From: Limnothrix sp. CACIAM 69d
GTDB lineage: Bacteria; Cyanobacteriota; Cyanobacteriia; CACIAM-69d
Direction: 5' to 3'
DNA: 64,000 nt
Assembly (NCBI GenBank): GCA_001913845.2
Contig: MKGP02000063.1
Coordinates: forward strand, 62,001-126,000
Positions 1 through 64,000 of this stretch are shown piece by piece (position 1 is the stretch's first letter; each line of letters opens with the position of its first letter). The translations under genes were made by a program, and so were the position numbers. Under the pieces are notes generated by a model, which was given only the letters and a program-made list of their open reading frames with translations, did not search any database and was not told the origin of the DNA.

Positions 1-534
1 CCCGGGGGCTTTGGCACACAGGATGAGGCCTTTGAGTGCCTCACGCTGTCGCAAACGGGCAAGTTTGGCCCGGCTCCCATTGTGCTGCTCGATCGCCCCG
101 GTGGGGACTATTGGCAAACCTGGGAAGCCTACCACCGCGATCACCTGTTGGAGCGTGGCCTGATCAGCCCTGAAGATTTGAATTTGTATTTCATGACCGA
201 TCGCCCGGCCGCCGCCTGTGACTACATTGCCGACTTCTATCGGATTTATCACTCCAGTCGCTATGTGGGCGATCGGTTGGTGTTGCGCTTGCGAACGGAA
301 CTGTCGGACGAGTGGTTAGCCAACCTGAACGAAACCTTCCGTGACATTTTGGTTCATGGGGCGATCGAAAAATCCGCCGCCCTGCCCGCAGAGCGCAACA
401 GCCCTACGGTAGGGTTGCCGCGCTTGGTGATGACGTTTAACCAACGGGATTTGGGTCGGTTGCACCAGTTAATTCACCAAATCAATCAATTTCAGCCTGC
501 CACGACGTTGTTTCCGCATCCGGAGGTGAAGTAG
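1..534 (+). CDS. LOG family protein (3' part; gene starts before the window)
   Basis: Frame 1 is open from the first base. The visible protein (177 residues) begins with PGGFGTQDE, the nucleotide-binding signature of the LOG / lysine-decarboxylase-like family. Studied members cleave nucleoside 5'-monophosphates, including cytokinin precursors, into base and ribose 5-phosphate. After the core, about 120 residues (YIADFYRIYHSSRYVGDRL onward) form a C-terminal extension of the kind I associate with long bacterial LOG proteins of about 350 residues, so roughly half the gene is missing upstream. The start at base 82 is only an internal valine/leucine-rich position and not a real start. It ends 98 nt before mtnA on the same strand. 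Family assignment is firm; the substrate is not shown by the sequence. Confidence 0.8.
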   Translation, partial: PGGFGTQDEAFECLTLSQTGKFGPAPIVLLDRPGGDYWQTWEAYHRDHLLERGLISPEDLNLYFMTDRPAAACDYIADFYRIYHSSRYVGDRLVLRLRTELSDEWLANLNETFRDILVHGAIEKSAALPAERNSPTVGLPRLVMTFNQRDLGRLHQLIHQINQFQPATTLFPHPEVK

Positions 535-632
535 TTGCCGACGGGTTTTCCCGGCTGTGGATGCACCCTTGGCTTGAGCCAGGCTAACCCTCAATGCCAA
601 GATGACGATCGCTCTTTGAATTGTGGTGGTTC

Positions 633-1754
633 ATGAAAATTGCTGGTGTTGCGACCCGAACCATTCAGTTTGATCCCGATCGCCCGGAAACGGTGGCGGT
701 GATTGACCAACGGCTGTTGCCCCATCAACTGGTTTGGCAACCGCTGCCGGATTTGGAAACGGCGGCTTGGGCGATTGAGGAGATGGTGGTGCGCGGTGCG
801 CCGCTGATTGGGGCCACGGCGGCGGTGGGGATGGCCCTGGCGGGCATGGCGGCGCGATCGACGGCGGACTTTCAGGGCGCGATCGCGGAGGCGGCCCAAC
901 GGCTACTGAAAACGCGGCCCACGGCCGTGAACCTCCATTGGGCGATCGCTCAGCAGTTGGCAGCAGTGGCCGATTGTCAGTCCGGGGCGGCCGCGTTCGA
1001 TCGGCTGCGGCTGCGGGCCGCCGAAATCATCGAGGCCGATGTGCAGCAATGTGCCCAAATTGGCCACCACGGCCAACGCCTAATTGCAGACATCTATGGC
1101 CGCACCGGCCGCCCTGTGAATGTGCTGACACACTGCAATGCGGGCTGGCTGGCCTGTGTGGACTGGGGAACCGCCACCGCTCCCATCTATCAAGCCTTTG
1201 ATCAGGGGATTCCGCTCCATGTGTGGGTGGATGAAACTCGCCCACGCAACCAAGGTGCAAAGCTGACCGCTTGGGAGTTGGGCCAACATGGCGTGCCCCA
1301 TACCCTGATTGCGGACAACACGGGCGGCCACCTGATGCAGCATGGTTTGGTGGATTTGGTGATTGTGGGGAGCGATCGCACCACGCGCTGTGGCGATGTG
1401 GCCAACAAAATTGGTACTTACCTGAAGGCCTTGGCCGCGAAGGATAACGAGGTGCCGTTTTACGTGGCCCTGCCGTCTTCCACGATCGATTGGACCTTGC
1501 GGGACGGGGTGCGGGAAATTCCGATCGAACAACGGAGCGATCGGGAAGTGAAATATATGGACGGCCGCACGGAATCGGGAGAAATTGCCCCTGTGCTGAT
1601 TTGCCCAGAAGACTCTCCGGCGGCGAACTATGGGTTTGATGTGACCCCGGCCCGGTTGGTCACGGGGTTGATCACCGAGCGCGGCCTTTGCCCCGCCTCC
1701 GAGGCGGGCTTGCTGGGCCTGTTTCCCGAACAGGAGACCCAAAATCATGGATGA
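633..1754 (+). CDS. mtnA: S-methyl-5-thioribose-1-phosphate isomerase MtnA
   Basis: Encodes 373 residues, the usual MtnA length. The enzyme isomerises methylthioribose 1-phosphate to methylthioribulose 1-phosphate in the methionine salvage pathway, in the cytoplasm. Family motifs are present in order: VRGAPLIGATAAVGMA near the N-terminus, THCNAGWLA with the catalytic-region cysteine, ETRPRNQGAKLTAWEL, and VGSDRTTRCGDVANKIGT with the conserved aspartate, followed by the C-terminal block with EIP and NYGFDVTPA. The ATG at 633 was chosen over an in-frame TTG at 621 because family members begin close to the IAGVATRTIQ block. Its last 8 bases overlap the start of the next gene, so the two are probably translated together. 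eIF2B-alpha-like relatives share the fold, but the motif set favours MtnA. Confidence 0.92.
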   Translation: MKIAGVATRTIQFDPDRPETVAVIDQRLLPHQLVWQPLPDLETAAWAIEEMVVRGAPLIGATAAVGMALAGMAARSTADFQGAIAEAAQRLLKTRPTAVNLHWAIAQQLAAVADCQSGAAAFDRLRLRAAEIIEADVQQCAQIGHHGQRLIADIYGRTGRPVNVLTHCNAGWLACVDWGTATAPIYQAFDQGIPLHVWVDETRPRNQGAKLTAWELGQHGVPHTLIADNTGGHLMQHGLVDLVIVGSDRTTRCGDVANKIGTYLKALAAKDNEVPFYVALPSSTIDWTLRDGVREIPIEQRSDREVKYMDGRTESGEIAPVLICPEDSPAANYGFDVTPARLVTGLITERGLCPASEAGLLGLFPEQETQNHG

Positions 1755-2358
1755 GGGCGTAATTAAATTTGCCTGCGATTGGGAACAGGCTCCCCCGATC
1801 GCCCTTGACCCGGCGGCATTGCAGGCGCTGATCACCTGGCGCGATCGACTGTTTCAGTGGGGGGCGATCGGGGTGTATCCCAACGGCATTGGCTACGGCA
1901 ACCTCAGCATTCGTCTGGGGATCGATCGATTTTTGATCTCCGGTACGCAGACGGGCCACCTCACCCGCACCGGCCCCGAGCATTACACCCTGGTCGATCG
2001 CTGGGAGATCGATCGCAACTGGCTGCACTGCCGGGGGCCGATCTGCGCCTCGTCGGAATCCCTAACCCATGCGGCCATCTACCAACTGGATCCAAACATT
2101 CAGGCGATTATTCACGGCCACTGTCCCGCCCTTTGGGATCAAGAGCGCGATCGCCTGCCCACCACTCGGGCAACGGTTCCCTATGGCACACCAGCCATGG
2201 CGCGGGAAATGGCGCGGCTGTTTACCGAAAGTCCCTTACCGGAATGCCGCATTTTGGTGATGGCGGGTCATGAGGATGGGGTGTTGTCCTTTGGCCAAGA
2301 TTTGGAAACGGCGGCCCAACCGTTGCTCGATCGCCTCGCGGCCCTAGGGGCGAGCTGA
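1747..2358 (+). CDS. mtnB: class II aldolase/adducin family protein, probable methylthioribulose-1-phosphate dehydratase
   Basis: A 203-residue class II aldolase/adducin-type protein. IGYGNLSIRL near residue 45 is the glycine-asparagine-rich phosphate-binding region; IIHGHCPALW and the later AGHEDGVLSFG supply histidines expected to hold the metal ion. Overlap with mtnA by 8 bases (ATGGATGA) argues that it performs the next salvage step, dehydration of methylthioribulose 1-phosphate to a diketo compound. That role rests on family and gene order. Its first metal motif is HGH rather than the HTH-type motif common in textbook MtnB, so a related sugar-phosphate aldolase or dehydratase role is possible. 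The rest of the salvage pathway is not in this window. Confidence 0.75.
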   Translation: MDEGVIKFACDWEQAPPIALDPAALQALITWRDRLFQWGAIGVYPNGIGYGNLSIRLGIDRFLISGTQTGHLTRTGPEHYTLVDRWEIDRNWLHCRGPICASSESLTHAAIYQLDPNIQAIIHGHCPALWDQERDRLPTTRATVPYGTPAMAREMARLFTESPLPECRILVMAGHEDGVLSFGQDLETAAQPLLDRLAALGAS

Positions 2359-2445
2359 ATAGGGTTAATCAACGGTTGATCTCGCTGGGGGCCTGTCGTT
2401 AAATCACCTAAAACCCTGGTTCCACTACTAGCAGATCGTGGGGGG

Positions 2446-2465
2446 CAAGGGGCTTAAGCCCCTTG
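2446..2465. repeat. perfect 20-base palindrome, dispersed repeat copy a
   Basis: CAAGGGGCTTAAGCCCCTTG is a perfect palindrome in the 191-nt space between the convergent mtnB and LytM genes, 87 nt after the mtnB stop. Related copies lie at 13197, 14309, 14826 and 24190, all downstream of gene ends. As RNA it would form a GC-rich stem, so it may act as a weak or bidirectional terminator. No T run follows. Confidence 0.7.
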
Positions 2466-2549
2466 TCTAGGTTGGCTAGGGCGTTGAGGATCAACCATCT
2501 TCACTTGATCCTAGAAAATAACGACAGGCCCGAACCCTCGGGCATGGCT

Positions 2550-3893
2550 TTAGCGCAGGTAGGGCACTGGATCCACCGGGTCGCCATTTTCCCGTACTTC
2601 AAAATGCAAGTGGGGCCCCGTGGACAGCCCCGTGGAACCAACGGCGGCGATCGCCTCGCCCTTGTGCACCGTCTGCCCCACCCGCACATAGAGTTCGCTG
2701 TTGTGACCATAAAGGGTGGACAGACCATCCCCCCGATCGATCACCACCGTGTTGCCATAGCCCCCAAACGAGCCGGCCACCACCACGGTTCCGCCATGGG
2801 CCGATCGCACCGTGGTTCCATAGGCTGCCCCAAAATCAATCCCATTGTGCCGTCGGCCGTAGCCCAAAATCGGATGCACCCGCCAGCCAAACCCACTGGT
2901 GATCAGCGCGTCCACGGGCGTGGCCAGGATGCCGCCCGGTAACTTCAAAATTTTGGGTTCACCGGCATTCAGACTTCCAAACTGGCCCGGCACGCGAAAG
3001 GCCGCCATGCGGTTTAAACGGGCGATCGCCTCGGCCTGTTGCTGTTCGGTAATGCGCTGCTGAATCAGGCGCGTGAGGTTGGCCGAGTCCCGATCGAGCT
3101 GGGCCTGTTCCGTTTGCAAACGGGCTTGGTCGGCCCGTAAGGCGGCCGCCCGGGCCTGCTCCGCTTGGGTGCGGCGACGCAATTCCAACTCCTCCAGGCT
3201 CAGGTCTTGGCTGAGGCTGGCCAATTCTCGACGGCGTTCTTGCCATTGACTGCGCTGCAAACTGAGCTGATCCGCAGCGCGATCGAGTTCCTTCAGTTGC
3301 CGGCGATCGGCTCCATAGACCGCTTGCAGCCGGTGTTGATGATCAAAAAACTGTTCGATCGACTTGCTCTGGAGCAATGCCGCCAATCCCCACTGAGGCG
3401 ATTGCTGTTGCAGAAATCGCAGCCGGGCCACGATCGCCAACCGTTTGCGCTGGTAGTTCTGTTCCGCAAGGGCTAAATCGCGCTCCAAAATCGCCAACTG
3501 ATCCACCGCCCTGTCCAAACGGCTTTGGGTGCGATCCGACTCCGCCTCGGTGCGATCGAGCGACTGCTCCAGGGTTTTCATCTGTTCCTGGGTCGCCTGT
3601 TGCTGTTGCTGGACGGTTTGCCGCTGTTCCTTAACGGTTTGCCGCTGCTGGTTCAGTTGCTGTTGCTGTTGGCGCAACTCCGGCAACGACTGCGATCGGG
3701 CCAGGTCAACCGACCCCAGCAACCAACCCGACCCCAACAACAACCCCAACCCGATCGCCACCAGCCAAGGGCGCGATCGGGTGAACCATTGGATCATCCA
3801 TCCCATCAACCGTCGGGTGGGCGATCGCAATGGATTGCCCAACAACGGTGCTGCATGAGTCGATCGGGGGGCGCGCTCAGGGGCGATCGCCAT
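2550..3893 (-). CDS. murein hydrolase activator / LytM (M23) peptidase of EnvC-NlpD type
   Basis: 447 residues. A basic N-terminus and a hydrophobic stretch at about 40-60 (WLVAIGLGLLLGSGWLLGSV) form a signal anchor. Residues about 65-300 are glutamine/arginine-rich coiled coil (LRQQQQQLNQQRQ and similar). The last 125 residues are an M23 domain with SGFGWRVHPILG, HNGIDFG and GPHLHFEV, so the zinc ligands are intact and the domain could cleave peptidoglycan cross-links itself, unlike the inactive EnvC LytM domain. It probably acts in the periplasm in cell separation or wall remodelling. The ATG at 3893 has a GAGGA sequence upstream and overlaps the stop of the small upstream gene by 17 nt, suggesting coupling. 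Later ATGs at 3806 and 3797, just before the hydrophobic segment, are possible alternative starts. Confidence 0.88.
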   Translation of the reverse strand: MAIAPERAPRSTHAAPLLGNPLRSPTRRLMGWMIQWFTRSRPWLVAIGLGLLLGSGWLLGSVDLARSQSLPELRQQQQQLNQQRQTVKEQRQTVQQQQQATQEQMKTLEQSLDRTEAESDRTQSRLDRAVDQLAILERDLALAEQNYQRKRLAIVARLRFLQQQSPQWGLAALLQSKSIEQFFDHQHRLQAVYGADRRQLKELDRAADQLSLQRSQWQERRRELASLSQDLSLEELELRRRTQAEQARAAALRADQARLQTEQAQLDRDSANLTRLIQQRITEQQQAEAIARLNRMAAFRVPGQFGSLNAGEPKILKLPGGILATPVDALITSGFGWRVHPILGYGRRHNGIDFGAAYGTTVRSAHGGTVVVAGSFGGYGNTVVIDRGDGLSTLYGHNSELYVRVGQTVHKGEAIAAVGSTGLSTGPHLHFEVRENGDPVDPVPYLR

Positions 3894-4083
3894 AACGGAG
3901 CCATCCTCGCCAAACCGAATGGAAAATTCGATTCAACGCCTGTTGCTCATGCTCCGTCAAGTCACTGTCCACCAGCGCCTCATGGAGTCGCTCGCATTGA
4001 TCCTCTGTAATGACCCCTGAAGTCATCGCATCTGCGTAAATTTCCATCAGGGTTGCATCCGATAAATTCACAGCATTAGCCAT
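3877..4083 (-). CDS. small conserved-looking protein of unknown function
   Basis: A 68-residue acidic, helix-rich protein starting MANAVNLSDATLMEIYADAM. The ATG at 4083 was preferred to an upstream in-frame start at 4176 because the extra 31 residues look like translated non-coding DNA. The pattern DATLMEIYADAMTSGVITEDQ followed by a second helix and a Trp-rich tail (VWRGWLRYGD) resembles a small protein I have seen in cyanobacteria, but I know no function. Its stop overlaps the start of the LytM peptidase gene by 17 nt, so the two are probably co-transcribed. The ribosome binding site is weak. No signal peptide or membrane segment is visible, which points to a cytoplasmic protein. Confidence 0.6.
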   Translation of the reverse strand: MANAVNLSDATLMEIYADAMTSGVITEDQCERLHEALVDSDLTEHEQQALNRIFHSVWRGWLRYGDRP

Positions 4084-4812
4084 GGTCTTTATGACTTTTT
4101 TTAAGAAAATTAACCATCCCAAATGCCCCACACACAGCGACAGCTCAACCCCAAAATTGGCATCTGCACAACCCAAAATGCATGGATTTCATCATGAACA
4201 AATCCATGATCTGGACTAGGAGTCACAGTGCTGCATCTGAGGCTGATCCTCAAGGGGCGATCGGCGCGGGAGCGCGGGGATCAAATCATAACCATTCGCT
4301 CAAGGATCTGAGAAATGGTCTTTGAAACCAGGCTCCTGAAGCAACCAAGGCAAACGGTCATCAACAGTACCACCCGCCCTGACTACTGCAAAATTCAGCA
4401 AAGTTCAGGACTGACCTCGGGGATCAAGGAACTGTGGGCTTTTGAGGATACTCTAAATATGGCGATTAAAATGACCGATCCCACAGCGCGATCGGGAAAT
4501 CTTAATAACTATTGAAAAAGCAGTTTTAGAGGTCAAAAAAATCACCCCGCTTCATCACCAGGCAATGAGTTCTTAACCAAGGTTTACTGAGTCCCTTTGA
4601 TTGGTTAAAAAAAATACGCGACCGACAACGCCAGACTCAGAAAAACGTAAACAACTGTGTTAATTCATACCTGGTCTTCCGTAAGCAAAATGGGAGCAAA
4701 CCATCGTGGCGGCCACTTGGCTTGCTCCCATCTGCCGTGATTTTCACTGGTGCGCTCGCTTTGCGGTAGTTAGCGACCACAGAGCGATGGAACTGCTCAG
4801 CGTCTCCGCTAC
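4084..4812. other. 729-nt intergenic region
   Basis: Lies between wecB (ending here on the minus strand) and the small gene at 3877-4083. A 66-codon plus-strand frame at 4315-4515 has no ribosome binding site and no recognisable features. The only clear structure is the hairpin at 4691-4730. It probably also holds the promoter of the minus-strand small gene-LytM pair. Confidence 0.5.
4691..4730 (-). terminator. hairpin downstream of wecB
   Basis: TGGGAGCAA (4691-4699) pairs perfectly with TTGCTCCCA (4722-4730) around a 22-nt loop, about 80-120 nt beyond the wecB stop. On the minus strand it is followed by TTTTGCTTAC, a short T run. A transcription terminator for wecB is likely. Confidence 0.5.
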
Positions 4813-5952
4813 CTAACTCGATCGCTTCGCCAACCAAGCGGCCACCGCTTGAACAATTCGGGCCGCTGCCTGACCATCCCCAAAGGGATTAGCCGCGTGG
4901 GCCATGGCCTCGTAGGCGGCCCGATCGCTCAGCAAAAGACTCGCTTCCCGGACAATATCCGCCGTGGCCGTGCCGATCAGTTTGGCCGTACCCGCTGCGA
5001 TCGCCTCGGGCCGTTCCGTCGTGTCGCGTAACACCAGCACCGGCTTGCCCAGGCTCGGCGCTTCCTCTTGCAACCCGCCGGAGTCCGTGAGGATCAGGGT
5101 CGATCGCTGCATGGCCCCAATCAGCGCCGAATAGTCCAGCGGCTCCGTTAAAAACACCCGATCGTGGGGCCCCAACTTGCCAATCAGCGGTTCGCGCACG
5201 GTCGGATTACGGTGCAGCGGCAACACCAACGACAGATCCGGGAAGCGATCGAGCAGCCCCAAAAACCCATCGGCAATGTCGGTGAGCGGGTCGCCCCAAT
5301 TTTCCCGGCGATGCACCGTTGCCAAAATCACCGGCCCTGCTGACCAATCGAGCGATCGCCCGGCCGTCGCAGTGCCAGCCAACGGGGCGATCGGGCAAGG
5401 GGGATTTTTCGCCGCCACCGCCAACAGTGCATCAATTACCGTGTTGCCCGTTTGGTGAACCTCGCCCATCACTCCCGACTTCTGTAAATTCGCCACCGCC
5501 AAATCCGTCGGCGCAAAGTGCAACTGCGTCACCTGGGAAATCAGCCGCCGATTTGCCTCCTCGGGAAACGGACTGTAGAGATTGTCTGTCCGCAAACCCG
5601 CCTCCACATGCCCCACGGGAATTTGTTGATAAAACGCCGCCAGGGCCGCCGCAAAGGCCGTTGTTGTGTCGCCCTGCACCAACACCAAGTGGGGCTGAAT
5701 TTCCGCAAACAACTCCCCCAACCCGGTCAAGCTGCGGCAAGTAATATCCGTCAGGGTTTGCCCCGGCTGCATAATCGCCAAGTCCCGATCGCCCTGCAAC
5801 TCAAACAGCCGCATCACCTGCTCGACCATTTCCTTATGCTGGCCCGTCAGCAGAATTTGGGTCTCGAAGCGATCGTCCTGCAAAAACGCCCGCGCCACCG
5901 GAGCCATCTTGATCGCTTCCGGTCGAGTCCCGATCGTCACACAAATCCGCAT
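4813..5952 (-). CDS. wecB: UDP-N-acetylglucosamine 2-epimerase (non-hydrolysing)
   Basis: 379 residues, the normal length for WecB/MnaA. It interconverts UDP-GlcNAc and UDP-ManNAc in the cytoplasm, feeding ManNAc or ManNAcA into surface polysaccharides. GTRPEAIKMAPV at the N-terminus is the UDP-sugar-binding signature; VHRRENWGDPL and LTDSGGLQEEAPSLGKP with LRDTTERPE are the catalytic and nucleotide-binding blocks of the GT-B-like fold. The ATG at 5952 begins directly at the first strand; a GTG four codons upstream at 5964 is equally possible because neither has a clear ribosome binding site. It appears to be a single-gene unit, with a hairpin at 4691-4730 after it. Function is confident; which polysaccharide it serves is not shown. 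Confidence 0.92.
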   Translation of the reverse strand: MRICVTIGTRPEAIKMAPVARAFLQDDRFETQILLTGQHKEMVEQVMRLFELQGDRDLAIMQPGQTLTDITCRSLTGLGELFAEIQPHLVLVQGDTTTAFAAALAAFYQQIPVGHVEAGLRTDNLYSPFPEEANRRLISQVTQLHFAPTDLAVANLQKSGVMGEVHQTGNTVIDALLAVAAKNPPCPIAPLAGTATAGRSLDWSAGPVILATVHRRENWGDPLTDIADGFLGLLDRFPDLSLVLPLHRNPTVREPLIGKLGPHDRVFLTEPLDYSALIGAMQRSTLILTDSGGLQEEAPSLGKPVLVLRDTTERPEAIAAGTAKLIGTATADIVREASLLLSDRAAYEAMAHAANPFGDGQAAARIVQAVAAWLAKRSS

Positions 5953-6037
5953 CCGGTCAGCCACAGCGCCAATCCATCCTATGAATTAATTGGTTGAATC
6001 AATCTTGGGGTGCAAGCCCGCCCTACAGATTACCGGC

Positions 6038-6805
6038 TCATAAGTCATAGAGCCGCCTAAACCAATCCACAAAAGCTTGAACTTGGGGACTAGTTAGATT
6101 TAGTTTTTCTCCTTCTTTCAATATTTTGACGGCATCATATAAGCTCTGATCTGGCGGATTTTGCCAAGAAAGCCAGGTATGAATACGAGCTTTATCACGA
6201 TGATTCTTGATAAATGGAGCACCCAGTTCTCGGGCGCGATCAACCACTTCCACAGCGTAATTCCAGAGATTAGCCTGCTCAATTGGAATCACAGAAGCTA
6301 AAAATGTCTCTAACATTCCTGATGACTGATTATCTGGCATTACCCAGATGCCAAACTTAATTCCACTCTCTAACTGTGTAACAAGTCCAGCTTTATTTGG
6401 CATGTCAGGAATATTAATATCTGTCAGCTCATCTACACTTTGGCACTTATTCCGAAGCTTAATCCAGTTCTGAATATCATCTGACTGTTTACCCTGAATA
6501 TTATCTGCATCAATAACAATACCAAGTGCGCAAAGCCCGGAGCTTTTAAGCTCAGTTGAGATCACGTCAGCAGTGATATTGTCAATGCCTCCCATCGCTT
6601 GAATGTTGACGACAGTTCTCTTAATACCACTTTCTTCCAATTCCCATGTAATGCCATGAGCTTCAATAATCTCAGGAATAACTAAATGGTCATTTTTGCC
6701 TTCAACCAAAAGTCTGCGAGGATTTTGCGATGTTTTATCTACCAGCAATGAACTCTCGGATTGTGCAATCAAAAGCTTCCGAGGAGTTTTTGATTTCTTA
6801 GGCAC
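6038..6805 (-). CDS. TOPRIM-like (DUF3226-type) protein, partner of the adjacent AAA ATPase
   Basis: 255 residues from a GTG at 6805, two bases after the stop of the upstream ATPase (TAG AA GTG), so translation is almost certainly coupled. After a basic N-terminal tail, RRLLVEGKNDHLVIPEII supplies the glutamate of a TOPRIM-like fold (E35), and LGIVIDADN supplies the D-x-D pair (D99, D101). This is the DUF3226 arrangement. TOPRIM domains paired with ABC-type ATPases form OLD-family nucleases, and the PARIS effector is also TOPRIM-like, so a nuclease effector role in phage defence is plausible. The gene is visibly more AT-rich than its surroundings and lacks complete HIP1 octamers. Domain family fairly sure; activity inferred. 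Confidence 0.72.
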   Translation of the reverse strand: MPKKSKTPRKLLIAQSESSLLVDKTSQNPRRLLVEGKNDHLVIPEIIEAHGITWELEESGIKRTVVNIQAMGGIDNITADVISTELKSSGLCALGIVIDADNIQGKQSDDIQNWIKLRNKCQSVDELTDINIPDMPNKAGLVTQLESGIKFGIWVMPDNQSSGMLETFLASVIPIEQANLWNYAVEVVDRARELGAPFIKNHRDKARIHTWLSWQNPPDQSLYDAVKILKEGEKLNLTSPQVQAFVDWFRRLYDL

Positions 6806-6807
6806 TT

Positions 6808-7917
6808 CTAACGAACCTCCAAATCGCGATTTGCAGCAATTACCAGTTGCTGACTAGTAAAGGTGATACTTGTACTTCTACTGCTATCAATCCGATGTAG
6901 CATAATTTCATCAGAAGGAATCTCATTCATAGCAATAACTTCCCCCAGTGCTTCCCAACAATCACGGCTGTGGGTTGTTGCAAAAACTTGGATATCTAGC
7001 TCTTTAGAAGTTTTCCAAATTAGCTTCCAAAGATCAACCATGACACTGTAGTGAAAGCCAGTATCAATCTCATCAATTAACAAGATCTTATTTTTCGCGC
7101 TGACCAGCACCAAAACAAGACCTAGGATGCGCCATAATCCATCACCCATACTCGCAAGTGGAATGATTTCATCAAATCCTTCCACCTTGGCAAAGAAGCC
7201 TTGCTTAGGGATTGAGCCAATTCTCTCAATATCAACGTACCTGGGAGCAATTCTTTGAATTTTGGGTTCTAGAATTTTTGCTGCCTCTAAGACTAAATTC
7301 TCTGTCGGCTGCAAAACTACTTCATTGTAAAGATAAGCTGCTTCTTGAGAAGTTGCTTTTGTTGAAATCATAAAATCAACATCTTGATCCTGATAGAGAG
7401 GACTTTGAATACTGCCTGATTTTTGAAAAATAATTTCGCGATCAGGAGATAGAGTCCCCACATATTGAATATCTTTCGATCCTGGTTTTTTTCTGTTGAT
7501 TAAGATCTTGGGTCTTGTTGGTTCTCGAAAGTCTTCTGAAAAGGCATCAAAAGTAATAACTGAATCTGTTTTGCGATCATCCATCACGAGTTGTATAGTC
7601 AACTCTTTTTGATAGGTGTTGGATAAACCTGAAATTTTGATGATGTTTTGAGAAGTAGTCTTTCGATTATGGAAAAAATGAATGATTTCTGAAGCATACT
7701 TCTGAGGATCAGCAGCCGGAGAGATTTCGCCTCGAATGAATTGCAACTCAGTCATGATCTGGGCGGGATGCTCCTGGGTCATGAGCAAGTAAATAGCTTC
7801 TAAAACTGAGGTTTTGCCGCTGTTGTTTTTACCGGTAAGCAGGTTGATGCGGCCCAGTTTGGGGATGGTGAAGTGGGAAAATTGGCGGAAGTTTTCGATT
7901 TCTAGGCTTTGGAGCAT
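6808..7917 (-). CDS. AAA family ATPase (OLD/RecF-like, AAA_15/AAA_21 type)
   Basis: 369 residues from the ATG at 7917, which has AGGAG 9 nt upstream; a longer frame to 7968 lacks this support. The N-terminus LQSLEIENFRQFSHF and Walker A GKNNSGKTS (residues 29-37) are typical of SMC/RecF/OLD-type ATPases that link conserved N- and C-terminal halves through a variable middle. SMGDGLWRI is the signature-motif region, KILLIDEIDTGFH is Walker B with the D-loop region, and FATTHSRDCWEAL carries the switch histidine. The TOPRIM-like gene follows two bases after its stop. Together they look like a split OLD or PARIS-like defence pair, with this protein as sensor and energy module. Low GC and absence of HIP1 octamers suggest recent transfer. 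Confidence 0.8.
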   Translation of the reverse strand: MLQSLEIENFRQFSHFTIPKLGRINLLTGKNNSGKTSVLEAIYLLMTQEHPAQIMTELQFIRGEISPAADPQKYASEIIHFFHNRKTTSQNIIKISGLSNTYQKELTIQLVMDDRKTDSVITFDAFSEDFREPTRPKILINRKKPGSKDIQYVGTLSPDREIIFQKSGSIQSPLYQDQDVDFMISTKATSQEAAYLYNEVVLQPTENLVLEAAKILEPKIQRIAPRYVDIERIGSIPKQGFFAKVEGFDEIIPLASMGDGLWRILGLVLVLVSAKNKILLIDEIDTGFHYSVMVDLWKLIWKTSKELDIQVFATTHSRDCWEALGEVIAMNEIPSDEIMLHRIDSSRSTSITFTSQQLVIAANRDLEVR

Positions 7918-7991
7918 GGTGCGTAACTCCTGGGGGGCGAAGGAGAAGCGATCGCCCGGATGGGTCAAGGTGGACTAGTTCAAAACTAACG

Positions 7992-8028
7992 CGAAAAACC
8001 CTGATCCAGTGCTGACAGGATCGGGGTT
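7992..8028 (-). terminator. intrinsic terminator of dps
   Basis: On the minus strand AACCCCGATCC and GGATCAGGGTT form an 11-bp stem with one G-T wobble, followed by a T run (plus-strand A run at 7994-7998). It starts 56 nt after the dps stop, the classical rho-independent layout, and separates dps from the ATPase-TOPRIM pair. Confidence 0.8.
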
Positions 8029-8083
8029 CTCGAGTGATGGTCGATCGCCCTTCGCGCGATCGGGAGGGGCGATCGACTGGAAT

Positions 8084-8566
8084 CTACTGCAACAAACTCC
8101 GCAGCATCCAAGCGTTCTTCTCGTGAATTTGCAGGCGCTGGGTTAACAGATCGGCCGTAGGTTCATCATTCGCTGCATCGGCCAGGGGGAACACCGCTCG
8201 CGCCGTGCGAACGACAGCCTCTTGACCTTCCACCAACTGGGCAATCATCACCTCGGCGCTGGGAACGCCCTCGGCCTCGGGAATGGAGGTTAGCTTGGCA
8301 TATTCGCTGTAGCTGCCGGGAGCCGGGAAGCCAAGCGATCGAATCCGTTCCGCAATCAAATCCACTGCGAGGGCCAGTTCGGTGTACTGCGCCTCGAACA
8401 TCAGGTGCAGGGTGTTGAACATGGGGCCCGTCACGTTCCAATGAAAGTTGTGAGTTTTGAGATAGAGGGTGTAGGTGTCGGCCAGGACGCGGGAAAGGCC
8501 GGCGGCGATGTTGGCGCGATCGGCTTCGGGAATGCCGATATTAATGATGGGAGCAGAAACAGCCAT
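8084..8566 (-). CDS. dps: Dps family DNA-protection / ferritin-like protein
   Basis: 160 residues, normal for Dps. The protein forms a 12-subunit shell that oxidises Fe(II) with peroxide and stores it, protecting DNA and proteins under starvation or oxidative stress. [19 protein letters not shown] carries the ferroxidase histidines shared between subunits and the H-W pair of the family; [19 protein letters not shown] supplies acidic ligands, with Glu where many Dps have Asp, a conservative change. The C-terminal helix has [14 protein letters not shown]. The N-terminus is short, with no lysine-rich tail, so direct DNA binding need not occur. It is transcribed alone with its own terminator and diverges from the restriction-modification gene at 8790. 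The ribosome binding site is weak. Confidence 0.93.
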
Positions 8567-8789
8567 GGTGAATTACCCAACTTGATGAAACGACTTTAAA
8601 ACAGGGATACGGTCGAGTTGTTTTCATCATAGTCGTATTGACTCCGAGTTTCAATAGCGCATTTTTACCATGCCGCAAAGCTTGAATGGCAACTCATGGG
8701 CTAGCCACGGCGCTCAGAATAGTAGTCTGAACTGAATAGCCTATCTGATTCAATTGATTTTCGTAGCTTTAACACACTGCTCCATTACC

Positions 8790-11510
8790 ATGACTGCCAC
8801 CCCAGAATCGCTGCAAAAATTTGTGCAATTTTGCCAAACCCTCAAAGGAGACGAAAAAGGAGAATCGCAAATTTTTCTGGATCGGTGGTTTCGTGCCTTT
8901 GGCTACGAAGGGGCCATTGAAGCGGGAGCCACCTACGAAGCTCGGGTCAAACAGGTTGGAAAGCAGGGCAAAACTGGCTTTGCAGATTTAGTTTGGAAAC
9001 CGCGCTTGTTGATCGAAATGAAAAAGCGCGGCACAGATCTGAGAAAGCACTACCCCCAGGCCTTTGACTACTGGATCAGACTCGTACCTGAGCGTCCGCG
9101 ATATGTGATCCTGTGCAACTTTGATGAATTTTGGATCTTCGACTTTGATCTGCAACTTGATACGCCTGTAGATATTGTTCTCCTAACACAATTACCGAAC
9201 CGCATCAGTGCCTTTAGGTTTATGGAGCGGGCTAATCGTACTCCCGTATTTCGCAATAACCAAGTGCAAGTTACGGAGCGTGCTGCCCGTCGGATGGGGG
9301 AATTGCTCGTGGAGCTAACTAATCGAGGGGTAGATTCCCTGGTTGCCCAACGATTTGTTTTGCAATCAGTGCTCGCTATGTTTGCAGAAGATCGAGGATT
9401 ATTACCTAATAATCTATTCATTGCCTGTGTGCAAGATTGCTTGAAAGGTCAAAATTCTTACGATCTTCTGGGGGGGCTATTTCGCGAAATGAATAGTCCT
9501 GGAATTACTCCTGCTGGTCGTTATCAAGGTGTTGACTATTTTAATGGGGGATTGTTTTCAACTGTTCAGCCTTTAGAACTTAGTCGCGAAGAGTTGAAAT
9601 TTCTGGAGGCTTGTGCCTTGGAAGACTGGAGCAAAGTACGTCCAGCAATTTTTGGCAACCTATTTGAATCAGTAATTGATCAAAATCAACGCCATGCCCA
9701 TGGGGTACATTTCACTTCCGAGTCAGATATTATGAAAATTGTGCGACCTACAATTTCTCGATACTGGGAAGAACGCATTAATGCTGCTAATACGATCACT
9801 GATTTGGTAACCCTGCATGTGGAGCTACAAGGTTACAAGGTACTCGATCCGGCCTGTGGTTCAGGCAATTTTCTCTATATTGCTTATCAAGAACTAAAAA
9901 GAATCGAACAACTTCTACTAGGAAAGATTTCAGAGCAAACACAATCATCTAACAATCAAGTTCAGATAAGCTTTGTAACACCACAACAGTTTTACGGTAT
10001 GGATATCAATCCTTTTGCTGTAGAACTAGCGCGAGTGACAATGACCATTGCTCGTAAAATTGCAATTGATAACTTCAATCTAATTGAACCGGCGTTGCCC
10101 TTGGATAGTCTAGATCGCAATATTGAATGTAAGAATGCATTATTTGAACCATGGGTGGCTGCAAATGCCATCATTGGCAACCCACCCTTTCTGGGAGGGA
10201 AGCAGATTCGGAAAATTCTAGGTGATTTTTATATCAGTCAATTGGCTCAAAAATTTCCTGATGTGAAAGATTCTGTCGATTTTTGCACTTACTGGTTTCG
10301 CTTAGCCCATGATGTCATTTGTGAAACTCGTGGACGAGCTGGCTTGGTAGGTACTAACTCGATCAGTCAGGGAAAAAGCCGAGTTGCCTCCCTCGATTAC
10401 ATTGCTCAAAATGGTGGCTATGTCCATGAGGCTGTTTCGTCTCAAGTCTGGCCAGGTGCTGCTAATGTCCATGTCAGCATTGCTAATTGGAGTCTTGAGA
10501 AACCAGTTATATCATTTTTAGATAATCGATCAGTTGAGCATATAAACTCTGCTCTCAAAGATGATGTCGATCTTACTCCGGCAATTCGATTAACTGCCAA
10601 CCTGAATTGGTGCTTTACAGGTGTGACACCTGTAGGTAAGGGATTTATTGTTTCTCAGGAGCAAGTGTCCCGCTGGAATCAGATTAACCCTAAGAATACC
10701 GCCGTTGTTTATCCTTTCTTAGAGGGAAATGAGCTGGCTACAGGGTCAGGTGAACAACCAAGCCGTTGGATTATTGATTTTGAGGATCTAGCTCTGGAAG
10801 CGGCTAGAGAATATGAACAACCCTTTCAATGGGTTCAGAAAAATGTCAAATTAGAACGAGACAAAAATCGACGACCTGTCTATCAAAAATATTGGTGGAG
10901 ATTAGGAGAGCGACGACCAGCCATGAGAGCAGCTCTCAAGTCAATTACCCAATATTTTGCAGTAACTCAAACATCCAAGTGGGCTATCTTTGTTCCTTGT
11001 CCCTCAGCATGGTTACCAAACGCCAGAACTCGAGTGGTAGCTTCTGATGATTTTTACATTTTAGGAATCTTAACATCTGAGATTCATCGACTCTGGATGA
11101 AAGCTCAAATGTCTACACTTAAGGCCGACATTTCCTATACCCATAACACCTGCTTTGAAACATTTCCCTTTCCCCAAATAGCGAATGAAAAGCTGGTTGC
11201 AGAAATTCGTACTACCGCTTTGGAGTTACATGACTATCGAAGTTTGCAAATGAAGAAGAAAAATTGGGGAATTACTGATCTCTATAACGAATATTTCCAT
11301 GAGCCTACTAGCCATTTGACAAGACTTCATGCTCGATTAGATCGACTGACAATGCAGTTGTATGGCTTTGAACTTGATGACAATATTCTTGAAGGTTTAC
11401 TAGCTTTAAATCTGGAATTGGCAGCAAAAGAGCAACAAGGGAATCCGGTGATTGGCCCCTGGGATCCAACACAATCGAAAGCACCATTGCGTGAAAACTC
11501 TGTGAATTGA
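8790..11510 (+). CDS. single-chain restriction-modification enzyme, MmeI-like (type IIG/IIL)
   Basis: 906 residues from the ATG at 8790; the 12 codons before it to a TTG at 8754 look non-coding. Domain order matches MmeI. The N-terminal nuclease has D66, E76 and K78 in ADLVWKPRLLIEMKKRG, the same D-x9-E-x-K spacing as MmeI. A helical spacer follows to about 330, then an N6-adenine methylase with DPACGSGN (353-360) and NPPF (464-467), then a target-recognition region with WRLGERRPAMR, and a C-terminal helical tail. One polypeptide would therefore both methylate and cut host-unmodified DNA. No separate restriction gene is needed or seen. All catalytic motifs are intact. Base composition is more AT-rich than neighbouring housekeeping genes and complete HIP1 octamers are lacking, consistent with recent transfer. 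The recognition site cannot be read from the sequence. Confidence 0.85.
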   Translation: MTATPESLQKFVQFCQTLKGDEKGESQIFLDRWFRAFGYEGAIEAGATYEARVKQVGKQGKTGFADLVWKPRLLIEMKKRGTDLRKHYPQAFDYWIRLVPERPRYVILCNFDEFWIFDFDLQLDTPVDIVLLTQLPNRISAFRFMERANRTPVFRNNQVQVTERAARRMGELLVELTNRGVDSLVAQRFVLQSVLAMFAEDRGLLPNNLFIACVQDCLKGQNSYDLLGGLFREMNSPGITPAGRYQGVDYFNGGLFSTVQPLELSREELKFLEACALEDWSKVRPAIFGNLFESVIDQNQRHAHGVHFTSESDIMKIVRPTISRYWEERINAANTITDLVTLHVELQGYKVLDPACGSGNFLYIAYQELKRIEQLLLGKISEQTQSSNNQVQISFVTPQQFYGMDINPFAVELARVTMTIARKIAIDNFNLIEPALPLDSLDRNIECKNALFEPWVAANAIIGNPPFLGGKQIRKILGDFYISQLAQKFPDVKDSVDFCTYWFRLAHDVICETRGRAGLVGTNSISQGKSRVASLDYIAQNGGYVHEAVSSQVWPGAANVHVSIANWSLEKPVISFLDNRSVEHINSALKDDVDLTPAIRLTANLNWCFTGVTPVGKGFIVSQEQVSRWNQINPKNTAVVYPFLEGNELATGSGEQPSRWIIDFEDLALEAAREYEQPFQWVQKNVKLERDKNRRPVYQKYWWRLGERRPAMRAALKSITQYFAVTQTSKWAIFVPCPSAWLPNARTRVVASDDFYILGILTSEIHRLWMKAQMSTLKADISYTHNTCFETFPFPQIANEKLVAEIRTTALELHDYRSLQMKKKNWGITDLYNEYFHEPTSHLTRLHARLDRLTMQLYGFELDDNILEGLLALNLELAAKEQQGNPVIGPWDPTQSKAPLRENSVN

Positions 11511-11607
11511 GGGTGGTAATCCCTGGGTGTGAGCAGGTGCGCCCCTTGACCTGTGGCAAATGGAGATCAGTAAAATCACTTAGTATGGGTTCGTTTTGAG
11601 GGGAACA

Positions 11608-13176
11608 ATGCGGCAAGTTTTTTGGGTGGGAGCGCTGCTGTGGGTGATGGCTCCGGAAGCGATCGCGGCGACCAATCCGGTGCTGCAAATTGGGATTGTG
11701 CAACGGTTTGGGGAACAGCCGGGAACCTTGGAGCTGAAGGCGCAACCGGGCGATCGGCTGACGGTGCAAGTGGATTTGCTCGATCGCACCCAAACCTTGA
11801 CGGGCGATCGCTTGGTGTTGCAGCCGATCGCCCAACCCCTGCCGGAACCCGTTGTTGATGAGCGGGTGGTGCTGGGCACTTACCGCAGCTTTGAAACGGC
11901 GGAGGCGGCGGCGAACCAATGGCGATCGCGGGGGATTCAGGTGGAGTTGGCCCAGCCGTCGGAGCGGTGGCAGGTGTGGGCCAAGCGGGAGATTTATCAC
12001 CAGCCCCTGTTGCGGCGGTTGTTGCTGGATAGCGTTCGAGCCAACCCGCCCGCCACAACCGGTGGCCAGCCTAATTTGTTCAGTCAGCGGCGCGATCGCA
12101 ACCTGTTGGTGAGCGGGGCGATCGGGGGTCAATCCTTTGCCAGTGAGCGCTTAGAGATTTCGGCGGGCAAAGGGGCGATCGAGGTGGGACGCGATCGATT
12201 TGCCGGTTCCCTGAAACTCCAGCGCAACGCCTATGGCAGCTACACGATCATCAACGCTGTGCCCACGGAAACGTATCTGCGCGGTGTGGTTCCCTACGAA
12301 ATTGGGGCCGGCGCACCGGAATCGGCCCTGCAAGCCCAAGCAATTTTGGCGCGTACCTATGCCCTGCGGAATTTGCGGCGGTTCGAGATCGATGGCTACC
12401 AACTCTGTGCCGATACCCATTGCCAGGTCTATCGCGGTCTAAAGGCGGCCACGGCGCGGGTCGATCGGGCGATCGCCGCCACCAACGGCCAGGTGCTCAC
12501 TTACCAAAACGAGCTGATCGACGCGCTCTACTTTTCCACCTCCGGCGGCGTGACGGCCCACTTTACGGATGTGTGGGACGGGCCCGATCGCCCCTACCTG
12601 CGCCCGGTGGTGGATGCCCATCAACCGATTTGGGACTTGGGGGCGCGGCCCCTGTCCGATGAGCGCAATTTGCGGCAATTCCTGGCGATCGCCCAAGGTT
12701 GGAACGAGCTGGGCTGGCGCGATTTCCGCTGGCGACGCAGCAGCACCCTGCCGGAAATTGCCCAAGGCTTGCAGCGCTATTGCCGGGCCCAGAATAGCGA
12801 TTGCGTCAACCTGAAAACTGTCCAAAGCCTGACGGTGACGGAGCGATCGCCCGGCGGCCGGGTGCGCAAGTTGACCGTGGCGACCGATCGCGGGCCCCTA
12901 GTGCTCGAAAAAGATGCGGTTCGCAGCGCCTTCATGGCTCCGCGCAGCACATTGTTTTACCTGGAGCCGATCGGGGGTGGCACGCAACCATTGCGAGGCT
13001 ACACCTTCGTGGGCGGCGGTTGGGGCCACGGCGCGGGCCTGAGCCAAGCAGGATCGCAAAAGTTAGCCAAACTCGGTTGGAATGCCAGCCGAATTTTGCA
13101 GTTTTACTATCCCGGAACCCAGTTACAACCCATGAGCGATCGGCTAATTCTCTGGCGCGATCCGCAACCGCGATAA
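11608..13176 (+). CDS. SpoIID/LytB domain protein with N-terminal SPOR-like region
   Basis: 522 residues from the ATG at 11608, preceded by GAGGGG. Residues 1-24 are a signal peptide ending MAPEAIAATN, so the protein is exported. Residues about 90-135 (LGTYRSFETAEAAANQWRS) resemble a SPOR peptidoglycan-binding repeat. The SpoIID/LytB domain follows: LRGVVPYEIGAGAPESALQ, with the glutamate corresponding to the SpoIID catalytic region, then AQAILARTYALR, STSGGVTA and the C-terminal GGGWGHGAGLSQAGSQKLA block. SpoIID proteins are lytic transglycosylases acting on stripped peptidoglycan; the cyanobacterial versions are taken to remodel the cell wall. The last codons (SDRLILWRDPQ) and a downstream palindrome are duplicated about 1.1 kb further on. 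Confidence 0.88.
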   Translation: MRQVFWVGALLWVMAPEAIAATNPVLQIGIVQRFGEQPGTLELKAQPGDRLTVQVDLLDRTQTLTGDRLVLQPIAQPLPEPVVDERVVLGTYRSFETAEAAANQWRSRGIQVELAQPSERWQVWAKREIYHQPLLRRLLLDSVRANPPATTGGQPNLFSQRRDRNLLVSGAIGGQSFASERLEISAGKGAIEVGRDRFAGSLKLQRNAYGSYTIINAVPTETYLRGVVPYEIGAGAPESALQAQAILARTYALRNLRRFEIDGYQLCADTHCQVYRGLKAATARVDRAIAATNGQVLTYQNELIDALYFSTSGGVTAHFTDVWDGPDRPYLRPVVDAHQPIWDLGARPLSDERNLRQFLAIAQGWNELGWRDFRWRRSSTLPEIAQGLQRYCRAQNSDCVNLKTVQSLTVTERSPGGRVRKLTVATDRGPLVLEKDAVRSAFMAPRSTLFYLEPIGGGTQPLRGYTFVGGGWGHGAGLSQAGSQKLAKLGWNASRILQFYYPGTQLQPMSDRLILWRDPQPR

Positions 13177-13216
13177 CCACTATCGATCGCCCCAGACAAG
13201 GGGTTTAAACTCCTGG
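13136..13216 (+). repeat. direct repeat copy 1: end of the SpoIID gene plus downstream palindrome
   Basis: Bases 13136-13171 (start GCGATCGGCTAATTCTCTGG) are identical over 36 nt to 14249-14284. After a diverged segment of about 20 nt both copies continue CCCAGACAAGGGGTTTAAAC. Here the 36 nt lie inside the coding end of the SpoIID/LytB gene. The trailing palindrome (CAAGGGGTTTAAACTCCTGG, 13197-13216) is an imperfect copy of the dispersed repeat at 2446. Confidence 0.85.
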
Positions 13217-13584
13217 TTAACCCTTGATTTTGGGTATAAAGGGATCGTTAAGCGATTGCCCTGACTCAAATTTCTAGAGTTAAAAATAATGACAGCAGGC
13301 CATTTGTAGGATGCGCCTGCCGCTAGTTTCTGTCACGAAATTGCCTCAATTAAGGTTAGTCAACCGAGTTGCTCAGAAGCAGATTGAAAAACTGAACTGA
13401 GCACCTCTGAGGTAATTTCTTTGGGGACCATCATCCCCTTCAGTATTTTGTGGCGAGGAACGATGGCTCAAGTCGCTGTAAAAAATCAGAAAAAGCAGCG
13501 AAGAAGATAGGGGCTATTTGACACTATTGGCTAGTGGCGATCGGCTCCATCATGCTCATACTGGAAATCGTTAAGAGGTGATCT
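13177..13584. other. 408-nt intergenic region before the CAP gene
   Basis: Begins with palindrome copy b. A small hairpin GGGGA/TCCCC lies at 13423-13438. No credible open frame is seen. It presumably contains the promoter of the CAP-domain gene; AGGTG 6 nt before the ATG at 13585 is its ribosome binding site. Confidence 0.45.
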
Positions 13585-14190
13585 ATGTTTAAGTCAGTGC
13601 TGGGTAAGTTTGGGGTGAGCCGATCGCCTTGGGTGGCAGGTTCCGTTGTGCTGGCTGGGGCGATCGCGGCGATCGCAGCTAATGGTCTTTCGGATCTCGC
13701 TGTTGCCAAAACCCGCGATGCTGGCCGCGCGATTACTTCTGGCCAAGCCAAGCAAGCCAAGGCCTTGGAGCAAGAAATTCTGGCAGCCCACAACAAATAT
13801 CGAAAGGAAGTTGGCGTGCCTGACCTCACTTGGTCGCCCACATTGGCGGCTCATGCCCAAGCCTGGGCTAACCAGTTAGCCAGCACTGGCCGATTCGATC
13901 ATTCAACCGATCCCCACGGTGAAGGCGAGAACCTAGCCAAGGGTACGGTGGGAGCTGATAGTGCTGCGAAATTGGTTGATCTGTGGGGTAGCGAAAAGCA
14001 ATATTTTCAGCCCGGAATTTTCCCGGATGTCAGTACCACGGGCAACTGGGCCGATGTGGGGCACTATACCCAAGTGGTTTGGCGGAACACGACGCAAGTG
14101 GGCTGTGGGGTCGCGATGGGGGGCGGTAGTGCAGTTTTGGTTTGCCGCTATAGTCCGCCGGGTAATTATGAGGAAGAACCCGTTTATTAG
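13585..14190 (+). CDS. secreted CAP-domain (SCP/PR-1-like) protein
   Basis: 201 residues with a signal peptide or anchor at about 15-42 (WVAGSVVLAGAIAAIAANG). The CAP domain starts LEQEILAAHNKYRKEVGVP and contains AAHAQAWANQLA, FDHSTDPHGEGENLA and GHYTQVVWRNTTQVGCGVA, ending LVCRYSPPGNY. These supply the two histidines and acidic residues of the CAP cavity. The protein should be extracytoplasmic. CAP proteins are widespread in bacteria, with suggested roles in lipid binding, cell surface or protease-like functions; no specific role can be assigned. A ribosome binding site AGGTG precedes the ATG. The gene is bracketed by direct repeats at 13136 and 14249, suggesting that it sits inside a duplicated or inserted segment. 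Confidence 0.88.
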   Translation: MFKSVLGKFGVSRSPWVAGSVVLAGAIAAIAANGLSDLAVAKTRDAGRAITSGQAKQAKALEQEILAAHNKYRKEVGVPDLTWSPTLAAHAQAWANQLASTGRFDHSTDPHGEGENLAKGTVGADSAAKLVDLWGSEKQYFQPGIFPDVSTTGNWADVGHYTQVVWRNTTQVGCGVAMGGGSAVLVCRYSPPGNYEEEPVY

Positions 14191-14248
14191 TGGGAGTAAA
14201 GCTTAGTTGATACGGGCTTGAAATCCTGTATTTGGAAGTGCTTGGGTT

Positions 14249-14328
14249 GCGATCGGCTAATTCTCTGGCGCGATCCGCAACCGCAACAGCCATCTTCAAC
14301 AGCCCAGACAAGGGGTTTAAACCCCTTG
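14249..14328 (+). repeat. direct repeat copy 2: orphan SpoIID gene tail plus perfect palindrome copy c
   Basis: The 36 nt at 14249-14284 repeat the 3' coding end of the SpoIID/LytB gene exactly and still encode CDRLILWRDPQP in one frame, but no gene precedes them, so this is a gene-tail remnant. It continues into CAAGGGGTTTAAACCCCTTG (14309-14328), a perfect palindrome of the dispersed family. It lies 58 nt after the CAP gene stop. Confidence 0.85.
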
Positions 14329-14377
14329 CCTTCTCATGAGGGGTGGTGGTTAAGCATGAAACATTATCAGAACAGTT

Positions 14378-14770
14378 ATGGTCGTTATGAATTCAGCCAT
14401 TGAAACCCAAATTCGCGAGTCTGAAACGCGACTATATGCAGCCATGAGTGCATCTAATGTGGCTGAATTGGACGCGCTCATTGCTGATAATTTGATCTTC
14501 TCGGGGCCGACTGGCGAGTTGGCGACGAAGGCGATGGATTTGGAATTACACCGTACTGGTGGCACTCAGTTTCATGAGCTGCTGCCTAAGGCGCTAGAAA
14601 TTCGAGTTTTGAGCGAAAATATTGCCCTTGCATCGGCGCATATTTTCTTGAGCGGCACGTATTTAGGAAATGCTTTTGCAGGGGATTTTCGCTACATGAG
14701 GGTTTGGCGCAGGGGCGAAAGCGGTTGGCAAGTGGCCGGAGGAAGCGTGACTCCTTATAATTACTCTTAG
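14378..14770 (+). CDS. NTF2-like / SnoaL-like (DUF4440-type) protein
   Basis: 130 residues with the cone-shaped NTF2-like pattern: an N-terminal helix IETQIRESETRLYAAMSASNVAELDALI, then DNLIFSGPTGELATKAMDL, then four strands ending FRYMRVWRRGESGWQVAGGSVTPY. The closing RVWRR..GWQVAGGS is typical of DUF4440/SnoaL-like proteins. Such proteins are small dimeric pockets used as enzymes or binding modules; no catalytic residues can be assigned. Two in-frame ATGs (14378 and 14387) could start it and neither has a strong ribosome binding site. It stands alone between the CAP gene and the defence cassette and is followed by palindrome copy d. Confidence 0.72.
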   Translation: MVVMNSAIETQIRESETRLYAAMSASNVAELDALIADNLIFSGPTGELATKAMDLELHRTGGTQFHELLPKALEIRVLSENIALASAHIFLSGTYLGNAFAGDFRYMRVWRRGESGWQVAGGSVTPYNYS

Positions 14771-14825
14771 AGGATATCTGAAAATCCAGAATTAATACAA
14801 TGCTTGCCTCCGTGATCGACGGAAA

Positions 14826-14845
14826 TAAGGGGATTAAGCCCCTTA
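14826..14845. repeat. palindromic repeat copy d
   Basis: TAAGGGGATTAAGCCCCTTA, one mismatch from the perfect palindrome family, 55 nt after the NTF2-like gene. It is followed by CTGCCACGACT, similar to the TACCACGACT after copy e at 24190, so the repeat unit extends beyond the palindrome. Confidence 0.6.
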
Positions 14846-15029
14846 CTGCCACGACTATTCGTGCTGGGCCAGTACCGAAAGATACTTTTCAGACATTCTC
14901 TCAGCCGCTAGAAAAACTGATCTTGTTCTGTACAGCAAACTGACAGAAACCGAGAGAAACTCTACAGTTTGATGATCTCTGGCGTAATTTCAATCATATC
15001 AACCTAAAATCTTGCTCTGTATAAAATCT

Positions 15030-18000
15030 ATGTCTAGTATTTATGACAATATCAATCAACCCATCCTGCCTGAGTTACAGCATTACCTGAAGCAGTCCTA
15101 CCGTGCTGATTTCTGTGTGGGCTATTTTAACTTGCGGGGATGGCGACAAATTGATGCTGATATTGAGCAATTTGAGAGAGGTGAGGGGCAAACTTGTCGA
15201 TTACTGGTGGGGATGTATCGTTTGCCAAAAGAAGAACTTCGGCAAGCATTAGCGATCGGGGTGGAACCAGAGCGAATTGATCAGGGGCAGGCAATTCGAC
15301 TACAAACCTTGATGGCCCAAGAGTTTCGTCAGCAGTTGACCTATGGTGCGCCCAGCGCTGCTGATGAGGAGGGGTTACAGCGCTTGCGGCGGCAGTTATT
15401 GACCGGAAAACTTCAAGTCAAGCTATTTTTACGACATCCTCTCCATGCCAAGCTATATCTAATTTATCGCTGCGATCGCGCCACGCCCATTATTAGTTAT
15501 GTGGGCAGCAGTAACCTGACCTTATCAGGGTTGAGATCTCAGGGTGAGTTAAATGTGGAAGTGGTCGATCGGGATGATACGAGTAAGTTGGAACAGTGGT
15601 TTGAAGAGCGCTGGGATGATCGCTTCTGCTTGGATATTACGGAGCAACTAGCAGAAATTATTGATGAAAGCTGGGCAGGGCGATCGCTCAAACCCTATTT
15701 TATCTATTTAAAAATAGCCTACCACTTATCCCAAGAAGCGCGGGATGGGTTGAGTCAATATCGCGCCCCTGCTAGCTTTGGACTGCTGCCATTTCAGGAA
15801 GCAGCGGTTCAAATTGCGGCACACCATGTCAGCAAACGGAATGGGGTGATTATTGGCGATGTGGTGGGATTGGGCAAAACTTTGGTGGGGACAGCGATCG
15901 CCCATCTTTGTGAAGAAGATTATGGCACTAGCACACTGATCATCTGCCCAAAGAATCTGGAAAGCATGTGGCAGGGTTATATTGATCGCTATGGTTTGCG
16001 GGGCAAGGTAGTGCCGATGAGCCGAGTGATTCAAGAACTACCCAATATTCCGGCGCGGTTTCGGTTAGTTTTAATTGATGAAAGCCATAACCTGCGAAAT
16101 CAGGAAGGCAAGCGATATCAAGCCATCAAAGACTACATTGAACAGAGCGGAAGTCGCTGTATTTTGCTGACAGCGACTCCCTACAATAAAACCTATCTGG
16201 ACTTGTCAGCGCAGTTACGGTTATTCCTGCAACCCGATGCTGATTTAGGGATTAAGCCAGAAGCCTACATTCGTAGTATTGGCGGTGAAATGCAGTTTCG
16301 CCGTAAACATAACACTAGCCCAGTCCGATCGCTGTTGGCTTTTGAGCAGAGTCCAGAACCTGAAGATTGGCAGCAGTTGATGAGTCGCTACATGGTGCGG
16401 CGAACACGCAGTTTTATCAAAAATACCTATGCGAAACGGGACGGCGAACGATTTTATCTAGAATTTGCTGATGGTCGGCGATCCTATTTACCCATTCGTC
16501 GTCCTCGGACGGTTCGCTTCACGGTCGGGGAGCCACAAAGCGATCCCTACGCTCGGTTGTATAGCGATCGCGTGGTGGATGTGATTAATGCCCTGAATTT
16601 GCCTCGGTATGGTTTGGGCATCTATCAAGACCCCAAACCCAAGCAATTACCCACCGATGAGGAACAAAAACTATTAGCTAATCTTTCCTATGCAGGCCAG
16701 CGGCTGATGGGGTTCTGCCGCACGAATTTGTTTAAGCGATTGGAGAGTAGCGGGGCTGCTTTTGTGCAGTCATTGGAGCGGCATATTCTGCGAAATTATG
16801 TGTATCTCCATGCGATCGATCATGATCTTCCCCTGCCGATTGGGACTCAGGATGCTGCATTACTCGATGAGGTGGGCAATGATGAAGATTTGCCCCTGAG
16901 TCAGGATTGGGAAGCCTCTGAGGAGATGACGGAGACTTTGGATACAGCAGATGCTTTAGATGAAGAAGGGATTAAACCGCAGCAGAATTTTGCCCAACGG
17001 GCTGCAGAGATCTATCATTTGTATCGAGAGCAATATTCCCGTCGATTTAAATGGATTCGCGCCAATCTATTTCGTTCAGAGTTACGGTACAACCTTCAGC
17101 AGGATGCCGCCGCTTTGATCGGAATTTTGCAACTGGCGGGGAATTGGAATCCATCGTTGGATGGCAAGCTAGGGGCGCTGGTGGCGTTATTACAACAGCA
17201 ACATCCGACCGAGAAGGTGCTGATTTTCACGCAGTTTGCAGATACGGCGCGGTACTTAGCAAGAGCGCTTGCAGCACAGGGCATTCAGAAAGTCGGTTCA
17301 GCAACGGGACAATCGGCTGATCCGACAACTTTAGCATGGCGATTTAGCCCGATTAGCAATCAAAAAGACATCCCAGAAACGGATCAATTGCGGGTGTTAG
17401 TCGCAACGGATGTGTTGAGCGAGGGGCAGAACCTGCAAGATTGCGCCATTATCCTCAATTACGATTTGCCCTGGGCGATTATTCGTTTGATTCAGAGGGC
17501 GGGGCGGGTTGATCGGATTGGGCAACAGGCGGAGGAGATTCTTTGCTATTCGTTTTTGCCTGCGGAGGGAGTCGAGCGGTTGATTAACCTGCGGGGACGA
17601 TTGCGCGATCGCCTGAACGAAAACCAAGAGGTTGTGGGCACAGACGAAGCGTTTTTTGAGGATGAACAAGCGCAGGAAATGCTGCTGAATCTCTACAACG
17701 AGCGATCGGGGGTGCTGGATGAGGTTGATGAGGGAGAGGTAGATTTAACCTCGGAGGCGTTGCAGATTTGGCAAAGTGCGATCGATGCGAATCCGGCACT
17801 CAAGGGCATGATTGAAAAGCTGCCCGATGTGGTCTATGCCACCCGCGAGCATGAACCAACGGGCGCTGATCCCGAGGGTGTTTTGCTGTACCTCCGCACC
17901 GATGGTGGTACGGATGCGTTGGCATGGGTGGACAAAGACGGCAACAGCGTCACGCAGTCGCAAATGCGAATTTTACGGATGGCTCGGTGCAGCATTGATA

Positions 18001-18416
18001 CGCCGTCTTTGCCCCGCCACCCTCAGCACCATGAGTTGGTGATGCGCGGATCGGAGCTGATTGCCGAGCAGACCAAGACTGTGCCGGGGACACTGGGTAA
18101 CAAGCGCAGTGCAGCGGCGCGGACTTACGATCGCCTGTTGGCATACGCCCAACAGGTGCGCGAAACGACACCGTTGCTAGCGATGGGGACAGAATGGGAA
18201 AGCCTGGAACGGGCGATCGAGGAAATTAACCAACATTCCTTGAAGCAAAATGCGATCGCGCGTCTAAATCGAGAACTCAAGGCGGGAATTAGTGATGAGC
18301 AGTTGGCAAAACTGGTGATATTCCTGCGAGAGCATGACGCACTTTGTGTCATCAATCTAGATGAACGTCGAGATGGGGCACGGATTATCTGCTCAATGGG
18401 ATTATTTAGGGGTTAG
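15030..18416 (+). CDS. PLD-like domain + SNF2-family helicase, anti-phage type
   Basis: 1128 residues from the ATG at 15030. Residues 1-230 form a phospholipase-D-like module: FCVGYFNLRGW, then HAKLYLIYRCD (H139, K141) and VGSSNLTLSGL, a single HKD-type half-site with a shifted aspartate. A SNF2/RapA-type helicase follows: Walker A GDVVGLGKTLVG (K283), DEAH-box variant LIDESHNLRN (D350), LLTATPYNKT, and in the second lobe KVLIFTQFADTARYL, VATDVLSEGQNLQ and LIQRAGRVDRIGQ. The remainder is helical with no assignment. Such PLD-SNF2 fusions occur in defence islands, and here two DUF29 genes and an Eco57I-type methylase follow on the same strand. The likely role is ATP-driven translocation on DNA coupled to cleavage. 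Motifs are clear; the defence role is inferred from context. Confidence 0.82.
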   Translation: MSSIYDNINQPILPELQHYLKQSYRADFCVGYFNLRGWRQIDADIEQFERGEGQTCRLLVGMYRLPKEELRQALAIGVEPERIDQGQAIRLQTLMAQEFRQQLTYGAPSAADEEGLQRLRRQLLTGKLQVKLFLRHPLHAKLYLIYRCDRATPIISYVGSSNLTLSGLRSQGELNVEVVDRDDTSKLEQWFEERWDDRFCLDITEQLAEIIDESWAGRSLKPYFIYLKIAYHLSQEARDGLSQYRAPASFGLLPFQEAAVQIAAHHVSKRNGVIIGDVVGLGKTLVGTAIAHLCEEDYGTSTLIICPKNLESMWQGYIDRYGLRGKVVPMSRVIQELPNIPARFRLVLIDESHNLRNQEGKRYQAIKDYIEQSGSRCILLTATPYNKTYLDLSAQLRLFLQPDADLGIKPEAYIRSIGGEMQFRRKHNTSPVRSLLAFEQSPEPEDWQQLMSRYMVRRTRSFIKNTYAKRDGERFYLEFADGRRSYLPIRRPRTVRFTVGEPQSDPYARLYSDRVVDVINALNLPRYGLGIYQDPKPKQLPTDEEQKLLANLSYAGQRLMGFCRTNLFKRLESSGAAFVQSLERHILRNYVYLHAIDHDLPLPIGTQDAALLDEVGNDEDLPLSQDWEASEEMTETLDTADALDEEGIKPQQNFAQRAAEIYHLYREQYSRRFKWIRANLFRSELRYNLQQDAAALIGILQLAGNWNPSLDGKLGALVALLQQQHPTEKVLIFTQFADTARYLARALAAQGIQKVGSATGQSADPTTLAWRFSPISNQKDIPETDQLRVLVATDVLSEGQNLQDCAIILNYDLPWAIIRLIQRAGRVDRIGQQAEEILCYSFLPAEGVERLINLRGRLRDRLNENQEVVGTDEAFFEDEQAQEMLLNLYNERSGVLDEVDEGEVDLTSEALQIWQSAIDANPALKGMIEKLPDVVYATREHEPTGADPEGVLLYLRTDGGTDALAWVDKDGNSVTQSQMRILRMARCSIDTPSLPRHPQHHELVMRGSELIAEQTKTVPGTLGNKRSAAARTYDRLLAYAQQVRETTPLLAMGTEWESLERAIEEINQHSLKQNAIARLNRELKAGISDEQLAKLVIFLREHDALCVINLDERRDGARIICSMGLFRG

Positions 18417-18493
18417 CCTAGAGTAATCCTGGCAGGCTGAAGAGCATTACATTAGAGCATTAAACTGTTGAATATTCCCAAGGAGATTCACCA

Positions 18494-18973
18494 ATGTTTC
18501 CGACCCAAAATCTCAACCTCCTCTATGACCAAGATATTTTGCTGTGGGCAGAAGATACAGTTGCCAAACTAAGAGCGAGGGACTTCGAGCACCTCGATCT
18601 TGAACATTTGATTGAAGAGGTAGAAGCATTGGGAATTTCGCAAAAAAAGGAGCTGATTAGCCGCCTGATTGTTTTATTAGAACACCTGTTGAAGCGGTTG
18701 TATGTCAACTTGCCCCATGACTATAACGGATGGGAGCGAACGATTCGGACGCAGCGAGGAGAGCTGGAAGTTTTGTTGGATGCTGTTCCTAGCCTCAGTG
18801 GTCGATGGGAACTCAGCTTTGATAAAGCTTGGCAAATTGCTCTAAAAAATACGCGAAAGGAATATCCAAAAATTCCCTTTCCGGCAGAATGGCCCTATGA
18901 TCGCTCGATCGAGTCAATCTTAAATCACGACGTGTGGCTAGAAGCATCCGAAGAACCTGAAGAATCCGAATAA
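18494..18973 (+). CDS. DUF29 family protein, first of a pair
   Basis: 159 residues, all-helical DUF29 pattern: LLYDQDILLWAEDTVAKLRA, then LDLEHLIEEVEALGISQKKEL, LIVLLEHLLKRLY and GWERTIRTQRGELEVLL. A good ribosome binding site (AAGGAG, 9 nt) precedes the ATG. DUF29 proteins are abundant in cyanobacteria, often in several copies near mobile or defence genes, and have no settled function. It lies 77 nt after the PLD-SNF2 gene and 7 nt before a second DUF29 gene, so all three are probably one transcript. The paralogues share motifs but are clearly diverged. No catalytic residues or signals are visible. Confidence 0.85.
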   Translation: MFPTQNLNLLYDQDILLWAEDTVAKLRARDFEHLDLEHLIEEVEALGISQKKELISRLIVLLEHLLKRLYVNLPHDYNGWERTIRTQRGELEVLLDAVPSLSGRWELSFDKAWQIALKNTRKEYPKIPFPAEWPYDRSIESILNHDVWLEASEEPEESE

Positions 18974-18980
18974 AACAAAG

Positions 18981-19427
18981 ATGTCATCTAATCTTTATGA
19001 AGCCGATTTCTATGCCTGGACACTAGAACAATCTAGGTTGCTCAAGGCGGGAGACCTCACACATCTGGATGTTGTGAACTTGGTAGAGGAAATTGAGTCT
19101 TTGGGAAAACAGCAGCGCCAGGAGCTGAGAAACCGGCTGGGAATTTTGATTGGGCATCTGTTGAAGTGGAACTACCAACCCGACAAGCGCAGTAAAAGCT
19201 GGCGAGTGACGATCCGTGAGCAACGGCGAGAAATTTTGCAACTCTTGAAGGAAAATCCTAGCCTAAAGCCCTATTTAATAGAGGCGATCACCTTGGCTCA
19301 CAAGTCTGGGTTAGACTTGGTGGTTAAGGAAACCCCTTTAGATGACGAAGATTTACCCGAAGATTGTCCTTACAGCGCCGAGCAACTGTTTGATCCTGAC
19401 TTTCCGGTTGACTTAAACCTGACCTGA
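18981..19427 (+). CDS. DUF29 family protein, second of a pair
   Basis: 148 residues. It shows the same DUF29 layout as its upstream neighbour: YEADFYAWTLEQSRLLKAGDL, VVNLVEEIESLGKQQRQELRN, LIGHLLKWNYQP and SWRVTIREQRREILQLL, with an acidic C-terminal tail ending PDFPVDLNLT. It starts only 7 nt after the previous stop and ends 11 nt before the next ATG, so it is embedded in the cassette. Function is unknown. Two unlike DUF29 copies between a helicase and a methylase may have a joint role in the system or be passengers; the sequence does not decide. Confidence 0.83.
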   Translation: MSSNLYEADFYAWTLEQSRLLKAGDLTHLDVVNLVEEIESLGKQQRQELRNRLGILIGHLLKWNYQPDKRSKSWRVTIREQRREILQLLKENPSLKPYLIEAITLAHKSGLDLVVKETPLDDEDLPEDCPYSAEQLFDPDFPVDLNLT

Positions 19428-19438
19428 GCTAAAAGGCC

Positions 19439-19843
19439 ATGCCGCTCCATCGCCAACGCGCCCAAAAGTATCTCCAGCAGTTTGATTTTGAGTCTTTGTT
19501 CATTGAAGAACTGGGCTGGGATGGGGTCGATCGCGTCATGCTGCCCTTCGAGATGGACGGCGAATATTTTGAGGTGGTTTCCATTGCCCAAAAGCGTGGC
19601 TTTACAGTCTTTAAGTGCATCACGGCTGAGATTCCAGCCCGTCCCATTCGGGTGAAACTCGATCGACAGTTGACGGATTACAGCAAATCGCACCTGTTGG
19701 TGTTTGGGGATGAGGGCAAAACGCAGCAGGAATGGTTGTGGCTGAAGCCAGAAATTAAGCAGGGCAAAAGTAAAAGGGAAAAGGAAAAAGTACAGAGACA
19801 GGGACATCGACAAGGGCAGTGCGATCGCACTCCTATAAGGTGA
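19439..19843 (+). CDS. N-terminal piece of the Eco57I-type restriction/methylase protein (frame-separated)
   Basis: 134 residues: MPLHRQRAQKYLQQFDFESL, then FIEELGWDGVDRVMLPF, IAQKRGFTVFKC, and DYSKSHLLVFGDEGKTQQEW. This pattern is what I expect at the N-terminus of the long cyanobacterial Eco57I-type restriction-modification proteins, directly before the QNPEALLQKLEAL region that opens the next frame. The reading frame switches between the two pieces. From 19762 the sequence becomes a purine-rich repeat (KQGKSKREKEKVQ), and both frames are open over 19774-19843. A repeat-associated frameshift has therefore probably split one gene, unless the two pieces now work as separate proteins or frameshifting occurs. 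A weak ribosome binding site (AAAAGG) precedes the ATG. Confidence 0.72.
   Translation: MPLHRQRAQKYLQQFDFESLFIEELGWDGVDRVMLPFEMDGEYFEVVSIAQKRGFTVFKCITAEIPARPIRVKLDRQLTDYSKSHLLVFGDEGKTQQEWLWLKPEIKQGKSKREKEKVQRQGHRQGQCDRTPIR
19762..19790 (+). repeat. purine-rich short repeat inside the split methylase gene
   Basis: GGCAAAAGTAAAAGGGAAAA and the next few bases match the (A)nGG/GT(A)n repeat family seen at 21050, 22782, 22991 and 23448. It lies exactly at the frame change between the two pieces of the methylase gene. Confidence 0.75.
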
Positions 19844-22800
19844 GCCAAAATCCTGAAGCCTTGCTGCAAAAGCTAGAGGCGCTGATTGTCGATTTAAGGG
19901 AAGAAGGCAATCTAACCCATGTGGATGTGGCCCAAAAGGTCAAACAGGGGTTTGATATTGATCGGGTAACGAAGCAATTCTTTCAAGATTTTGAGGGATT
20001 GCACCAGACGTTTTGCTTAGCGATCGAGGGAATCGATTCAGAGAGTGATCGCCGTTGGTATGCGTCGGTGTTGCTGAATCGGCTGATGTTCGTCTATTTC
20101 TTGCAGCGGCGCTACTTTCTAGACAATCAAGATGCGCTGTACTTACAAAATAAATTGCAATTTTGCCAGCAGGAAGGCAGAAATTTTTATGAGTTTCTGA
20201 AGGAATTATTTTTTGTTGGATTTGCAGAACCGGAATATCTACGCGATCCAGAGATTCAGAAACGCTTAGGCAAGATTTGTTATCTGAATGGGGGCTTGTT
20301 TTTACGTCATGCCGTTGAGCAGAAATATGATCAAATTCAGATCAACGATCGCGCTTTTTCGCAGGTTTTTGATCTGTTTGCTCGCTATTCCTGGCATCTG
20401 GACGATCGCCCCGACAAAGACCCCCTCGAAATTAACCCCGATGTGTTGGGCTATATTTTCGAGAAATACATTAACCAAAAAGAGTTTGGGGCATACTACA
20501 CCCGGCCGGAAATTACTGAGTATCTTTGCGATCGCACGATCAATAAATTGGTGCTCGATCGGGTCAATGGTCTAGGCTATGCCTTCGATGATTTGGGGGC
20601 ATTGCTCGGGGGCTTGGATGCGGCTCTCTGTCAGGCACTGCTCAATGAGATTTTACCAACCCTAACGCTGCTCGATCCGGCCTGTGGGTCGGGGGCTTTT
20701 TTGGTGGCGGCGATGAAAACCTTGATTGGGATTTATCAACGGGTGGTCGAGCGAGCAACGGGGTTTGCGGATCAGCCGGGGATTGCTCAATGGTTGAATG
20801 AATCGGCTCGACATCCTTCGTTGGAGTACTACATCAAGAAGCGGATTATTACCGACAATCTCTATGGTGTAGACATCATGGAGGAAGCAACGGAAATTGC
20901 CAAGTTGCGGCTGTTTTTAGCGTTGGTTTCTTCAGCAAAAACGGTTAATGATTTGGAGCCTTTGCCGAATATTGATTTCAATATTATGGCGGGCAATTCG
21001 CTGATTGGGTTGATTCGGGTTGATGCGGAAGGGTTTGATCATTTAAGTCAAAAGGAAAAAGGTAAAGGGCAACAGGCAAGGCTCATTGATCCGGTGCAAG
21101 GGAATCTGTTGGGGCCGACGGTGGTTCAGGGCAACTTGTTGCAGGGGTTGGCGGCTTCGGAGTATCAGCAAATTTTGGAGGACAAAAACCGCAGCATTGC
21201 TCTTTATAAAAAACACGCTTTTCAGCAAGCGGATGCGGAATTGCCGCAGGAAACTCGCCTGTTGCAGTTGCGTGACCACATCGATAAGCTGAACCGGGAG
21301 TCGCAAAGGAAGCTGAATCAGTTGTTGTTGGATGAGTTTAGTCAGCGGTTGGGGATTAAGTATGAGCAAGCCCAATTGGTGGGAAAACCCCAAAAGCGGC
21401 TGTTAACTATTGCGGATATTGATGCTTTAGAGCCGTTTCACTGGGGCTACCATTTTGATCGGGTGTTTGCGCAGGGTGGGTTTGATGCGATTATTGCGAA
21501 TCCACCTTACGAAACCTTTAAGCCTCAAGCCAAAGAGTTTTTTGCGTATTACAGCGATCTTGTCCAAAAGAAAAAGATGGACATTAAAGCATTTGAAAAA
21601 GAACAGAAGAAACTGCTGCAAGATCCAGAAATTGCTCAGGCTTGGTGTGAGTATCAAAGCCAATTTCCCCACGTTAGCAGCTACTTCCGTTCTACAGAAC
21701 AATACAAAAATCAAATATCAATTGTTAATGGTAAAAAAGCTGGAACAGATATCAATCTCTATAAACTTTTTTTAGAGCAATGTCTTAATTTGTTGCGCAC
21801 TAGCGGTCGTTGTGGAATTATTATCCCTTCAGGTATTTACACAGATCTGGGTGCTAAACAACTCCGTGAAGTGTTGTTTTCTCAAACAGCATTAGACACG
21901 TTGTTTGGTCTGTCAAATGAAAAATTCATTTTTGAAGGCGTACATCATAGCTTTAAATTTGCATTGCTAACATTCGAGAAAGGAAAACAAACTGAGGCAT
22001 TTAATGCAGCTTTTCGGATTAATCCTAGAGAAGCAATTAGAACTAACGAATTATCAAAATTTCTTTACGATACCAATCAACAACTTCGATTATCAGTATC
22101 ACTTGTGCGGCAATTGTCGCCCGATTCGCTGTCGGTGATGGAGTTTAAGCAGCCGATCGATATTGCAATTGCCCAAAAGATGCTTAAATTTCCCTTACTG
22201 GCCGAAAAGATTGATGGCAAGTGGAACTTTGTATTATGGCGAGAACTTGATCGAGGAAATGATGCAAATATATTTCAAACTGAATGCACAGAAGGTTCTC
22301 TACCGCTCTTTACTGGTAGGATGTTCAATCAATTTTGCCTTACAGGTGAAACAGCACCTTACTGGGTTCAAGAAAATCTAGGTCGAAAAGTGCTGATTGG
22401 AAAGAGTACAGATGAGAATCAAAAACTCAACTATGAGCAATATCGTTGGGTTCACCGTCGTATTGCCCGTAATACAGATTCTCGTACCCTGATCACAACC
22501 ATTTCGCCTCGCAAGGTATTTTGTGACAATAATAGCACAACTATAGATCTAAGAAAATCCAAAATTTCACTTAAAGAAATGATTCTTCTCTGCTCAGTGT
22601 GTAATTCCTTTGTGGTTGACTGGTTGCTGCGTCAAAAGATAACCACTACGCTAAACATGTTTTACATTTATCAACTTCCTGTTCCTCGACTTCAAGAAGG
22701 TGACCAATGGTTTGCTGAAATCGTAGAACGCGCTGCCAAACTGATCTGCACTACCCCCGAATTTGACGACCTGCTGGAAGAAGTAAAAAGTAAAAAGGCG

Positions 22801-22995
22801 AAAGGTAAAAGTGCGGAGATTGTCGGGGTGACGGATGAGGCAGAGCGGGCGAAATTGCGAGCCGAACTCGATGGCATCATTGCCCACCTGTATGACTTAA
22901 CCGAAGCAGAATTTACCCATATCCTCAGCACCTTCCCGATCGTCCCCGACCCCGTGAAACAAGCCGCCCTCAATGCTTACCGCGAGTTAAGTTAA
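19819..22995 (+). CDS. Eco57I-type N6-adenine DNA methylase / restriction-modification protein (main part)
   Basis: Up to 1058 residues from a GTG at 19819; the true start may lie in the frame of the upstream piece. Residues 1-260 are helical (SQNPEALLQKLEAL, VTKQFFQDFEGLHQTF, WYASVLLNRLMFVYFLQRR). FGAYYTRPEITEYLCD precedes the methylase core with LLDPACGSGAFLVAAM (D286 on), NLYGVDIMEEATEIAKLRL, NIMAGNSLIG and NPPYE (561-565). A target-recognition region follows with ETAPYWVQENLGRKVLIGK, then NMFYIYQLPVPRL. This fits Eco57I/TaqI-class proteins that join methylation with a helicase or nuclease partner; the PLD-SNF2 gene upstream may be that partner. Lysine-rich inserts SQKEKGKGQQ and EVKSKKAKGKS correspond to purine-rich repeats inserted in frame. 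Catalytic motifs are intact. Confidence 0.85.
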   Translation: MRSHSYKVSQNPEALLQKLEALIVDLREEGNLTHVDVAQKVKQGFDIDRVTKQFFQDFEGLHQTFCLAIEGIDSESDRRWYASVLLNRLMFVYFLQRRYFLDNQDALYLQNKLQFCQQEGRNFYEFLKELFFVGFAEPEYLRDPEIQKRLGKICYLNGGLFLRHAVEQKYDQIQINDRAFSQVFDLFARYSWHLDDRPDKDPLEINPDVLGYIFEKYINQKEFGAYYTRPEITEYLCDRTINKLVLDRVNGLGYAFDDLGALLGGLDAALCQALLNEILPTLTLLDPACGSGAFLVAAMKTLIGIYQRVVERATGFADQPGIAQWLNESARHPSLEYYIKKRIITDNLYGVDIMEEATEIAKLRLFLALVSSAKTVNDLEPLPNIDFNIMAGNSLIGLIRVDAEGFDHLSQKEKGKGQQARLIDPVQGNLLGPTVVQGNLLQGLAASEYQQILEDKNRSIALYKKHAFQQADAELPQETRLLQLRDHIDKLNRESQRKLNQLLLDEFSQRLGIKYEQAQLVGKPQKRLLTIADIDALEPFHWGYHFDRVFAQGGFDAIIANPPYETFKPQAKEFFAYYSDLVQKKKMDIKAFEKEQKKLLQDPEIAQAWCEYQSQFPHVSSYFRSTEQYKNQISIVNGKKAGTDINLYKLFLEQCLNLLRTSGRCGIIIPSGIYTDLGAKQLREVLFSQTALDTLFGLSNEKFIFEGVHHSFKFALLTFEKGKQTEAFNAAFRINPREAIRTNELSKFLYDTNQQLRLSVSLVRQLSPDSLSVMEFKQPIDIAIAQKMLKFPLLAEKIDGKWNFVLWRELDRGNDANIFQTECTEGSLPLFTGRMFNQFCLTGETAPYWVQENLGRKVLIGKSTDENQKLNYEQYRWVHRRIARNTDSRTLITTISPRKVFCDNNSTTIDLRKSKISLKEMILLCSVCNSFVVDWLLRQKITTTLNMFYIYQLPVPRLQEGDQWFAEIVERAAKLICTTPEFDDLLEEVKSKKAKGKSAEIVGVTDEAERAKLRAELDGIIAHLYDLTEAEFTHILSTFPIVPDPVKQAALNAYRELS
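21050..21070 (+). repeat. purine-rich repeat, in-frame insertion in methylase gene
   Basis: AAAAGGAAAAAGGTAAAGGG, translated as KEKGKGQ between the methylase core and its DNA-recognition part. It belongs to the same repeat family as 19762. Confidence 0.6.
22782..22811 (+). repeat. purine-rich repeat, in-frame insertion near the methylase C-terminus
   Basis: AGTAAAAAGTAAAAAGGCGA followed by AAGGTAAAAG, translated as EVKSKKAKGKS. It belongs to the same family as 19762 and 22991. Confidence 0.6.
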
Positions 22996-23036
22996 AAGTA
23001 AAAGGGCAAAAGTAAAAAGTGAGGAGAAAAGAAAGA
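22991..23036 (+). repeat. purine-rich repeat at the end of the methylase gene
   Basis: GTTAAAAGTAAAAGGGCAAA and AGTAAAAAGTGAGGAGAAAA, starting within the methylase stop codon. Complementary pyrimidine-rich tracts at 23083-23114 allow a large hairpin upstream of the four-helix-bundle gene. Confidence 0.65.
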
Positions 23037-23082
23037 AACGAGATGTAAATGATGATTAATTATGAAAGCAAAGAGTCTACTA

Positions 23083-23114
23083 TTACTTTTGCCTTTCACC
23101 TTTTTACTTTTGCC
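23083..23114 (-). repeat. inverted copy of the purine-rich repeat
   Basis: TTACTTTTGCCTTTCACCTT and TTTACTTTTGCC immediately precede the ATG at 23115. This is the reverse complement of the repeat type at 22991. Reading it as coding gives FAFHLFTFA, which is why the longer frame starting at 23049 was not accepted. Confidence 0.65.
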
Positions 23115-23459
23115 ATGAAAGATATACGGGAGAGGGCATTTGAGTTCGCGGTGCGAATTGTAAAAGTCTGCCAGTTCTTGGATGAAAAGCCCGGAGTCAG
23201 TAGAACGTTGAGCAAGCAACTGCTGCGCTCTGGAACTTCCATTGGTGCCAATTTGGAAGAAGCTCAGGCGGGACAGAGTAAGGCAGATTTTATCAGCAAA
23301 AATTCGATTGCTCTCAAAGAAGCTCGCGAAACCCACTACTGGCTGAAATTACTTAGCGCCACAGGTATTCTTCCTGAAAACCGCATCATGGCCCTTCAAT
23401 CTGAAGCAGAAGAAATCATGAAAATCATTGGAGCAATTATTACTTCAAGTAAAAAGTGA
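23115..23459 (+). CDS. four-helix-bundle protein (23S rRNA intervening-sequence / S23 type)
   Basis: 114 residues from the ATG at 23115: MKDIRERAFEFAVRIVKVCQ, SRTLSKQLLRSGTSIGANLEEA, SKADFISKNSIALKEARET and YWLKLLSATGILPE. The block SGTSIGANLEEAQAGQSKADF is the family hallmark. Members form pentameric four-helix bundles and include proteins encoded by rRNA intervening sequences and the Avd accessory proteins of diversity-generating retroelements. Neither an rRNA gene nor a reverse transcriptase is present here, so the role is unknown. Purine-rich repeats flank it on both sides in opposite orientations, suggesting a small mobile or repeat-associated unit. Its last codons (SSKK) run into the downstream repeat. 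Confidence 0.85.
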   Translation: MKDIRERAFEFAVRIVKVCQFLDEKPGVSRTLSKQLLRSGTSIGANLEEAQAGQSKADFISKNSIALKEARETHYWLKLLSATGILPENRIMALQSEAEEIMKIIGAIITSSKK

Positions 23460-23509
23460 AAAGGAAAAAGGCAAATGATTTAAGTAAAAGGTAAAAAGGG
23501 AAAAGGAAA
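23448..23509 (+). repeat. long purine-rich repeat after the four-helix-bundle gene
   Basis: Two runs: AGTAAAAAGTGAAAAGGAAA and, after ATGATTTA, AGTAAAAGGTAAAAAGGGAA. They face the inverted tract at 23545-23582 and can pair with it. Confidence 0.7.
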
Positions 23510-23544
23510 TAACAACACGAGAGCAAATTTATTTTGTGCTCATT

Positions 23545-23582
23545 CTCCTTTCGCCTTTTGCCTTTTCCCTTTTTCCTTTCTT
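23545..23582 (-). repeat. inverted purine-rich repeat before the ankyrin gene
   Basis: TCTCCTTTCGCCTTTTGCCT followed by TTTCCCTTTTTCCTTTC on the plus strand, the reverse complement of the repeat type at 23448. The pair could form a long hairpin that ends transcription of the cassette. Confidence 0.7.
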
Positions 23583-23600
23583 AAAGCAGGTCGATCGCCC

Positions 23601-24122
23601 ATGGGTCGTGGTCTCATTCGTCGAGCACATAGCTACATTCAACGCGGCAATCGGAAGCGGCTGCGGTTTTTGTTGGGCAAACATCCCGAGCTGTATCAGT
23701 CTGCTGAAGCCAGCCTGCTGGACTACGCCATTTGGCACAACCGATCGATGGTGACTTGGTTGCTCGATCGGGGTGCGCCCGTGGATGGCCCGCCCGGTAA
23801 CTTTGGCTGCACCCCTCTGCTCAATGTTGTGGTTGAAGGGGACTTGCCGATGGTCGATTTGTTGTTGCGACGGGGGGCCGACCCCAACGCCGTCACGGAT
23901 GATTCGGAAACGCCTCTTGGGTTTGCCGTGGCTTGGCGACAGGCCGGCGCGATCGGCCGCTTGTTGGCGGCCGGAGCCGACCCCAACCGGATCGGTGACC
24001 ATGGCCCCGACTTCACCCATCTGGATCTGGCACTGTTGATGGATTGGCCCGAGGGAGCGGAACGCTTGCGGGCGGCCGGAGCGAAGCGGTTTTCGGAGTT
24101 GGCGGACAGTCCGGAACCCTAG
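23601..24122 (+). CDS. ankyrin-repeat protein
   Basis: 173 residues with about four ankyrin-type units. The clearest are LLDYAIWHNRSMVTWLLDRG, CTPLLNVVVEGDLPMVDLLL followed by RRGADPNAVTDDSETPLGFAV, and IGRLLAAGADPNRIGDHGPD. The repeats give a helical stack used for protein-protein binding; the partner is unknown. The N-terminus is arginine-rich (MGRGLIRRAHSYIQRGNRKR) without a signal peptide, so it is cytoplasmic. Base composition returns here to the GC-rich, HIP1-containing chromosomal type, so the defence cassette probably ends at the purine-rich repeats just upstream. Function beyond binding cannot be given. Confidence 0.85.
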   Translation: MGRGLIRRAHSYIQRGNRKRLRFLLGKHPELYQSAEASLLDYAIWHNRSMVTWLLDRGAPVDGPPGNFGCTPLLNVVVEGDLPMVDLLLRRGADPNAVTDDSETPLGFAVAWRQAGAIGRLLAAGADPNRIGDHGPDFTHLDLALLMDWPEGAERLRAAGAKRFSELADSPEP

Positions 24123-24189
24123 TGGCGCGGCTGCTTTAACGTGATAGGCCAAGCCAACTGACTGTTATCGCCCCCAAACCGTTAGGCAG

Positions 24190-24209
24190 CAGGGGGCTTT
24201 AGCCTCTTG
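24190..24209. repeat. palindromic repeat copy e (imperfect)
   Basis: CAGGGGGCTTTAGCCTCTTG, three changes from the perfect copy at 2446, followed by TTACCACGACT, similar to the context of copy d. It lies between the convergent ankyrin and lipoprotein genes, 68 nt after the ankyrin stop. Confidence 0.5.
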
Positions 24210-24262
24210 TTACCACGACTGCCTTTGCCGCTTTGACCCAATACATTAAGCCTGTCGCGCGA

Positions 24263-25042
24263 CTAGGGCGAAGCGACCCACACGGCTTTGATGGCTGCGG
24301 TGGGGTGATAACGTTGTGTGCTGTAAAAACTGTCGCTTTGGCCTTGGGTGGTGGGATAGTTGCCATCGAAGTCATTGGGCTGACCTTGGGTGCGAAAAAT
24401 CAGACCCACCGGCTGGCTGGCAAATTTGACATATTCCCGCGCTTCATCATCCCAATTGAAACTGAGGGTGGCTTTGCCATAGACCGCTTCGGCTTGGGCG
24501 ATCGAGCTGCCGGGGCCAATGCCTTCGGCGGTTTTGTAGGCTGCGTTCTCCGTCATCAGCATGGAAATGGGGTCGCGATCGCGTGGTGCTCCGCCTGCTG
24601 CTTCGTAAATGACATAAAACAGGGTTTGGGATCCCGACTTGGCCGCGATGCCGCCAAAGTCCACCAGCAGGTTCGGCACATTTTCCCAGCGCACATTGGG
24701 CCCCATCAGCCGCTTGGCTTCCGCAAGAGTCATGCCCAGCCGCACCCGCCCCAGGCGACCGTTGGCGATTTCGCGGTTGGCATCCACCGCCGCCACCCGA
24801 TTCACGATGGGCGACTGGCCCGCCCCCGGAGCCGAACCGGTCTCGTTGTTCAAGGCCACAGGCTGAGTCGCTGGGGCCGCCGGAGCTTCGGTGGTGATGG
24901 CTGCGTCGCTGCGGTTCCCATTGCCACAACCAATCAGCAAGCAGGCCAAACATCCCCAGCCCACCAGCCCAGAGCGAGCCAGGACGGGCGCGAAAGTCAG
25001 GGAGCGACGGGAAGCACGGGGCGTGGCAGGGAGGGGCATCAT
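24263..25042 (-). CDS. putative lipoprotein of unknown function
   Basis: 259 residues. A basic N-terminus, hydrophobic stretch and lipobox LLIGC at about residues 35-39 predict a lipoprotein, so it is probably anchored to a membrane facing the periplasm. An Ala/Pro/Thr-rich linker follows to about 75, then a globular domain beginning GRLGRVRLGMTLAEAKRLMG. This motif recalls periplasmic proteins with an LGMT-type helix, but I cannot assign a family. Further parts are GIGPGSSIAQAEAVYGKATL and PVGLIFRTQG. It starts 17 nt after the GT39 gene ends, so it is probably the last gene of the envelope operon 30470-24263. Two adjacent ATGs (25042, 25039) could start it. Confidence 0.75.
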   Translation of the reverse strand: MMPLPATPRASRRSLTFAPVLARSGLVGWGCLACLLIGCGNGNRSDAAITTEAPAAPATQPVALNNETGSAPGAGQSPIVNRVAAVDANREIANGRLGRVRLGMTLAEAKRLMGPNVRWENVPNLLVDFGGIAAKSGSQTLFYVIYEAAGGAPRDRDPISMLMTENAAYKTAEGIGPGSSIAQAEAVYGKATLSFNWDDEAREYVKFASQPVGLIFRTQGQPNDFDGNYPTTQGQSDSFYSTQRYHPTAAIKAVWVASP

Positions 25043-25059
25043 GATTGAACGCTAAGGGT

Positions 25060-26808
25060 TTATTTAATCGGTTTATTCGATCGATAAATTGTGATTTCAG
25101 GGTCGATTTTGTCGAAGTTGGAATAAATTTTCATGTCATCCAACAGTCGATAGGTCACCGTGGGGCGATCGAACCAATACCACTTGGGCTTGGTTTGGTA
25201 TTGCAATGCTAGTTCATAGCCCAATTTTCCTGATTGTAACTGCTCAAAAAATTGGTGACCTGGAGAATCTTGTGGAAAGCGGCGTTGATCATAGCCACTG
25301 CTGACAATAATCCACTGGGGTTTGAGGGCGCTCACCTGGCCCAAGTCCGGTTCTTCGAGCAATTTGGCTTGAAATCCTGTGGTGCGGGGCAAATATTTCT
25401 CAATGCCCACTTCCAGAATTAATTCATTGGCGGGAATTTGCGATCGCATCCATTCTTCAACGAAATACCGTGAATCATGGGTCATTAAACTGTTGACTGT
25501 CCAGCTATAACCCAGGCTGTAACTCAAGGCGAGAGTGGTAATAAAAGCGCCGGGAAAAAACCAAGGTTTCAGTCGATCGCTCAACTGGGCCATGGCAGAA
25601 CCCGCGAAGAAGGCAAAGAGGGGCATCAAGGGCATTAAATAGCGCACATCGTTATACAAAATGGGCGCAATATAAAACAGGTAATAGGAAACGCCAGGAA
25701 CCCAAAGATAGAGCGGTAACCATTGGCGGTCGGTGGGATGCAGGGAGGTGCGTCCCGGTTGGGAATGGCCCCGGAGCGATCGAACCAATTGCCAGCCATA
25801 GAGCGCCACACCGACCCAAGCCAGCCACCAAAGGGGCCAACCAAAGGAAAATTGCAAATGCCCAAAACTTTGGCCCAGCATTTCCCACTGACCTTGCAAA
25901 CTTTCTTCGTAGCGAGGGCGAATGCTGGCTCCTCCGTACAGAATCAAGTTGAATCGATCGATAAACCCTTGGAAATTAAAGAGGGCATTTTGCAGAATTA
26001 AAAAGGCCAAAACGCCTGCACCAAGCCCATAGCCCACCCGTCGATCGCGCACCGCTTGCCAAAGGGTGAATTGAGGATCGTTGAGCCGTTGTTTTTGCCA
26101 ATAGTGCCAAATGACGAAAAACGGCGTGAGGATGCAAAATCCATAGAACTGATCTTTGGTGCAAACGGCGATCGCGGCTAAAACTGCGCCGATGATGTAG
26201 TCGCGAAAGCGGTGATGATTCAGAATTTCCACATAGACAATCAAAAAGCCGATCGACCAAAACAAAACGGGAATATCTAAGTTGGCAATTTTGGCGTAAT
26301 AGACATAAAGGGGCGTGAGGGCCATGGCCAAAGCCGCTAACCAGCCGGTTTTGCGATCGAAGATCATTTCTCCTAGCCGCACCATCAAGACCATGGTTCC
26401 CATACCCATGGCCACGCAAAGTAGCCGATTGAGATAGAACAAGAGGCTATAGGTTTTTAGATCTTCAAAGGAAATCCAGCCCAGTTGTTTCAGCACCAAC
26501 AGGGGGGAATAGAGCAGGGTTAATAAGTAATAGTGAAAGGGTGGATATTTATAGTGCCAACCGTTGGCAAATTTTTGATCAATCGCTTCTAAAACCCGTT
26601 CTGGGGTTAGCTCATCGGCGGCCCAACCTTTCCAATCTGGCAATCCCCAGTTAATACCATAGAGGGCGATCGCGCCACTTAACAAAATCAAACCTAATAG
26701 GGGCCAAGAAATAGTCCAGTGGGGTGCTTGGTGGGGACTTTGGAAACTTGTTTGAAATCCCTTTTTTAAATTGATCAAAATTTTTTGGCTAATTTTTTGG
26801 TTAATCAT
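25060..26808 (-). CDS. GT39/ArnT-like membrane glycosyltransferase
   Basis: 582 residues with roughly ten to twelve membrane spans. The first large loop after span 1 carries WAADELTPERVLEAI, the acidic position expected for GT-C enzymes that transfer sugars from polyprenyl-phosphate donors. YKYPPFHYYLLTLLY, MALTPLYVYYAKIANLDIP and CTKDQFYGFCILTPFFVIWH are typical of the dolichyl-phosphate-mannose / ArnT (GT39, GT83) group. It should act at the outer face of the cytoplasmic membrane on lipid or protein acceptors. It lies 99 nt after a pair of paralogous membrane proteins and 17 nt before a lipoprotein gene, all on the minus strand. Donor and acceptor are not deducible. Confidence 0.78.
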   Translation of the reverse strand: MINQKISQKILINLKKGFQTSFQSPHQAPHWTISWPLLGLILLSGAIALYGINWGLPDWKGWAADELTPERVLEAIDQKFANGWHYKYPPFHYYLLTLLYSPLLVLKQLGWISFEDLKTYSLLFYLNRLLCVAMGMGTMVLMVRLGEMIFDRKTGWLAALAMALTPLYVYYAKIANLDIPVLFWSIGFLIVYVEILNHHRFRDYIIGAVLAAIAVCTKDQFYGFCILTPFFVIWHYWQKQRLNDPQFTLWQAVRDRRVGYGLGAGVLAFLILQNALFNFQGFIDRFNLILYGGASIRPRYEESLQGQWEMLGQSFGHLQFSFGWPLWWLAWVGVALYGWQLVRSLRGHSQPGRTSLHPTDRQWLPLYLWVPGVSYYLFYIAPILYNDVRYLMPLMPLFAFFAGSAMAQLSDRLKPWFFPGAFITTLALSYSLGYSWTVNSLMTHDSRYFVEEWMRSQIPANELILEVGIEKYLPRTTGFQAKLLEEPDLGQVSALKPQWIIVSSGYDQRRFPQDSPGHQFFEQLQSGKLGYELALQYQTKPKWYWFDRPTVTYRLLDDMKIYSNFDKIDPEITIYRSNKPIK

Positions 26809-26907
26809 CTTGATGAAAGTTGATCTGCAATGGAATGAAGGGAGCGAATCAAATCGATGAATGAGATTGATCAGTAAGTCGTGATCAGGCAGGCTAAATG
26901 CACTGAA

Positions 26908-28680
26908 TTAAAGGGATGATCTTAAGCAATTACCATTCAGAACAACCAACGATTGATCGGTGAATTGCTGACAACGATTGAGCAGCATTTGCATCACGGG
27001 CACTTCGCCCCGCCGTAATTGTTCGATCGCTTGGCGATGGGCGATCGCTAGGGGTTCTTGGGGGCTGGCACGGAACCAACGAACCCAGCCCATTTTCTGG
27101 AGCTGATTGGGGTCAAAATCTGCCCGATCGAGCAACCAAAAATCTACCTGATAGCGGTTCACAATCTCCCGCAAGCGATCGGGGTTTGGGGTATATTGAC
27201 CCACCATCAAATCCGTTGCCCGCCGCAATAGCTCCGTGGCATAACGACGATGGTAGCGCATGGTAAATCCGGGGCCGACCACAATGGAGCGCTGGGCAAA
27301 ACTGGGTAAATTATCCGTTTCTCGGGTGGTGGAAGCAATCCGAATGGTGACCGGTTGTTGTTGAAAAAATTCGTAGAGTTGGGGATGGTTGCCAATTTCA
27401 TATTGAGTGGCAGGAAAGCCGGGAAAGGTGAAGGGATAAATCAGCAGCAAACCGGTGATCAACAGCACCAATCCCTTGGACTTTGGGGTGCTCAATCTTG
27501 CAGTGGGTGGGCGTGATTTTGCCCATTGCCAAGCCTTTTGCACCAGCCAACTCAGGGCGATCGCACCCAAAATGGCCACAACGATGCGTAGGGAATGTTC
27601 TGAATAGCGGTTGGGCAAATGCAACCGAAAGAGCAAGAGATGGGCAACAGTAAACCAGGCCCCGGAGACGATTAATAATTGCGGCACAAAGACTAGGCTC
27701 GGTCGCGTGGACTGGGCCAGGGGAAACCGATCGCGCTGCCACCACAAAATCGGAAAGAGTAAGGTCAAAATAATTTGCGGGAAAGCGAAGTCAATTTCCC
27801 ACCAATCAATCGGAATCAGCCCCGTGCGACGATGTTTGAACCAATAGGCCCAAGCCGGTTCCACTTGAAAAAATTGGGCCCAAAAAGTTTTGGCTTCAGC
27901 GGCGGTTAGCACCGGGCCATATTGACTCGATTTTCCGAGAAAGGGCAATAAAACCAGTCCTGAAAAGATCAGCAAGCTGAATTCTAATCGACGCTGACTC
28001 CATAGGGTTTTCAGCAGCGACTGCACCTGAAACGGCGATCGCTGAGTCATTAGCCAAATTTGCCAAATTAAATCTAGACCAATCAAGGAAGATCCTAATA
28101 AAACGCCATGGGGATAGAAGCCGGCCAAAAGCCCAATGGCGCTGAAGAGTTGCCAGGGCGATCGGCCTAACCAACCCTTTAAAAATAGGAAGAAGAGGGG
28201 ATAAATAAAGGCAACGGGCACACCGGAAACCAGATCATCGGCAATCCATAAATTTTGATTTAAAAAGACGCAAGCGCTGAAGGCTGCCAAGGGCACGGGC
28301 AACAGGTGCCAAACCACTTGAAAACACAGAAACGTGGTCAGGGTTCCTAGGCCGATCGGCAGCAATTTATTGAAAACCATTGGATCCAAGCCGAGGATGC
28401 TGCCCAACCGATATAAACCTTGATATCCCCAGGGGGCCACGGATTGGAAATAGTCCGCCATCAGGTCATTGGGAAAGCGATCGGGGTGGAGCCACCGTTG
28501 CATCCAAAACACATGTTGGCGAGCATCGTCTTGCACCACGTAGGGGCCGCTGAAGGCCTGGAAGAGGGCAGGCAGGGCACAACCGATCGCCACGGCCAAA
28601 CTGAGCGCCAAGGCCCAGCGGCCCGCGCGATCGCCCCTGGGGCCCGTGGGGTCTAGGGCGCGGAGCCAGCCATTAAGCAT
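26908..28680 (-). CDS. multi-spanning membrane protein, GT-C-like, paralogue B
   Basis: 590 residues from the ATG at 28680, which has GGAGG 4 nt upstream and overlaps the end of the preceding paralogue by 28 nt. About ten membrane spans. The first periplasmic loop has YVVQDDARQHVFWMQRW with a paired aspartate, followed by ADYFQSVAPWGYQGLY; both blocks are shared with the upstream gene. LPNRYSEHSLRI lies in a later loop and a roughly 170-residue soluble tail includes NLPSFAQRSIVVGPGF. Architecture and the DD loop resemble polyprenyl-phosphate-dependent glycosyltransferases, but no named family is certain. Next to a GT39 gene, a role in surface glycan or lipid glycosylation is likely. Confidence 0.7.
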   Translation of the reverse strand: MLNGWLRALDPTGPRGDRAGRWALALSLAVAIGCALPALFQAFSGPYVVQDDARQHVFWMQRWLHPDRFPNDLMADYFQSVAPWGYQGLYRLGSILGLDPMVFNKLLPIGLGTLTTFLCFQVVWHLLPVPLAAFSACVFLNQNLWIADDLVSGVPVAFIYPLFFLFLKGWLGRSPWQLFSAIGLLAGFYPHGVLLGSSLIGLDLIWQIWLMTQRSPFQVQSLLKTLWSQRRLEFSLLIFSGLVLLPFLGKSSQYGPVLTAAEAKTFWAQFFQVEPAWAYWFKHRRTGLIPIDWWEIDFAFPQIILTLLFPILWWQRDRFPLAQSTRPSLVFVPQLLIVSGAWFTVAHLLLFRLHLPNRYSEHSLRIVVAILGAIALSWLVQKAWQWAKSRPPTARLSTPKSKGLVLLITGLLLIYPFTFPGFPATQYEIGNHPQLYEFFQQQPVTIRIASTTRETDNLPSFAQRSIVVGPGFTMRYHRRYATELLRRATDLMVGQYTPNPDRLREIVNRYQVDFWLLDRADFDPNQLQKMGWVRWFRASPQEPLAIAHRQAIEQLRRGEVPVMQMLLNRCQQFTDQSLVVLNGNCLRSSL

Positions 28681-30470
28681 TTCGCCTCCAATAGCGCTAA
28701 ATCGCCCGCTTGCCATTGGGCGCAACGGTCGATCGCGCTAGGTAAAACCGGTTGTTCGCCTCGATCGAGCTGGGCCAATGGGGCTGCACCAATGTTGAAT
28801 TGGCGAAACCGACGACTATCCAAAAAGTCCCGCTGAAAGCTCGATCGCTCCACTAACCAAAAATCCACGCCCGTTTCCGCCAAAAACCGGCGAATGGGGG
28901 CCCAACTGGGGGCAAACTGGGCGCTCACGAGTCGATCGAGCCGCCGCACCAGTTCTTGATAAAACCCCAGGTGATAGGGCAGCAGATAGCCTTGGCCACC
29001 CACGTAGATCGATCGCCCTGCGAAGGCGGGCAAGTTATCCCCCTCGCGAGCTAAGGACGCGACCAAGGTATCACGCGGTTGTTGTTGCAAAAACGCGTAA
29101 AGCCCCGGAGCATTGCCCGGCACGTAGTTAGTGACCGGAAAGGTGTAATTTTGCGCCGTCAGGGCCGCTGGATAGGCCACAAACCACAGCACCAACAGGC
29201 CCGCCCCCAGCCCGGCCCCGATCGCCCGGGAGCCGCCCCGCCGCAGCCATTGCACCGCCCGCTCCAGCACCGCCGCGATCGCCAAACCCGCCACCAGCGC
29301 CGCCACCAGCCGCACCGAATGCTCCCCATACCGATTGGGCAGGTGCAATTTAAACAGCAACCCATGGGCCGCCCCGAACCCGATCGCGGAGGACAGCAAC
29401 AGATCGCCCAACAGGGGCAAGGCTCCTTGGGCCGATCGCACCAGGGGGAAGCGATCGCGCTGCCACCACAGCAGGGGCCACAACAGACCAAACCAAACGG
29501 CCAACGGCAACACCAGCACTGAATGGAAGGCCATGATCCGACACCATTCGGTGGGCAAAAAGCCACTGCGTTGGCCGCAGGCCCAATAATTCCAAGGATC
29601 CCGCGTGAAAAAGGCAGACCAACCCTTATCGGCCAAGGTGGGCATCGATCGCGCCACGTCCACGGACAGCACCGGCCCAAAGGGAGAATCGCGCAACAGG
29701 TAGGGAACCATGGTCACCACCAGCGCCCCCAAACCCGCCAAGGCCACCCGCACCTCCGGACGTTCCCAGGCCGCTCGCCAGCACCAAGCAACCGATCGCC
29801 CCGATCGCAGCAATTGCAGGCCTAACGCGCCGCCCAACACCAGGGCCACTTGCGGATAAAACAAAGCCAACAGCCCGATCGCCCCCACCGTTAGCCCCAA
29901 CCACCGCCGGGCGATCGCCCACAATCCCCACAGCAACAGGGGCCCAGCAAAGGCCGCGGGCGTACCGGAAACCAAATCATCCCGCAGCCACAGGGCCTGC
30001 ACCGCCAGCAGCCCACTTAAGCCCGCCGCCAACGGAATTGGCCAGAGGGTCACCGCCAAGCCATAGGCTCCCACCGCCGCCAGCAGACTTAACCCCAAGG
30101 GCACAAATTTGTTAAATAGCAAGGGATCTAGCCCGAGCTTGGCCGCCAAGCCATAGAGCCATTGGTAGCCCGCCGGGGCCACGGACTGGAAATAGTCGGC
30201 AATTAGATCTTGGGGAAAGGCCGCTGGATCCCAAAAGCGTCGCATCCAAAACACATGCTGTCGGGCATCGTCTTGGATCACGTAGGGGCCCGCCAGGGCC
30301 TGTTGCAGGGCCAACCCGCCATAGGCCAAGGCCACGGCCCCGCAGAGGCCGCCCCAAAACCAGAGCCGTCGATCGCGCTCATGGGCGATCGGCTGGAAAA
30401 GAACGATCCAAACTTGCGCCCAAAATGCCTGGATCGTCCGAGTGGGTTGATGACCCGGTTGCTGTTGCAC
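28653..30470 (-). CDS. multi-spanning membrane protein, GT-C-like, paralogue A
   Basis: 605 residues from a GTG at 30470 with AGGA just upstream. It has the same plan as the next gene: YVIQDDARQHVFWMRRFWDP, ADYFQSVAPAGYQWLYGLA, LVSGTPAAFAGPLLLWG, LPNRYGEHSVRLVAAL and a C-terminal soluble part with NLPAFAGRSIYVGGQGYLLP and FWLVERSSFQRDF. It is more GC- and Ala-rich than paralogue B, so the duplication is not recent. Its stop lies inside the start region of paralogue B, with 28 nt overlap, which indicates translational coupling. It is the first gene of the minus-strand envelope cluster. A GT-C-type sugar transferase or a glycan-handling membrane protein is plausible; the exact reaction is unknown. 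Confidence 0.7.
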   Translation of the reverse strand: MQQQPGHQPTRTIQAFWAQVWIVLFQPIAHERDRRLWFWGGLCGAVALAYGGLALQQALAGPYVIQDDARQHVFWMRRFWDPAAFPQDLIADYFQSVAPAGYQWLYGLAAKLGLDPLLFNKFVPLGLSLLAAVGAYGLAVTLWPIPLAAGLSGLLAVQALWLRDDLVSGTPAAFAGPLLLWGLWAIARRWLGLTVGAIGLLALFYPQVALVLGGALGLQLLRSGRSVAWCWRAAWERPEVRVALAGLGALVVTMVPYLLRDSPFGPVLSVDVARSMPTLADKGWSAFFTRDPWNYWACGQRSGFLPTEWCRIMAFHSVLVLPLAVWFGLLWPLLWWQRDRFPLVRSAQGALPLLGDLLLSSAIGFGAAHGLLFKLHLPNRYGEHSVRLVAALVAGLAIAAVLERAVQWLRRGGSRAIGAGLGAGLLVLWFVAYPAALTAQNYTFPVTNYVPGNAPGLYAFLQQQPRDTLVASLAREGDNLPAFAGRSIYVGGQGYLLPYHLGFYQELVRRLDRLVSAQFAPSWAPIRRFLAETGVDFWLVERSSFQRDFLDSRRFRQFNIGAAPLAQLDRGEQPVLPSAIDRCAQWQAGDLALLEAKCLMAGSAP

Positions 30471-30610
30471 GCGCTGTCCTGCCCTGAAAAACCGTTGCCA
30501 AACCGCCGGGGAACCGCTGGCTAGGGGACATTTCCCGATCGGCGGCCCGCAGTTTGCAACAAAGGCACTTTAGCGCAGGACGATCGCCCCGACAGCCCTA
30601 ACGCAGGCCG

Positions 30611-32296
30611 CTAACGCAGGAAGCTATAAATCCGCTGGCTTTCCACATCTTGGCAAATGGTTGAGGGTCGATGCTCGCCCGACAGTTTATAGGTCAGGCG
30701 ATCGAGCTTCACCTGTAGCCCGGCCATGGGGTCGCCCCCCTCACTGACCAAAAATTCCAGCCGCTGCACCGCTCGCCAGTCCGCCACTTGATCCAACAGT
30801 TGGGCGATCGCCTCCAGGTAAGGATGGCCCGGCTCGCGATACCAACCGGCCATGGCCAAATTGGATTGGTCAAAGCCCAAATGCACAATCAGCGCCGGAT
30901 TGCCAAATAGGGCCACCGCCACCGGCCGCGCTTCTTCCCGCAATCGCAAGTCCCGGTCGCTCACCAATTGTCGCAACTGGGCCAACCGTTCGTAGGCTTC
31001 GCTGGTGGTGGGGTGATCAGTCCAATGGAGGGCGATCGTCACCAGATAGGTTTGCAGCAGCAGATGCCCCAGCTTGGCCGCCTTGGTGGTCAGATAGCGT
31101 GTGTTGAAGGAGTTGGCCTCAATCAGCAAGGGCACGCGATCGACCACTTCCAACCCATAGCCACGAACACCGGCAATTTTTCGCGGGTTATTGGTAATCA
31201 GCCGCACTTGGTTAATGCCCAAATCGTTCAAAATTTGTGCGCCCACGCCGTAATCGCGCAAATCTGCCGGAAAACCGAGCTTTTCGTTGGCTTCCACCGT
31301 GTCAAAGCCCAAATCTTGCAGGGAATAGGCCTTGAGCTTATTAATTAGGCCAATGCCGCGACCTTCCTGGCGCAGGTAAACCACCACTCCTTCATCGGCC
31401 TGCTCAATCATTTTCAGGGCCGCGATCAGTTGCGATCGACAGTCACAGCGCAAGGATCCCAGGGCATCCCCCGTCAGACATTCCGAATGCACCCGCACCA
31501 ACACCGGGCGATCGTGGAAGCTGGCCGGGTCGCCCTTGACGATCGCCACATGATCGGAACCGTCAATTTCATTGCGATAGCCATAGATCTCAAACAGGCC
31601 AAACTCCGTGGGCAGTTTGGTAACCGTTTCCCGGATCACAAACCGCTCATGTTGCAGCCGATAGCTAATTAAGTCCGCGATCGTGGCGATTTTCAGGTCG
31701 TAGCGCTGGGCATAGTCAATCAGTTGCGGCAATCGGGCCATGGAACCGTCGGGGTTTTGAATTTCGCAAATCACGCCCGCTGGATAAAGCCCCGCCAGGC
31801 GAGCCAAGTCCACGGCCGCCTCCGTGTGCCCCGCCCGCTTCAGCACCCCCCCTTCGCGCGATCGCAGGGGGAAAATATGGCCCGGTCGCCGCAGATCTTC
31901 CGGCCGGGTTCGTGGGTCGATCGCCACTTGGATTGTTTTGGCGCGGTCTTCCGCAGAAATGCCCGTGCTCACCCCCAAGGCCGGCGAGGCATCGATGCTG
32001 ACGGTGAAGGCCGTTTGGTTGCTGTCCGTGTTGTTGGTCACCATCAGGGGCAGTTCCAACGCATCGAGCCGATCGCCCGTCATGGCCAAACAAATTAGCC
32101 CCCGCGCTTCCGTGGCCATAAAGTTCACCGCGTCCGCCGTCACCTTTTCGGCGGCGTAGATGATGTCCCCTTCGTTTTCGCGGTTTTCGTCATCCACAAT
32201 CACCACGGGCCGCCCGGCCTTCAGGTCTGCCAGGATAGCGGGAATCGTGTCAAACACAAACGCGGGAACAGACTGGGGGACAGTGTGGTGGGTCAT
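30611..32296 (-). CDS. ribBA: bifunctional DHBP synthase / GTP cyclohydrolase II
   Basis: 561 residues from the ATG at 32296. Residues about 10-205 are 3,4-dihydroxy-2-butanone-4-phosphate synthase, with [17 protein letters not shown] and [20 protein letters not shown]. Residues about 210-405 are GTP cyclohydrolase II, with zinc ligands in [15 protein letters not shown], then [18 protein letters not shown] and [10 protein letters not shown]. Together they provide both precursors of riboflavin. The last 150 residues ([20 protein letters not shown] onward) are an extension I associate with cyanobacterial RibBA; its role is not established. All catalytic motifs are intact. The gene is divergent from argC, sharing a 332-nt upstream region. 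I see no FMN riboswitch in front of it. Confidence 0.95.
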
Positions 32297-32628
32297 TGCG
32301 GCAGCAACCAAAGGCGAACGGCGCGTCCGTCAGCCAGAGGCCGGTACGGACGCTAATAAACAGTTACAGTTCTTAACTTATGGTTCCTATTGTATCTCCT
32401 GTAGCAGTTTCACCCGGCGGTCAATTGCGGCTTTTCTGATTCTGTGCGATCGCTCTGGATCCACTAGGGGTGAGACCCCCCGCAACCGAACGCAGGAACA
32501 CCGGCAAACGGTACTAGAATGCATGGCAACAAGCCGCGCGCACCCGCCGGCTGGCCCGCACCCAGCAGCACCGCGCCCGTCCACAGACACAGGCACCCAC
32601 ACAAGCAAAGGGAATCAGAAGCCGGATT
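32297..32628. other. 332-nt divergent promoter region between ribBA and argC
   Basis: Non-coding. On the minus strand a TACAAT box at 32389-32394 could be the ribBA -10 element, without a good -35. The argC side is C/A-rich (32570-32610). No riboswitch fold was recognised. Confidence 0.35.
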
Positions 32629-33687
32629 ATGAGTAATACAGACAAGATTCCAGTTGGCATCGTTGGCGCATCGGGCTACGGCGGCGTGCAACTGGTCAGA
32701 ATTCTGTTAGATCATCCCCATGTGGAACTGACCTATTTGGGCGGCGAAAGCAGTGCCGGCCAAAGCTACGGGCAAGTTTATCCTCACCTGGCCCACCGCA
32801 TTTCCCTGAAGGTGGAGTCGATCGACCTGGATGAGATTGCCCGGCGCTGTCGGGTGGTGTTTTTGGGGCTGCCCAACGGGATTGCCTGTGACTTGGCTCC
32901 TCAACTGGTCGATCGGGGCTGCAAGGTGCTGGATCTGTCGGCGGATTACCGGTTTCGGGATCTGAACACCTATGAAGACTGGTATGGCAAAAGTCGCAGC
33001 GATCAGGAAGTGGCGGCCATGGCGGTCTATGGGCTGCCGGAACTGAATCGTGAGGCGATCGCGGAAGCGAACCTAATTGGTTGTCCCGGCTGCTATCCCA
33101 CGGCCAGCCTGTTGGCCCTGCTGCCCCTTTTGAAGCAGGGGATTATCATTCCGGAAACGGCGATCATTGATGCCAAGTCCGGCACGTCCGGCGGCGGTCG
33201 CCAGGCCAAAACCAACATGCTGTTGGCGGAAGCGGGCGGTTCCTTTTCTGCCTATGGGGTCGGTCGCCATCGCCACACACCGGAAATTGAACAAATTTGC
33301 ACGGATTTGGCGGGCCATGAAGTGCGGATTCAATTCACGCCCCACCTGGTGCCGATGCCGCGTGGCATTTTGTCCACCGTCTATGCCACCCTCCGCGATC
33401 CGGGCCTGGTGCGCGAAGACCTGCTGACCATCTACAACGCTTTCTATCGCAACAGCCCTTGGGTGAAGGTGTTGCCCAGCGGGGTTTATCCCCAAACCAA
33501 GTGGGCCCTAGGAACAAACCTTTGCTATTTGGGTGTGGAGGTGGATCCACGCACCGATCGGGTGATTGTGTTGTCGGCGATCGATAACCTGATGAAGGGC
33601 CAATCGGGTCAGGCGGTGCAGTGCATGAACCTGATGTTGGGCTTGGATGAAACGATCGGGTTGCCCCAGTTGGCGTTTTATCCCTAG
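32629..33687 (+). CDS. argC: N-acetyl-gamma-glutamyl-phosphate reductase
   Basis: 352 residues, normal length. Third step of arginine synthesis: NADPH-dependent reduction of N-acetylglutamyl phosphate to the semialdehyde, in the cytoplasm. [18 protein letters not shown] is the nucleotide-binding loop; [14 protein letters not shown] and DLSADYRF follow; [14 protein letters not shown] contains the catalytic cysteine (C155); [21 protein letters not shown] and the histidine block [13 protein letters not shown] complete the active site; [20 protein letters not shown]-type sequence closes the fold. The ATG at 32629 is well placed relative to the first strand. No arginine-related neighbour is present, as usual for scattered cyanobacterial arginine genes. 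Confidence 0.95.
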
Positions 33688-33916
33688 GGTTGCCCCCGAA
33701 GCTTGCTCCCGAAATGGTCGATCAACCCAACCCCTTTCCCAATGGCCGGAGAGGGGGCGGAAACCGCTGCGGATCGGGATCCAGGCGACGGCCAAAATCC
33801 GGTTAGGTTCGGGAATTGCACCAATCAGCGCGATCGCACCCGATCTCCAGCCAACGCTAGACTTCGTTAGGCTAAACCCATCCCGATCGACCGCAGCAAA
33901 ATTAAGGTGGTAGCGC

Positions 33917-34957
33917 ATGGCCGCGACAGATTTTAAGGATTACTATGCGGTGCTGGGTCTGACCAAAACCGCCAGTGCCGAGGAAATCAAGAAAACCTAT
34001 CGACGGTTGGCGCGCAAATACCACCCGGACTTGAACCCGGGCGACAAACAGGCGGAGGCGCGGTTCAAGGAAGTGAACGAAGCCTATGAAGTCCTGTCCG
34101 ATGCGGACAAGCGCCAAAAATACGATCGCTTTGGTCAATATTGGCAGCAGGCCGATCGCGCCGGTCAAGCCTGGGGGGGAACCGGGGCCGGGGGAACTGG
34201 GTTTGATGATTTTGAGTTTGGCCGCTACGGCAGCTTTGATGAATTTATTAATGAGCTGCTGGGACGATTTGGGGGCCCAGGGGCCGCCGGAACGCGATCG
34301 AGCAGCTACAACTATCGCAGCGGCACGGGCAGTAACTACAGCGGCAATTACAACAGCAGCAATTTTGGGGGTGGCTTCTCCGGCTTTGGGGATGTGGGCG
34401 GCTTTGGCCCCCAATCGGCCGCGGGCGATCGGGAAGCCACCTTGGCCCTGTCCTTTGCGGAAGCCTTTAATGGCACGCAAAAGCGCCTGAGCCTGGGAGC
34501 CGAAACCATCACCGTGCGCATTCCTCCCGGGGCCAAGCCGGGTAGCAAAATTCGCCTCAAGGGCAAGGGGCAATACGACCCCTACAGCCGCCAACGGGGA
34601 GATCTATACCTGAAGGTCAGTCTCAATAGCCACAGCTTTTTCCAGTTTGACGGCGAGACCTTGGTTTGCGAAATCCCGATCGCCCCCGATGAGGCGGTGT
34701 TGGGAACCAAGGCCGACGTGCCCACCCCCGATGGGTTGGTGACCATGAATGTGCCAGCGGGCATCAAGTCGGGTCAAACCCTGCGGTTGCGGGGCAAGGG
34801 TTGGGTTGAACCCAGCGGCAAACGAGGGGATTTGTTGGTGCGGGTGGCGGTGACTTTGCCCAGTTCGCCCACGGCGGCCGAGCGGGCCGCCTATGAACAG
34901 GTGCGGGCCGCGCGATCGACCGATCCTCGATCGCACCTACGCTCCGTTCAGCTTTAA
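33917..34957 (+). CDS. DnaJ-like (type B / CbpA-like) co-chaperone
   Basis: 346 residues. The J domain occupies residues 1-72 ([20 protein letters not shown], with HPD at 36-38, and [20 protein letters not shown]). A Gly/Ser/Asn-rich region follows (about 90-165, [20 protein letters not shown]), then two C-terminal substrate-binding domains with [39 protein letters not shown] and [19 protein letters not shown]. The cysteine zinc finger of type A DnaJ is absent. It stimulates the ATPase of an Hsp70 (DnaK) and delivers clients. No dnaK or grpE gene lies nearby. It has a weak ribosome binding site (AAGGTGG) and appears monocistronic. Confidence 0.92.
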
Positions 34958-34992
34958 TGCACTCATCTTGCGAACTAACTGACCAAACCGCC

Positions 34993-35649
34993 CTAGCAGG
35001 GCACCATCGATCGAACGGTGGTGGCAAAATTCGCCAAAATCCGCAGGCCCGCCGCCGCTGACTTTTCCGGGTGAAACTGCACCGCCATCACGTTGGGCCG
35101 ACCGGAACCGAGCGCTTCGCAGTGAATGGCTGCTGTCACCGTTTGGCTGCCGTGGGTGGTGGTGGCAGCGATCGCCCCTGGATCCGCCGGATCCACATAG
35201 TAGGAATGGACAAAATAGACCCAAGGCAACGGCTCCAGCCCTTGCCACAGTAGGGATGTGGGTTGGGTGAGGGTCAACTGATTCCAGCCCATGTGGGGAA
35301 TGGTGATTCCTGGTTCTGGTTGGAACGCCCGCACGGAGCCGGGCACGATGCCCAGGCCCGGTTCACGGCCCTCGCTGCTGGTTTCAAAAAGCATTTGCAG
35401 ACCCAAACAGATGCCCAAGAAGGGTTTCCCTTGGGCGATCGCCTGGCGAATGGGCGCTTCCAATCCCCGATCGCGCAGTTGCTGCACCGCCGGATCAAAG
35501 GACCCGACTCCCGGCAGGACGATCGCATCGGCGCGATCAATCACCGTTGCCGAGTCAGTCACGATCGGCTCAACTCCCGCCTGGGTTAGCCCCTTGCAGG
35601 CGGAATGCAAGTTGCCCATATCGTAATCGACCACGGCAATCGTTGTCAT
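34993..35649 (-). CDS. hisH: imidazole glycerol phosphate synthase glutaminase subunit
   Basis: 218 residues from the ATG at 35649; the longer frame to 35730 is not supported. A class I glutamine amidotransferase that hydrolyses glutamine and channels ammonia to HisF to form imidazole glycerol phosphate and AICAR in histidine synthesis. VVDYDMGNLHSACKGL opens the fold; LPGVGSFDPAVQQL is the oxyanion loop; GICLGLQMLFETSSEG holds the nucleophile C81; AVQFHPEKSAAAGL supplies H193 and E195. The triad is complete. HisF is not in the window. The gene converges with the DnaJ-like gene, whose stop lies 35 nt away. Confidence 0.95.
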   Translation of the reverse strand: MTTIAVVDYDMGNLHSACKGLTQAGVEPIVTDSATVIDRADAIVLPGVGSFDPAVQQLRDRGLEAPIRQAIAQGKPFLGICLGLQMLFETSSEGREPGLGIVPGSVRAFQPEPGITIPHMGWNQLTLTQPTSLLWQGLEPLPWVYFVHSYYVDPADPGAIAATTTHGSQTVTAAIHCEALGSGRPNVMAVQFHPEKSAAAGLRILANFATTVRSMVPC

Positions 35650-35779
35650 AGGACACCAAACCCTTGCAATTGCAGCAATTGTATTGACTAAAACGGAGGT
35701 TGAATGATGGGCGATCGAATACGATCTCAATCATTAAAATCATTCAAAAGATCGAAACCACTGAAATTATAGGTTTGAA

Positions 35780-36304
35780 ATGGCGCAATCTCCATGGCTG
35801 ATCACCTCCTTTCAAACTTGGTTACCCCATCAGAAATCCAACGCCTCCGATGATTTGCTGGCTTTGCTGATCGAACAACGGCAACTCCCCCCGCAGGCGA
35901 TTTGCTTACGGCAATTACCCGTTGATTTTGACCTGGCTCCTCGGCGGGTGATCGGGGCGATCGAGCAACATCGTCCCCGCAAAATTCTGTTGTGTGGCAT
36001 GGCTGAGGGGCGATCGCACCTATCCCTAGAAGCCCAAGCCAGCCAAGAAGGCAGTCGATTGGCAACGGGTTTTCATTTGCCGCAACTGTTGGCAGGAACT
36101 AAGTGTTCTGAAATTAGCTTTGATGCGGGAAATTTTGTTTGTAATGCGCTCTATTACCAAGTCCTGCAATGGCTGTTGCTCCATCGTCAACTAGCCAATG
36201 CTCTGTTTATCCATGTGCCGGTTTTGACGATTGAAAATCAAGCGCAAATTGCAGCAGATTTCCATCGAATTTTGCACAACTTAGGGCCCGATCGCCCAGT
36301 TTAA
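35780..36304 (+). CDS. peptidase C15 (pyroglutamyl-peptidase I)-like protein
   Basis: 174 residues, shorter than the usual 210-220 of PcpA-type enzymes. Active-site blocks can be recognised: ITSFQTWLPHQKSNAS at the N-terminus, GMAEGRSHLSLEAQA with the catalytic glutamate, SFDAGNFVCNALYYQVL with the nucleophilic cysteine, and FIHVPVL with the histidine, so a Glu-Cys-His triad is conserved. Such enzymes remove N-terminal pyroglutamate from peptides. The first loop lacks the FGG of classical members and the protein is compact, so substrate range may differ. Cytoplasmic, no signal. Its stop lies 12 nt from the convergent devA-like stop. Confidence 0.72.
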   Translation: MAQSPWLITSFQTWLPHQKSNASDDLLALLIEQRQLPPQAICLRQLPVDFDLAPRRVIGAIEQHRPRKILLCGMAEGRSHLSLEAQASQEGSRLATGFHLPQLLAGTKCSEISFDAGNFVCNALYYQVLQWLLLHRQLANALFIHVPVLTIENQAQIAADFHRILHNLGPDRPV

Positions 36305-36316
36305 TTCCTTGCCGGG

Positions 36317-37057
36317 CTACTCCGTCTTATCCTTCACCAGTCGCCCATCTTCCATATACAGCAGTCGATCGGCAATATCCAAAATGCGGTTATCGTGAGT
36401 AACCAGCAAAATGGTGCAATCTCGCTCCTTGGCCAAGCGTTGCAAAATTTCCACCACATCCCGCCCCGACTTACGATCGAGCGCGGCCGTTGGTTCATCG
36501 GCCAACACAATTTTGGGCGAACTCACCAGGGCCCGGGCGATCGCCACCCGCTGTTTTTGTCCCCCCGAAAGCTGCTCGGGATAGTAATCCAATCGCTCTC
36601 CCAAGCCCACCGCCGTTAGCATTTCATCCACCAGTCGATCGCACTCCGCATCGGTGTAGTGGTCATGCAATTCCAAGGACAAACGGACATTTTGGCGGGC
36701 CGTTAAAAAGCTCAAAAGATTATGAGCCTGGAAAATATAGCCAATGTTGCAGCGAGTTTTTAAGAGCTGTTCTTTGCTGGCTCCACACATTTCTTGACCC
36801 AAAATTTTCAAGCTTCCTTCATGGGCCGATCGCAACCCTCCCAACAGGGTCAACAGGGTGGTTTTTCCAGAGCCAGACGGGCCCGTCAGCAGCACAATTT
36901 CACCCGCTTGAATGATCAGATTAATGTCATAAAGCACCTGTTTTTTGAGATCACCATTGCCAAAATAGTGATTCAAATTCTGAATCGTGATGGCACTGGC
37001 TTGGCTAGATGACTGCCCAAGGACTTGATTCGTAACCTGATCCATGACCTGATCCAT
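36317..37057 (-). CDS. devA: DevA-type ABC exporter ATPase
   Basis: 246 residues. ITIQNLNHYFGNGDLKKQVL opens the domain; GPSGSGKTTLLTLLGG is Walker A, QAHNLLSFLTARQNVRLSL the Q-loop region, YPEQLSGGQKQRVAIARALV the signature, KIVLADEPTAALD Walker B and VTHDNRI the switch. Members of this MacB/LolD-like group energise DevBCA exporters, which with TolC move glycolipids, peptides or other substances across the envelope. The membrane partner (devC) and adaptor (devB) lie directly upstream in the same operon. The N-terminal tail contains a repeated MDQV motif from a short DNA repeat and may be disordered. AGAGGGGT precedes the ATG. The substrate is unknown; the presence of the gene does not prove heterocysts. 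Confidence 0.85.
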   Translation of the reverse strand: MDQVMDQVTNQVLGQSSSQASAITIQNLNHYFGNGDLKKQVLYDINLIIQAGEIVLLTGPSGSGKTTLLTLLGGLRSAHEGSLKILGQEMCGASKEQLLKTRCNIGYIFQAHNLLSFLTARQNVRLSLELHDHYTDAECDRLVDEMLTAVGLGERLDYYPEQLSGGQKQRVAIARALVSSPKIVLADEPTAALDRKSGRDVVEILQRLAKERDCTILLVTHDNRILDIADRLLYMEDGRLVKDKTE

Positions 37058-37104
37058 AACCTACCCCTCTGCTAGATTGCTCTCTCCAAAAGTGGGTAAA
37101 ATCC

Positions 37105-38262
37105 TTAGAAAATATCCGCTGGATCCGCTTGATAAAGCTTTTGCATGGCAATCACACTGGAGGCGCTGCACATGGCAACGGTCAACACGAAAACGGTGAT
37201 GGCCCGATCGACCTGCATGAAGATTGGCAAAAGGGTTGCGGAATAGGTGATTTGATATAAACCCATCGCCAAAACCATACTGGGCAGAAAGCCAATCACT
37301 GCCAAAATCAAGGCTTCAGTGATCAAGACGCGCACCAGGAAGGCGTTGCTATAGCCCATGGCTTTCATGGTGGCAAATTCCGATAGGTGATCGGACACAT
37401 CAGAATAGAGAATCTGATAAACAATCACGATGCCCACAATGAAGCCCATGATGGCCCCAAGACCAAAAATGAAACCGATGCCGGTTCCTTCGGCCCAATA
37501 TTGCTTTTCAACGTTGGCAAATTCCTCAACGGTCAAAACCCGCACATCCTTGGGCAAAAAGGCAGACAGTTTTTGTTGCATCACCACCGGATCGCTACCC
37601 GGTTGCAGTTGAATTAACCCCACTTCAATGTTGCTGGCGGAGCGATCGGGAAACAAATGCAAAAAGGTGGAATCACTGACGATCGTGTTGCCATCCGCCG
37701 CAAACGATGCCCCCAGGGTGAAAGTACCGCTGACGTTCAAGAGCCGATCGCTCAACTCCACTTCTAAACCCTGGGGCGATCGGGCTAACCAATCGGCCAC
37801 CGTGCCATATTCTGGTCGTCCTGCTTGGTCAAACAAAACAGTTTTCAGCAGGGTGATTTGACTGAGTTGCTGTTCCACTTCCGGTAGCTTGAAACTGGGT
37901 TTTCCCGGTTCCACGCCCCAAACCAAAATGGCGCGACTTTCACGGGTTTCTGGATTACGCCATTGGCCGGTGTTGATGTAAATAGAACTCACCTCTTTCA
38001 CCTCGGGCAGTGCGCGAGCTTGATAGAGCCGTTCGCGTTGGAAGCTTTTAACAGAAAAAAGCGTCCGAAACTGAGGATTAATCAGGATTAAATCCGCATC
38101 AAGGTTGCGGTGAGGTTTGATGGCTGCGTCGTATAGGCCACTTTGGAACCCCAACTGCATGAACATCAAAATATCAGCAAAGGCAATGCCAGCGGTGGCC
38201 ACAATTAGGCGACTTTTCTGGCGCACCAATAATAGCCAAGAAAGGGGAGTTTTTTTGGGCAT
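37105..38262 (-). CDS. devC: DevC-type ABC exporter permease
   Basis: 385 residues with the FtsX/MacB plan: one span near residues 20-40 (LIVATAGIAFADILMFMQLG), a large periplasmic domain (about 45-255, LDADLILINPQFRTLF, KEVSSIYINTGQWRNPETRE), and three C-terminal spans (FIFGLGAIMGFIVGIVIVYQ, VLITEALILAVIGFLPSMVL and ITVFVLTVAMCSASSVIAM). DHLSEFATMKAMGYSNAFL is the coupling region facing the ATPase. It forms the membrane part of the DevBCA exporter. It begins 78 nt after devB and ends 47 nt before devA, all on the minus strand under the TetR gene. The cargo is unknown. Confidence 0.87.
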   Translation of the reverse strand: MPKKTPLSWLLLVRQKSRLIVATAGIAFADILMFMQLGFQSGLYDAAIKPHRNLDADLILINPQFRTLFSVKSFQRERLYQARALPEVKEVSSIYINTGQWRNPETRESRAILVWGVEPGKPSFKLPEVEQQLSQITLLKTVLFDQAGRPEYGTVADWLARSPQGLEVELSDRLLNVSGTFTLGASFAADGNTIVSDSTFLHLFPDRSASNIEVGLIQLQPGSDPVVMQQKLSAFLPKDVRVLTVEEFANVEKQYWAEGTGIGFIFGLGAIMGFIVGIVIVYQILYSDVSDHLSEFATMKAMGYSNAFLVRVLITEALILAVIGFLPSMVLAMGLYQITYSATLLPIFMQVDRAITVFVLTVAMCSASSVIAMQKLYQADPADIF

Positions 38263-38340
38263 GGGGGCAGTTGCAACGCTAATGAGCGCGCTGGCAAAAG
38301 AGTTGATTCAATAACAATCAAGTGACTACGAATTAGCGAG

Positions 38341-39639
38341 TTAGCGAGCGTTTCCCGTGCCGGTTTCGATGCTCACTTCCACTTGCAAATTGGTGAACGA
38401 TCGCACGCGGGCCGTGCTGGCCGGATCGAGCAAAATGCGCACTTCCACCACCCGCCGATCGAGGTTTTCGCCCGGCTGATTGCTAAACACGTTTTGTTGC
38501 AACACTTGCAGCCCCACTTGGGTCACCGTGCCGCGCAAGCTGCCCTGAACAGCTTGGCCCACGATGGTTGCCGGTTGCCCAACGCGCACCAGCCCCACAT
38601 CGGTTTGGTAAACCTCCGCTACGGCCACCATCCGATCGGTCTGGGCCAGATCAAGCAGGCCGCTATCCCCAATTTTTTCGCCCACCCGGGCATGGATCTT
38701 CAAAATTTGCCCATCGCTAGGGGCCCGCAGATAAGCCCGTTCCAGGGCCGCCGCCGCCCGATCGCGCGCGGCCCTGGCCGCCGCCACTTCCGCCAACGCC
38801 GTGCGCACATCCACCGTCCGCACTTCCGCCACACTGCTGAGGGTGGACTTGGCCTCTTGCCATTGTTGCTGGCCCGCCCGCTCAACCCGACTCAGCACCG
38901 CCGTGGCCTCTTGCACTTCCTGGCGACCGGTGCGATCGAGCCGGTTCAACTCCGCCCGGGCTTCCTGAAGCTGCCGAAACAAGGTTTCCACCGACAGCCG
39001 CTTGGAATCGTACCGGGAGGCAGACTCCGCCCCTTCCTGATAAAGCGCCTCATAGCGCCGATATTCCGATTGGGCATTGGCTAACTCTGCTTCCAAGCGG
39101 CGAACAGCGGCCGACTGTTGGGCCAACTGCCCTTGCCACTGGGCCCGCAACCGGCTGAGCTGGGCCCGTTGAGCATCGGTGTTCCCTTGCCATTCGGCTT
39201 GCACTCGGTTCACGGCGGCCCGCTGGCTGTTGATGTCGCCGGTTTTGGCTCCGGCTCGCACTTGGGCCAAGCGAGCCTCGGCCACCTGCACTTGGCGGTT
39301 CGCTTCGTTATATTCGGCGGCCAACACGGTTTCCGAAGCCAACAAGGCCACCACTTGCCCTGCCCGCACCTGATCGCCCTCCCGCACGCGCAACTCACTG
39401 ACCCGATCGCCATCCAGCGCCAAGGGAGCCGCCAAGCGCACCACCTCCGACTCCGGTTCCAGCCGCCCCAGGGCCGTCACGCCCGATCGCACCACCGGGC
39501 CAGGGGTTGCGCTTTGGGCCTGTTGTTCTGCCGTTGCCCGGTTCCACTGCGACAGCCCGATCGCCCCGAGGGCAATGCTTGCCACCGCCGCGCTAGCCGC
39601 CAGAGCCACTGTGTTGAAATTCCTGAACTTTGCAATCAC
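38341..39639 (-). CDS. devB: DevB-type HlyD family membrane fusion protein
   Basis: 432 residues from a GTG at 39639 that lies 47 nt inside the end of the TetR gene. One N-terminal span (VALAASAAVASIALGAIGL), then GVTALGRLEPESEVVRL and the first lipoyl half (VREGDQVRAGQVVALL). A long coiled-coil hairpin spans about 105-285 (QRAAVNRVQAEWQG, VRRLEAELANAQSEYRRYEA). The second lipoyl half (AYLRAPSDGQILKIHARVGE) and a beta-barrel with VYQTDVGLVRVGQPATIVG follow. It links the inner-membrane DevCA complex to an outer-membrane TolC-type channel. The coiled coil is long and alanine-rich. Translation is probably coupled to the regulator because of the overlap. Confidence 0.88.
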   Translation of the reverse strand: MIAKFRNFNTVALAASAAVASIALGAIGLSQWNRATAEQQAQSATPGPVVRSGVTALGRLEPESEVVRLAAPLALDGDRVSELRVREGDQVRAGQVVALLASETVLAAEYNEANRQVQVAEARLAQVRAGAKTGDINSQRAAVNRVQAEWQGNTDAQRAQLSRLRAQWQGQLAQQSAAVRRLEAELANAQSEYRRYEALYQEGAESASRYDSKRLSVETLFRQLQEARAELNRLDRTGRQEVQEATAVLSRVERAGQQQWQEAKSTLSSVAEVRTVDVRTALAEVAAARAARDRAAAALERAYLRAPSDGQILKIHARVGEKIGDSGLLDLAQTDRMVAVAEVYQTDVGLVRVGQPATIVGQAVQGSLRGTVTQVGLQVLQQNVFSNQPGENLDRRVVEVRILLDPASTARVRSFTNLQVEVSIETGTGNAR

Positions 39640-40210
39640 GATTGGTTTGCTCCCAGTAGCCCGCTAGCATCTTGGACATCAAAACTGCCTGTTCCGCCAA
39701 ATCCAACCGCTCACCCAAAACCATTCGGTGGTGGAGCAAGCCGCTCACCCAAGCCAAAAAACACTCCAAAACCGGACGATCGTGAATTCCCAAAAAGTCC
39801 GCCAGTGCCTGAACATAACGATCATGGGCCCCCTGAACTAAGGGATTTTTGCGTACCATTGCCCCCTGGTGGCGGCAAAACTCCGCAGTAAGCAAATCCT
39901 GCTGGCGAAAATATTCCTCGTTGTCCATCACGCAATTCATCACCACCACAATTCGCTCAGCCAGGGTCAGCGGATGGCTCAACTGACTGAGCACTTGTTC
40001 TCCCGTGTCCTCCAAGCTCAGGTAGTCCATGAGTTGGATGAAGAGGTCTTCTTTGCTCTCGAAATAGTGGTAAAGGGTTCCGGTGGAAACACCTAGGCCC
40101 TTCGCAATTTCCCGAATCGTGAGTGCGTGGTAGCCCCGTTCGGCAAACAAAGCAAAGCAACGACTGAGGAGTTCTTGGCGATAGCTCTCGTGATCAACAA
40201 TTTTGGGCAT
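39593..40210 (-). CDS. TetR/AcrR family transcriptional regulator
   Basis: 205 residues from the ATG at 40210 (a TTG at 40225 is possible). The N-terminal helix-turn-helix reads LLSRCFALFAERGYHALTIR then EIAKGLGVSTGTLYHYFESKEDLF, the standard TetR pattern. The C-terminal ligand domain is helical (LSHPLTLAERIVVVMNCVMD, FCRHQGAMVRKNPLVQ). It is the first gene of the operon with devB, devC and devA, and the devB start overlaps its last 47 nt, so it almost certainly controls this exporter and probably itself, repressing until a ligand binds. A palindrome CGAACGTTCG about 500 nt upstream is a possible but distant operator. The inducer is unknown. Confidence 0.88.
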   Translation of the reverse strand: MPKIVDHESYRQELLSRCFALFAERGYHALTIREIAKGLGVSTGTLYHYFESKEDLFIQLMDYLSLEDTGEQVLSQLSHPLTLAERIVVVMNCVMDNEEYFRQQDLLTAEFCRHQGAMVRKNPLVQGAHDRYVQALADFLGIHDRPVLECFLAWVSGLLHHRMVLGERLDLAEQAVLMSKMLAGYWEQTNRDCKVQEFQHSGSGG

Positions 40211-40924
40211 TAGCTCAATACGCAAGTGTTTTTAATCGGTTTTTGTGCGGCCACACTACCTCACCTGCGCAGAATTGGCACTGAAATTGGCATTGAAATC
40301 GACATTGTGTAATGCATGATCAAGGGTCGATCGATGCCCGATGAATGCCGTGTTCATGCCGAATCGATGCCGAATCGATGTTGAACCAAGGGTTACATCA
40401 ATGGGATCACCAAGGGATCACCAACGGAATTACAAACAACTTATTGACTAACTCTCTCAACAATTCTTGATCATGATTGTTGGAAATTACGATCAAGAGA
40501 CGATTAAGGATTGTTGGTCATTGTTTTCAGGCTTGGATGACTGAATCTTGTAACCGAAATGGTGGCAACTTGGGACGAATCCTCAGCCGAAAGATTCCAG
40601 ACCAAAAGATTTGCATTTAATTTGCCTCTTCAGGACTCAAGCCCTCCGTATGGGGTCGCAGGTTGCCGGTTGATGAGTTGAGGGTTGGGGTTCTGAACTC
40701 GAATTTATTTTAAATCGAACGTTCGTTATTTTTCTAGTCCCCAACTCAAATTTTTGTCAAAATTTCCGGACGGTTGATTTTCTGGGGAAGCGCCCCGATC
40801 GCCCCAACCCTTGCATTGCCGACCCGACACATTCCCCAGGGCGCTGGGTGGGAATGGGTAGACTGGAGACGGAGATTGCAATCTATCCATTGCTACTCCT
40901 TGCAGCCATTGAGAATCAGTCGTC
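40211..40924. other. 714-nt intergenic region upstream of the TetR-dev operon and the small gene at 40925
   Basis: No credible gene. It contains short direct repeats (GCCGAATCGAT twice near 40360-40380; GGGATCACCAA twice near 40400-40430) and the palindrome at 40716-40725. It must carry the promoter of the TetR operon and perhaps that of the small plus-strand gene. Confidence 0.45.
40714..40727. promoter_or_regulatory. possible operator palindrome
   Basis: CGAACGTTCG (40716-40725) is a perfect 10-base palindrome in an AT-rich context, of the size and style of TetR-family operators. It lies 200 nt before the small gene at 40925 and 506 nt before the TetR start, so its target is uncertain. Confidence 0.25.
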
Positions 40925-41134
40925 ATGACCATTTGGGTAAACGAACAAATTGACCCCGCAGGCATTTCCCATGCTTGCATCGCTTCCACCAGCGAAGAAC
41001 AGGCCCAGGCCTGCTATGAGTCTTTTCAAGAAAATCTGACCGATGAACAGCGCCAGGAGGGTTGGGTGGTAACCATGCGCACCGTGGATTCCTGGGACGA
41101 TGTGCCCGTGGCAGCCCTGAAGCTGAGTGTTTAA
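40925..41134 (+). CDS. small conserved-looking protein of unknown function
   Basis: 69 residues: MTIWVNEQIDPAGISHACIA followed by an acidic helix (EEQAQACYESFQENLTDEQR) and a strand-like end (EGWVVTMRTVDSWDDVPVAAL). Composition and codon choice look like a genuine gene, and the N-terminal strand plus helix plus strand suggests a small alpha/beta domain. No signal peptide, membrane span or known motif is visible. There is only a weak ribosome binding site. I cannot name a family. It stands alone, with about 290 nt before the next gene. Confidence 0.6.
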   Translation: MTIWVNEQIDPAGISHACIASTSEEQAQACYESFQENLTDEQRQEGWVVTMRTVDSWDDVPVAALKLSV

Positions 41135-41424
41135 GCTGGCTCAGTCGATCGCCCTTTAATTCGCCCAGGCAGCGCCAGAGCCTATCCAGCAGCCCATCAA
41201 GTGGTTTTGAACCTGTGGGTTTGCACCCATGGTTAACGAATCTGAGGCCGACCCTAGGGGACGATCGAGATACAATCAGGCCGTTCGGGGCTATTTCTGT
41301 GCCATTGCACCCTGTGCCATCACAGATCGGCTTTTGCAGCGCGCTCCTGCCGAACCACACCCACCCTCTTTTTCTGACAAGCTCTGTCGTTTGTTTTTAG
41401 GTATCAGCAACAGCGAGGCAAGCC

Positions 41425-42018
41425 ATGGATCGCCAAGACATTCGGGAACGGTTAGGCAACATTGATCAAATCCGCGACATCTTGGTCGGCTCCCAGCTTC
41501 GCGACTATGAAAATCGCTTTGCGCAAATGGAGTCGGAACTCAATCTGGTGCATCAGGATTTGCAGGATCGGATTGAGGAGGTGAAGGTTTCCCTCTCAAC
41601 CCAATTGCAAGCTTCCCTGGAGGCGCTGGATAAGCGGTTGAAGGGGTTCACCACCAAAATGCAAGAGGAAACAACGGACTTGCAGCAACAGAACGATCGC
41701 CTGGGGCGGCGGGTTCAGGCCATCTTTGAGGAGTTGGATCGGGCCTTTGAGGAAAAAACCACGGCGATTGATGGTCGCTTGAACGAAAGCCGCGACAAGC
41801 TGCAAGAGGACATTCGCACCCTACGTGCTCAAATTTTTGAGGAGTTGGATGCGCGGTTCTCGTCCTTGCGCGATAACAAGGTGGAGCGCGAGACTTTGGC
41901 GGAGTTGATGTTTGAGCTGGGAATGCGCCTGAAGGGTCAGGATGTGGTTCCGGCGTTGCAAGCGGCGATCGATCCGCCAAGTGCCTTGTCGGTGGAGTTG
42001 GTGTCGCCGGAGGGTTAA
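41425..42018 (+). CDS. coiled-coil protein, first gene of a GTPase-linked cluster
   Basis: 197 residues, almost entirely heptad-patterned: QLRDYENRFAQMESELNLVH, DLQDRIEEVKVSLSTQLQAS, LDKRLKGFTTKMQEETTDLQ and FEELDRAFEEKTTAIDGRL. The last 45 residues are a shorter helix and tail (ETLAELMFELGMRLKGQDVV). No signal peptide or membrane span is visible, so it is probably a cytoplasmic, self-associating rod. A TACAAT box at 41271-41276 could serve as -10. It is followed 173 nt later by a large membrane protein with an OmpA-like end and then by a Ras-like GTPase, all on the plus strand. It might be a scaffold of that cluster; the function is unknown. Confidence 0.78.
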   Translation: MDRQDIRERLGNIDQIRDILVGSQLRDYENRFAQMESELNLVHQDLQDRIEEVKVSLSTQLQASLEALDKRLKGFTTKMQEETTDLQQQNDRLGRRVQAIFEELDRAFEEKTTAIDGRLNESRDKLQEDIRTLRAQIFEELDARFSSLRDNKVERETLAELMFELGMRLKGQDVVPALQAAIDPPSALSVELVSPEG

Positions 42019-42191
42019 TCAGAGGGTTAATCAATGGTTAACCGGACTGAGGCGCAACAATCATGCGGGCCGGTTCGCCAATCCTGGCCGATCGGGCATT
42101 GGGCCAACGGTGGGTTTTTCTCAGGAAGATTTCCTAGACTGGATGGAACCCGTTGTCACTGTTGGATTGAGTTGGTTGGAGTGCTGGCCCT

Positions 42192-44645
42192 ATGCCCGAT
42201 CGCAATCATTCCGAGTCGGAGCCGGTGGAGGATTGGCTAGATCTGCTGAGTCAGTTGGGCCGATCGTCTCAGTCGCCCACGGAGCGGCCGCCCAGTTCGA
42301 TCGCCCCGCAACCCCAAGGTTCGGTGGCGAGCCGTCTCGCGGTTCCTGATGAAACGCTTCAAGGTCGAGCGGGATCCGACTTAACAGGATCTCGCTCGAC
42401 CTTGGTGGAAGCCGATTTGGCAGCCGACCTAGCAGCCGATTTGGCAGACAACCTGGCAGACAACTTGGCAGACCGTGATCAGTCACCGATCAATCCGTTT
42501 GGGGCCGATCCGGATTTGTTGACCCCACCTTCGCCTGCGACGGGTCGATCGCCCCTAGCCGAGCGATCAGGGCCAGACACCGCCACCCCAAAAGCGGCTA
42601 ACGGGGCCAACGGCAACGGCGCACCCTCCGAAGGTAGTGACAGCTCGGGGGAAGATGCCTGGGAGCAGTTGCAGTCCCTGCTGATTGGTGACAACTTTGT
42701 CCGCGTGGAAGATCGGGTGGAAGCCCTGCGCGGCAAAATGCAACGGGTTCAGCAGCAGGTGGATGGTATTGAATCCCTGCTGCAAAATGCTGATCAACTG
42801 GTGGCGCACCTATCGCCCCTGATTGCGCGGTTGATTGAACGGCGGGTGCTGGATGCCCGCGAAGAAATTTGCCAAGCCCTGTTGCCTACGATCGATCGCC
42901 TGATTTACGAGCGATCGCTTCAGGATCGACAAGCCATGGCCGAGGCGATCGCCCCGGTGCTGGATGCGGCGATCGTCCAGCGAATGCAGGATGCGCCCGC
43001 TGATTTGGCCCTGGCGATCGCCCATGCCATTGCTCCTGAAACCGCCTCCGCCATGCGAGAGCAGTACCAACTCGATGCGGACTCAATGATTCAAGCCCTC
43101 GGGCCGATGATGGGCGCTTCGATTAAAGAGCAAATTGCCCTAGAACGGGATGCCATGGTGGACGCGCTCTATCCCGTCATTGGCAACACGATCGCCAAGT
43201 ACATGAAAGACGCGATCGACTCCATCAACGAAAAGGTGCATAACACCCTGAGCATGGAAGGGGTGGGCCGCAAGATGCGAGCCACAATGCAAGGGGTCTC
43301 TGAAGCAGAGCTGATTTTGCGGGAAGCCATGCCCTATCGGGTACAGGCTGCTTTTTTGATTCACAAGGCCTCGGGTCTGGTGATGAGCGAATGTCAATCC
43401 GCTGACCAAGATCCCCTCGAAGGGGACATGCTGGCAGGAATGCTCACGGCCATTCGCAGCTTTGTGAATGATTGCATGGTGCAAGATGGCAACGTGTCCG
43501 AATTGCACGAAATTCAGTACAACGATTCGCAAATTGCCATGGAGGTGGCCGGCTACTGCTACTTGGCGGTGATTGTGAAAGGGCAACCGTCCAAGGGGTT
43601 TTACCGCCAGTTGCGATCGACCCTGGAGCGGTTGGTGGAACGGTACGATCGCCCCCTGCAATCCTTTGATGGCGACTCTCGCACTCTGCCAGCACCCGTT
43701 CACACGGCCGTGACCGGTTTGGTGCGACCCATCCAACGGCGCTCGTACCTGAATCGGCGGGGTGGGTTTCCTTGGGCCCTGACGGGGCTAATTTTGGTGC
43801 TGAGCGCGGCGATCGCGGCTCCTTGGATTTGGTGGAACTATCAAAACCAGCGCAACCGAGGCCTGTTGGCGGCCGTGCAAGGGGCCCTGAATACCTCTCC
43901 CCAATTGGCGGTATATAACCTATCCGTTGATTTACAAGGCGATCAATTGCGATTGCGGGGCAAAGTTCCCTATCCTTGGCTGCGATTCCAGGCGGAACGC
44001 ACGGCCACCGACACCTATCGGGCGATCGACCCAAAACGGTTTCAGCAAGCCACACCCCCCAAAAATCAAATCATTGCCGTGCAATTGCCCACGGATCCCA
44101 TTCTGGCTGCTGCCGAGGTGCAGCGAATTGCCAAAACCTTGAACCGGGATGGCAACGTGGTCAACGCTAGCTACAGCATCGATGCGCAATCCGGCGGAAC
44201 GGTCACCGTCACCGGCTCCGCCCGCAGCCGGGCCGAAGCCAGCGCGATCGCGGCGGCCTTTGAGCGAGTTCCCGGCACCAACCGTGTCGTCAATTCGTTG
44301 CAAATTGTGATTCCGAGTCTGACCGTTCGGTTGTACTTTGAGTTAGGAGCCGATCGGTTTGTCGATATTGATATTGCCGGCAAAATCGACCCCATTCGCC
44401 AATTCCTGCAAAGTTATCCGGATCTGAACCTGCGCGTGGTGGGCCACAGCGCCCCCACCGAACCGAATGCGTCGGCCCTGGCCTTGCAGCGAGCGCAATT
44501 GGTGCGATCGGCCCTCATTAGCCGAGGCATTTCGGCCCAGCGGCTAGTGCCCAGTGCCCAGGTTGGGCCCCCGCCGGACGTGACCCAAGGTGATGGGGAA
44601 TGGATGAGTCGTTGCGTGCGCTTTGAAGCAATCCCAGCGCCTTAA
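42192..44645 (+). CDS. large membrane protein with OmpA-like C-terminus and possible roadblock-like domain
   Basis: 817 residues. Residues 1-155 are disordered and low-complexity, including an Ala-Asp-Leu repeat. Residues about 155-360 are helical (VEDRVEALRGKMQRVQQQVD, ILDAAIVQRMQDAPADLALA-type segments). Residues about 370-490 form a compact domain (FLIHKASGLVMSECQS, DMLAGMLTAIRSFVNDCMVQ, MEVAGYCYLAVIVKG) that resembles roadblock/LC7 or profilin-like sensor modules. A single membrane span follows (WALTGLILVLSAAIAAPWIW), then a BON-like segment, and an OmpA-type end (VRLYFELGADRFVDIDIAGK, RAQLVRSALISRGISAQRL) that may bind peptidoglycan. It would thus link the cytoplasm with the wall. A Ras-like GTPase gene follows. 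The membrane span and OmpA end are clear; the roadblock reading is inference. Confidence 0.75.
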   Translation: MPDRNHSESEPVEDWLDLLSQLGRSSQSPTERPPSSIAPQPQGSVASRLAVPDETLQGRAGSDLTGSRSTLVEADLAADLAADLADNLADNLADRDQSPINPFGADPDLLTPPSPATGRSPLAERSGPDTATPKAANGANGNGAPSEGSDSSGEDAWEQLQSLLIGDNFVRVEDRVEALRGKMQRVQQQVDGIESLLQNADQLVAHLSPLIARLIERRVLDAREEICQALLPTIDRLIYERSLQDRQAMAEAIAPVLDAAIVQRMQDAPADLALAIAHAIAPETASAMREQYQLDADSMIQALGPMMGASIKEQIALERDAMVDALYPVIGNTIAKYMKDAIDSINEKVHNTLSMEGVGRKMRATMQGVSEAELILREAMPYRVQAAFLIHKASGLVMSECQSADQDPLEGDMLAGMLTAIRSFVNDCMVQDGNVSELHEIQYNDSQIAMEVAGYCYLAVIVKGQPSKGFYRQLRSTLERLVERYDRPLQSFDGDSRTLPAPVHTAVTGLVRPIQRRSYLNRRGGFPWALTGLILVLSAAIAAPWIWWNYQNQRNRGLLAAVQGALNTSPQLAVYNLSVDLQGDQLRLRGKVPYPWLRFQAERTATDTYRAIDPKRFQQATPPKNQIIAVQLPTDPILAAAEVQRIAKTLNRDGNVVNASYSIDAQSGGTVTVTGSARSRAEASAIAAAFERVPGTNRVVNSLQIVIPSLTVRLYFELGADRFVDIDIAGKIDPIRQFLQSYPDLNLRVVGHSAPTEPNASALALQRAQLVRSALISRGISAQRLVPSAQVGPPPDVTQGDGEWMSRCVRFEAIPAP
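42406..42472 (+). repeat. tandem 12-base repeats in the OmpA-type gene
   Basis: About five and a half units of the type GCCGATTTGGCA / GACAACCTGGCA encode ADLAADLADNLADNLAD in the disordered N-terminal region. Sequence differences between units show that it is not freshly expanded. Copy number could vary between strains. Confidence 0.75.
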
Positions 44646-45007
44646 ATCCCTGATCCATTCCCCATCCATCGTGAAGCCAATCGATGCACGATGTTCCTCC
44701 CTGGCTTGCCCATGAATGAGCCATCGCTTCCGTAGGTTGGGTTTCGCAAAGCTCAACCCAACTCGATCACTGCAAGCCTTGCTGCTGTTGGGTTTCGTAC
44801 CTCAACCCAACCTACGAAATGATCGTTAATTAGCCCATCTTGATCAGAGGGGGTTAATTCGTGCAAGAGGTCTATTTCCTGAATTGCCCATCGGCGATCG
44901 TCAGGGGGCTCGAAAATCGGGAGTTTTGCCGTTGAATTTAGGCCAGTTTCCATCCTGTCTTCTACAATCGGCCCAGTCGCCGGTGCGTTTGCCAACCCCC
45001 TAAAGCC
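44646..45007. other. 362-nt intergenic region before the GTPase gene
   Basis: Dominated by the double-hairpin repeat at 44731-44816; the remainder shows no frame with gene-like features. The GTPase promoter should lie between 44820 and 45007. Confidence 0.45.
44731..44816. repeat. nested inverted repeat (double hairpin)
   Basis: CGTAGGTTGGGTT (44731-44743) pairs with AACCCAACCTACG (44804-44816). Inside, two smaller hairpins each have GTTGGGTTTCG facing CTCAACCCAAC. GTAGGTTGGGTT-type elements of this kind recur in cyanobacterial genomes as small dispersed repeats, possibly MITE-like. It lies 86 nt after the OmpA-type gene and may also end transcription. Confidence 0.75.
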
Positions 45008-45580
45008 ATGCAAACCCTTTCAAAAAAAATTTGTTTGGTCGGTGATTATGCAGTTGGCAAAACCAGCCTGATTCGTCGATTCGTGGATCGGCAATTTAGC
45101 GATCGCTACTTGTCCACCATCGGGGTAAAAATCTCTCGGAAGATTGTGCCCGTGCCGCTGCCAGAGATGTCCCTCGATCGGGCTGCTGAGCGGCCGGAGC
45201 CGATGGAATTGCAGTTGCTGATTTGGGATGTGGAGGGCCAAACCCGGTTTCAGCGAATTGCCCCTAGCTATCTTCAAGGATCCTCTGGGGCGATCGTGGT
45301 GGCCGATGCCACCCGCCCCGACACGGTGAGTCATCTGCGCGACCATGCCAATTTAGTGCGATCGGTCTCGCCCACCAGTGTCGTGATTTTGGCCATCAAC
45401 AAAGTCGATTTGATGGACGAATCCCATAAACACCATCTCCAGCTTCAGGTGGAAACCCTCCTGGCCGGCATGACTTACTCGCTCTATTGGACTTCTGCCA
45501 AAAGTGGCAGCAATGTGGATGAGATCTTTAGTGAATTAGCCCTGTCCATGGTGCAGCCAGCCATCAGCCGGGGCCGGTAG
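45008..45580 (+). CDS. Rab/Ras-like small GTPase
   Basis: 190 residues with all five G motifs: G1 GDYAVGKTSL (residues 12-21), a switch threonine in YLSTIGVKI, G3 DVEGQTRF with the glutamine equivalent to Ras Gln61, G4 NKVD, and G5 TSAKSG. LIWDVEGQTRF and VVADATRPDTVSHLRDHANL give it a Rab-like look rather than an Era/Obg look. There is an insertion between the switch regions (VPLPEMSLDRAAERPEPMEL). No prenylation cysteine is present at the C-terminus (ISRGR). Bacterial members are usually paired with roadblock-type regulators; the large membrane protein upstream may hold one. Role probably in polarity or envelope organisation; this is inference. Confidence 0.85.
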   Translation: MQTLSKKICLVGDYAVGKTSLIRRFVDRQFSDRYLSTIGVKISRKIVPVPLPEMSLDRAAERPEPMELQLLIWDVEGQTRFQRIAPSYLQGSSGAIVVADATRPDTVSHLRDHANLVRSVSPTSVVILAINKVDLMDESHKHHLQLQVETLLAGMTYSLYWTSAKSGSNVDEIFSELALSMVQPAISRGR

Positions 45581-45605
45581 CTGACTGCGGATTGGTTTCG
45601 ACCAG

Positions 45606-46361
45606 TTAGGCGCAGGTTAGCACTGCTGGGGCCGTTTGAATGGGCACCACATCTAGGCGATCCTGACTGGCGCAATATTCCAAATCCTCCAGCAAACCCA
45701 GCCGCAGCAAGCGCTGGCCATGGCTCGCCTGGTGAAACAGTTGCAGCAGTCGATCGCGCCATTGGTCATAGAGCGCCAACGCCGCCACGGCCTCATCGTT
45801 GCCGAACCAATCTGAGTCCTGACCCAGTTTTTCCAACAGGGCAGAAATGATTGCACCGGCACAGACCGTATCTTCCAGGGAAAAGCTGCCTTCCCAGCCG
45901 GAAGCGGTCATCCAGAGGGTGGCGGGTTGTTGGGCCAATACGAAATCCACGATCGCCCGTCGATTCACCAGGGCCGCCGCCAAAACAACCGGGGCGTTTT
46001 GGATGGTTTGCAGGGCCCGCGTGCCGTTGGTGGTGCTCATGAACAGACGTTTGCCCGCCACCCGATCGGGGGTACAGTCTAGGGGAGAGTTGCCCAAATC
46101 ACAGCCTTCCACGGTTTTGCCGCCCCGCTCGCCAATCCGAATGCGACGATCGGCCGGCCAGGCCTCGCTGGTGGTCATCAATTCTTCAAGGGTGCAAAAG
46201 GCCTGCACCGATTCCGCTCCAGCGGCTAGCGCTGTGGCGATCGTGGTCGTGGCCCGCAACACATCAATGGCGATCGCGCAGTCCGGCGCTGGGGTCGTCG
46301 GCGACTCGCTCCCCGAAAATTGGGGGGTTAACTCCGGGGTATGAAATACAGAAATCTTCAC
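45606..46361 (-). CDS. comB: 2-phosphosulfolactate phosphatase family protein (ComB)
   Basis: 251 residues from a GTG at 46361, the start that places [10 protein letters not shown] at the N-terminus as in the family; a longer frame to 46427 adds unlike sequence. [20 protein letters not shown] is the family signature; [32 protein letters not shown] and [20 protein letters not shown] are the other conserved blocks, with acidic residues that bind Mg2+. Archaeal ComB makes sulfolactate for coenzyme M. Cyanobacteria do not make coenzyme M, so the cyanobacterial substrate is unknown. The gene converges with the GTPase gene, leaving 25 nt between the stops. Confidence 0.88.
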
Positions 46362-46923
46362 AGAACAGATTTCTTGACAGAACGCAACGACACCCTTTAG
46401 TGCATCACGATGGGGGCGATCGTGCAAGCGTGGTCAGCCCCAAAATGTTCTGGGAATTGTGGATCGGTGCTGAGCCTAAAGGGCCGGAATTTCGTTTGGT
46501 TTTGGGAGGATTTTCCCCATCAGCCGACGAAGATCCTAAGGAGGGGATGATTAACGGGAATTAACCACAAGCAACTAGGGTTAATTCAGACTGGCTGGAA
46601 TGTTGCTTCAGAACGTCATAGAAGATGATTTAACCAGACCATTCAACCAGACCATTCAACCCAGTCAACCCATGGCCATCTTCTGTCCATGGGGCGCTAA
46701 ATTCAGCTCAATTCAACCGACGGTTGACGGCGGCCCGTTGCGGCCAGCCATTGAGCGAAGTCATGGGGCCAGGCATTTAGAGTCACCATTGAGACCCGTA
46801 ACTGAGCGTAGGAGAATGGGGCGATCGCCCTATCCCGAACCGCCGAAACTCAACCGCAATTCGTCAAGACTCTGGGTGTTTCATCTGCCATCTAGGACAG
46901 AATCTTGCTAGGCTCAAAGAACC
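46362..46923. other. 562-nt divergent region between comB and the CRP-type regulator
   Basis: No convincing gene. A 14-nt direct repeat (ACCAGACCATTCAA, twice) lies near 46633-46662. Promoters for both neighbours are expected here. A 103-codon plus-strand frame at 46600 is Arg/Pro-rich, lacks a ribosome binding site and was not accepted. Confidence 0.4.
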
Positions 46924-47628
46924 ATGCCAACTAACTCTCCGGCAATGCAAACTGAAACCTTTACAGAGCTTTTTCCATTGTTCAATGCGGCCAGTCAAGA
47001 AACGCTCGATTGGCTGTTGGCGGCCGCAGTCGAGCATGATTACCCCGCAGGACGCGCCGTTTTAATGGAAGACTCTTGGGGAAATGCGGTCTATTTCATT
47101 GCCTCCGGATGGGTGAAAGTCCGTCGGCTCTCGGGGGATAAAGACATGACCTTGGCCATTTTGGGTCAGGGTGACTTTTTTGGAGAAATGGCCATCTTGG
47201 ACGAATCGCCTCGATCGACCGATGTGTTGGCCCTGAGCGAAGTGGAACTATTTAGCATCTCCGCTCAACGATTTGTCCAAACCCTGTTTAAAGATTCCCA
47301 ACTGCATCACCGACTGCTGCAACTCATGGTGCGCCGGGTTCGGAATGCAAACACCCGCTTGCAGTTGCGCCGAAAACCGAGCGCCGTCAAATTAGCAAAC
47401 ACCTTGGCTTCTTTGGCCGATGACTACGGACAACCGGCCGATCGGGGACGCGACATTCTGAATATCCCGCTCAGGGATCTGGCAGAAGTCAGTGACATTA
47501 CCCTCGAAGAAACCACCAAAATTATGGCGAAGCTGCAAGAAAAAGGTTGGGTGAAGATCGATCCGCACGAGAAAATTATGCACTTGCCCTTTTTGCCACA
47601 GTTACGACAACTGGCAAGCCAAGGTTAG
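46924..47628 (+). CDS. CRP/FNR family transcriptional regulator
   Basis: 234 residues. The cyclic-nucleotide-binding-like beta-roll covers about 20-140 (YPAGRAVLMEDSWGNAVYFI, GQGDFFGEMAILDESPRSTD), where FFGEMAIL..SPRSTD corresponds to the phosphate-binding cassette; Glu and Arg are at the expected places, so effector binding is possible. The dimer helix follows, then a winged HTH (IPLRDLAEVSDITLEETTKI, MAKLQEKGWVKI). No FeS cysteines are present, so it is not an FNR oxygen sensor. The likely group is the SyCRP1-like cyanobacterial regulators, but cAMP binding is not proven. It lies 94 nt before the M61 peptidase gene, with which it may be co-transcribed. Confidence 0.87.
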   Translation: MPTNSPAMQTETFTELFPLFNAASQETLDWLLAAAVEHDYPAGRAVLMEDSWGNAVYFIASGWVKVRRLSGDKDMTLAILGQGDFFGEMAILDESPRSTDVLALSEVELFSISAQRFVQTLFKDSQLHHRLLQLMVRRVRNANTRLQLRRKPSAVKLANTLASLADDYGQPADRGRDILNIPLRDLAEVSDITLEETTKIMAKLQEKGWVKIDPHEKIMHLPFLPQLRQLASQG

Positions 47629-47722
47629 TGGGAGGCGATGGAGTGGCATGGTCAGTTTGTTGCTGACCATTTCCTCTGTTGTGATTGCATTCTGTTGATG
47701 ACGTTTTCTCTTTCTCCGACCC

Positions 47723-49501
47723 ATGACCCAAGCAGTTGCCACCCCGCCCGATCGTCGAGCAGCCCAGTTGCCACGGTTAACCTATCAAGTGGCCATGCCC
47801 GAGCCACAAACCCACCTTTTTGAAATTGAACTGGTGTTGGAGGGGTGGCAAAGCACCACCTTGGATCTCAAGTTTCCCGTTTGGACTCCCGGTTCCTATC
47901 TGATTCGGGAGTATGAACGGCATCTGCAAGACTTCAGCGCTTGGGGGGCAAACCAACAGCAACTGCTGTGGCGAAAGCTGGCCAAAAATCACTGGCAAGT
48001 GGCGATCGGGCAGTTAGAAACGGTCACCATTCGCTATCGTCTGTTTGCTAACGAATTGACCGTGCGCACGAACCATCTCGATCGCACCCATGCCTACTTC
48101 AACGGGGCCGCCACGTTCCTCTATCCCGTGGGCGGGTTGGAAATTCCGTTGCAAGTGACCATTGCCCTGCCCCGATCGGACTGGCAAGTGGCCACTGCTC
48201 TGCCCTTGGTCAACGATCAAGGAACCCAAAAAACCTTTCAAGCTGCCAACTTTGATCAACTGGTTGATAGTCCCTTTGAAATTGGGACTCATCAACTACA
48301 TCACTTTGAAGTACTGGGCAAATCCCATGAACTAGCGATTTGGGGCAATGGCAACCTGGAACCCCAATCGATCATTGATGACTTTGAAAAAATTATCAAA
48401 ATTGAAGCAAACCTGTTTGGCGGCCTGCCCTACGATCGCTACCTATTTATTTTGCATCTCACCGGTCAGGGCTACGGCGGCTTGGAGCACAAAAATTCCT
48501 GTTCGCTGATTTATAACCGCTATGGATTCCAGCAAACGGAAAAGCGCCATCAGTTCATGCAACTGGTCGCCCATGAATTTTTCCATCTTTGGAATGTGAA
48601 GCGAATCCGGCCCAAAGAGCTAGAAACCGTTGATTATGATGCGGAAAACTACACGCCATCTCTCTGGTTTTGCGAAGGAACCACCAGTTACTATGATTTG
48701 CAAATTCCCTGTCGTGCGGGTATTTATAACCGAGCAGATTTCCTAACGCAATTGAGCAAGGAAATTACGCGCTATCTGAATACACCGGGACGGTTAGTTC
48801 AGCCTTTGGCCGATTCGAGCTTTGATGCTTGGATTAAGCTTTATCGGGCTGAAGCCCACAGCGGCAACAACCAAATTTCCTATTACCTGAAGGGAGAAAT
48901 GGTTTCTTTGCTGTTGGATTTAAAAATCCGGGCCAAGTTTGACAATGCTCGATCGCTTGATGATGTTTTGCAGCGCTTGTGGCAAGTGTTTGGCCAACCA
49001 GAAGTGGGCTTCACCGCTCAACAATTGGAGTCCATGATTGCTGAAGTGGCTGAAGAAAACCTGAGCGATTTCTTCCAGCGCTATTTGCACACCACCGAAG
49101 AATTGCCACTCCAAACCTATCTGCAACCCTTTGGCTTAGAGCTAAGGGGAATTGTCGATCGCGCAGTCCCCTACTTGGGCTTGCGTCTGGCCACTGAGCA
49201 AGGCCGCGAAATGGTGAAATTCGCCGAAGCCCAATCACCCGCCTATCATGCCGGCATCGATCCTGGTGATGAAATTCTGGCTTTGGATGGCATTCGGTTA
49301 GCAGCGGGACAATTGCCCGATCGCCTCCGGGACTATCAACCGGGCGATCGACTCACCATCACCTATTTCCATCAAGATCAACTCCAATCCACCACTGTAG
49401 AATTGGCTGATCCCAAGCCCAGTCGCTACGAAGTTGTTCCTCTCAAAGACATCAGCCCGCTGCAGGAAAAACTCCTGGCCGGCTGGTTGGGAACTGCCTA
49501 G
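47723..49501 (+). CDS. M61 family metallopeptidase with PDZ domain
   Basis: 592 residues. An N-terminal beta-rich domain (VWTPGSYLIREYERHLQDF) is followed by a gluzincin core with the zinc motif VAHEFFHLWNVKRIRP and the third ligand region WFCEGTTSYYD. A helical domain and, from about 490, a PDZ domain follow (FAEAQSPAYHAGIDPGDEIL, ALDGIRLAAGQLP). M61 enzymes are glycyl-type aminopeptidases with broad specificity. All catalytic residues are present. There is no obvious signal peptide, so it is probably cytoplasmic. The ATG at 47723 has no strong ribosome binding site. It converges with the cpc operon, separated by the hairpin at 49521-49562. Confidence 0.9.
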   Translation: MTQAVATPPDRRAAQLPRLTYQVAMPEPQTHLFEIELVLEGWQSTTLDLKFPVWTPGSYLIREYERHLQDFSAWGANQQQLLWRKLAKNHWQVAIGQLETVTIRYRLFANELTVRTNHLDRTHAYFNGAATFLYPVGGLEIPLQVTIALPRSDWQVATALPLVNDQGTQKTFQAANFDQLVDSPFEIGTHQLHHFEVLGKSHELAIWGNGNLEPQSIIDDFEKIIKIEANLFGGLPYDRYLFILHLTGQGYGGLEHKNSCSLIYNRYGFQQTEKRHQFMQLVAHEFFHLWNVKRIRPKELETVDYDAENYTPSLWFCEGTTSYYDLQIPCRAGIYNRADFLTQLSKEITRYLNTPGRLVQPLADSSFDAWIKLYRAEAHSGNNQISYYLKGEMVSLLLDLKIRAKFDNARSLDDVLQRLWQVFGQPEVGFTAQQLESMIAEVAEENLSDFFQRYLHTTEELPLQTYLQPFGLELRGIVDRAVPYLGLRLATEQGREMVKFAEAQSPAYHAGIDPGDEILALDGIRLAAGQLPDRLRDYQPGDRLTITYFHQDQLQSTTVELADPKPSRYEVVPLKDISPLQEKLLAGWLGTA

Positions 49502-49520
49502 GGGATGCGGTTTGTTATGC

Positions 49521-49562
49521 AAAAAGCGGGAGTCACTTCGGATTTTGAAGCTGGACTCCCGC
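49521..49562 (-). terminator. intrinsic terminator of the cpc operon
   Basis: GCGGGAGTC (49526-49534) and GACTCCCGC (49554-49562) form a perfect 9-bp stem. On the minus strand it is followed directly by TTTTT, 165 nt after the cpcD stop. In the plus direction it lies 25 nt after the M61 stop but lacks a T run, so it mainly ends the cpc transcript. Confidence 0.8.
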
Positions 49563-49726
49563 TGGCGAGACGGATCTTAGTGATGGATCTTCGCGATTGA
49601 AAGGAATGCCGAAGAGTCACGAAACTGGCAAGCAAGTCATGGAACCTGATCCATGGGCTAATGCCCACCGGAACTAACCCCTACAGATTCAAGAATCGAT
49701 CCGAGAATCTGGGAATGGAACCGTAA

Positions 49727-49981
49727 CTATTCAGCCGCGCCTTCGTCGCCCCCAACCACAGGAGTGATGTTGACGATTGTGCCGCCCAACCGCAGAATCC
49801 GTTGCATTTCTTGGTTCATGCGGCTATAGGGCACGTTAATGAAGATACTGCCGCTATTGCGCACAGAATAGGACTGGCGATCGGTTTGGTCATTTTGAGC
49901 CAAACCCGTCACTTCATAACGGAACACACGGGCCCCAGCAGTGGTGTTGGCCGACGAACCCGCAAGCGCTTGACCGAGCAT
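49727..49981 (-). CDS. cpcD: phycobilisome small rod-capping linker CpcD
   Basis: 84 residues, normal for CpcD. It caps the outer end of phycocyanin rods and limits rod length. RVFRYEVTGLAQNDQTDRQS and FINVPYSRMNQEMQRILRLG form the CpcD-like fold, which also occurs as the C-terminal domain of CpcC in this operon ([27 protein letters not shown]). A ribosome binding site GAGGGAG precedes the ATG. It is the last gene of cpcB-cpcA-cpcC-cpcD; the spacer from cpcC is 351 nt, unusually long. A terminator follows at 49521-49562. Confidence 0.95.
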   Translation of the reverse strand: MLGQALAGSSANTTAGARVFRYEVTGLAQNDQTDRQSYSVRNSGSIFINVPYSRMNQEMQRILRLGGTIVNITPVVGGDEGAAE

Positions 49982-50332
49982 AAACTCTCCCTCAAACTGT
50001 TAAAAAACTTCGCAGTTAAATGTCGCAGTTTAACTGTGGAATACTGTCTTTTTCAAGACGATAGAAAACGAGGTACAACGCATGAATGAATCATGATCAT
50101 TGCACCTCGTCAATCGCAACCACTACAAGCAAACAGGAGCAAGCAAACAAGTCCCAGCCATTCATGGTTTGGCCCTGTTGCGGTGTGTCACCGCTGTGCT
50201 GCATCAGCCCAGTCAGCAGCCGTTGCCATCCGACAATCCAAGCCGATCGAGCTGGGTACAGGGCAGGGTGACCAAGCAACACAACCTTCCAATGGGGCTG
50301 AGTCATCATTCCATTTATTTCAAGCCAAGACC
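49982..50332. other. 351-nt cpcC-cpcD spacer
   Basis: Non-coding within the cpc operon. No intrinsic terminator with T run was seen. Small plus-strand frames at 50086-50336 are not gene-like. The length leaves room for a separate promoter or RNA processing site for cpcD. Confidence 0.4.
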
Positions 50333-51199
50333 CTAAACCGGGGTAACGCTGGCGATTTTGCCGCCTTGACGTTGGATCTTTTGCATTTGATCCGACAACC
50401 GCGAGTAGGGAACCGTGAAGGTGCGGCTGCTGCGACGCACGGCCGGATAGCCAGCGCCCAACAGGCCCGTTGCTTCCACGCGATACAGGCGATCGCTTTG
50501 GCTTTGGCCAAAAGAGGTGGGGGTGAGGCTGCCTTGGCCCAGGTCTTGCGAATTACGGAAGGCCCAGCCAATGTTGCTGCCCGAGGGACCCACAACGGCC
50601 GAAGCGGAATTGCGTCCCAACTCCGTAGCTAGACGCGGGCTGATTCCTTCAATCTGCGCCCGATCGCTATTGGCATAGCCCCGGTACAGGTGGAACATAC
50701 GCGTAAAGCCCACAGTCTTCTGACCCGTTTGGGTCGCGAAACCGCGGTAGTAGGGAACAATATTTTCGCCAAAAGCGTTTTGATATTCTGCGGAATCGAT
50801 GTAGGAATCGATGTCCACATCAAAGCCTTCGTTTTGGTAGCGATCAAGGTGTTCAATCACTTCCGACTCATCGTAGGGCGCACGACCCAACAGATGCTTC
50901 AGATTCAACTCGATCGTCCGAGTTTGGAAGTTGTTATACAAAAACTTCTCTTTGTATAGATCGGACTTCGCCACGGAGCGGACAAATTCCTGCACCGTGA
51001 TCGAACGATTGCGCAGCAGCGACTCAGAGCTAATCAAGCGCTGGGACTGCATCACATAATCGTTGCCCAGTACCTGACGGTAAACCGCCCGGATCACCAG
51101 TTCAACATCATCTGCCGAAGCATAGGCCCGCAGCTCAACGGGTGCAGCATCTGCATAGGCTGCCGTCCCCAGGCGCGAAGCAGCAACAGTAACGGCCAT
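50333..51199 (-). CDS. cpcC: phycocyanin-associated rod linker CpcC
   Basis: 288 residues from the ATG at 51199 with GGGAG 8 nt upstream. Residues about 20-180 are the rod linker (PBS linker) domain: [59 protein letters not shown] and [20 protein letters not shown]. After a flexible segment, residues about 230-285 form a CpcD-like domain ([37 protein letters not shown]). It connects phycocyanin hexamers within the rod and tunes energy transfer. Only one large linker gene is present, so rods may be built with a single linker type or a second gene lies elsewhere. Expression relative to cpcA is probably reduced by the hairpin at 51238-51328. Confidence 0.95.
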
Positions 51200-51237
51200 G
51201 AACAAATCTCCCAAAAATCACAGCAAGCACGGCTTAC

Positions 51238-51328
51238 AAAAAAGCTCCCGGAAGAGGAGCCAACCAATTGAACCAGGTTACCGTTGCTGGGCAAACCAGC
51301 CACAACCGGCTCGGACACTCTTCCGGGA
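51238..51328 (-). terminator. attenuator-like hairpin between cpcA and cpcC
   Basis: TCCCGGAAGAG (51246-51256) and CTCTTCCGGGA (51318-51328) are perfect 11-base complements starting 10 nt after the cpcA stop. On the minus strand the stem is followed by GCTTTTTTG, a six-T run, so the structure can end part of the transcripts or protect the 3' end of cpcBA mRNA, giving more cpcBA than linker message. Confidence 0.78.
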
Positions 51329-51337
51329 TTGCATCAA

Positions 51338-51826
51338 CTAGCTCAGGGCTTGGATAGCGTAGTCGATGTAGGTGTTTGCTTCGTTAGCAGCTTGACCGCT
51401 CAGACCGTGGTTAGCCTTGATGCTCTTGAGAGCTTCAACATACCAGCTGGGGGACAGTTCGAAGGTGCTGTTGATTTCAGCCAAACCAGCGATGAGGTAG
51501 TCATCCATGGGGCCGGTGCCACCAGCAACCAAGCAGTAGGTGATCATGCGCAGGTAGTAGCCCACGTCACGAGCGCACTTGTCCTTGCCGGTTTGGGTCG
51601 AGGCGTAGTTAGCGCCGTTCATTTGGGTCGTGTAGGGGAACTTGCCGTACACAGCTTGCACAGCAGCGCTCACCAGGCTGTCAGCCTTGGTGGTCAGGGC
51701 GCGAGCAGCTTCCATGCTGGCTTGAGCGCGCTCGAAGCGACCGCGAGCCGATTGCAGTTCAGCGTTGCTCAGGAAACGACCTTGCGAATCAGCAGCTGCG
51801 ATAGCTTCGGTGATCGGAGTCTTCAT
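51338..51826 (-). CDS. cpcA: C-phycocyanin alpha subunit
   Basis: 162 residues, the standard length. It carries phycocyanobilin on C84 in [19 protein letters not shown]. The globin-like helices are complete ([67 protein letters not shown]). With CpcB it forms the hexamers of phycobilisome rods that absorb around 620 nm. The ATG lies 292 nt after the cpcB stop; the spacer contains the IS605-like structured element. The ribosome binding site is weak (ACGGGACT). A hairpin with T run follows its stop. Confidence 0.98.
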
Positions 51827-51859
51827 AGTCCCGTGTTAGGTGTCTCTAAAGTTAGCGTT

Positions 51860-52045
51860 GTTGACATCTTCCCTACCGCAAGCGGACAGGGATTCCCAAA
51901 CCTCACGGTTTGGGTTTCTACGTCACAGCACCCGACTCAACCTCGAAAGGTTCTTGGGCCTTGTGGCTGCTCCGCAGACTGAAACCGCTAGCCTAGCGGC
52001 CATTCATCGACTAAAACGCCCTGAAGGGCGGGGCTTTAAACCCTG
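51860..52045 (-). mobile_element. IS200/IS605-type end remnant or MITE-like structured element in the cpcB-cpcA spacer
   Basis: Read on the minus strand, a series of hairpins runs from GGGTTTAAAGCCCC and CGCCC-TTCA-GGGCG (52017-52030) through CCGCT/AGCGG (51985-51999), AACCT-TTCG-AGGTT (51939-51952, a UUCG tetraloop) and CCCAAACC/GGTTTGGG (51895-51914) to CCGC/GCGG inside AGGGA/TCCCT (51870-51892), ending AGGGAAGATGTCAAC. The final GAATCCC...AGGGAAGATGTCAAC pattern is typical of the right end of IS605/IS1341-type elements, the region that gives rise to the TnpB guide RNA. No transposase or TnpB frame is present. It may be an internally deleted element, co-transcribed with cpcBA. Confidence 0.55.
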
Positions 52046-52118
52046 TTTTCCGATAAATCGAGACGAGATTGAAGTCAAAAGAAGATTGAAATCCTAAGTG
52101 ACTTCACGGCAGCTTCGA

Positions 52119-52649
<531 letters not shown>

Positions 52650-52799
52650 CTAAGGAATAGGTGTTTGTCGAGGTTGGTTGTGGTTTTGCGCTGTAGACAA
52701 CTCAGTTCGCTGCCTTCACCTGCTAGCGCAGTGCGAGAAGGTTTTTCAGCTCCGTCTTAGTTCAACAACGCTTTGCTTAAATTGGGGATCTCAATAGGT

Positions 52800-52842
52800 A
52801 GCCATGGCAAATCTGCCGGTTAAATTAACCGCAGTCATGGCT
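52800..52842 (-). promoter_or_regulatory. nested hairpin in the cpcB leader
   Basis: The inner palindrome CGGTTAAATTAACCG (52817-52831) is bracketed by AGCCATG (52800-52806) and CATGGCT (52836-52842), giving a two-tier stem in the presumed 5' untranslated region about 165 nt before cpcB. It could be an mRNA-stabilising or regulatory structure, or a protein-binding site. Confidence 0.5.
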
Positions 52843-52943
52843 CAAAATCTGAGAGATTTTTCAAGTTTTATGAGAACCGAAAAAAATCCCTAGCAGTAGC
52901 GCGTTGACTAACGTTTGCTTGTTAAACACCTCTCGGCTATTTC

Positions 52944-52972
52944 TTTATACAACGCAGAAAGGGGTTTGGTCA
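52944..52972 (-). promoter_or_regulatory. candidate cpc promoter
   Basis: On the minus strand TGACCA (52972-52967) and TATAAA (52949-52944) are spaced by 17 nt, a fair sigma-70-type match. Transcription would begin near 52937 and give a leader of about 300 nt. Other AT-rich hexamers lie further upstream, for example TATACC near 53145. Confidence 0.35.
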
Positions 52973-53556
52973 TTACAAGTTGTTAAGTTTCTTCAGGGAT
53001 GTTCGGTATGAGCAACGAAGGATTAAGGAAACTCCTGTGTTGTTAAAGGTTGAGGGTGATGGAGGTAGATTTCTGGGCTGTTGGGAACTCAAGGTTTTGT
53101 GGTGTGGGGATTTACTGAGTTTTGTGCTTTTTTGCAAAGGTTAGGTATAAAAACTTAGTCCAAAGAATCAGGAACTGAAATCGCCCTGATCAAAAATGGT
53201 AATTGTCTAGAATTTCGTCATAAATCCTTAATGTTTCCTTTAGGAAAGGTCAAAACCTTTAACAAAAATCGATGTTGGCTGCTGGCTGTGAAATCCCTGA
53301 ATAAAGGCTAGCAAATTGGTCAATGGGCGAGGTCAGTCCGCGAAAATGCCCGATGGATCTCGGTTTTAGCGGTTGGCATCCTCTGGCGATCGGATTCGCA
53401 AACTTTGCATGGCTCCTATGCGAGATTTGCTGGGTTGGTAACCCTTATTGGTAAATCCCTGTTGGTAACCCCCTGTTGATCAAACTCCTTATGGGCGAGA
53501 TGGCAAGAATGGGATGGCAAATGGGTTTGCGGAATCCCTGGCGAACCGAGAAAAGT

Positions 53557-54642
53557 TTATTGGTCGGGGCCGGCTGTGGGCTGCTGCCAGCGCTTGAGCT
53601 GAAGTAGGTATTGCCCCAAAAACGGTAGCCCTCCGATCGCGGGGAGCAGGTAGCGGGAGGTACACAACAGCCCAAGGGCGGCCCCGATCGGGGCGGCAAA
53701 GTAGGGTTGGTAAAACAAGATGAGGGCCGCATCCCGAGTGCCCACGCCCGCGAAGGTTAAGGGCAACAGGCCGGCCAGGATGGCCAGCGGCGAGAGGGCT
53801 AAGTTAGCCAGGAAAGGCGCGAAGGCACGCAGGGCCAAGATGAAAAACCAGATTTGCAAAAGATGCAAAAACCAAATCACGATCGAGGTGAGGGTGACGA
53901 TCGCGAGTTGGCGACGATCGCTCCAAAAGTAGTCATGCATCAGTTGCCAGGAGTTGCTGAGCCGATCGAGCTTGCGGCGCATCTTGCCGGGGGCGATTCG
54001 CTGACCGGCGGCAAAGACCGATCGGGCAAAGGCGGGCCAACTCAACAGCGCCACCCCGGACACCAATCCCCCGATCGTGGCCAACGTCATGATCCAAAAC
54101 AGCGGATCCTTGCTGGGATAGAGCAGCAGACCAAACCCGCACCACACCAGCAACGACAACATATCGCAAGCCTTTTCAAACACCACCAACGAAAAGGCCA
54201 AGGAACCCTCTAAATGGCCCCGATCTCGCATGAAATAGGACTTGGCCAGGTCGCCCATCTTGGACGGCAGCACCATATTCAACACACTGGCCGCCAAAAT
54301 CAGCCGATTGGCTTCTCCAAAGCTCAAGGTTGCAGCGGAAGCCGCCGCCGGCTCGATCGCGGGGGATCTCGCAAATCCTGAATCCTCCTGACTGTCTGGG
54401 TTAGCTAGCGGCATCCCGCGCAGCATCTCGCTCTTGGGCATTACCCGAGGCATTACCCGAGGCATTAACTGTTGCAGCCGCCAGGAGGTCAGCAAGGTTA
54501 AGGGCACAACCATCCCTAAGCTGATGGCCATCCATACCGGATCGCATTGCTGAAACACCTGCACCAACCCGGCAAAGTCGATACGGGTGTAAATCACAAT
54601 CAAAATCAGCAAGCTAACGGCAATTGAAACCCAACGCTTCAT
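53557..54642 (-). CDS. LPG-synthase-like (UPF0104) integral membrane protein
   Basis: 361 residues with about eight spans. VSIAVSLLILIVIYTRIDFA opens it; LILAASVLNMVLPSKMGDLA, VVFEKACDMLSLLVWCGFGL and LALSPLAILAGLLPLTFAGV with GTRDAALILFYQ are the conserved blocks of the lysylphosphatidylglycerol-synthase membrane-region family. The soluble aminoacyl-transfer domain of true MprF is absent, so lysine transfer is not expected; such short members are often linked to lipid or glycan transport. An insertion of about 45 residues after span 2 contains a repeated MPRV motif from a 12-nt tandem repeat. It lies 45 nt after the toroid-type gene on the same strand. Confidence 0.82.
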   Translation of the reverse strand: MKRWVSIAVSLLILIVIYTRIDFAGLVQVFQQCDPVWMAISLGMVVPLTLLTSWRLQQLMPRVMPRVMPKSEMLRGMPLANPDSQEDSGFARSPAIEPAAASAATLSFGEANRLILAASVLNMVLPSKMGDLAKSYFMRDRGHLEGSLAFSLVVFEKACDMLSLLVWCGFGLLLYPSKDPLFWIMTLATIGGLVSGVALLSWPAFARSVFAAGQRIAPGKMRRKLDRLSNSWQLMHDYFWSDRRQLAIVTLTSIVIWFLHLLQIWFFILALRAFAPFLANLALSPLAILAGLLPLTFAGVGTRDAALILFYQPYFAAPIGAALGLLCTSRYLLPAIGGLPFLGQYLLQLKRWQQPTAGPDQ

Positions 54643-54687
54643 AGAAAATCTCAGGCGGGGAGGATGATTAGGGATAGATGGGCGGCT

Positions 54688-56418
54688 TTAGGAAAATAGG
54701 CGATCGACCTTCAGGGGTTCACCGGGGTTGAGATGCTGAACCTGAGCTGTCAAATTCCAGCTTTTTTGGAGCTGACCCGCTTGGTAAGTGCGGCTCATCA
54801 CCACATAAATCGAAGTTTGGTCGGTACCGATTTCCACGCCTTGCACGGGTTGCCAATTGGGAGCCAGCAACTCATCTTGCACCCGCCAGCCTTGCCCCAC
54901 CCATTCCAAACGACGAATGAAACGATAGGGGGTCGATCGCTTGCCCACGATCAAAATCCGCTGCAAAATGCGCCGAATCAGGTTCGGAAAAAATCGCCCC
55001 ACACTCAACATCACCAACCGCAAAATCATTAACTTGCTAGGGGTCATCAGGGTTTGTTTTGCCCAGCCCAGTTGCCCACAAATGCCAATGCGATCGGGTT
55101 CCACTTGCAGATCGTATTGATCCACCAGGTGACCCACGGCATTTTTCAGTTTTTTGCCCTGTTGTACTTGCAGTGAAAATTGCGTATCGGATGCCAACAA
55201 TTCTTGGTTTCGGAAAATTTTGAAAGTGCCACCTTTGTTGAGGGCTAACAGTAAGGTCAGCCAGTGTCCTTCATGGTTTTGGCGACGATCAATCAAAATT
55301 CTGGCTTCCGGTAGCCAAACTCGCAGGGGCTTGGGATCTGGAATGGGCGGGCGATCGGGCACAAAGTCTCGCCAGGCTAACAAATAATTCCAAGCGTGAT
55401 GACCCACAATATGGTCATCCGCATAACAGGCTCCCAATCCCCGTGCAAGTCCTTGCAAAACTTGGTCATTAATCGCCAGGGCCGAAGGCATCCACCGCCC
55501 CACCAATTCAAAGCCATGGGGAAAGAAATTATAGGTATTTCGGCTCGTATATTCCCCCCCGAAAGAGCCATCGGGATGCACAAACCATTGCACCAATTCC
55601 ACCGCTTGGGCTAAGGCGGGTTGCAACCTTGGATCAGCCTTGTCGCCTTGTAAAGTCAGCAACCGCGCCAAACAGGAAATGGTGAGGGTGTGGTAGCCCG
55701 GATCGCACCCTTCATATTCTTGAAACCAGCCTTCGCTGCTCTGCCAAGACAACACCTGATTGAGGCGATCGACCTGGGCCCGTTGCCATCGATCGGTCTG
55801 GAGCCGTTGCCCCAGCAACTCCAAACACAGCACAATCAAGGCTTGGTGGTTGGTGAGTCGGCCGCTTTCTTGGTGATGGGCCAACCAATCGGCCCGCCGA
55901 CTCAAAAATTGCCAAATTTGCGGATCGTCCAGCCCAATTAGCTCACAGGCATCAATGCAGGCCAGCAAAGAAAAGGCCGCCGCCCCCCCGGCCCGCTCAA
56001 AGGGAAAATAATCATCACAGGAGCCGTCTGGATGAGAGCTTTGGGCCCCGTAGCGAATGCCTGCTTCAACCCAGCGCCGGAGGTTAGGCTGCTGATAAAA
56101 AGGATTATTTGGTAAAGGAAAGGCCCAAACCAACGCCAGGGGCAGCACAAATTCCTGGCTCATGCCGCTGGGAAAGTCAACGATTTTGTATTGCCAGTAG
56201 TTGCGATCGAAGCAACCGTAGGTGGGGCTATGGGGATTGCGATCGCACAGGGTCAAAATTTTGGGAATTTGGGCGATCGCCGCCTGGGCAAACTGATCCC
56301 GATCGGGCTGCGCTGGGAAAGATGAAGGCTGATGAGGCATGGAGCTAGAAAACTCATCGATCGCCATAGGGAAGTGCGGTTGTAGTTGAGCGGATGTGTG
56401 GATTTGGGCGTGGGGCAT
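54688..56418 (-). CDS. probable alpha/alpha-toroid protein of unknown function
   Basis: 576 residues without signal peptide. The middle (about 60-370) shows repeated paired helices typical of (alpha/alpha)6 toroids: LRRWVEAGIRYGAQSSHPDG, FLSRRADWLAHHQESGRLTN, VLSWQSSEGWFQEYEGCDPG and WFVHPDGSFGGEYTSRNTYN. The HPDG/GWFQ-type motifs recall terpene cyclase or glycan-lyase/hydrolase folds, with Asp-Gly turns between helices. The C-terminal 200 residues are strand-rich (FRNQELLASDTQFSLQVQQG). That layout resembles heparinase-like proteins, but I see no sure catalytic pair. It is followed 45 nt later by the LPG-synthase-like membrane protein, suggesting an envelope lipid or glycan role. An internal ATG at residue 18 is an alternative start. 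Confidence 0.65.
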   Translation of the reverse strand: MPHAQIHTSAQLQPHFPMAIDEFSSSMPHQPSSFPAQPDRDQFAQAAIAQIPKILTLCDRNPHSPTYGCFDRNYWQYKIVDFPSGMSQEFVLPLALVWAFPLPNNPFYQQPNLRRWVEAGIRYGAQSSHPDGSCDDYFPFERAGGAAAFSLLACIDACELIGLDDPQIWQFLSRRADWLAHHQESGRLTNHQALIVLCLELLGQRLQTDRWQRAQVDRLNQVLSWQSSEGWFQEYEGCDPGYHTLTISCLARLLTLQGDKADPRLQPALAQAVELVQWFVHPDGSFGGEYTSRNTYNFFPHGFELVGRWMPSALAINDQVLQGLARGLGACYADDHIVGHHAWNYLLAWRDFVPDRPPIPDPKPLRVWLPEARILIDRRQNHEGHWLTLLLALNKGGTFKIFRNQELLASDTQFSLQVQQGKKLKNAVGHLVDQYDLQVEPDRIGICGQLGWAKQTLMTPSKLMILRLVMLSVGRFFPNLIRRILQRILIVGKRSTPYRFIRRLEWVGQGWRVQDELLAPNWQPVQGVEIGTDQTSIYVVMSRTYQAGQLQKSWNLTAQVQHLNPGEPLKVDRLFS

Positions 56419-56666
56419 GGGTCACCAACGATCGCGAGTTCGATCGCAGCAACAACCAAGATACGATCGCCCTGGGCCCCCGCCGTCATCACCACCCATC
56501 CCAGCCCCTGTCACAGTATCCCGCCGGCCACTCGCTAGGATAGAAACATCATGCAGGTTAATTTCGCGCTAGTGAACTTCGCACCAGTCGATTTCTCAAC
56601 AACTGCCTTGAATCCCTTGAGTGCCTTGCCCTCTCAATTCAGCCGACTCATGCGGAGGTAGCGATC

Positions 56667-57668
56667 GTGCTCAACCCCACAAAGTCGATCGTAGACGAAC
56701 TCACCCGAGAACTAGCAGACGGCTACCGCCAAACCTACGGCGGTATGAAACCGGACTATGCAGAAATTCTCGGGTGGGTTGCCAACATGGCCCTAGAAAA
56801 CATCGCCAACAGTGACGCGCTCTACCACAACGTTGAGCACACCATGTACGTCACCCTGGTGGGCCAAGAAATTTTGAAAGGCAAGCATATTCGCCAAGGC
56901 GGCGTGACCTGCGAAGATTGGCTGCTGTTTCATGTCTCGCTGCTGTGTCACGACATTGGCTATGTACGCGGCGTTTGTCACCGCGATCGCCCCCAGCAGC
57001 GGATTTACGCCACCGGCATTGACGACGAAACCATCGCCCTCCCCACCGGAGCCACCGATGCCAGCATGGCCCCTTACCATGTCGATCGGGGCAAACGTTT
57101 CATCAAAGACCGCTTCAAAAAGCACCGCCTCATCGACACCCAGGCCGTGCAAGACAACATTGAACTCACCCGCTTCCCCGTTCCCCAAGACAACGACCAC
57201 GCCGACACCGTGGGCTATCCCGGCCTGGTGCGAGCCGCCGACTTGATCGGTCAGCTATCCGACCCGCGCTATTTACAAAAAATTCCCGCCCTCTATTACG
57301 AATTTGAGGAAATTGGCACCAATCAACAATTGGGCTACCACAGCCCCGATGATTTGCGCGCCAAATATCCCAGCTTCTATTGGAATGTGGTTTACCGGTA
57401 CATTGAGCCAGCCCTCGGCCTGTTGGAGCTAACCCAAACCGGCAAGCAAATCGCCGCCAACCTCTATGCCAACGTCTTCCGGGTCGAGCACCAGCAATAC
57501 ACGCCCTTTTTTGCCCCCGAAGCCCACTCTCTAAACTCAGCAAACTCAGCCACTTCAGTCAATTCCACTTCAGTAAACTCAGTCAACTCAGTCAACTCAG
57601 GAACCTCAAGCAGTGGAGCCATCTCCACCAAGGGCAACGCGCAAAAACAAGGAAGCCACGCCGATTAG
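56667..57668 (+). CDS. HD-domain metal-dependent phosphohydrolase
   Basis: 333 residues from a GTG at 56667, chosen because GGAGG lies 8 nt upstream. The HD core is seen in YHNVEHTMYVTLVGQEIL, HVSLLCHDIGYVRGVC (the HD pair) and YPGLVRAADLIGQLSDPRYL with a late aspartate, so metal and phosphate ligands are present. The protein resembles the small HD/PDEase class acting on nucleotides, including possibly cyclic nucleotides. The substrate is unknown. The last 50 residues are a Ser/Asn/Thr repeat (SVNSTSVNSVNSVNSGTSSS) coded by a tandem DNA repeat and are probably disordered. No membrane span. It is divergent from the toroid-type gene. Confidence 0.85.
   Translation: MLNPTKSIVDELTRELADGYRQTYGGMKPDYAEILGWVANMALENIANSDALYHNVEHTMYVTLVGQEILKGKHIRQGGVTCEDWLLFHVSLLCHDIGYVRGVCHRDRPQQRIYATGIDDETIALPTGATDASMAPYHVDRGKRFIKDRFKKHRLIDTQAVQDNIELTRFPVPQDNDHADTVGYPGLVRAADLIGQLSDPRYLQKIPALYYEFEEIGTNQQLGYHSPDDLRAKYPSFYWNVVYRYIEPALGLLELTQTGKQIAANLYANVFRVEHQQYTPFFAPEAHSLNSANSATSVNSTSVNSVNSVNSGTSSSGAISTKGNAQKQGSHAD
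57531..57606 (+). repeat. 9-base tandem repeat in the HD gene
   Basis: About seven imperfect units of AACTCAGTC encode Asn-Ser-Val/Ala triplets at the C-terminus of the HD protein. The unit length is a multiple of three, so copy changes keep the frame. Confidence 0.8.
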
Positions 57669-57803
57669 GCATGGCTCCCAAGCAAAGAGTTCTTAGGCAA
57701 AGAACGAGGGGGCTTGGTATTAGGGCTGCGGGTTAGCGATGGGGATTCACTTTCCCTCGCCTAGCGCTGGCCCTGCATATCCCCCCTTGTCTCTTGTTAT
57801 GAC

Positions 57804-58634
57804 CTAGGCATCGCTATCCACACGGGCATAGAAGCGACCGACAATCTTCATGTCGCTCGGCTTCTTGGAACCCATATCGGTATCCGAGGGTTGGTAGCTA
57901 ACGAAAGTGCCAGCAATTTCGTTGGTGTCAGCGTCCACCTTCGACACTTGCAGCGAGATGTTGCCCGTGCCGATGTCGTATTTCTTGACGTTTTCTTTCA
58001 CCAGTTCATCGCTGTCAGCATCAGCGGGCAGTGCCACGGCATTGTCATAGCCGCTGGCCAAGCCACGACCCTTCGGATCCAGAAAGGTGGAACCACGATA
58101 GGAGGGAACGCGGAATTGACCCTTCAGGTCGGTGGAAGAGGTGATGGCCGCTTGACCGGCTTGGCTGGTGGCCACCAGTTGCTTGATCGTGAACAGGAAG
58201 GGCACTTCTTCGCCACCGGGCAGGAGCACGGTTGAAGGCTGGAAGTCAAAGCCATCTTCTTCGGTGAAGGTCAGCGAGCCATCGCTGTTCACGGCCAGGG
58301 AGCCTTGAATTTGGTCGAGGGAGCTGGTTTTGCGGGTCAGCAAACGGCCTTCCACAAATTCCGCTTCTCTGCGCTTGTTAAGGCCTTCTTCTTTTACGTA
58401 GTAATTAAGGGGCTGTAAGCACAGGGCTTGAATGCTGTAATTTTTACCTGCTTCAAGGGCGATCGAACCGCGCGTGACGGTATCGACATCAGGGCAGTTA
58501 TTCGCCAAACCGGTGTTCCGAATTTCTTCGTAGGTCAGGGGGCGATCGCTGGCCATTGAGGCATCGCCGCAGGCCGCCGTTAGCACACTCAGGCACAGGG
58601 CCAGAAGTGCGGCGATCAAAGCTTTGTATCGCAT
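57804..58634 (-). CDS. psbO: photosystem II manganese-stabilising protein PsbO
   Basis: 276 residues from the ATG at 58634 with GAGG upstream; a TTG at 58646 is less likely. An N-terminal signal (KALIAALLALCLSVLTAACG) directs export to the thylakoid lumen; it ends in a TAAC lipobox-like site. The mature part has the conserved LTYEEIRNTGLANNCPDVD with the cysteine that pairs with the one in IQALCLQP, then REAEFVEGRLLTRKTSSLDQ, KGQFRVPSYRGSTFLDPKGR and GYDNAVALPA. PsbO binds the lumenal side of photosystem II and stabilises the Mn4CaO5 cluster. Length and motifs are standard. The gene is monocistronic. Confidence 0.98.
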   Translation of the reverse strand: MRYKALIAALLALCLSVLTAACGDASMASDRPLTYEEIRNTGLANNCPDVDTVTRGSIALEAGKNYSIQALCLQPLNYYVKEEGLNKRREAEFVEGRLLTRKTSSLDQIQGSLAVNSDGSLTFTEEDGFDFQPSTVLLPGGEEVPFLFTIKQLVATSQAGQAAITSSTDLKGQFRVPSYRGSTFLDPKGRGLASGYDNAVALPADADSDELVKENVKKYDIGTGNISLQVSKVDADTNEIAGTFVSYQPSDTDMGSKKPSDMKIVGRFYARVDSDA

Positions 58635-59281
58635 GGTGAACCTCAATCTCTAAAGTCTTGCTAAGGTCTCAAGGAATATTAGAAGAAGACTGGGACAAGT
58701 CTCGTGGCAGCGATCGGCGAGGGGTCACGACCGTAAGGGGCAAGCAGGCTACCCGATCGGGCAGTTACTAAACCCAAGCCCGCTGTCCAAGGTTTTCGAG
58801 ATGGCCCGCGTGAAATCACTCGAAGAATTCGCTTGAGCAAGCGATCTACAGCGCAACACCACGCCACTAGGCATCCGAATTTTGGGGTTAATTGAGAAAA
58901 CAATCAATCCCAACGATCGCTGGATATACCAAGCCAAGCGTCCCAATAGAGCATTCTACACGCCTCAGCGACCGCCCAATCGATTTCGCTGATTTGATCG
59001 ATCGCTTTCGATCATCACCCAAGGACACCGCCGTCAAGCTGGTTTCGGAGCCAAGCCCCCAAGCGTAGCGGGGCCAGATTTAAACATCCGGCCCCGCTGC
59101 TGATTTTGTGTTTGATTTTGTGCTTGACCCGGTGGTTCCCTCAGTCGCCCCTGTTGTGGAGCAGGGGGCCGGTGGGTTGGGTCTGCACCAGGACTGGGCG
59201 ATCAACTGGGTGATCAACTGGGCAATCAGGTAATCGACTGAATCGATGGCTCGATCGATCACCTGGCTCCGTGACGTTTGC
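58635..59281. other. 647-nt region upstream of psbO
   Basis: No credible gene; frames at 58679-58946 and 59080-59262 lack ribosome binding sites and family features. TAATAT on the minus strand at 58682-58677 could be the psbO -10 box, without a good -35. The hairpin at 59067-59098 separates psbO's upstream region from the small gene at 59282. Confidence 0.45.
59067..59098. terminator. GC-rich hairpin downstream of the small gene at 59282
   Basis: AGCGGGGCC (59067-59075) and GGCCCCGCT (59090-59098) form a perfect 9-bp stem. T-rich sequence follows on the plus strand only (GATTTTGTGTTTGATTTTG). It lies 184 nt after the stop of the minus-strand small gene, so a terminator is possible but the preferred direction is unclear. 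Confidence 0.4.
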
Positions 59282-59473
59282 CTAGCTCATGGTGGCTGGG
59301 CTGCGATCATAGCTATCGCTAACCAACTTGCCTTGAATGTGGGTCAGGCGGTTGGCCGCATCGGCGGTCAGACCCATGGTGACGCTAGCGCGGCCTAGCA
59401 GGGATTGATGACGGTGCTTAACGGCGTGGTGACGTTGGGTCATCAGGGCACGAGCGCGGTCGAGACTAGACAT
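59282..59473 (-). CDS. small basic protein with strong ribosome binding site, unknown function
   Basis: 63 residues: MSSLDRARALMTQRHHAVKH, then RHQSLLGRASVTMGLTADAA and RLTHIQGKLVSDSYDRS. It is rich in Arg and His in the first half and helical throughout. A strong GGAGG lies 8 nt before the ATG, which makes it very likely a real, well-translated gene. No cysteine pairs, signal or membrane span. I cannot name the family with confidence. It lies alone between psbO and the oxoamine synthase gene. A small regulatory or photosystem-associated protein is possible, but nothing in the sequence proves this. Confidence 0.65.
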   Translation of the reverse strand: MSSLDRARALMTQRHHAVKHRHQSLLGRASVTMGLTADAANRLTHIQGKLVSDSYDRSPATMS

Positions 59474-60061
59474 GGGAGCAACCTCCGAGGAAAAACTGAT
59501 TGAGGGTTATAGCGACAACAACCGTTGATTAACTCCCGGACTGTTGAAGGGCGATGCAGGCATTGCGCTGGGTGGGCGGCAATCCCTGGCCCGATCGGGC
59601 CTTGGTTACTGGCTCCGCTGGGTCAGAAATCAAGGTCGGTTTCAGGCCGTTGTCCTACTTCTGAGAGTAACGCAGATGAAAAAATTCTGCCAATTTCTGT
59701 ATCAAGAGTTACGAAATACAAATCTTTAGAATTGTCCCAAAGGGGGTTGCACGCGATCGCGCGGGGTATAAACAGGGGCCCAGTTGCATGACCAATCCAT
59801 TGCCCCTTGCAAGAGCAGGCGCGAACTGAGATACAGTTAAGAGCAATTTGCGAGCGCAACAAATCGCAATACACCGAAACCATCGCAATCCCACACCCTG
59901 CCCAGTGACTGGGAAGGAGACTCGGATCATTACCCCCCGACTCCTAACCCCTCCTACGCTGTTTTGGCGGGAAATCTGCGGCAGTGACTGCAACGACGCG
60001 ATCGCACCCTGGGTCGGATAAGGATCGATCGCAACCAGCAATTTGAGGCGAGGAGAAACCT
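59474..60061. other. 588-nt divergent region before the oxoamine synthase gene
   Basis: No gene accepted. Small frames at 59525-59791 and on the minus strand lack support. The last 20 nt carry the ribosome binding site GAGGAG of the gene at 60062. No riboswitch or other RNA recognised. Confidence 0.4.
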
Positions 60062-61342
60062 GTGGAAGTCGTCAAAGAGTACGTCCAGCGCTGGTATGAG
60101 AGCGATCTCGATCCAGATGAATATATTTGCCACCAGAAGCAGGGCAACTGGGTCGAAATTGAGGAGGCGACAACGGGGGAACGCTTCGAGGTGCTGACCT
60201 TTTGTACGAATGACGTACTGGGGTTAACGATGAACCCGGCCGTGCGCCAGGCGGCCATCGACTCAATTTTGCAATACGGCACCTCGAATAGTTCCTGCTC
60301 GGTGTTAAGTGGTCGGATTGATCTGCACCGTCAACTGGAGGATGAAATTTCCAGCTTCAAACATTTGCCTCACACGCAACTGTTCATGAATGCCTGGATG
60401 GCCATGCAGGCTGTGATTGATGGTTTCTGCCATTTGGCCATTCAGGTGCCGGGCTTTACCCACGATCGCGAAACCCTGATCATGTCGGACGTGTTGAACC
60501 ATGGCTGCATCATCTCGGCCTTGGCCCATGCCCGGACGCGATCGGGCAAAACCTTTAGCTATAGCCCCCATGTGCGGGTGAAGGCTTACCGCCACTGCGA
60601 CGCGCAGGATTTGGCTCGCAAGCTGGAGCGTCATGCGCGGCCCGGCGATCGCATTTTTGTGGTGTCCGATGCGGTGTTTTCGATGGATGGGGACGTGGCT
60701 CCTCTGCCGGAGATGATCGAGGTGCTCAGTCGCTATCCCGGCTCTGTGCTGTTGATGGACGAAGCCCACGCCAGCGGCGCTCTGGGGCCCACGGGCCGCG
60801 GCATCTATGAGCATTTTGGGATTTTGCCCAGCGATGCGATCGCCAAAGGTGTTGTGCCCCTGATCATGACCACCTTCTCGAAGTTTGCGGCTTCGGCCGG
60901 TGCGGCCATCAGCACCCATGTGGCGGAATTCAAGCCGCTGATGAATGTGTCGCCCACCTCGATCGGAACCATCTCCCTGCCGCCGCCAATGACCGCCGCC
61001 GCCCTGGAGAGTATTCGCCAAGTGCGCCAACATCCAGAACTGGTGAAGCGCCTGCAAGACAACACCCGCTACTTGCGATCGCGGTTGACGGCGGCCAACT
61101 TTGAAGTGATGGGCGAAACCAATGTGTTGCCCGTGTTGTTGCCGCCGGACATGAACCCGAAATATTTTGCCCGCCAACTGATGGCTGAGCAGGGAATTTG
61201 GGTTTCTCCGATTTGGTTCATTGCCAAGCCTCGGGTACGGATCACGGCCAATGCGCTCCATACCCAAGACGAGATGGATCGGTTGGTGGATGCCATGGTG
61301 CAGGTGCGCGAGTCCATGTATGCCGCCAGCAAGTCAGCCTAG
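60062..61342 (+). CDS. PLP-dependent alpha-oxoamine synthase family enzyme
   Basis: 426 residues from a GTG at 60062 with GAGGAG about 7 nt upstream. Fold type I aminotransferase with the KBL/BioF/ALAS/SPT pattern: FCTNDVLGLTMNPAVRQAAI, YGTSNSSCSVLSGRIDLHRQ, ADVLNHGCIIS-like region (SDVLNHGCIISALAHART), FVVSDAVFSMDGDVAPL, LLMDEAHASGALGPTGRGIY and TTFSKFAASAGA, where the lysine should bind PLP. Members condense an amino acid with an acyl-CoA, releasing CO2. The classical glycine-rich SGxxAN stretch is replaced by LFMNAWMAMQAVID, so this is not simply BioF. Substrates are unknown; sphingolipid-like or autoinducer-like products are possible. No biotin or heme gene adjoins. Confidence 0.8.
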   Translation: MEVVKEYVQRWYESDLDPDEYICHQKQGNWVEIEEATTGERFEVLTFCTNDVLGLTMNPAVRQAAIDSILQYGTSNSSCSVLSGRIDLHRQLEDEISSFKHLPHTQLFMNAWMAMQAVIDGFCHLAIQVPGFTHDRETLIMSDVLNHGCIISALAHARTRSGKTFSYSPHVRVKAYRHCDAQDLARKLERHARPGDRIFVVSDAVFSMDGDVAPLPEMIEVLSRYPGSVLLMDEAHASGALGPTGRGIYEHFGILPSDAIAKGVVPLIMTTFSKFAASAGAAISTHVAEFKPLMNVSPTSIGTISLPPPMTAAALESIRQVRQHPELVKRLQDNTRYLRSRLTAANFEVMGETNVLPVLLPPDMNPKYFARQLMAEQGIWVSPIWFIAKPRVRITANALHTQDEMDRLVDAMVQVRESMYAASKSA

Positions 61343-61524
61343 GTTGACCTCGGTTGACCCAGGTGGGCCAAGAGCTGCCTAGGATAGAGGATAACGACTG
61401 GGACTGATTGCCGAGATGTTTGGAGCTTCTTGCGCCAATCAATCCAAGGTTCTTTTCCTTGAAATACCCTTGGCAGCCACCTTGGTGCTTGCCGATTTCT
61501 CATCAATTTGGATCACCCAATCCT

Positions 61525-61725
61525 ATGACCACCCATTTCATCGAGTTTGAGATTGACTTGAATGAGTCGCCGATCGCGCTGCCCCAGGCGATCGAAACGG
61601 AATTGCAAAAACGGGGCGAGCCGTTGCGCTGGGCTGTGACCCAAGTGGAGGGCGATTTGGCCAATGTGGAAGCGATTGTGACCACGGGCATGGTGACCAG
61701 CGAACCGATCGAGTCGAACGTTTAA
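61525..61725 (+). CDS. small conserved-looking protein of unknown function
   Basis: 66 residues from the ATG at 61525: TTHFIEFEIDLNESPIALPQ, AIETELQKRGEPLRWAVTQV, EGDLANVEAIVTTG. An alpha/beta pattern (strand, helix, strand, strand) and acidic composition with no signal. The frame upstream to 61408 is unlike protein. I do not recognise the family. It follows the oxoamine synthase gene by 182 nt on the same strand. A small cytoplasmic domain of unknown role. Confidence 0.62.
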   Translation: MTTHFIEFEIDLNESPIALPQAIETELQKRGEPLRWAVTQVEGDLANVEAIVTTGMVTSEPIESNV

Positions 61726-61892
61726 CGGCGCACCGCTGGCCTTAAACTCCAGGCCTTAAACTTCAGACCGGAAGCTCTTGTTTGGCTCCCGGCTGCATCC
61801 CGCAAGTATCCGGATCAAACCCGGCCAATGCGCGAGACCGGGGGTCGAGCTGTTGTTGTTCCATGTCCTACGTCTGATGCAAGCTGTGCCCG

Positions 61893-62981
61893 ATGCAATC
61901 TGCGATCGTTGACCGAACTCGCCCATTTACGGCGGTCTTGCTGATTCCCACCGGCATTGGTGCAACGATCGGGGGTTATGCGGGCGATGGGCTACCGGTG
62001 GCACGAGCCATGGCCTCGGCGGTGGATTGTTTAATCACCCATCCCAACGTGTTGAACGGGGCCATGCTCTATTGGCCGTTGCCCAACACGCTGTATGTGG
62101 AGGGCTATGCGCTCGATCGGCTCGCGGCGGGCGATTGGGGGCTGCGGCCGGTGCGCCAAAACCGGATTGCTCTGATTTTGGATCGGGCCATTGAGCCGGA
62201 ATTGCAGCGGCGACAACTGCAAGCGGCCGATGCGGCCCGGGCCACCTTGGGCATTGACGTGATGGCGGCAATTGTGACCGATCGCCCCCTGGGAGTGGCC
62301 CTCAAAATTTCCGCTTCCGGAGCCTCTTGGGGAACCATTGCCCAACCCGCCAGCCTGCTGAGGGCAGCGGAACGGGCGATCGAAGCCGGAGCCGAGGCGA
62401 TCGCCGTGGTGGCCCGTTTTCCCGACGAAGACACCCCCCTAACCACCGCCTATCGTCAAGGCCGGGGTGTGGATCCGATCGCCGGAGCCGAAGCGGTGAT
62501 CAGCCATTTGGTGGTGCGAGAATTTGCCGTGCCCTGTGCCCATGCGCCGGCCTTGGTCAGCGGCCCCCCAGCGGCGAACTTGGCCCCGCGATCGGCCGCC
62601 GAAGAATTGGGCCATACTTTCCTGCCCTGCGTGCTGGCGGGTCTGTGGCGATCGCCTCAACTCCTGCGCGACTGGGCCCAATGGCAACCCTTAGACATCA
62701 CCCGCAACTCGATCGATGTGGTGATTACGCCCACCAGTGCCTGTGGCGGCGCGGCCGTTTTGCATTGGGCCGCCGCCGGGGCCGATATCCTCGCGGTAGA
62801 CGACAACGCCACGGCGATGCAAGTCCCCCCCGAAGCGCTGAATTTGCGAGCCACGCGGGTGCGATCATACTTAGAGGCGATCGGTTGGCTCACGGCCCGC
62901 CGGGCCGGCCTCTGGCCCGACGCCTTGCGATCTGATCCAATCATGCCGTTATCACCAACGGTTGATTTGCCCGGGGATTAA
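61893..62981 (+). CDS. DUF3326 family protein
   Basis: 362 residues of the DUF3326 type: FTAVLLIPTGIGATIGGYAG, DGLPVARAMASAVDCLITHP, NVLNGAMLYWPLPNTLYVEG, then GAEAIAVVARFPDE, PCAHAPALVSG and VITPTSACGGAAVLHWAAAG. The IPTGIGA..GGYAGD opening is the family hallmark. Proteins of this family occur in cyanobacteria and plants and have no known biochemical role that I can cite; the glycine-rich loop and Asp/His-containing segments suggest an enzyme. No signal or membrane span. The ATG at 61893 lies right before the first strand. It lies alone on the plus strand. Confidence 0.83.
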   Translation: MQSAIVDRTRPFTAVLLIPTGIGATIGGYAGDGLPVARAMASAVDCLITHPNVLNGAMLYWPLPNTLYVEGYALDRLAAGDWGLRPVRQNRIALILDRAIEPELQRRQLQAADAARATLGIDVMAAIVTDRPLGVALKISASGASWGTIAQPASLLRAAERAIEAGAEAIAVVARFPDEDTPLTTAYRQGRGVDPIAGAEAVISHLVVREFAVPCAHAPALVSGPPAANLAPRSAAEELGHTFLPCVLAGLWRSPQLLRDWAQWQPLDITRNSIDVVITPTSACGGAAVLHWAAAGADILAVDDNATAMQVPPEALNLRATRVRSYLEAIGWLTARRAGLWPDALRSDPIMPLSPTVDLPGD

Positions 62982-63071
62982 GCGCCACCCATCGCCGTTG
63001 ATTCGCCCTTCAGAGCCATTTTTCATGCACCCTTGCCCTCGCTCCATCCCCGCCCCGCCCCGTCAAGCCCT

Positions 63072-63653
63072 GTGAATGATTTTGAGGATTTGGATCTAGA
63101 ACCCCTAGAGCGATCACAGCTTTTGATGACGATCGCCCTCACGGCCCTGGCCTTTTGGGGAGGGGCACAACTGTGGCTCTGGTTGGGCCAAGTGCAGCGC
63201 TGGCCCGTGGTGTGGTCTTGGTCTGAGGCGGCGATCGGGCTGGGGCTAGGCCTCGCCATCACCGGCCTCAGCGGCGCGATCGCCCTAGTTTGGCCCGGAT
63301 ATCGCCGCAGCGCCCAGGCCTATCTCAACTGGCTGATGCCTTCCCTCTTGCCTTGGGATGCGCTTTGGGTGGGCCTGTTGCCCGGAGCCAGCGAAGAACT
63401 GTTCTTTCGGGGAGTGATGTTTCCCGGCTTGGGCGCTGACTGGCTTGCCCTGTTGGGATCTAGCCTTTGCTTTGGTTGGCTGCATTTGGCAGGACGCAAG
63501 CACTGGCCCTATGCCGCTTGGGCCGGCATCACTGGGGCTATTCTCTGCGGCAGTGCTTGGTGGACAAGCAATTTGCTGGTTCCCACCGTTGCCCACATCA
63601 CCACCAATGCATTGGCTGTGTTGATCTGGCACTATCAACGAGCCAAGGCCTAG
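63072..63653 (+). CDS. CPBP family intramembrane metalloprotease (Abi/CAAX-type)
   Basis: 193 residues if the GTG at 63072 is used; an in-frame TTG at 63033 would add 13. Four or more spans (LLMTIALTALAFWGGAQLWL, EAAIGLGLGLAITGLSGAIA and later). Motif 1 GASEELFFRGVMFPGL gives EExxxR; motif 2 CFGWLHLAGRKHW gives FxxxH; motif 3 PTVAHITTNALAVLI gives HxxxN, so the active site is complete. CPBP proteins cleave in the membrane and include CAAX-type proteases and bacteriocin self-immunity proteins. Physiological substrate here unknown. Upstream is the DUF3326 gene, 90 nt away. Confidence 0.85.
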   Translation: MNDFEDLDLEPLERSQLLMTIALTALAFWGGAQLWLWLGQVQRWPVVWSWSEAAIGLGLGLAITGLSGAIALVWPGYRRSAQAYLNWLMPSLLPWDALWVGLLPGASEELFFRGVMFPGLGADWLALLGSSLCFGWLHLAGRKHWPYAAWAGITGAILCGSAWWTSNLLVPTVAHITTNALAVLIWHYQRAKA

Positions 63654-63760
63654 GGGCGAAACCGTCCAGTGCCCGCCCAGTGCGATAGACTAGGGGCTGC
63701 CAGCATCCGCCCGCCATTGCGGTTTGCGGCGGCTTTGTTCACTCTCTCAGCTTTTTGCCG

Positions 63761-64000
63761 ATGGGTTCTCCGTCCTCGATCGCCGTCCGTGAACTGCCGT
63801 TGTTCCCCCTTAACGACCTTGTGTTGTTTCCAGGACAACCCCTGCCGCTGCACATTTTTGAATATCGCTATCGGATCATGATGAACACCATCCTGGAAAC
63901 CGATCGACGGTTTGGGGTGTTGATGTCCGATGAGCAAAGCGGCGAAATTGCCACCATTGGTTGTTGTGCGGAAGTCCTGCGCTATCAACGGTTACCCGAT
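63761..64000 (+). CDS. Lon-substrate-binding-domain protein (start only; runs off the window)
   Basis: An ATG at 63761 opens a frame to the window end (80 codons). After MGSPSSIAVREL the sequence PLFPLNDLVLFPGQPLPLHI and FEYRYRIMMNTILETDRRFG is the typical PUA-like Lon N-terminal fold (PF02190-type), with VLMSDEQSGEIATIGCCAEV next. Stand-alone proteins of about 200-220 residues with this domain are common in cyanobacteria and lack the ATPase and protease parts of Lon. Whether this one ends there cannot be seen. The start is favoured because the domain begins 12 residues later. Confidence 0.85.
   Translation, partial: MGSPSSIAVRELPLFPLNDLVLFPGQPLPLHIFEYRYRIMMNTILETDRRFGVLMSDEQSGEIATIGCCAEVLRYQRLPD

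What the first reader, a model, noticed from the sequence alone, without database searches (positions are those of the whole stretch)
15030..22995. PLD-SNF2 helicase, two DUF29 proteins and Eco57I-type methylase form one cassette
Four or five consecutive plus-strand genes with short spacings. The helicase combines an HKD-like nuclease with a SNF2 motor, and the methylase would mark self DNA. This resembles DISARM- or type-ISP-like logic but lacks drmA/drmB and is not a known named set to me. The two DUF29 genes inside the unit have no known function and could be working components.
Basis: partly seen in the sequence, partly recalled or inferred. Interest (0 to 1): 0.65.

Follow-up and report, generated by a model that had tools for sequence, protein, structure and literature searches.

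The report
Restriction system with swappable cargo genes
This is a bacterial DNA-defence system made of a DNA-cutting motor and a DNA-marking, target-reading enzyme, and between those two genes cyanobacteria keep a slot that is filled again and again by small, mostly toxin-antitoxin-like genes, among them the DUF29 genes whose function nobody knows.

Summary
Five ORFs at 15030-22995 encode four proteins: a PLD(HKD)-SNF2 helicase, two DUF29 proteins, and one type IIG-like adenine methylase whose reading frame is broken near 19766-19818 (a one-A deletion relative to the sister species). The recurrent core is helicase + methylase: 40 of 386 cyanobacterial genomes have the helicase, and relatives occur in several other phyla. 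Of 38 loci re-fetched with wide flanks, 36 have the methylase beside the helicase; the other two end at contig ends. It is not DISARM, type ISP or Hma. A ~106-residue N-terminal methylase domain stays with the helicase, while methylase body and recognition domain are swapped between near-identical helicases. In cyanobacteria the gap between the two genes is a cargo slot for PIN/VapC, HicA, MazF-Phd, MNT-HEPN, Uma2, Rpn-like and DUF29 genes. DUF29b is a real passenger: a single clade travelling with the helicase between families. DUF29a is a later, unrelated arrival. DUF29b is deleted in the sister species, so DUF29 is accessory, not core. Best reading: a two-subunit, ATP-dependent restriction-modification system with an accessory, possibly guard or addiction, slot. 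DUF29's activity remains unknown.

The parts
15030..18416 (+). PLD(HKD)-SNF2 helicase-nuclease (HEL), 1128 aa from ATG 15030 (TTG 15012 also possible). HxK...GSxN nuclease motif at residues 139-164, Walker A at 276-284, DESH at 350-353, helicase motif VI at 822-832.
   Evidence: Pfam PLDc_2, SNF2-rel_dom, Helicase_C; PADLOC C3a139 'HKD+Snf2'. Motifs conserved in 39-40 of 40 relatives. dN/dS 0.067 against the sister species.
18417..19438 (+). Cargo slot between helicase and methylase. Here it holds two DUF29 genes; in other cyanobacteria PIN/VapC, HicA, MazF-Phd, MNT-HEPN, Uma2, Rpn-like or DUF2281 genes, or nothing.
   Evidence: Slot survey, Pfam of slot ORFs against flank ORFs, recurrence test, annotated cases in Synechocystis 6803 pSYSX and Picosynechococcus.
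18494..18973 (+). DUF29a, later arrival in the slot; nearest relative is a non-slot DUF29 of another genome
   Evidence: Pfam DUF29 6e-37; tree; 95% aa identity and dN/dS 0.087 against the sister species
18981..19427 (+). DUF29b, member of the slot-specific DUF29 clade; all-alpha fold as in PDB 3FCN
   Evidence: Pfam DUF29 1e-50; slot clade support 98/93 over 11 sequences; AF2 model pLDDT 89.6; 3FCN Z 10.9, rmsd 5.3 over 132 residues; 308-bp deletion in the sister species
19439..19756 (+). MTn: N-terminal ~106-aa domain of the methylase; topology of a type IIG nuclease domain without a conserved catalytic D/E/K set; stays with the helicase when the rest is swapped
   Evidence: PADLOC PDLC03628 positions 1-113; AF2 segment pLDDT about 84-92 and DrdV N-domain match Z 6.4; conservation; mosaic identities
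19757..19818 (+). Purine-rich variable linker with the frameshift (one A fewer than in sister species G033)
   Evidence: Alignment of ten loci; the motif recurs 6 times in the window against 0.01 expected
19819..22995 (+). Methylase body: HsdM-like helical part, gamma-type N6-adenine methylase (DPACGSG, NPPY), target-recognition domain and C-terminal part
   Evidence: Pfam Eco57I 4.5e-24, MmeI_Mtase; PDLC03628 369 bits; alignment
22024..22683 (+). Approximate target-recognition domain, exchanged relative to the sister species
   Evidence: 39% aa identity to sister species against 83-94% for the methylase parts before it and 79% after it
23049..23459 (+). Neighbouring four-helix-bundle (23S rRNA IVP family) gene, outside the core
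   Evidence: Pfam 23S_rRNA_IVP 4e-24; also present in sister species L063

Best explanation
The core is a two-subunit, ATP-dependent restriction-modification system. The methylase subunit reads a DNA site through its C-terminal recognition domain and marks an adenine in self DNA. When the site is unmethylated it recruits, through its N-terminal domain, the PLD-SNF2 subunit, which translocates on DNA and cuts with its HKD nuclease. The methylase N-domain looks like the nuclease domain of a type IIG enzyme that has lost its catalytic residues and now serves as the docking piece, so specificity can be changed by swapping the methylase body or recognition domain while helicase and docking piece stay. 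Between the two genes cyanobacteria keep a cargo slot that captures small, mostly toxin-antitoxin-type genes, read on the same strand in most cases. They plausibly stabilise the locus or act as a fail-safe when restriction is inhibited, as PrrC does for EcoprrI. DUF29b entered the slot once and has travelled with the helicase since; DUF29a is a later arrival. Shown: gene content, recurrence, motifs, domain mosaicism, slot statistics, DUF29b monophyly, purifying selection, frameshift. Inferred: restriction activity, docking role, methylation, any guard or addiction role of the slot, and that the split methylase of this genome still works.
For: Helicase-methylase pair in 36 of 38 wide-flank loci, the other two cut by contig ends, in several phyla and on plasmids. 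All nuclease and motor motifs conserved. Methylase motifs DPACGSG/NPPY. Structure matches: BrxX/PglX and HsdM for the body, and the N-terminal domain of DrdV for MTn. MTn has no D, E or K conserved as a catalytic set. Mosaicism: L003 against L065 has helicase 94%, MTn 79%, body 57% then 26%; window against sister has the recognition domain at 39% with flanks at 79-94%. Slot: 29 of 72 slot ORFs have a homologue in a slot of a different helicase group, against 11 of 327 flank ORFs (Fisher p 7e-16; 4 of those 11 are DUF29 directly upstream of the methylase). Slot ORFs hit only 20 Pfam families, none metabolic, against 144 in the flanks. DUF29b clade 98/93; helicase tree consistent with one gain and one loss. 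PrrC precedent: PMC3874165, PMC12707154.
Against: No activity has been shown. In Synechocystis 6803, whose pSYSX carries an intact-looking copy, the SMRT motifs reported are GATC, GGCC, GAAGGC and GGAN7TTGG (PMC7296061), which appear to be assigned to other enzymes. This system's methylase may therefore be inactive there or unassigned. The window's methylase frame is broken. The MTn nuclease-fold match is modest (Z 6.4) in a model that is poor overall (pLDDT 56). Slot cargo could be hitchhiking. One locus with the helicase (L005) seems to lack the methylase, though its contig ends nearby.
Confidence: 0.6

Rival explanations
1. DUF29 proteins are true working components of the restriction machine in this clade, for example as a regulator or adaptor of the methylase or helicase.
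For: DUF29b is a monophyletic, slot-specific lineage conserved over distant cyanobacterial families; DUF29a is under purifying selection. In the MT-first loci L086 and L091, DUF29 genes also sit directly upstream of the methylase, from a different DUF29 lineage.
Against: Near-identical helicases (L003, L081) lack DUF29. DUF29b is deleted in the sister species. Most of the family has no DUF29 or has toxin-antitoxin genes in the same place.
Confidence: 0.15
2. The slot is only a neutral landing site: abundant small cyanobacterial genes drift in and out, and DUF29 hitchhikes.
For: DUF29 and toxin-antitoxin genes are abundant in these genomes (26-34 DUF29 matches in some). Some slots hold opposite-strand or unidentified ORFs. 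The flanks also hold some toxin-antitoxin genes.
Against: Slot contents differ strongly from the flanks. G011 has only 3 DUF29 in 5.5 Mb and one lies in the slot. DUF29b has been kept across families.
Confidence: 0.2
3. The window copy is a decaying relic: the broken methylase leaves a helicase that is inactive or kept for another role.
For: One-base deletion in the linker; other broken copies occur in the family (L080, L098-L100, L010).
Against: Helicase, MTn and body are under strong purifying selection (dN/dS 0.07-0.08). A type I methylase split into two genes (slr6095/slr6096) is active in Synechocystis 6803 (PMC7296061). An assembly error cannot be excluded.
Confidence: 0.25
4. It blocks phage without cutting, in the way of BREX, with the PLD domain used only for DNA handling.
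For: The methylase body resembles BrxX/PglX.
Against: The HKD motif is conserved in essentially all members. The methylase scores far below PglX cut-offs, and the cassette holds no PglZ- or BrxC-like protein.
Confidence: 0.08

Closest known systems
DUF499-centred BREX-related Type-2 (BR, 'Hma') systems, PMC12839542
   Same: HKD nuclease fused N-terminally to a SNF2 helicase, plus an N6-methylase
   Different: No DUF499 ATPase in the cassette (the only one in the genome is on another contig), no DUF3780 match; helicase only weakly like HmaA (64 bits against 158 for C3a139)
Type IIG / MmeI-like enzymes (PADLOC PDLC03628; DrdV)
   Same: Methylase with N-domain, helical part, methylase and recognition domain in one chain; PDLC03628 appears to be the model of the Synechocystis pSYSX member
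   Different: N-domain without conserved catalytic residues, and a regular genetic partner that carries the nuclease and motor
Type ISP enzymes (LlaGI, LlaBIII)
   Same: Motor, nuclease, methylase and recognition domain combined; presumed translocation
   Different: ISP is one polypeptide with an Mrr-like nuclease (PMC3874165); here separate chains and a PLD nuclease
CglI / NgoAVII
   Same: A three-gene restriction system with a helicase-type ATPase acting with a nuclease (PMC4267653); that the nuclease is of the PLD kind is from my own knowledge
   Different: Nuclease and ATPase on separate chains there, fused here; separate methylase without the type IIG architecture
SauUSI (type IV)
   Same: N-terminal PLD plus helicase in one chain (PMC12707154)
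   Different: SauUSI reads modified cytosine with its own SRA-type domain and has no partner methylase
EcoprrI with embedded prrC
   Same: Accessory gene inside a restriction operon; prrC is a tRNA nuclease released when restriction is inhibited
   Different: Here the accessory genes are many interchangeable families; no guard function tested

Membership tests
DISARM | drmA helicase and drmB (DUF1998/MZB) next to the methylase | tested here: not met
   No PF09369 match in the whole genome while controls ring; no DrmA/DrmB among the cassette proteins
DISARM | Helicase over the NCBIfam DrmD cut-off | tested here: not met
   149 bits against 610
BR Type-2 / Hma | DUF499 AAA+ ATPase in the locus | tested here: not met
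   Only DUF499 of the genome is on contig C46, the cassette on C63
BR Type-2 / Hma | DUF3780 protein | tested here: inconclusive
   No match in the genome, but no control genome rang either
BR Type-2 / Hma | HKD-SNF2 helicase and N6-methylase | tested here: met
Type ISP | Single polypeptide with nuclease, motor, methylase and recognition domain | tested here: not met
   Separate genes in the window and all relatives
Type IIG | Gamma-type methylase plus recognition domain in one chain | tested here: met
   PDLC03628, Pfam Eco57I/MmeI_Mtase; in the window the frame is broken
Type IIG | Active N-terminal PD-(D/E)XK nuclease | tested here: not met
   No D, E or K conserved as a catalytic set in MTn over 40 relatives; sequence and model only, no activity test
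BREX | PglX-level methylase and PglZ | tested here: not met
   62 bits against 500 for BREX-1 PglX; no PglZ in the cassette
CglI/NgoAVII | Nuclease and ATPase on separate proteins | tested here: not met
   Fused in one ORF
Restriction-modification (general) | Methylation of a motif and cleavage of unmethylated DNA | not testable with these tools
   Needs SMRT/nanopore methylome and cleavage assay
DUF29 (PF01724) | Profile match and 3FCN fold | tested here: met
Type II toxin-antitoxin (for DUF29) | Constant cognate partner gene | tested here: inconclusive
   No regular partner seen by size and strand beside 45 non-slot DUF29 loci; homology of neighbours not compared

The most novel reading that the evidence does not exclude
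The slot is a plug-in bay: the two-subunit system guards itself with interchangeable growth-arrest modules, and DUF29 is a new such effector (for example an RNase; its helical bundle resembles the C3PO/translin RNases weakly) that is set free when phage inhibits restriction.
Probability: 0.1. Interest if true: 0.8.

Novelty: new variant of a known kind. Interest (0 to 1): 0.5.

Why it matters
It turns two proteins annotated only as 'helicase-related protein' and 'DNA methyltransferase' in many genomes, including the model strain Synechocystis 6803, into one recurrent system with a testable division of labour. It suggests how a type IIG enzyme could become a translocating two-subunit enzyme (its own nuclease decays into a docking domain and specificity becomes swappable). 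It also gives DUF29, a family with up to dozens of copies per cyanobacterial genome and no known function, a conserved functional context in which it can be tested.

Tried and rejected
DISARM, type ISP, Hma, BREX and CglI membership were each tested on defining features and not met. Phage origin: no relatives in viral contigs or phage records. Chance adjacency of DUF29: rejected by clade structure and genome counts. DUF29 literature: no paper in the library names DUF29 as a whole word. DUF29 fold: only 3FCN, itself of unknown function, stands out; malate-synthase and C3PO matches are at the level expected for any helical bundle. Empty site in the same-family genome G133: flanking genes not found there, so no answer. 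Full-length methylase model: poor apart from the N-terminal ~300 residues. PADLOC family C3a139 could not be traced to a paper here.

Full report
**What is there.** The window is G000:C63:62001-126000 of a 4.57-Mb cyanobacterial genome in 100 contigs. The stretch reads, all on the plus strand: helicase 15030-18416; DUF29a 18494-18973; DUF29b 18981-19427; ORF 19439-19843; ORF 19819-22995; then a four-helix-bundle gene 23049-23459. The helicase has an N-terminal PLD domain and a SNF2 motor. PADLOC places it nearest to C3a139 'HKD+Snf2', well below the DISARM DrmD cut-off.

**The methylase is one gene with a broken frame.** The ORF at 19439 matches positions 1-113 and the ORF at 19819 matches positions 116-362 and beyond of one PADLOC type IIG model. 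In the sister species G033 the whole is one ORF. The window differs by one missing A in a purine-rich linker. Closely related motifs occur six times in the window, all in or beside this locus, against 0.01 expected, so the linker resembles a dispersed cyanobacterial micro-repeat. It cannot be decided here whether the gap is real, an assembly error, or tolerated as a split protein. A split type I methylase is active in Synechocystis 6803 (PMC7296061).

**The helicase-methylase pair is the unit.** The helicase was found in 40 of 386 sampled cyanobacterial genomes, in Verrucomicrobia, Planctomycetes, Acidobacteria, Betaproteobacteria and Bdellovibrionota and in 24 plasmid records including Rhodococcus. 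It was not found in phages. Of the 38 loci L063-L100 fetched with wide flanks, 36 have the methylase next to the helicase; the other two stop at contig ends. Outside cyanobacteria the two genes are mostly abutting or overlapping, and in some lineages the order is methylase first. Catalytic motifs of PLD and motor are conserved in essentially all members.

**Modular specificity.** Pairwise domain identities show near-identical helicases with different methylases. L003 and L065 share 94% in the helicase and 79% in the methylase N-domain, but 57% and then 26% in the body. The window and its sister share 92% in the helicase and 83-94% in the methylase parts before the recognition domain, but 39% in that domain. 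In the predicted model this N-domain has a nuclease-like order of strands and helices and matches the N-terminal domain of the type IIG enzyme DrdV (Z 6.4, rmsd 3.8 A over 105 residues). No catalytic D/E/K set is conserved. The following part matches HsdM and BrxX. A decayed nuclease turned docking domain is the simplest reading; it is an inference.

**The slot.** In cyanobacteria the gap between helicase and methylase often holds small genes. Across 69 slot ORFs only 20 Pfam families appear. They include DUF29, PIN, nucleotidyltransferase, HEPN, HicA, HicB-like, PemK/MazF, Phd, Uma2, DUF559, DUF4351/DUF2887 and DUF2281/DUF2283/DUF4258; none is metabolic. 124 flank ORFs from the same loci hit 144 families, many of them metabolic in the part of the list shown. 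29 of 72 slot ORFs have a homologue in a slot of a different helicase group, against 11 of 327 flank ORFs (p 7e-16; size-matched p 1e-11). Closely related helicases carry different cargo (L066 against L083). RefSeq annotates the slot of Synechocystis 6803 pSYSX and of Picosynechococcus as a hypothetical gene plus a VapC toxin.

**DUF29.** The slot DUF29b sequences of about ten loci from several families form one clade (98/93, 11 sequences) apart from all other sampled DUF29 of the same genomes. DUF29a groups elsewhere, and the DUF29 genes upstream of the methylase in L086 and L091 are a third lineage. On the helicase tree the DUF29 label needs two changes, compatible with one gain and one loss. 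In the sister species DUF29b has lost 308 bp while DUF29a is kept with dN/dS 0.087. DUF29 thus recurs because it travels with the helicase, but the system does without it. The fold is that of 3FCN, a protein of unknown function. Conserved polar or aromatic residues over 64 sequences include Y6, D9, W13, D30, E36, E37, H59, K62, W74 and R82; their role is unknown.

**Mechanism.** Best reading: a two-subunit, ATP-dependent restriction-modification system with an accessory slot. The PrrC precedent, a suicide nuclease embedded in a restriction operon and released on inhibition (PMC3874165 and PMC12707154), makes a guard role for slot genes plausible but untested. A caution: the reported methylome of Synechocystis 6803 lists four motifs (PMC7296061). 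GATC is attributed to M.Ssp6803III, GGCC to M.Ssp6803II and GGAN7TTGG to slr6095; GAAGGC belongs to M.Ssp6803IV, which from my memory is sll8009 on another plasmid (not verified here). This system's methylase may therefore be silent in that strain.

**Verdict.** A real, recurrent and, as far as I could find, unnamed system; a new variant of a known kind rather than a new kind. DUF29 remains unexplained, but now has a defined context in which it can be tested.

Noticed in passing
window 19766-19784, 21050-21068, 22994-23012, 23452-23470, 23554-23579: Purine-rich repeat AAAAGTAAAAGGGAAAAGG occurs 6 times (0.01 expected), inside and between genes of this locus; one copy lies in the methylase linker and carries the frameshift.
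   Followed up: partly
L063 8187-12431: The sister species' methylase carries extra in-frame stretches such as PHPLAPSPKTGEGGQE, which look like in-frame insertions of dispersed repeats.
   Followed up: no
L086 13695-15288 and L091 14114-14584: In methylase-first loci, DUF29 genes of a different lineage sit directly upstream of the methylase, three in a row in L086.
   Followed up: partly
L150 15441-15821 and L151 14415-14795: DUF2513 gene directly after the methylase in Synechocystis 6803 pSYSX and Picosynechococcus, a possible second accessory position.
   Followed up: no
L150 16294-18548: A multiubiquitin-E2-ThiF/E1-like cluster lies next to the system on pSYSX, suggesting a defence-rich plasmid region.
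   Followed up: no
L005 11316-13337: Helicase and DUF29b are followed by a remnant of the four-helix-bundle gene with no methylase between; either the methylase was lost or the contig is misjoined.
   Followed up: no
G000:C46:64369-65616 (L129): A DUF499 ATPase elsewhere in the genome, probably a separate BREX-related system.
   Followed up: no
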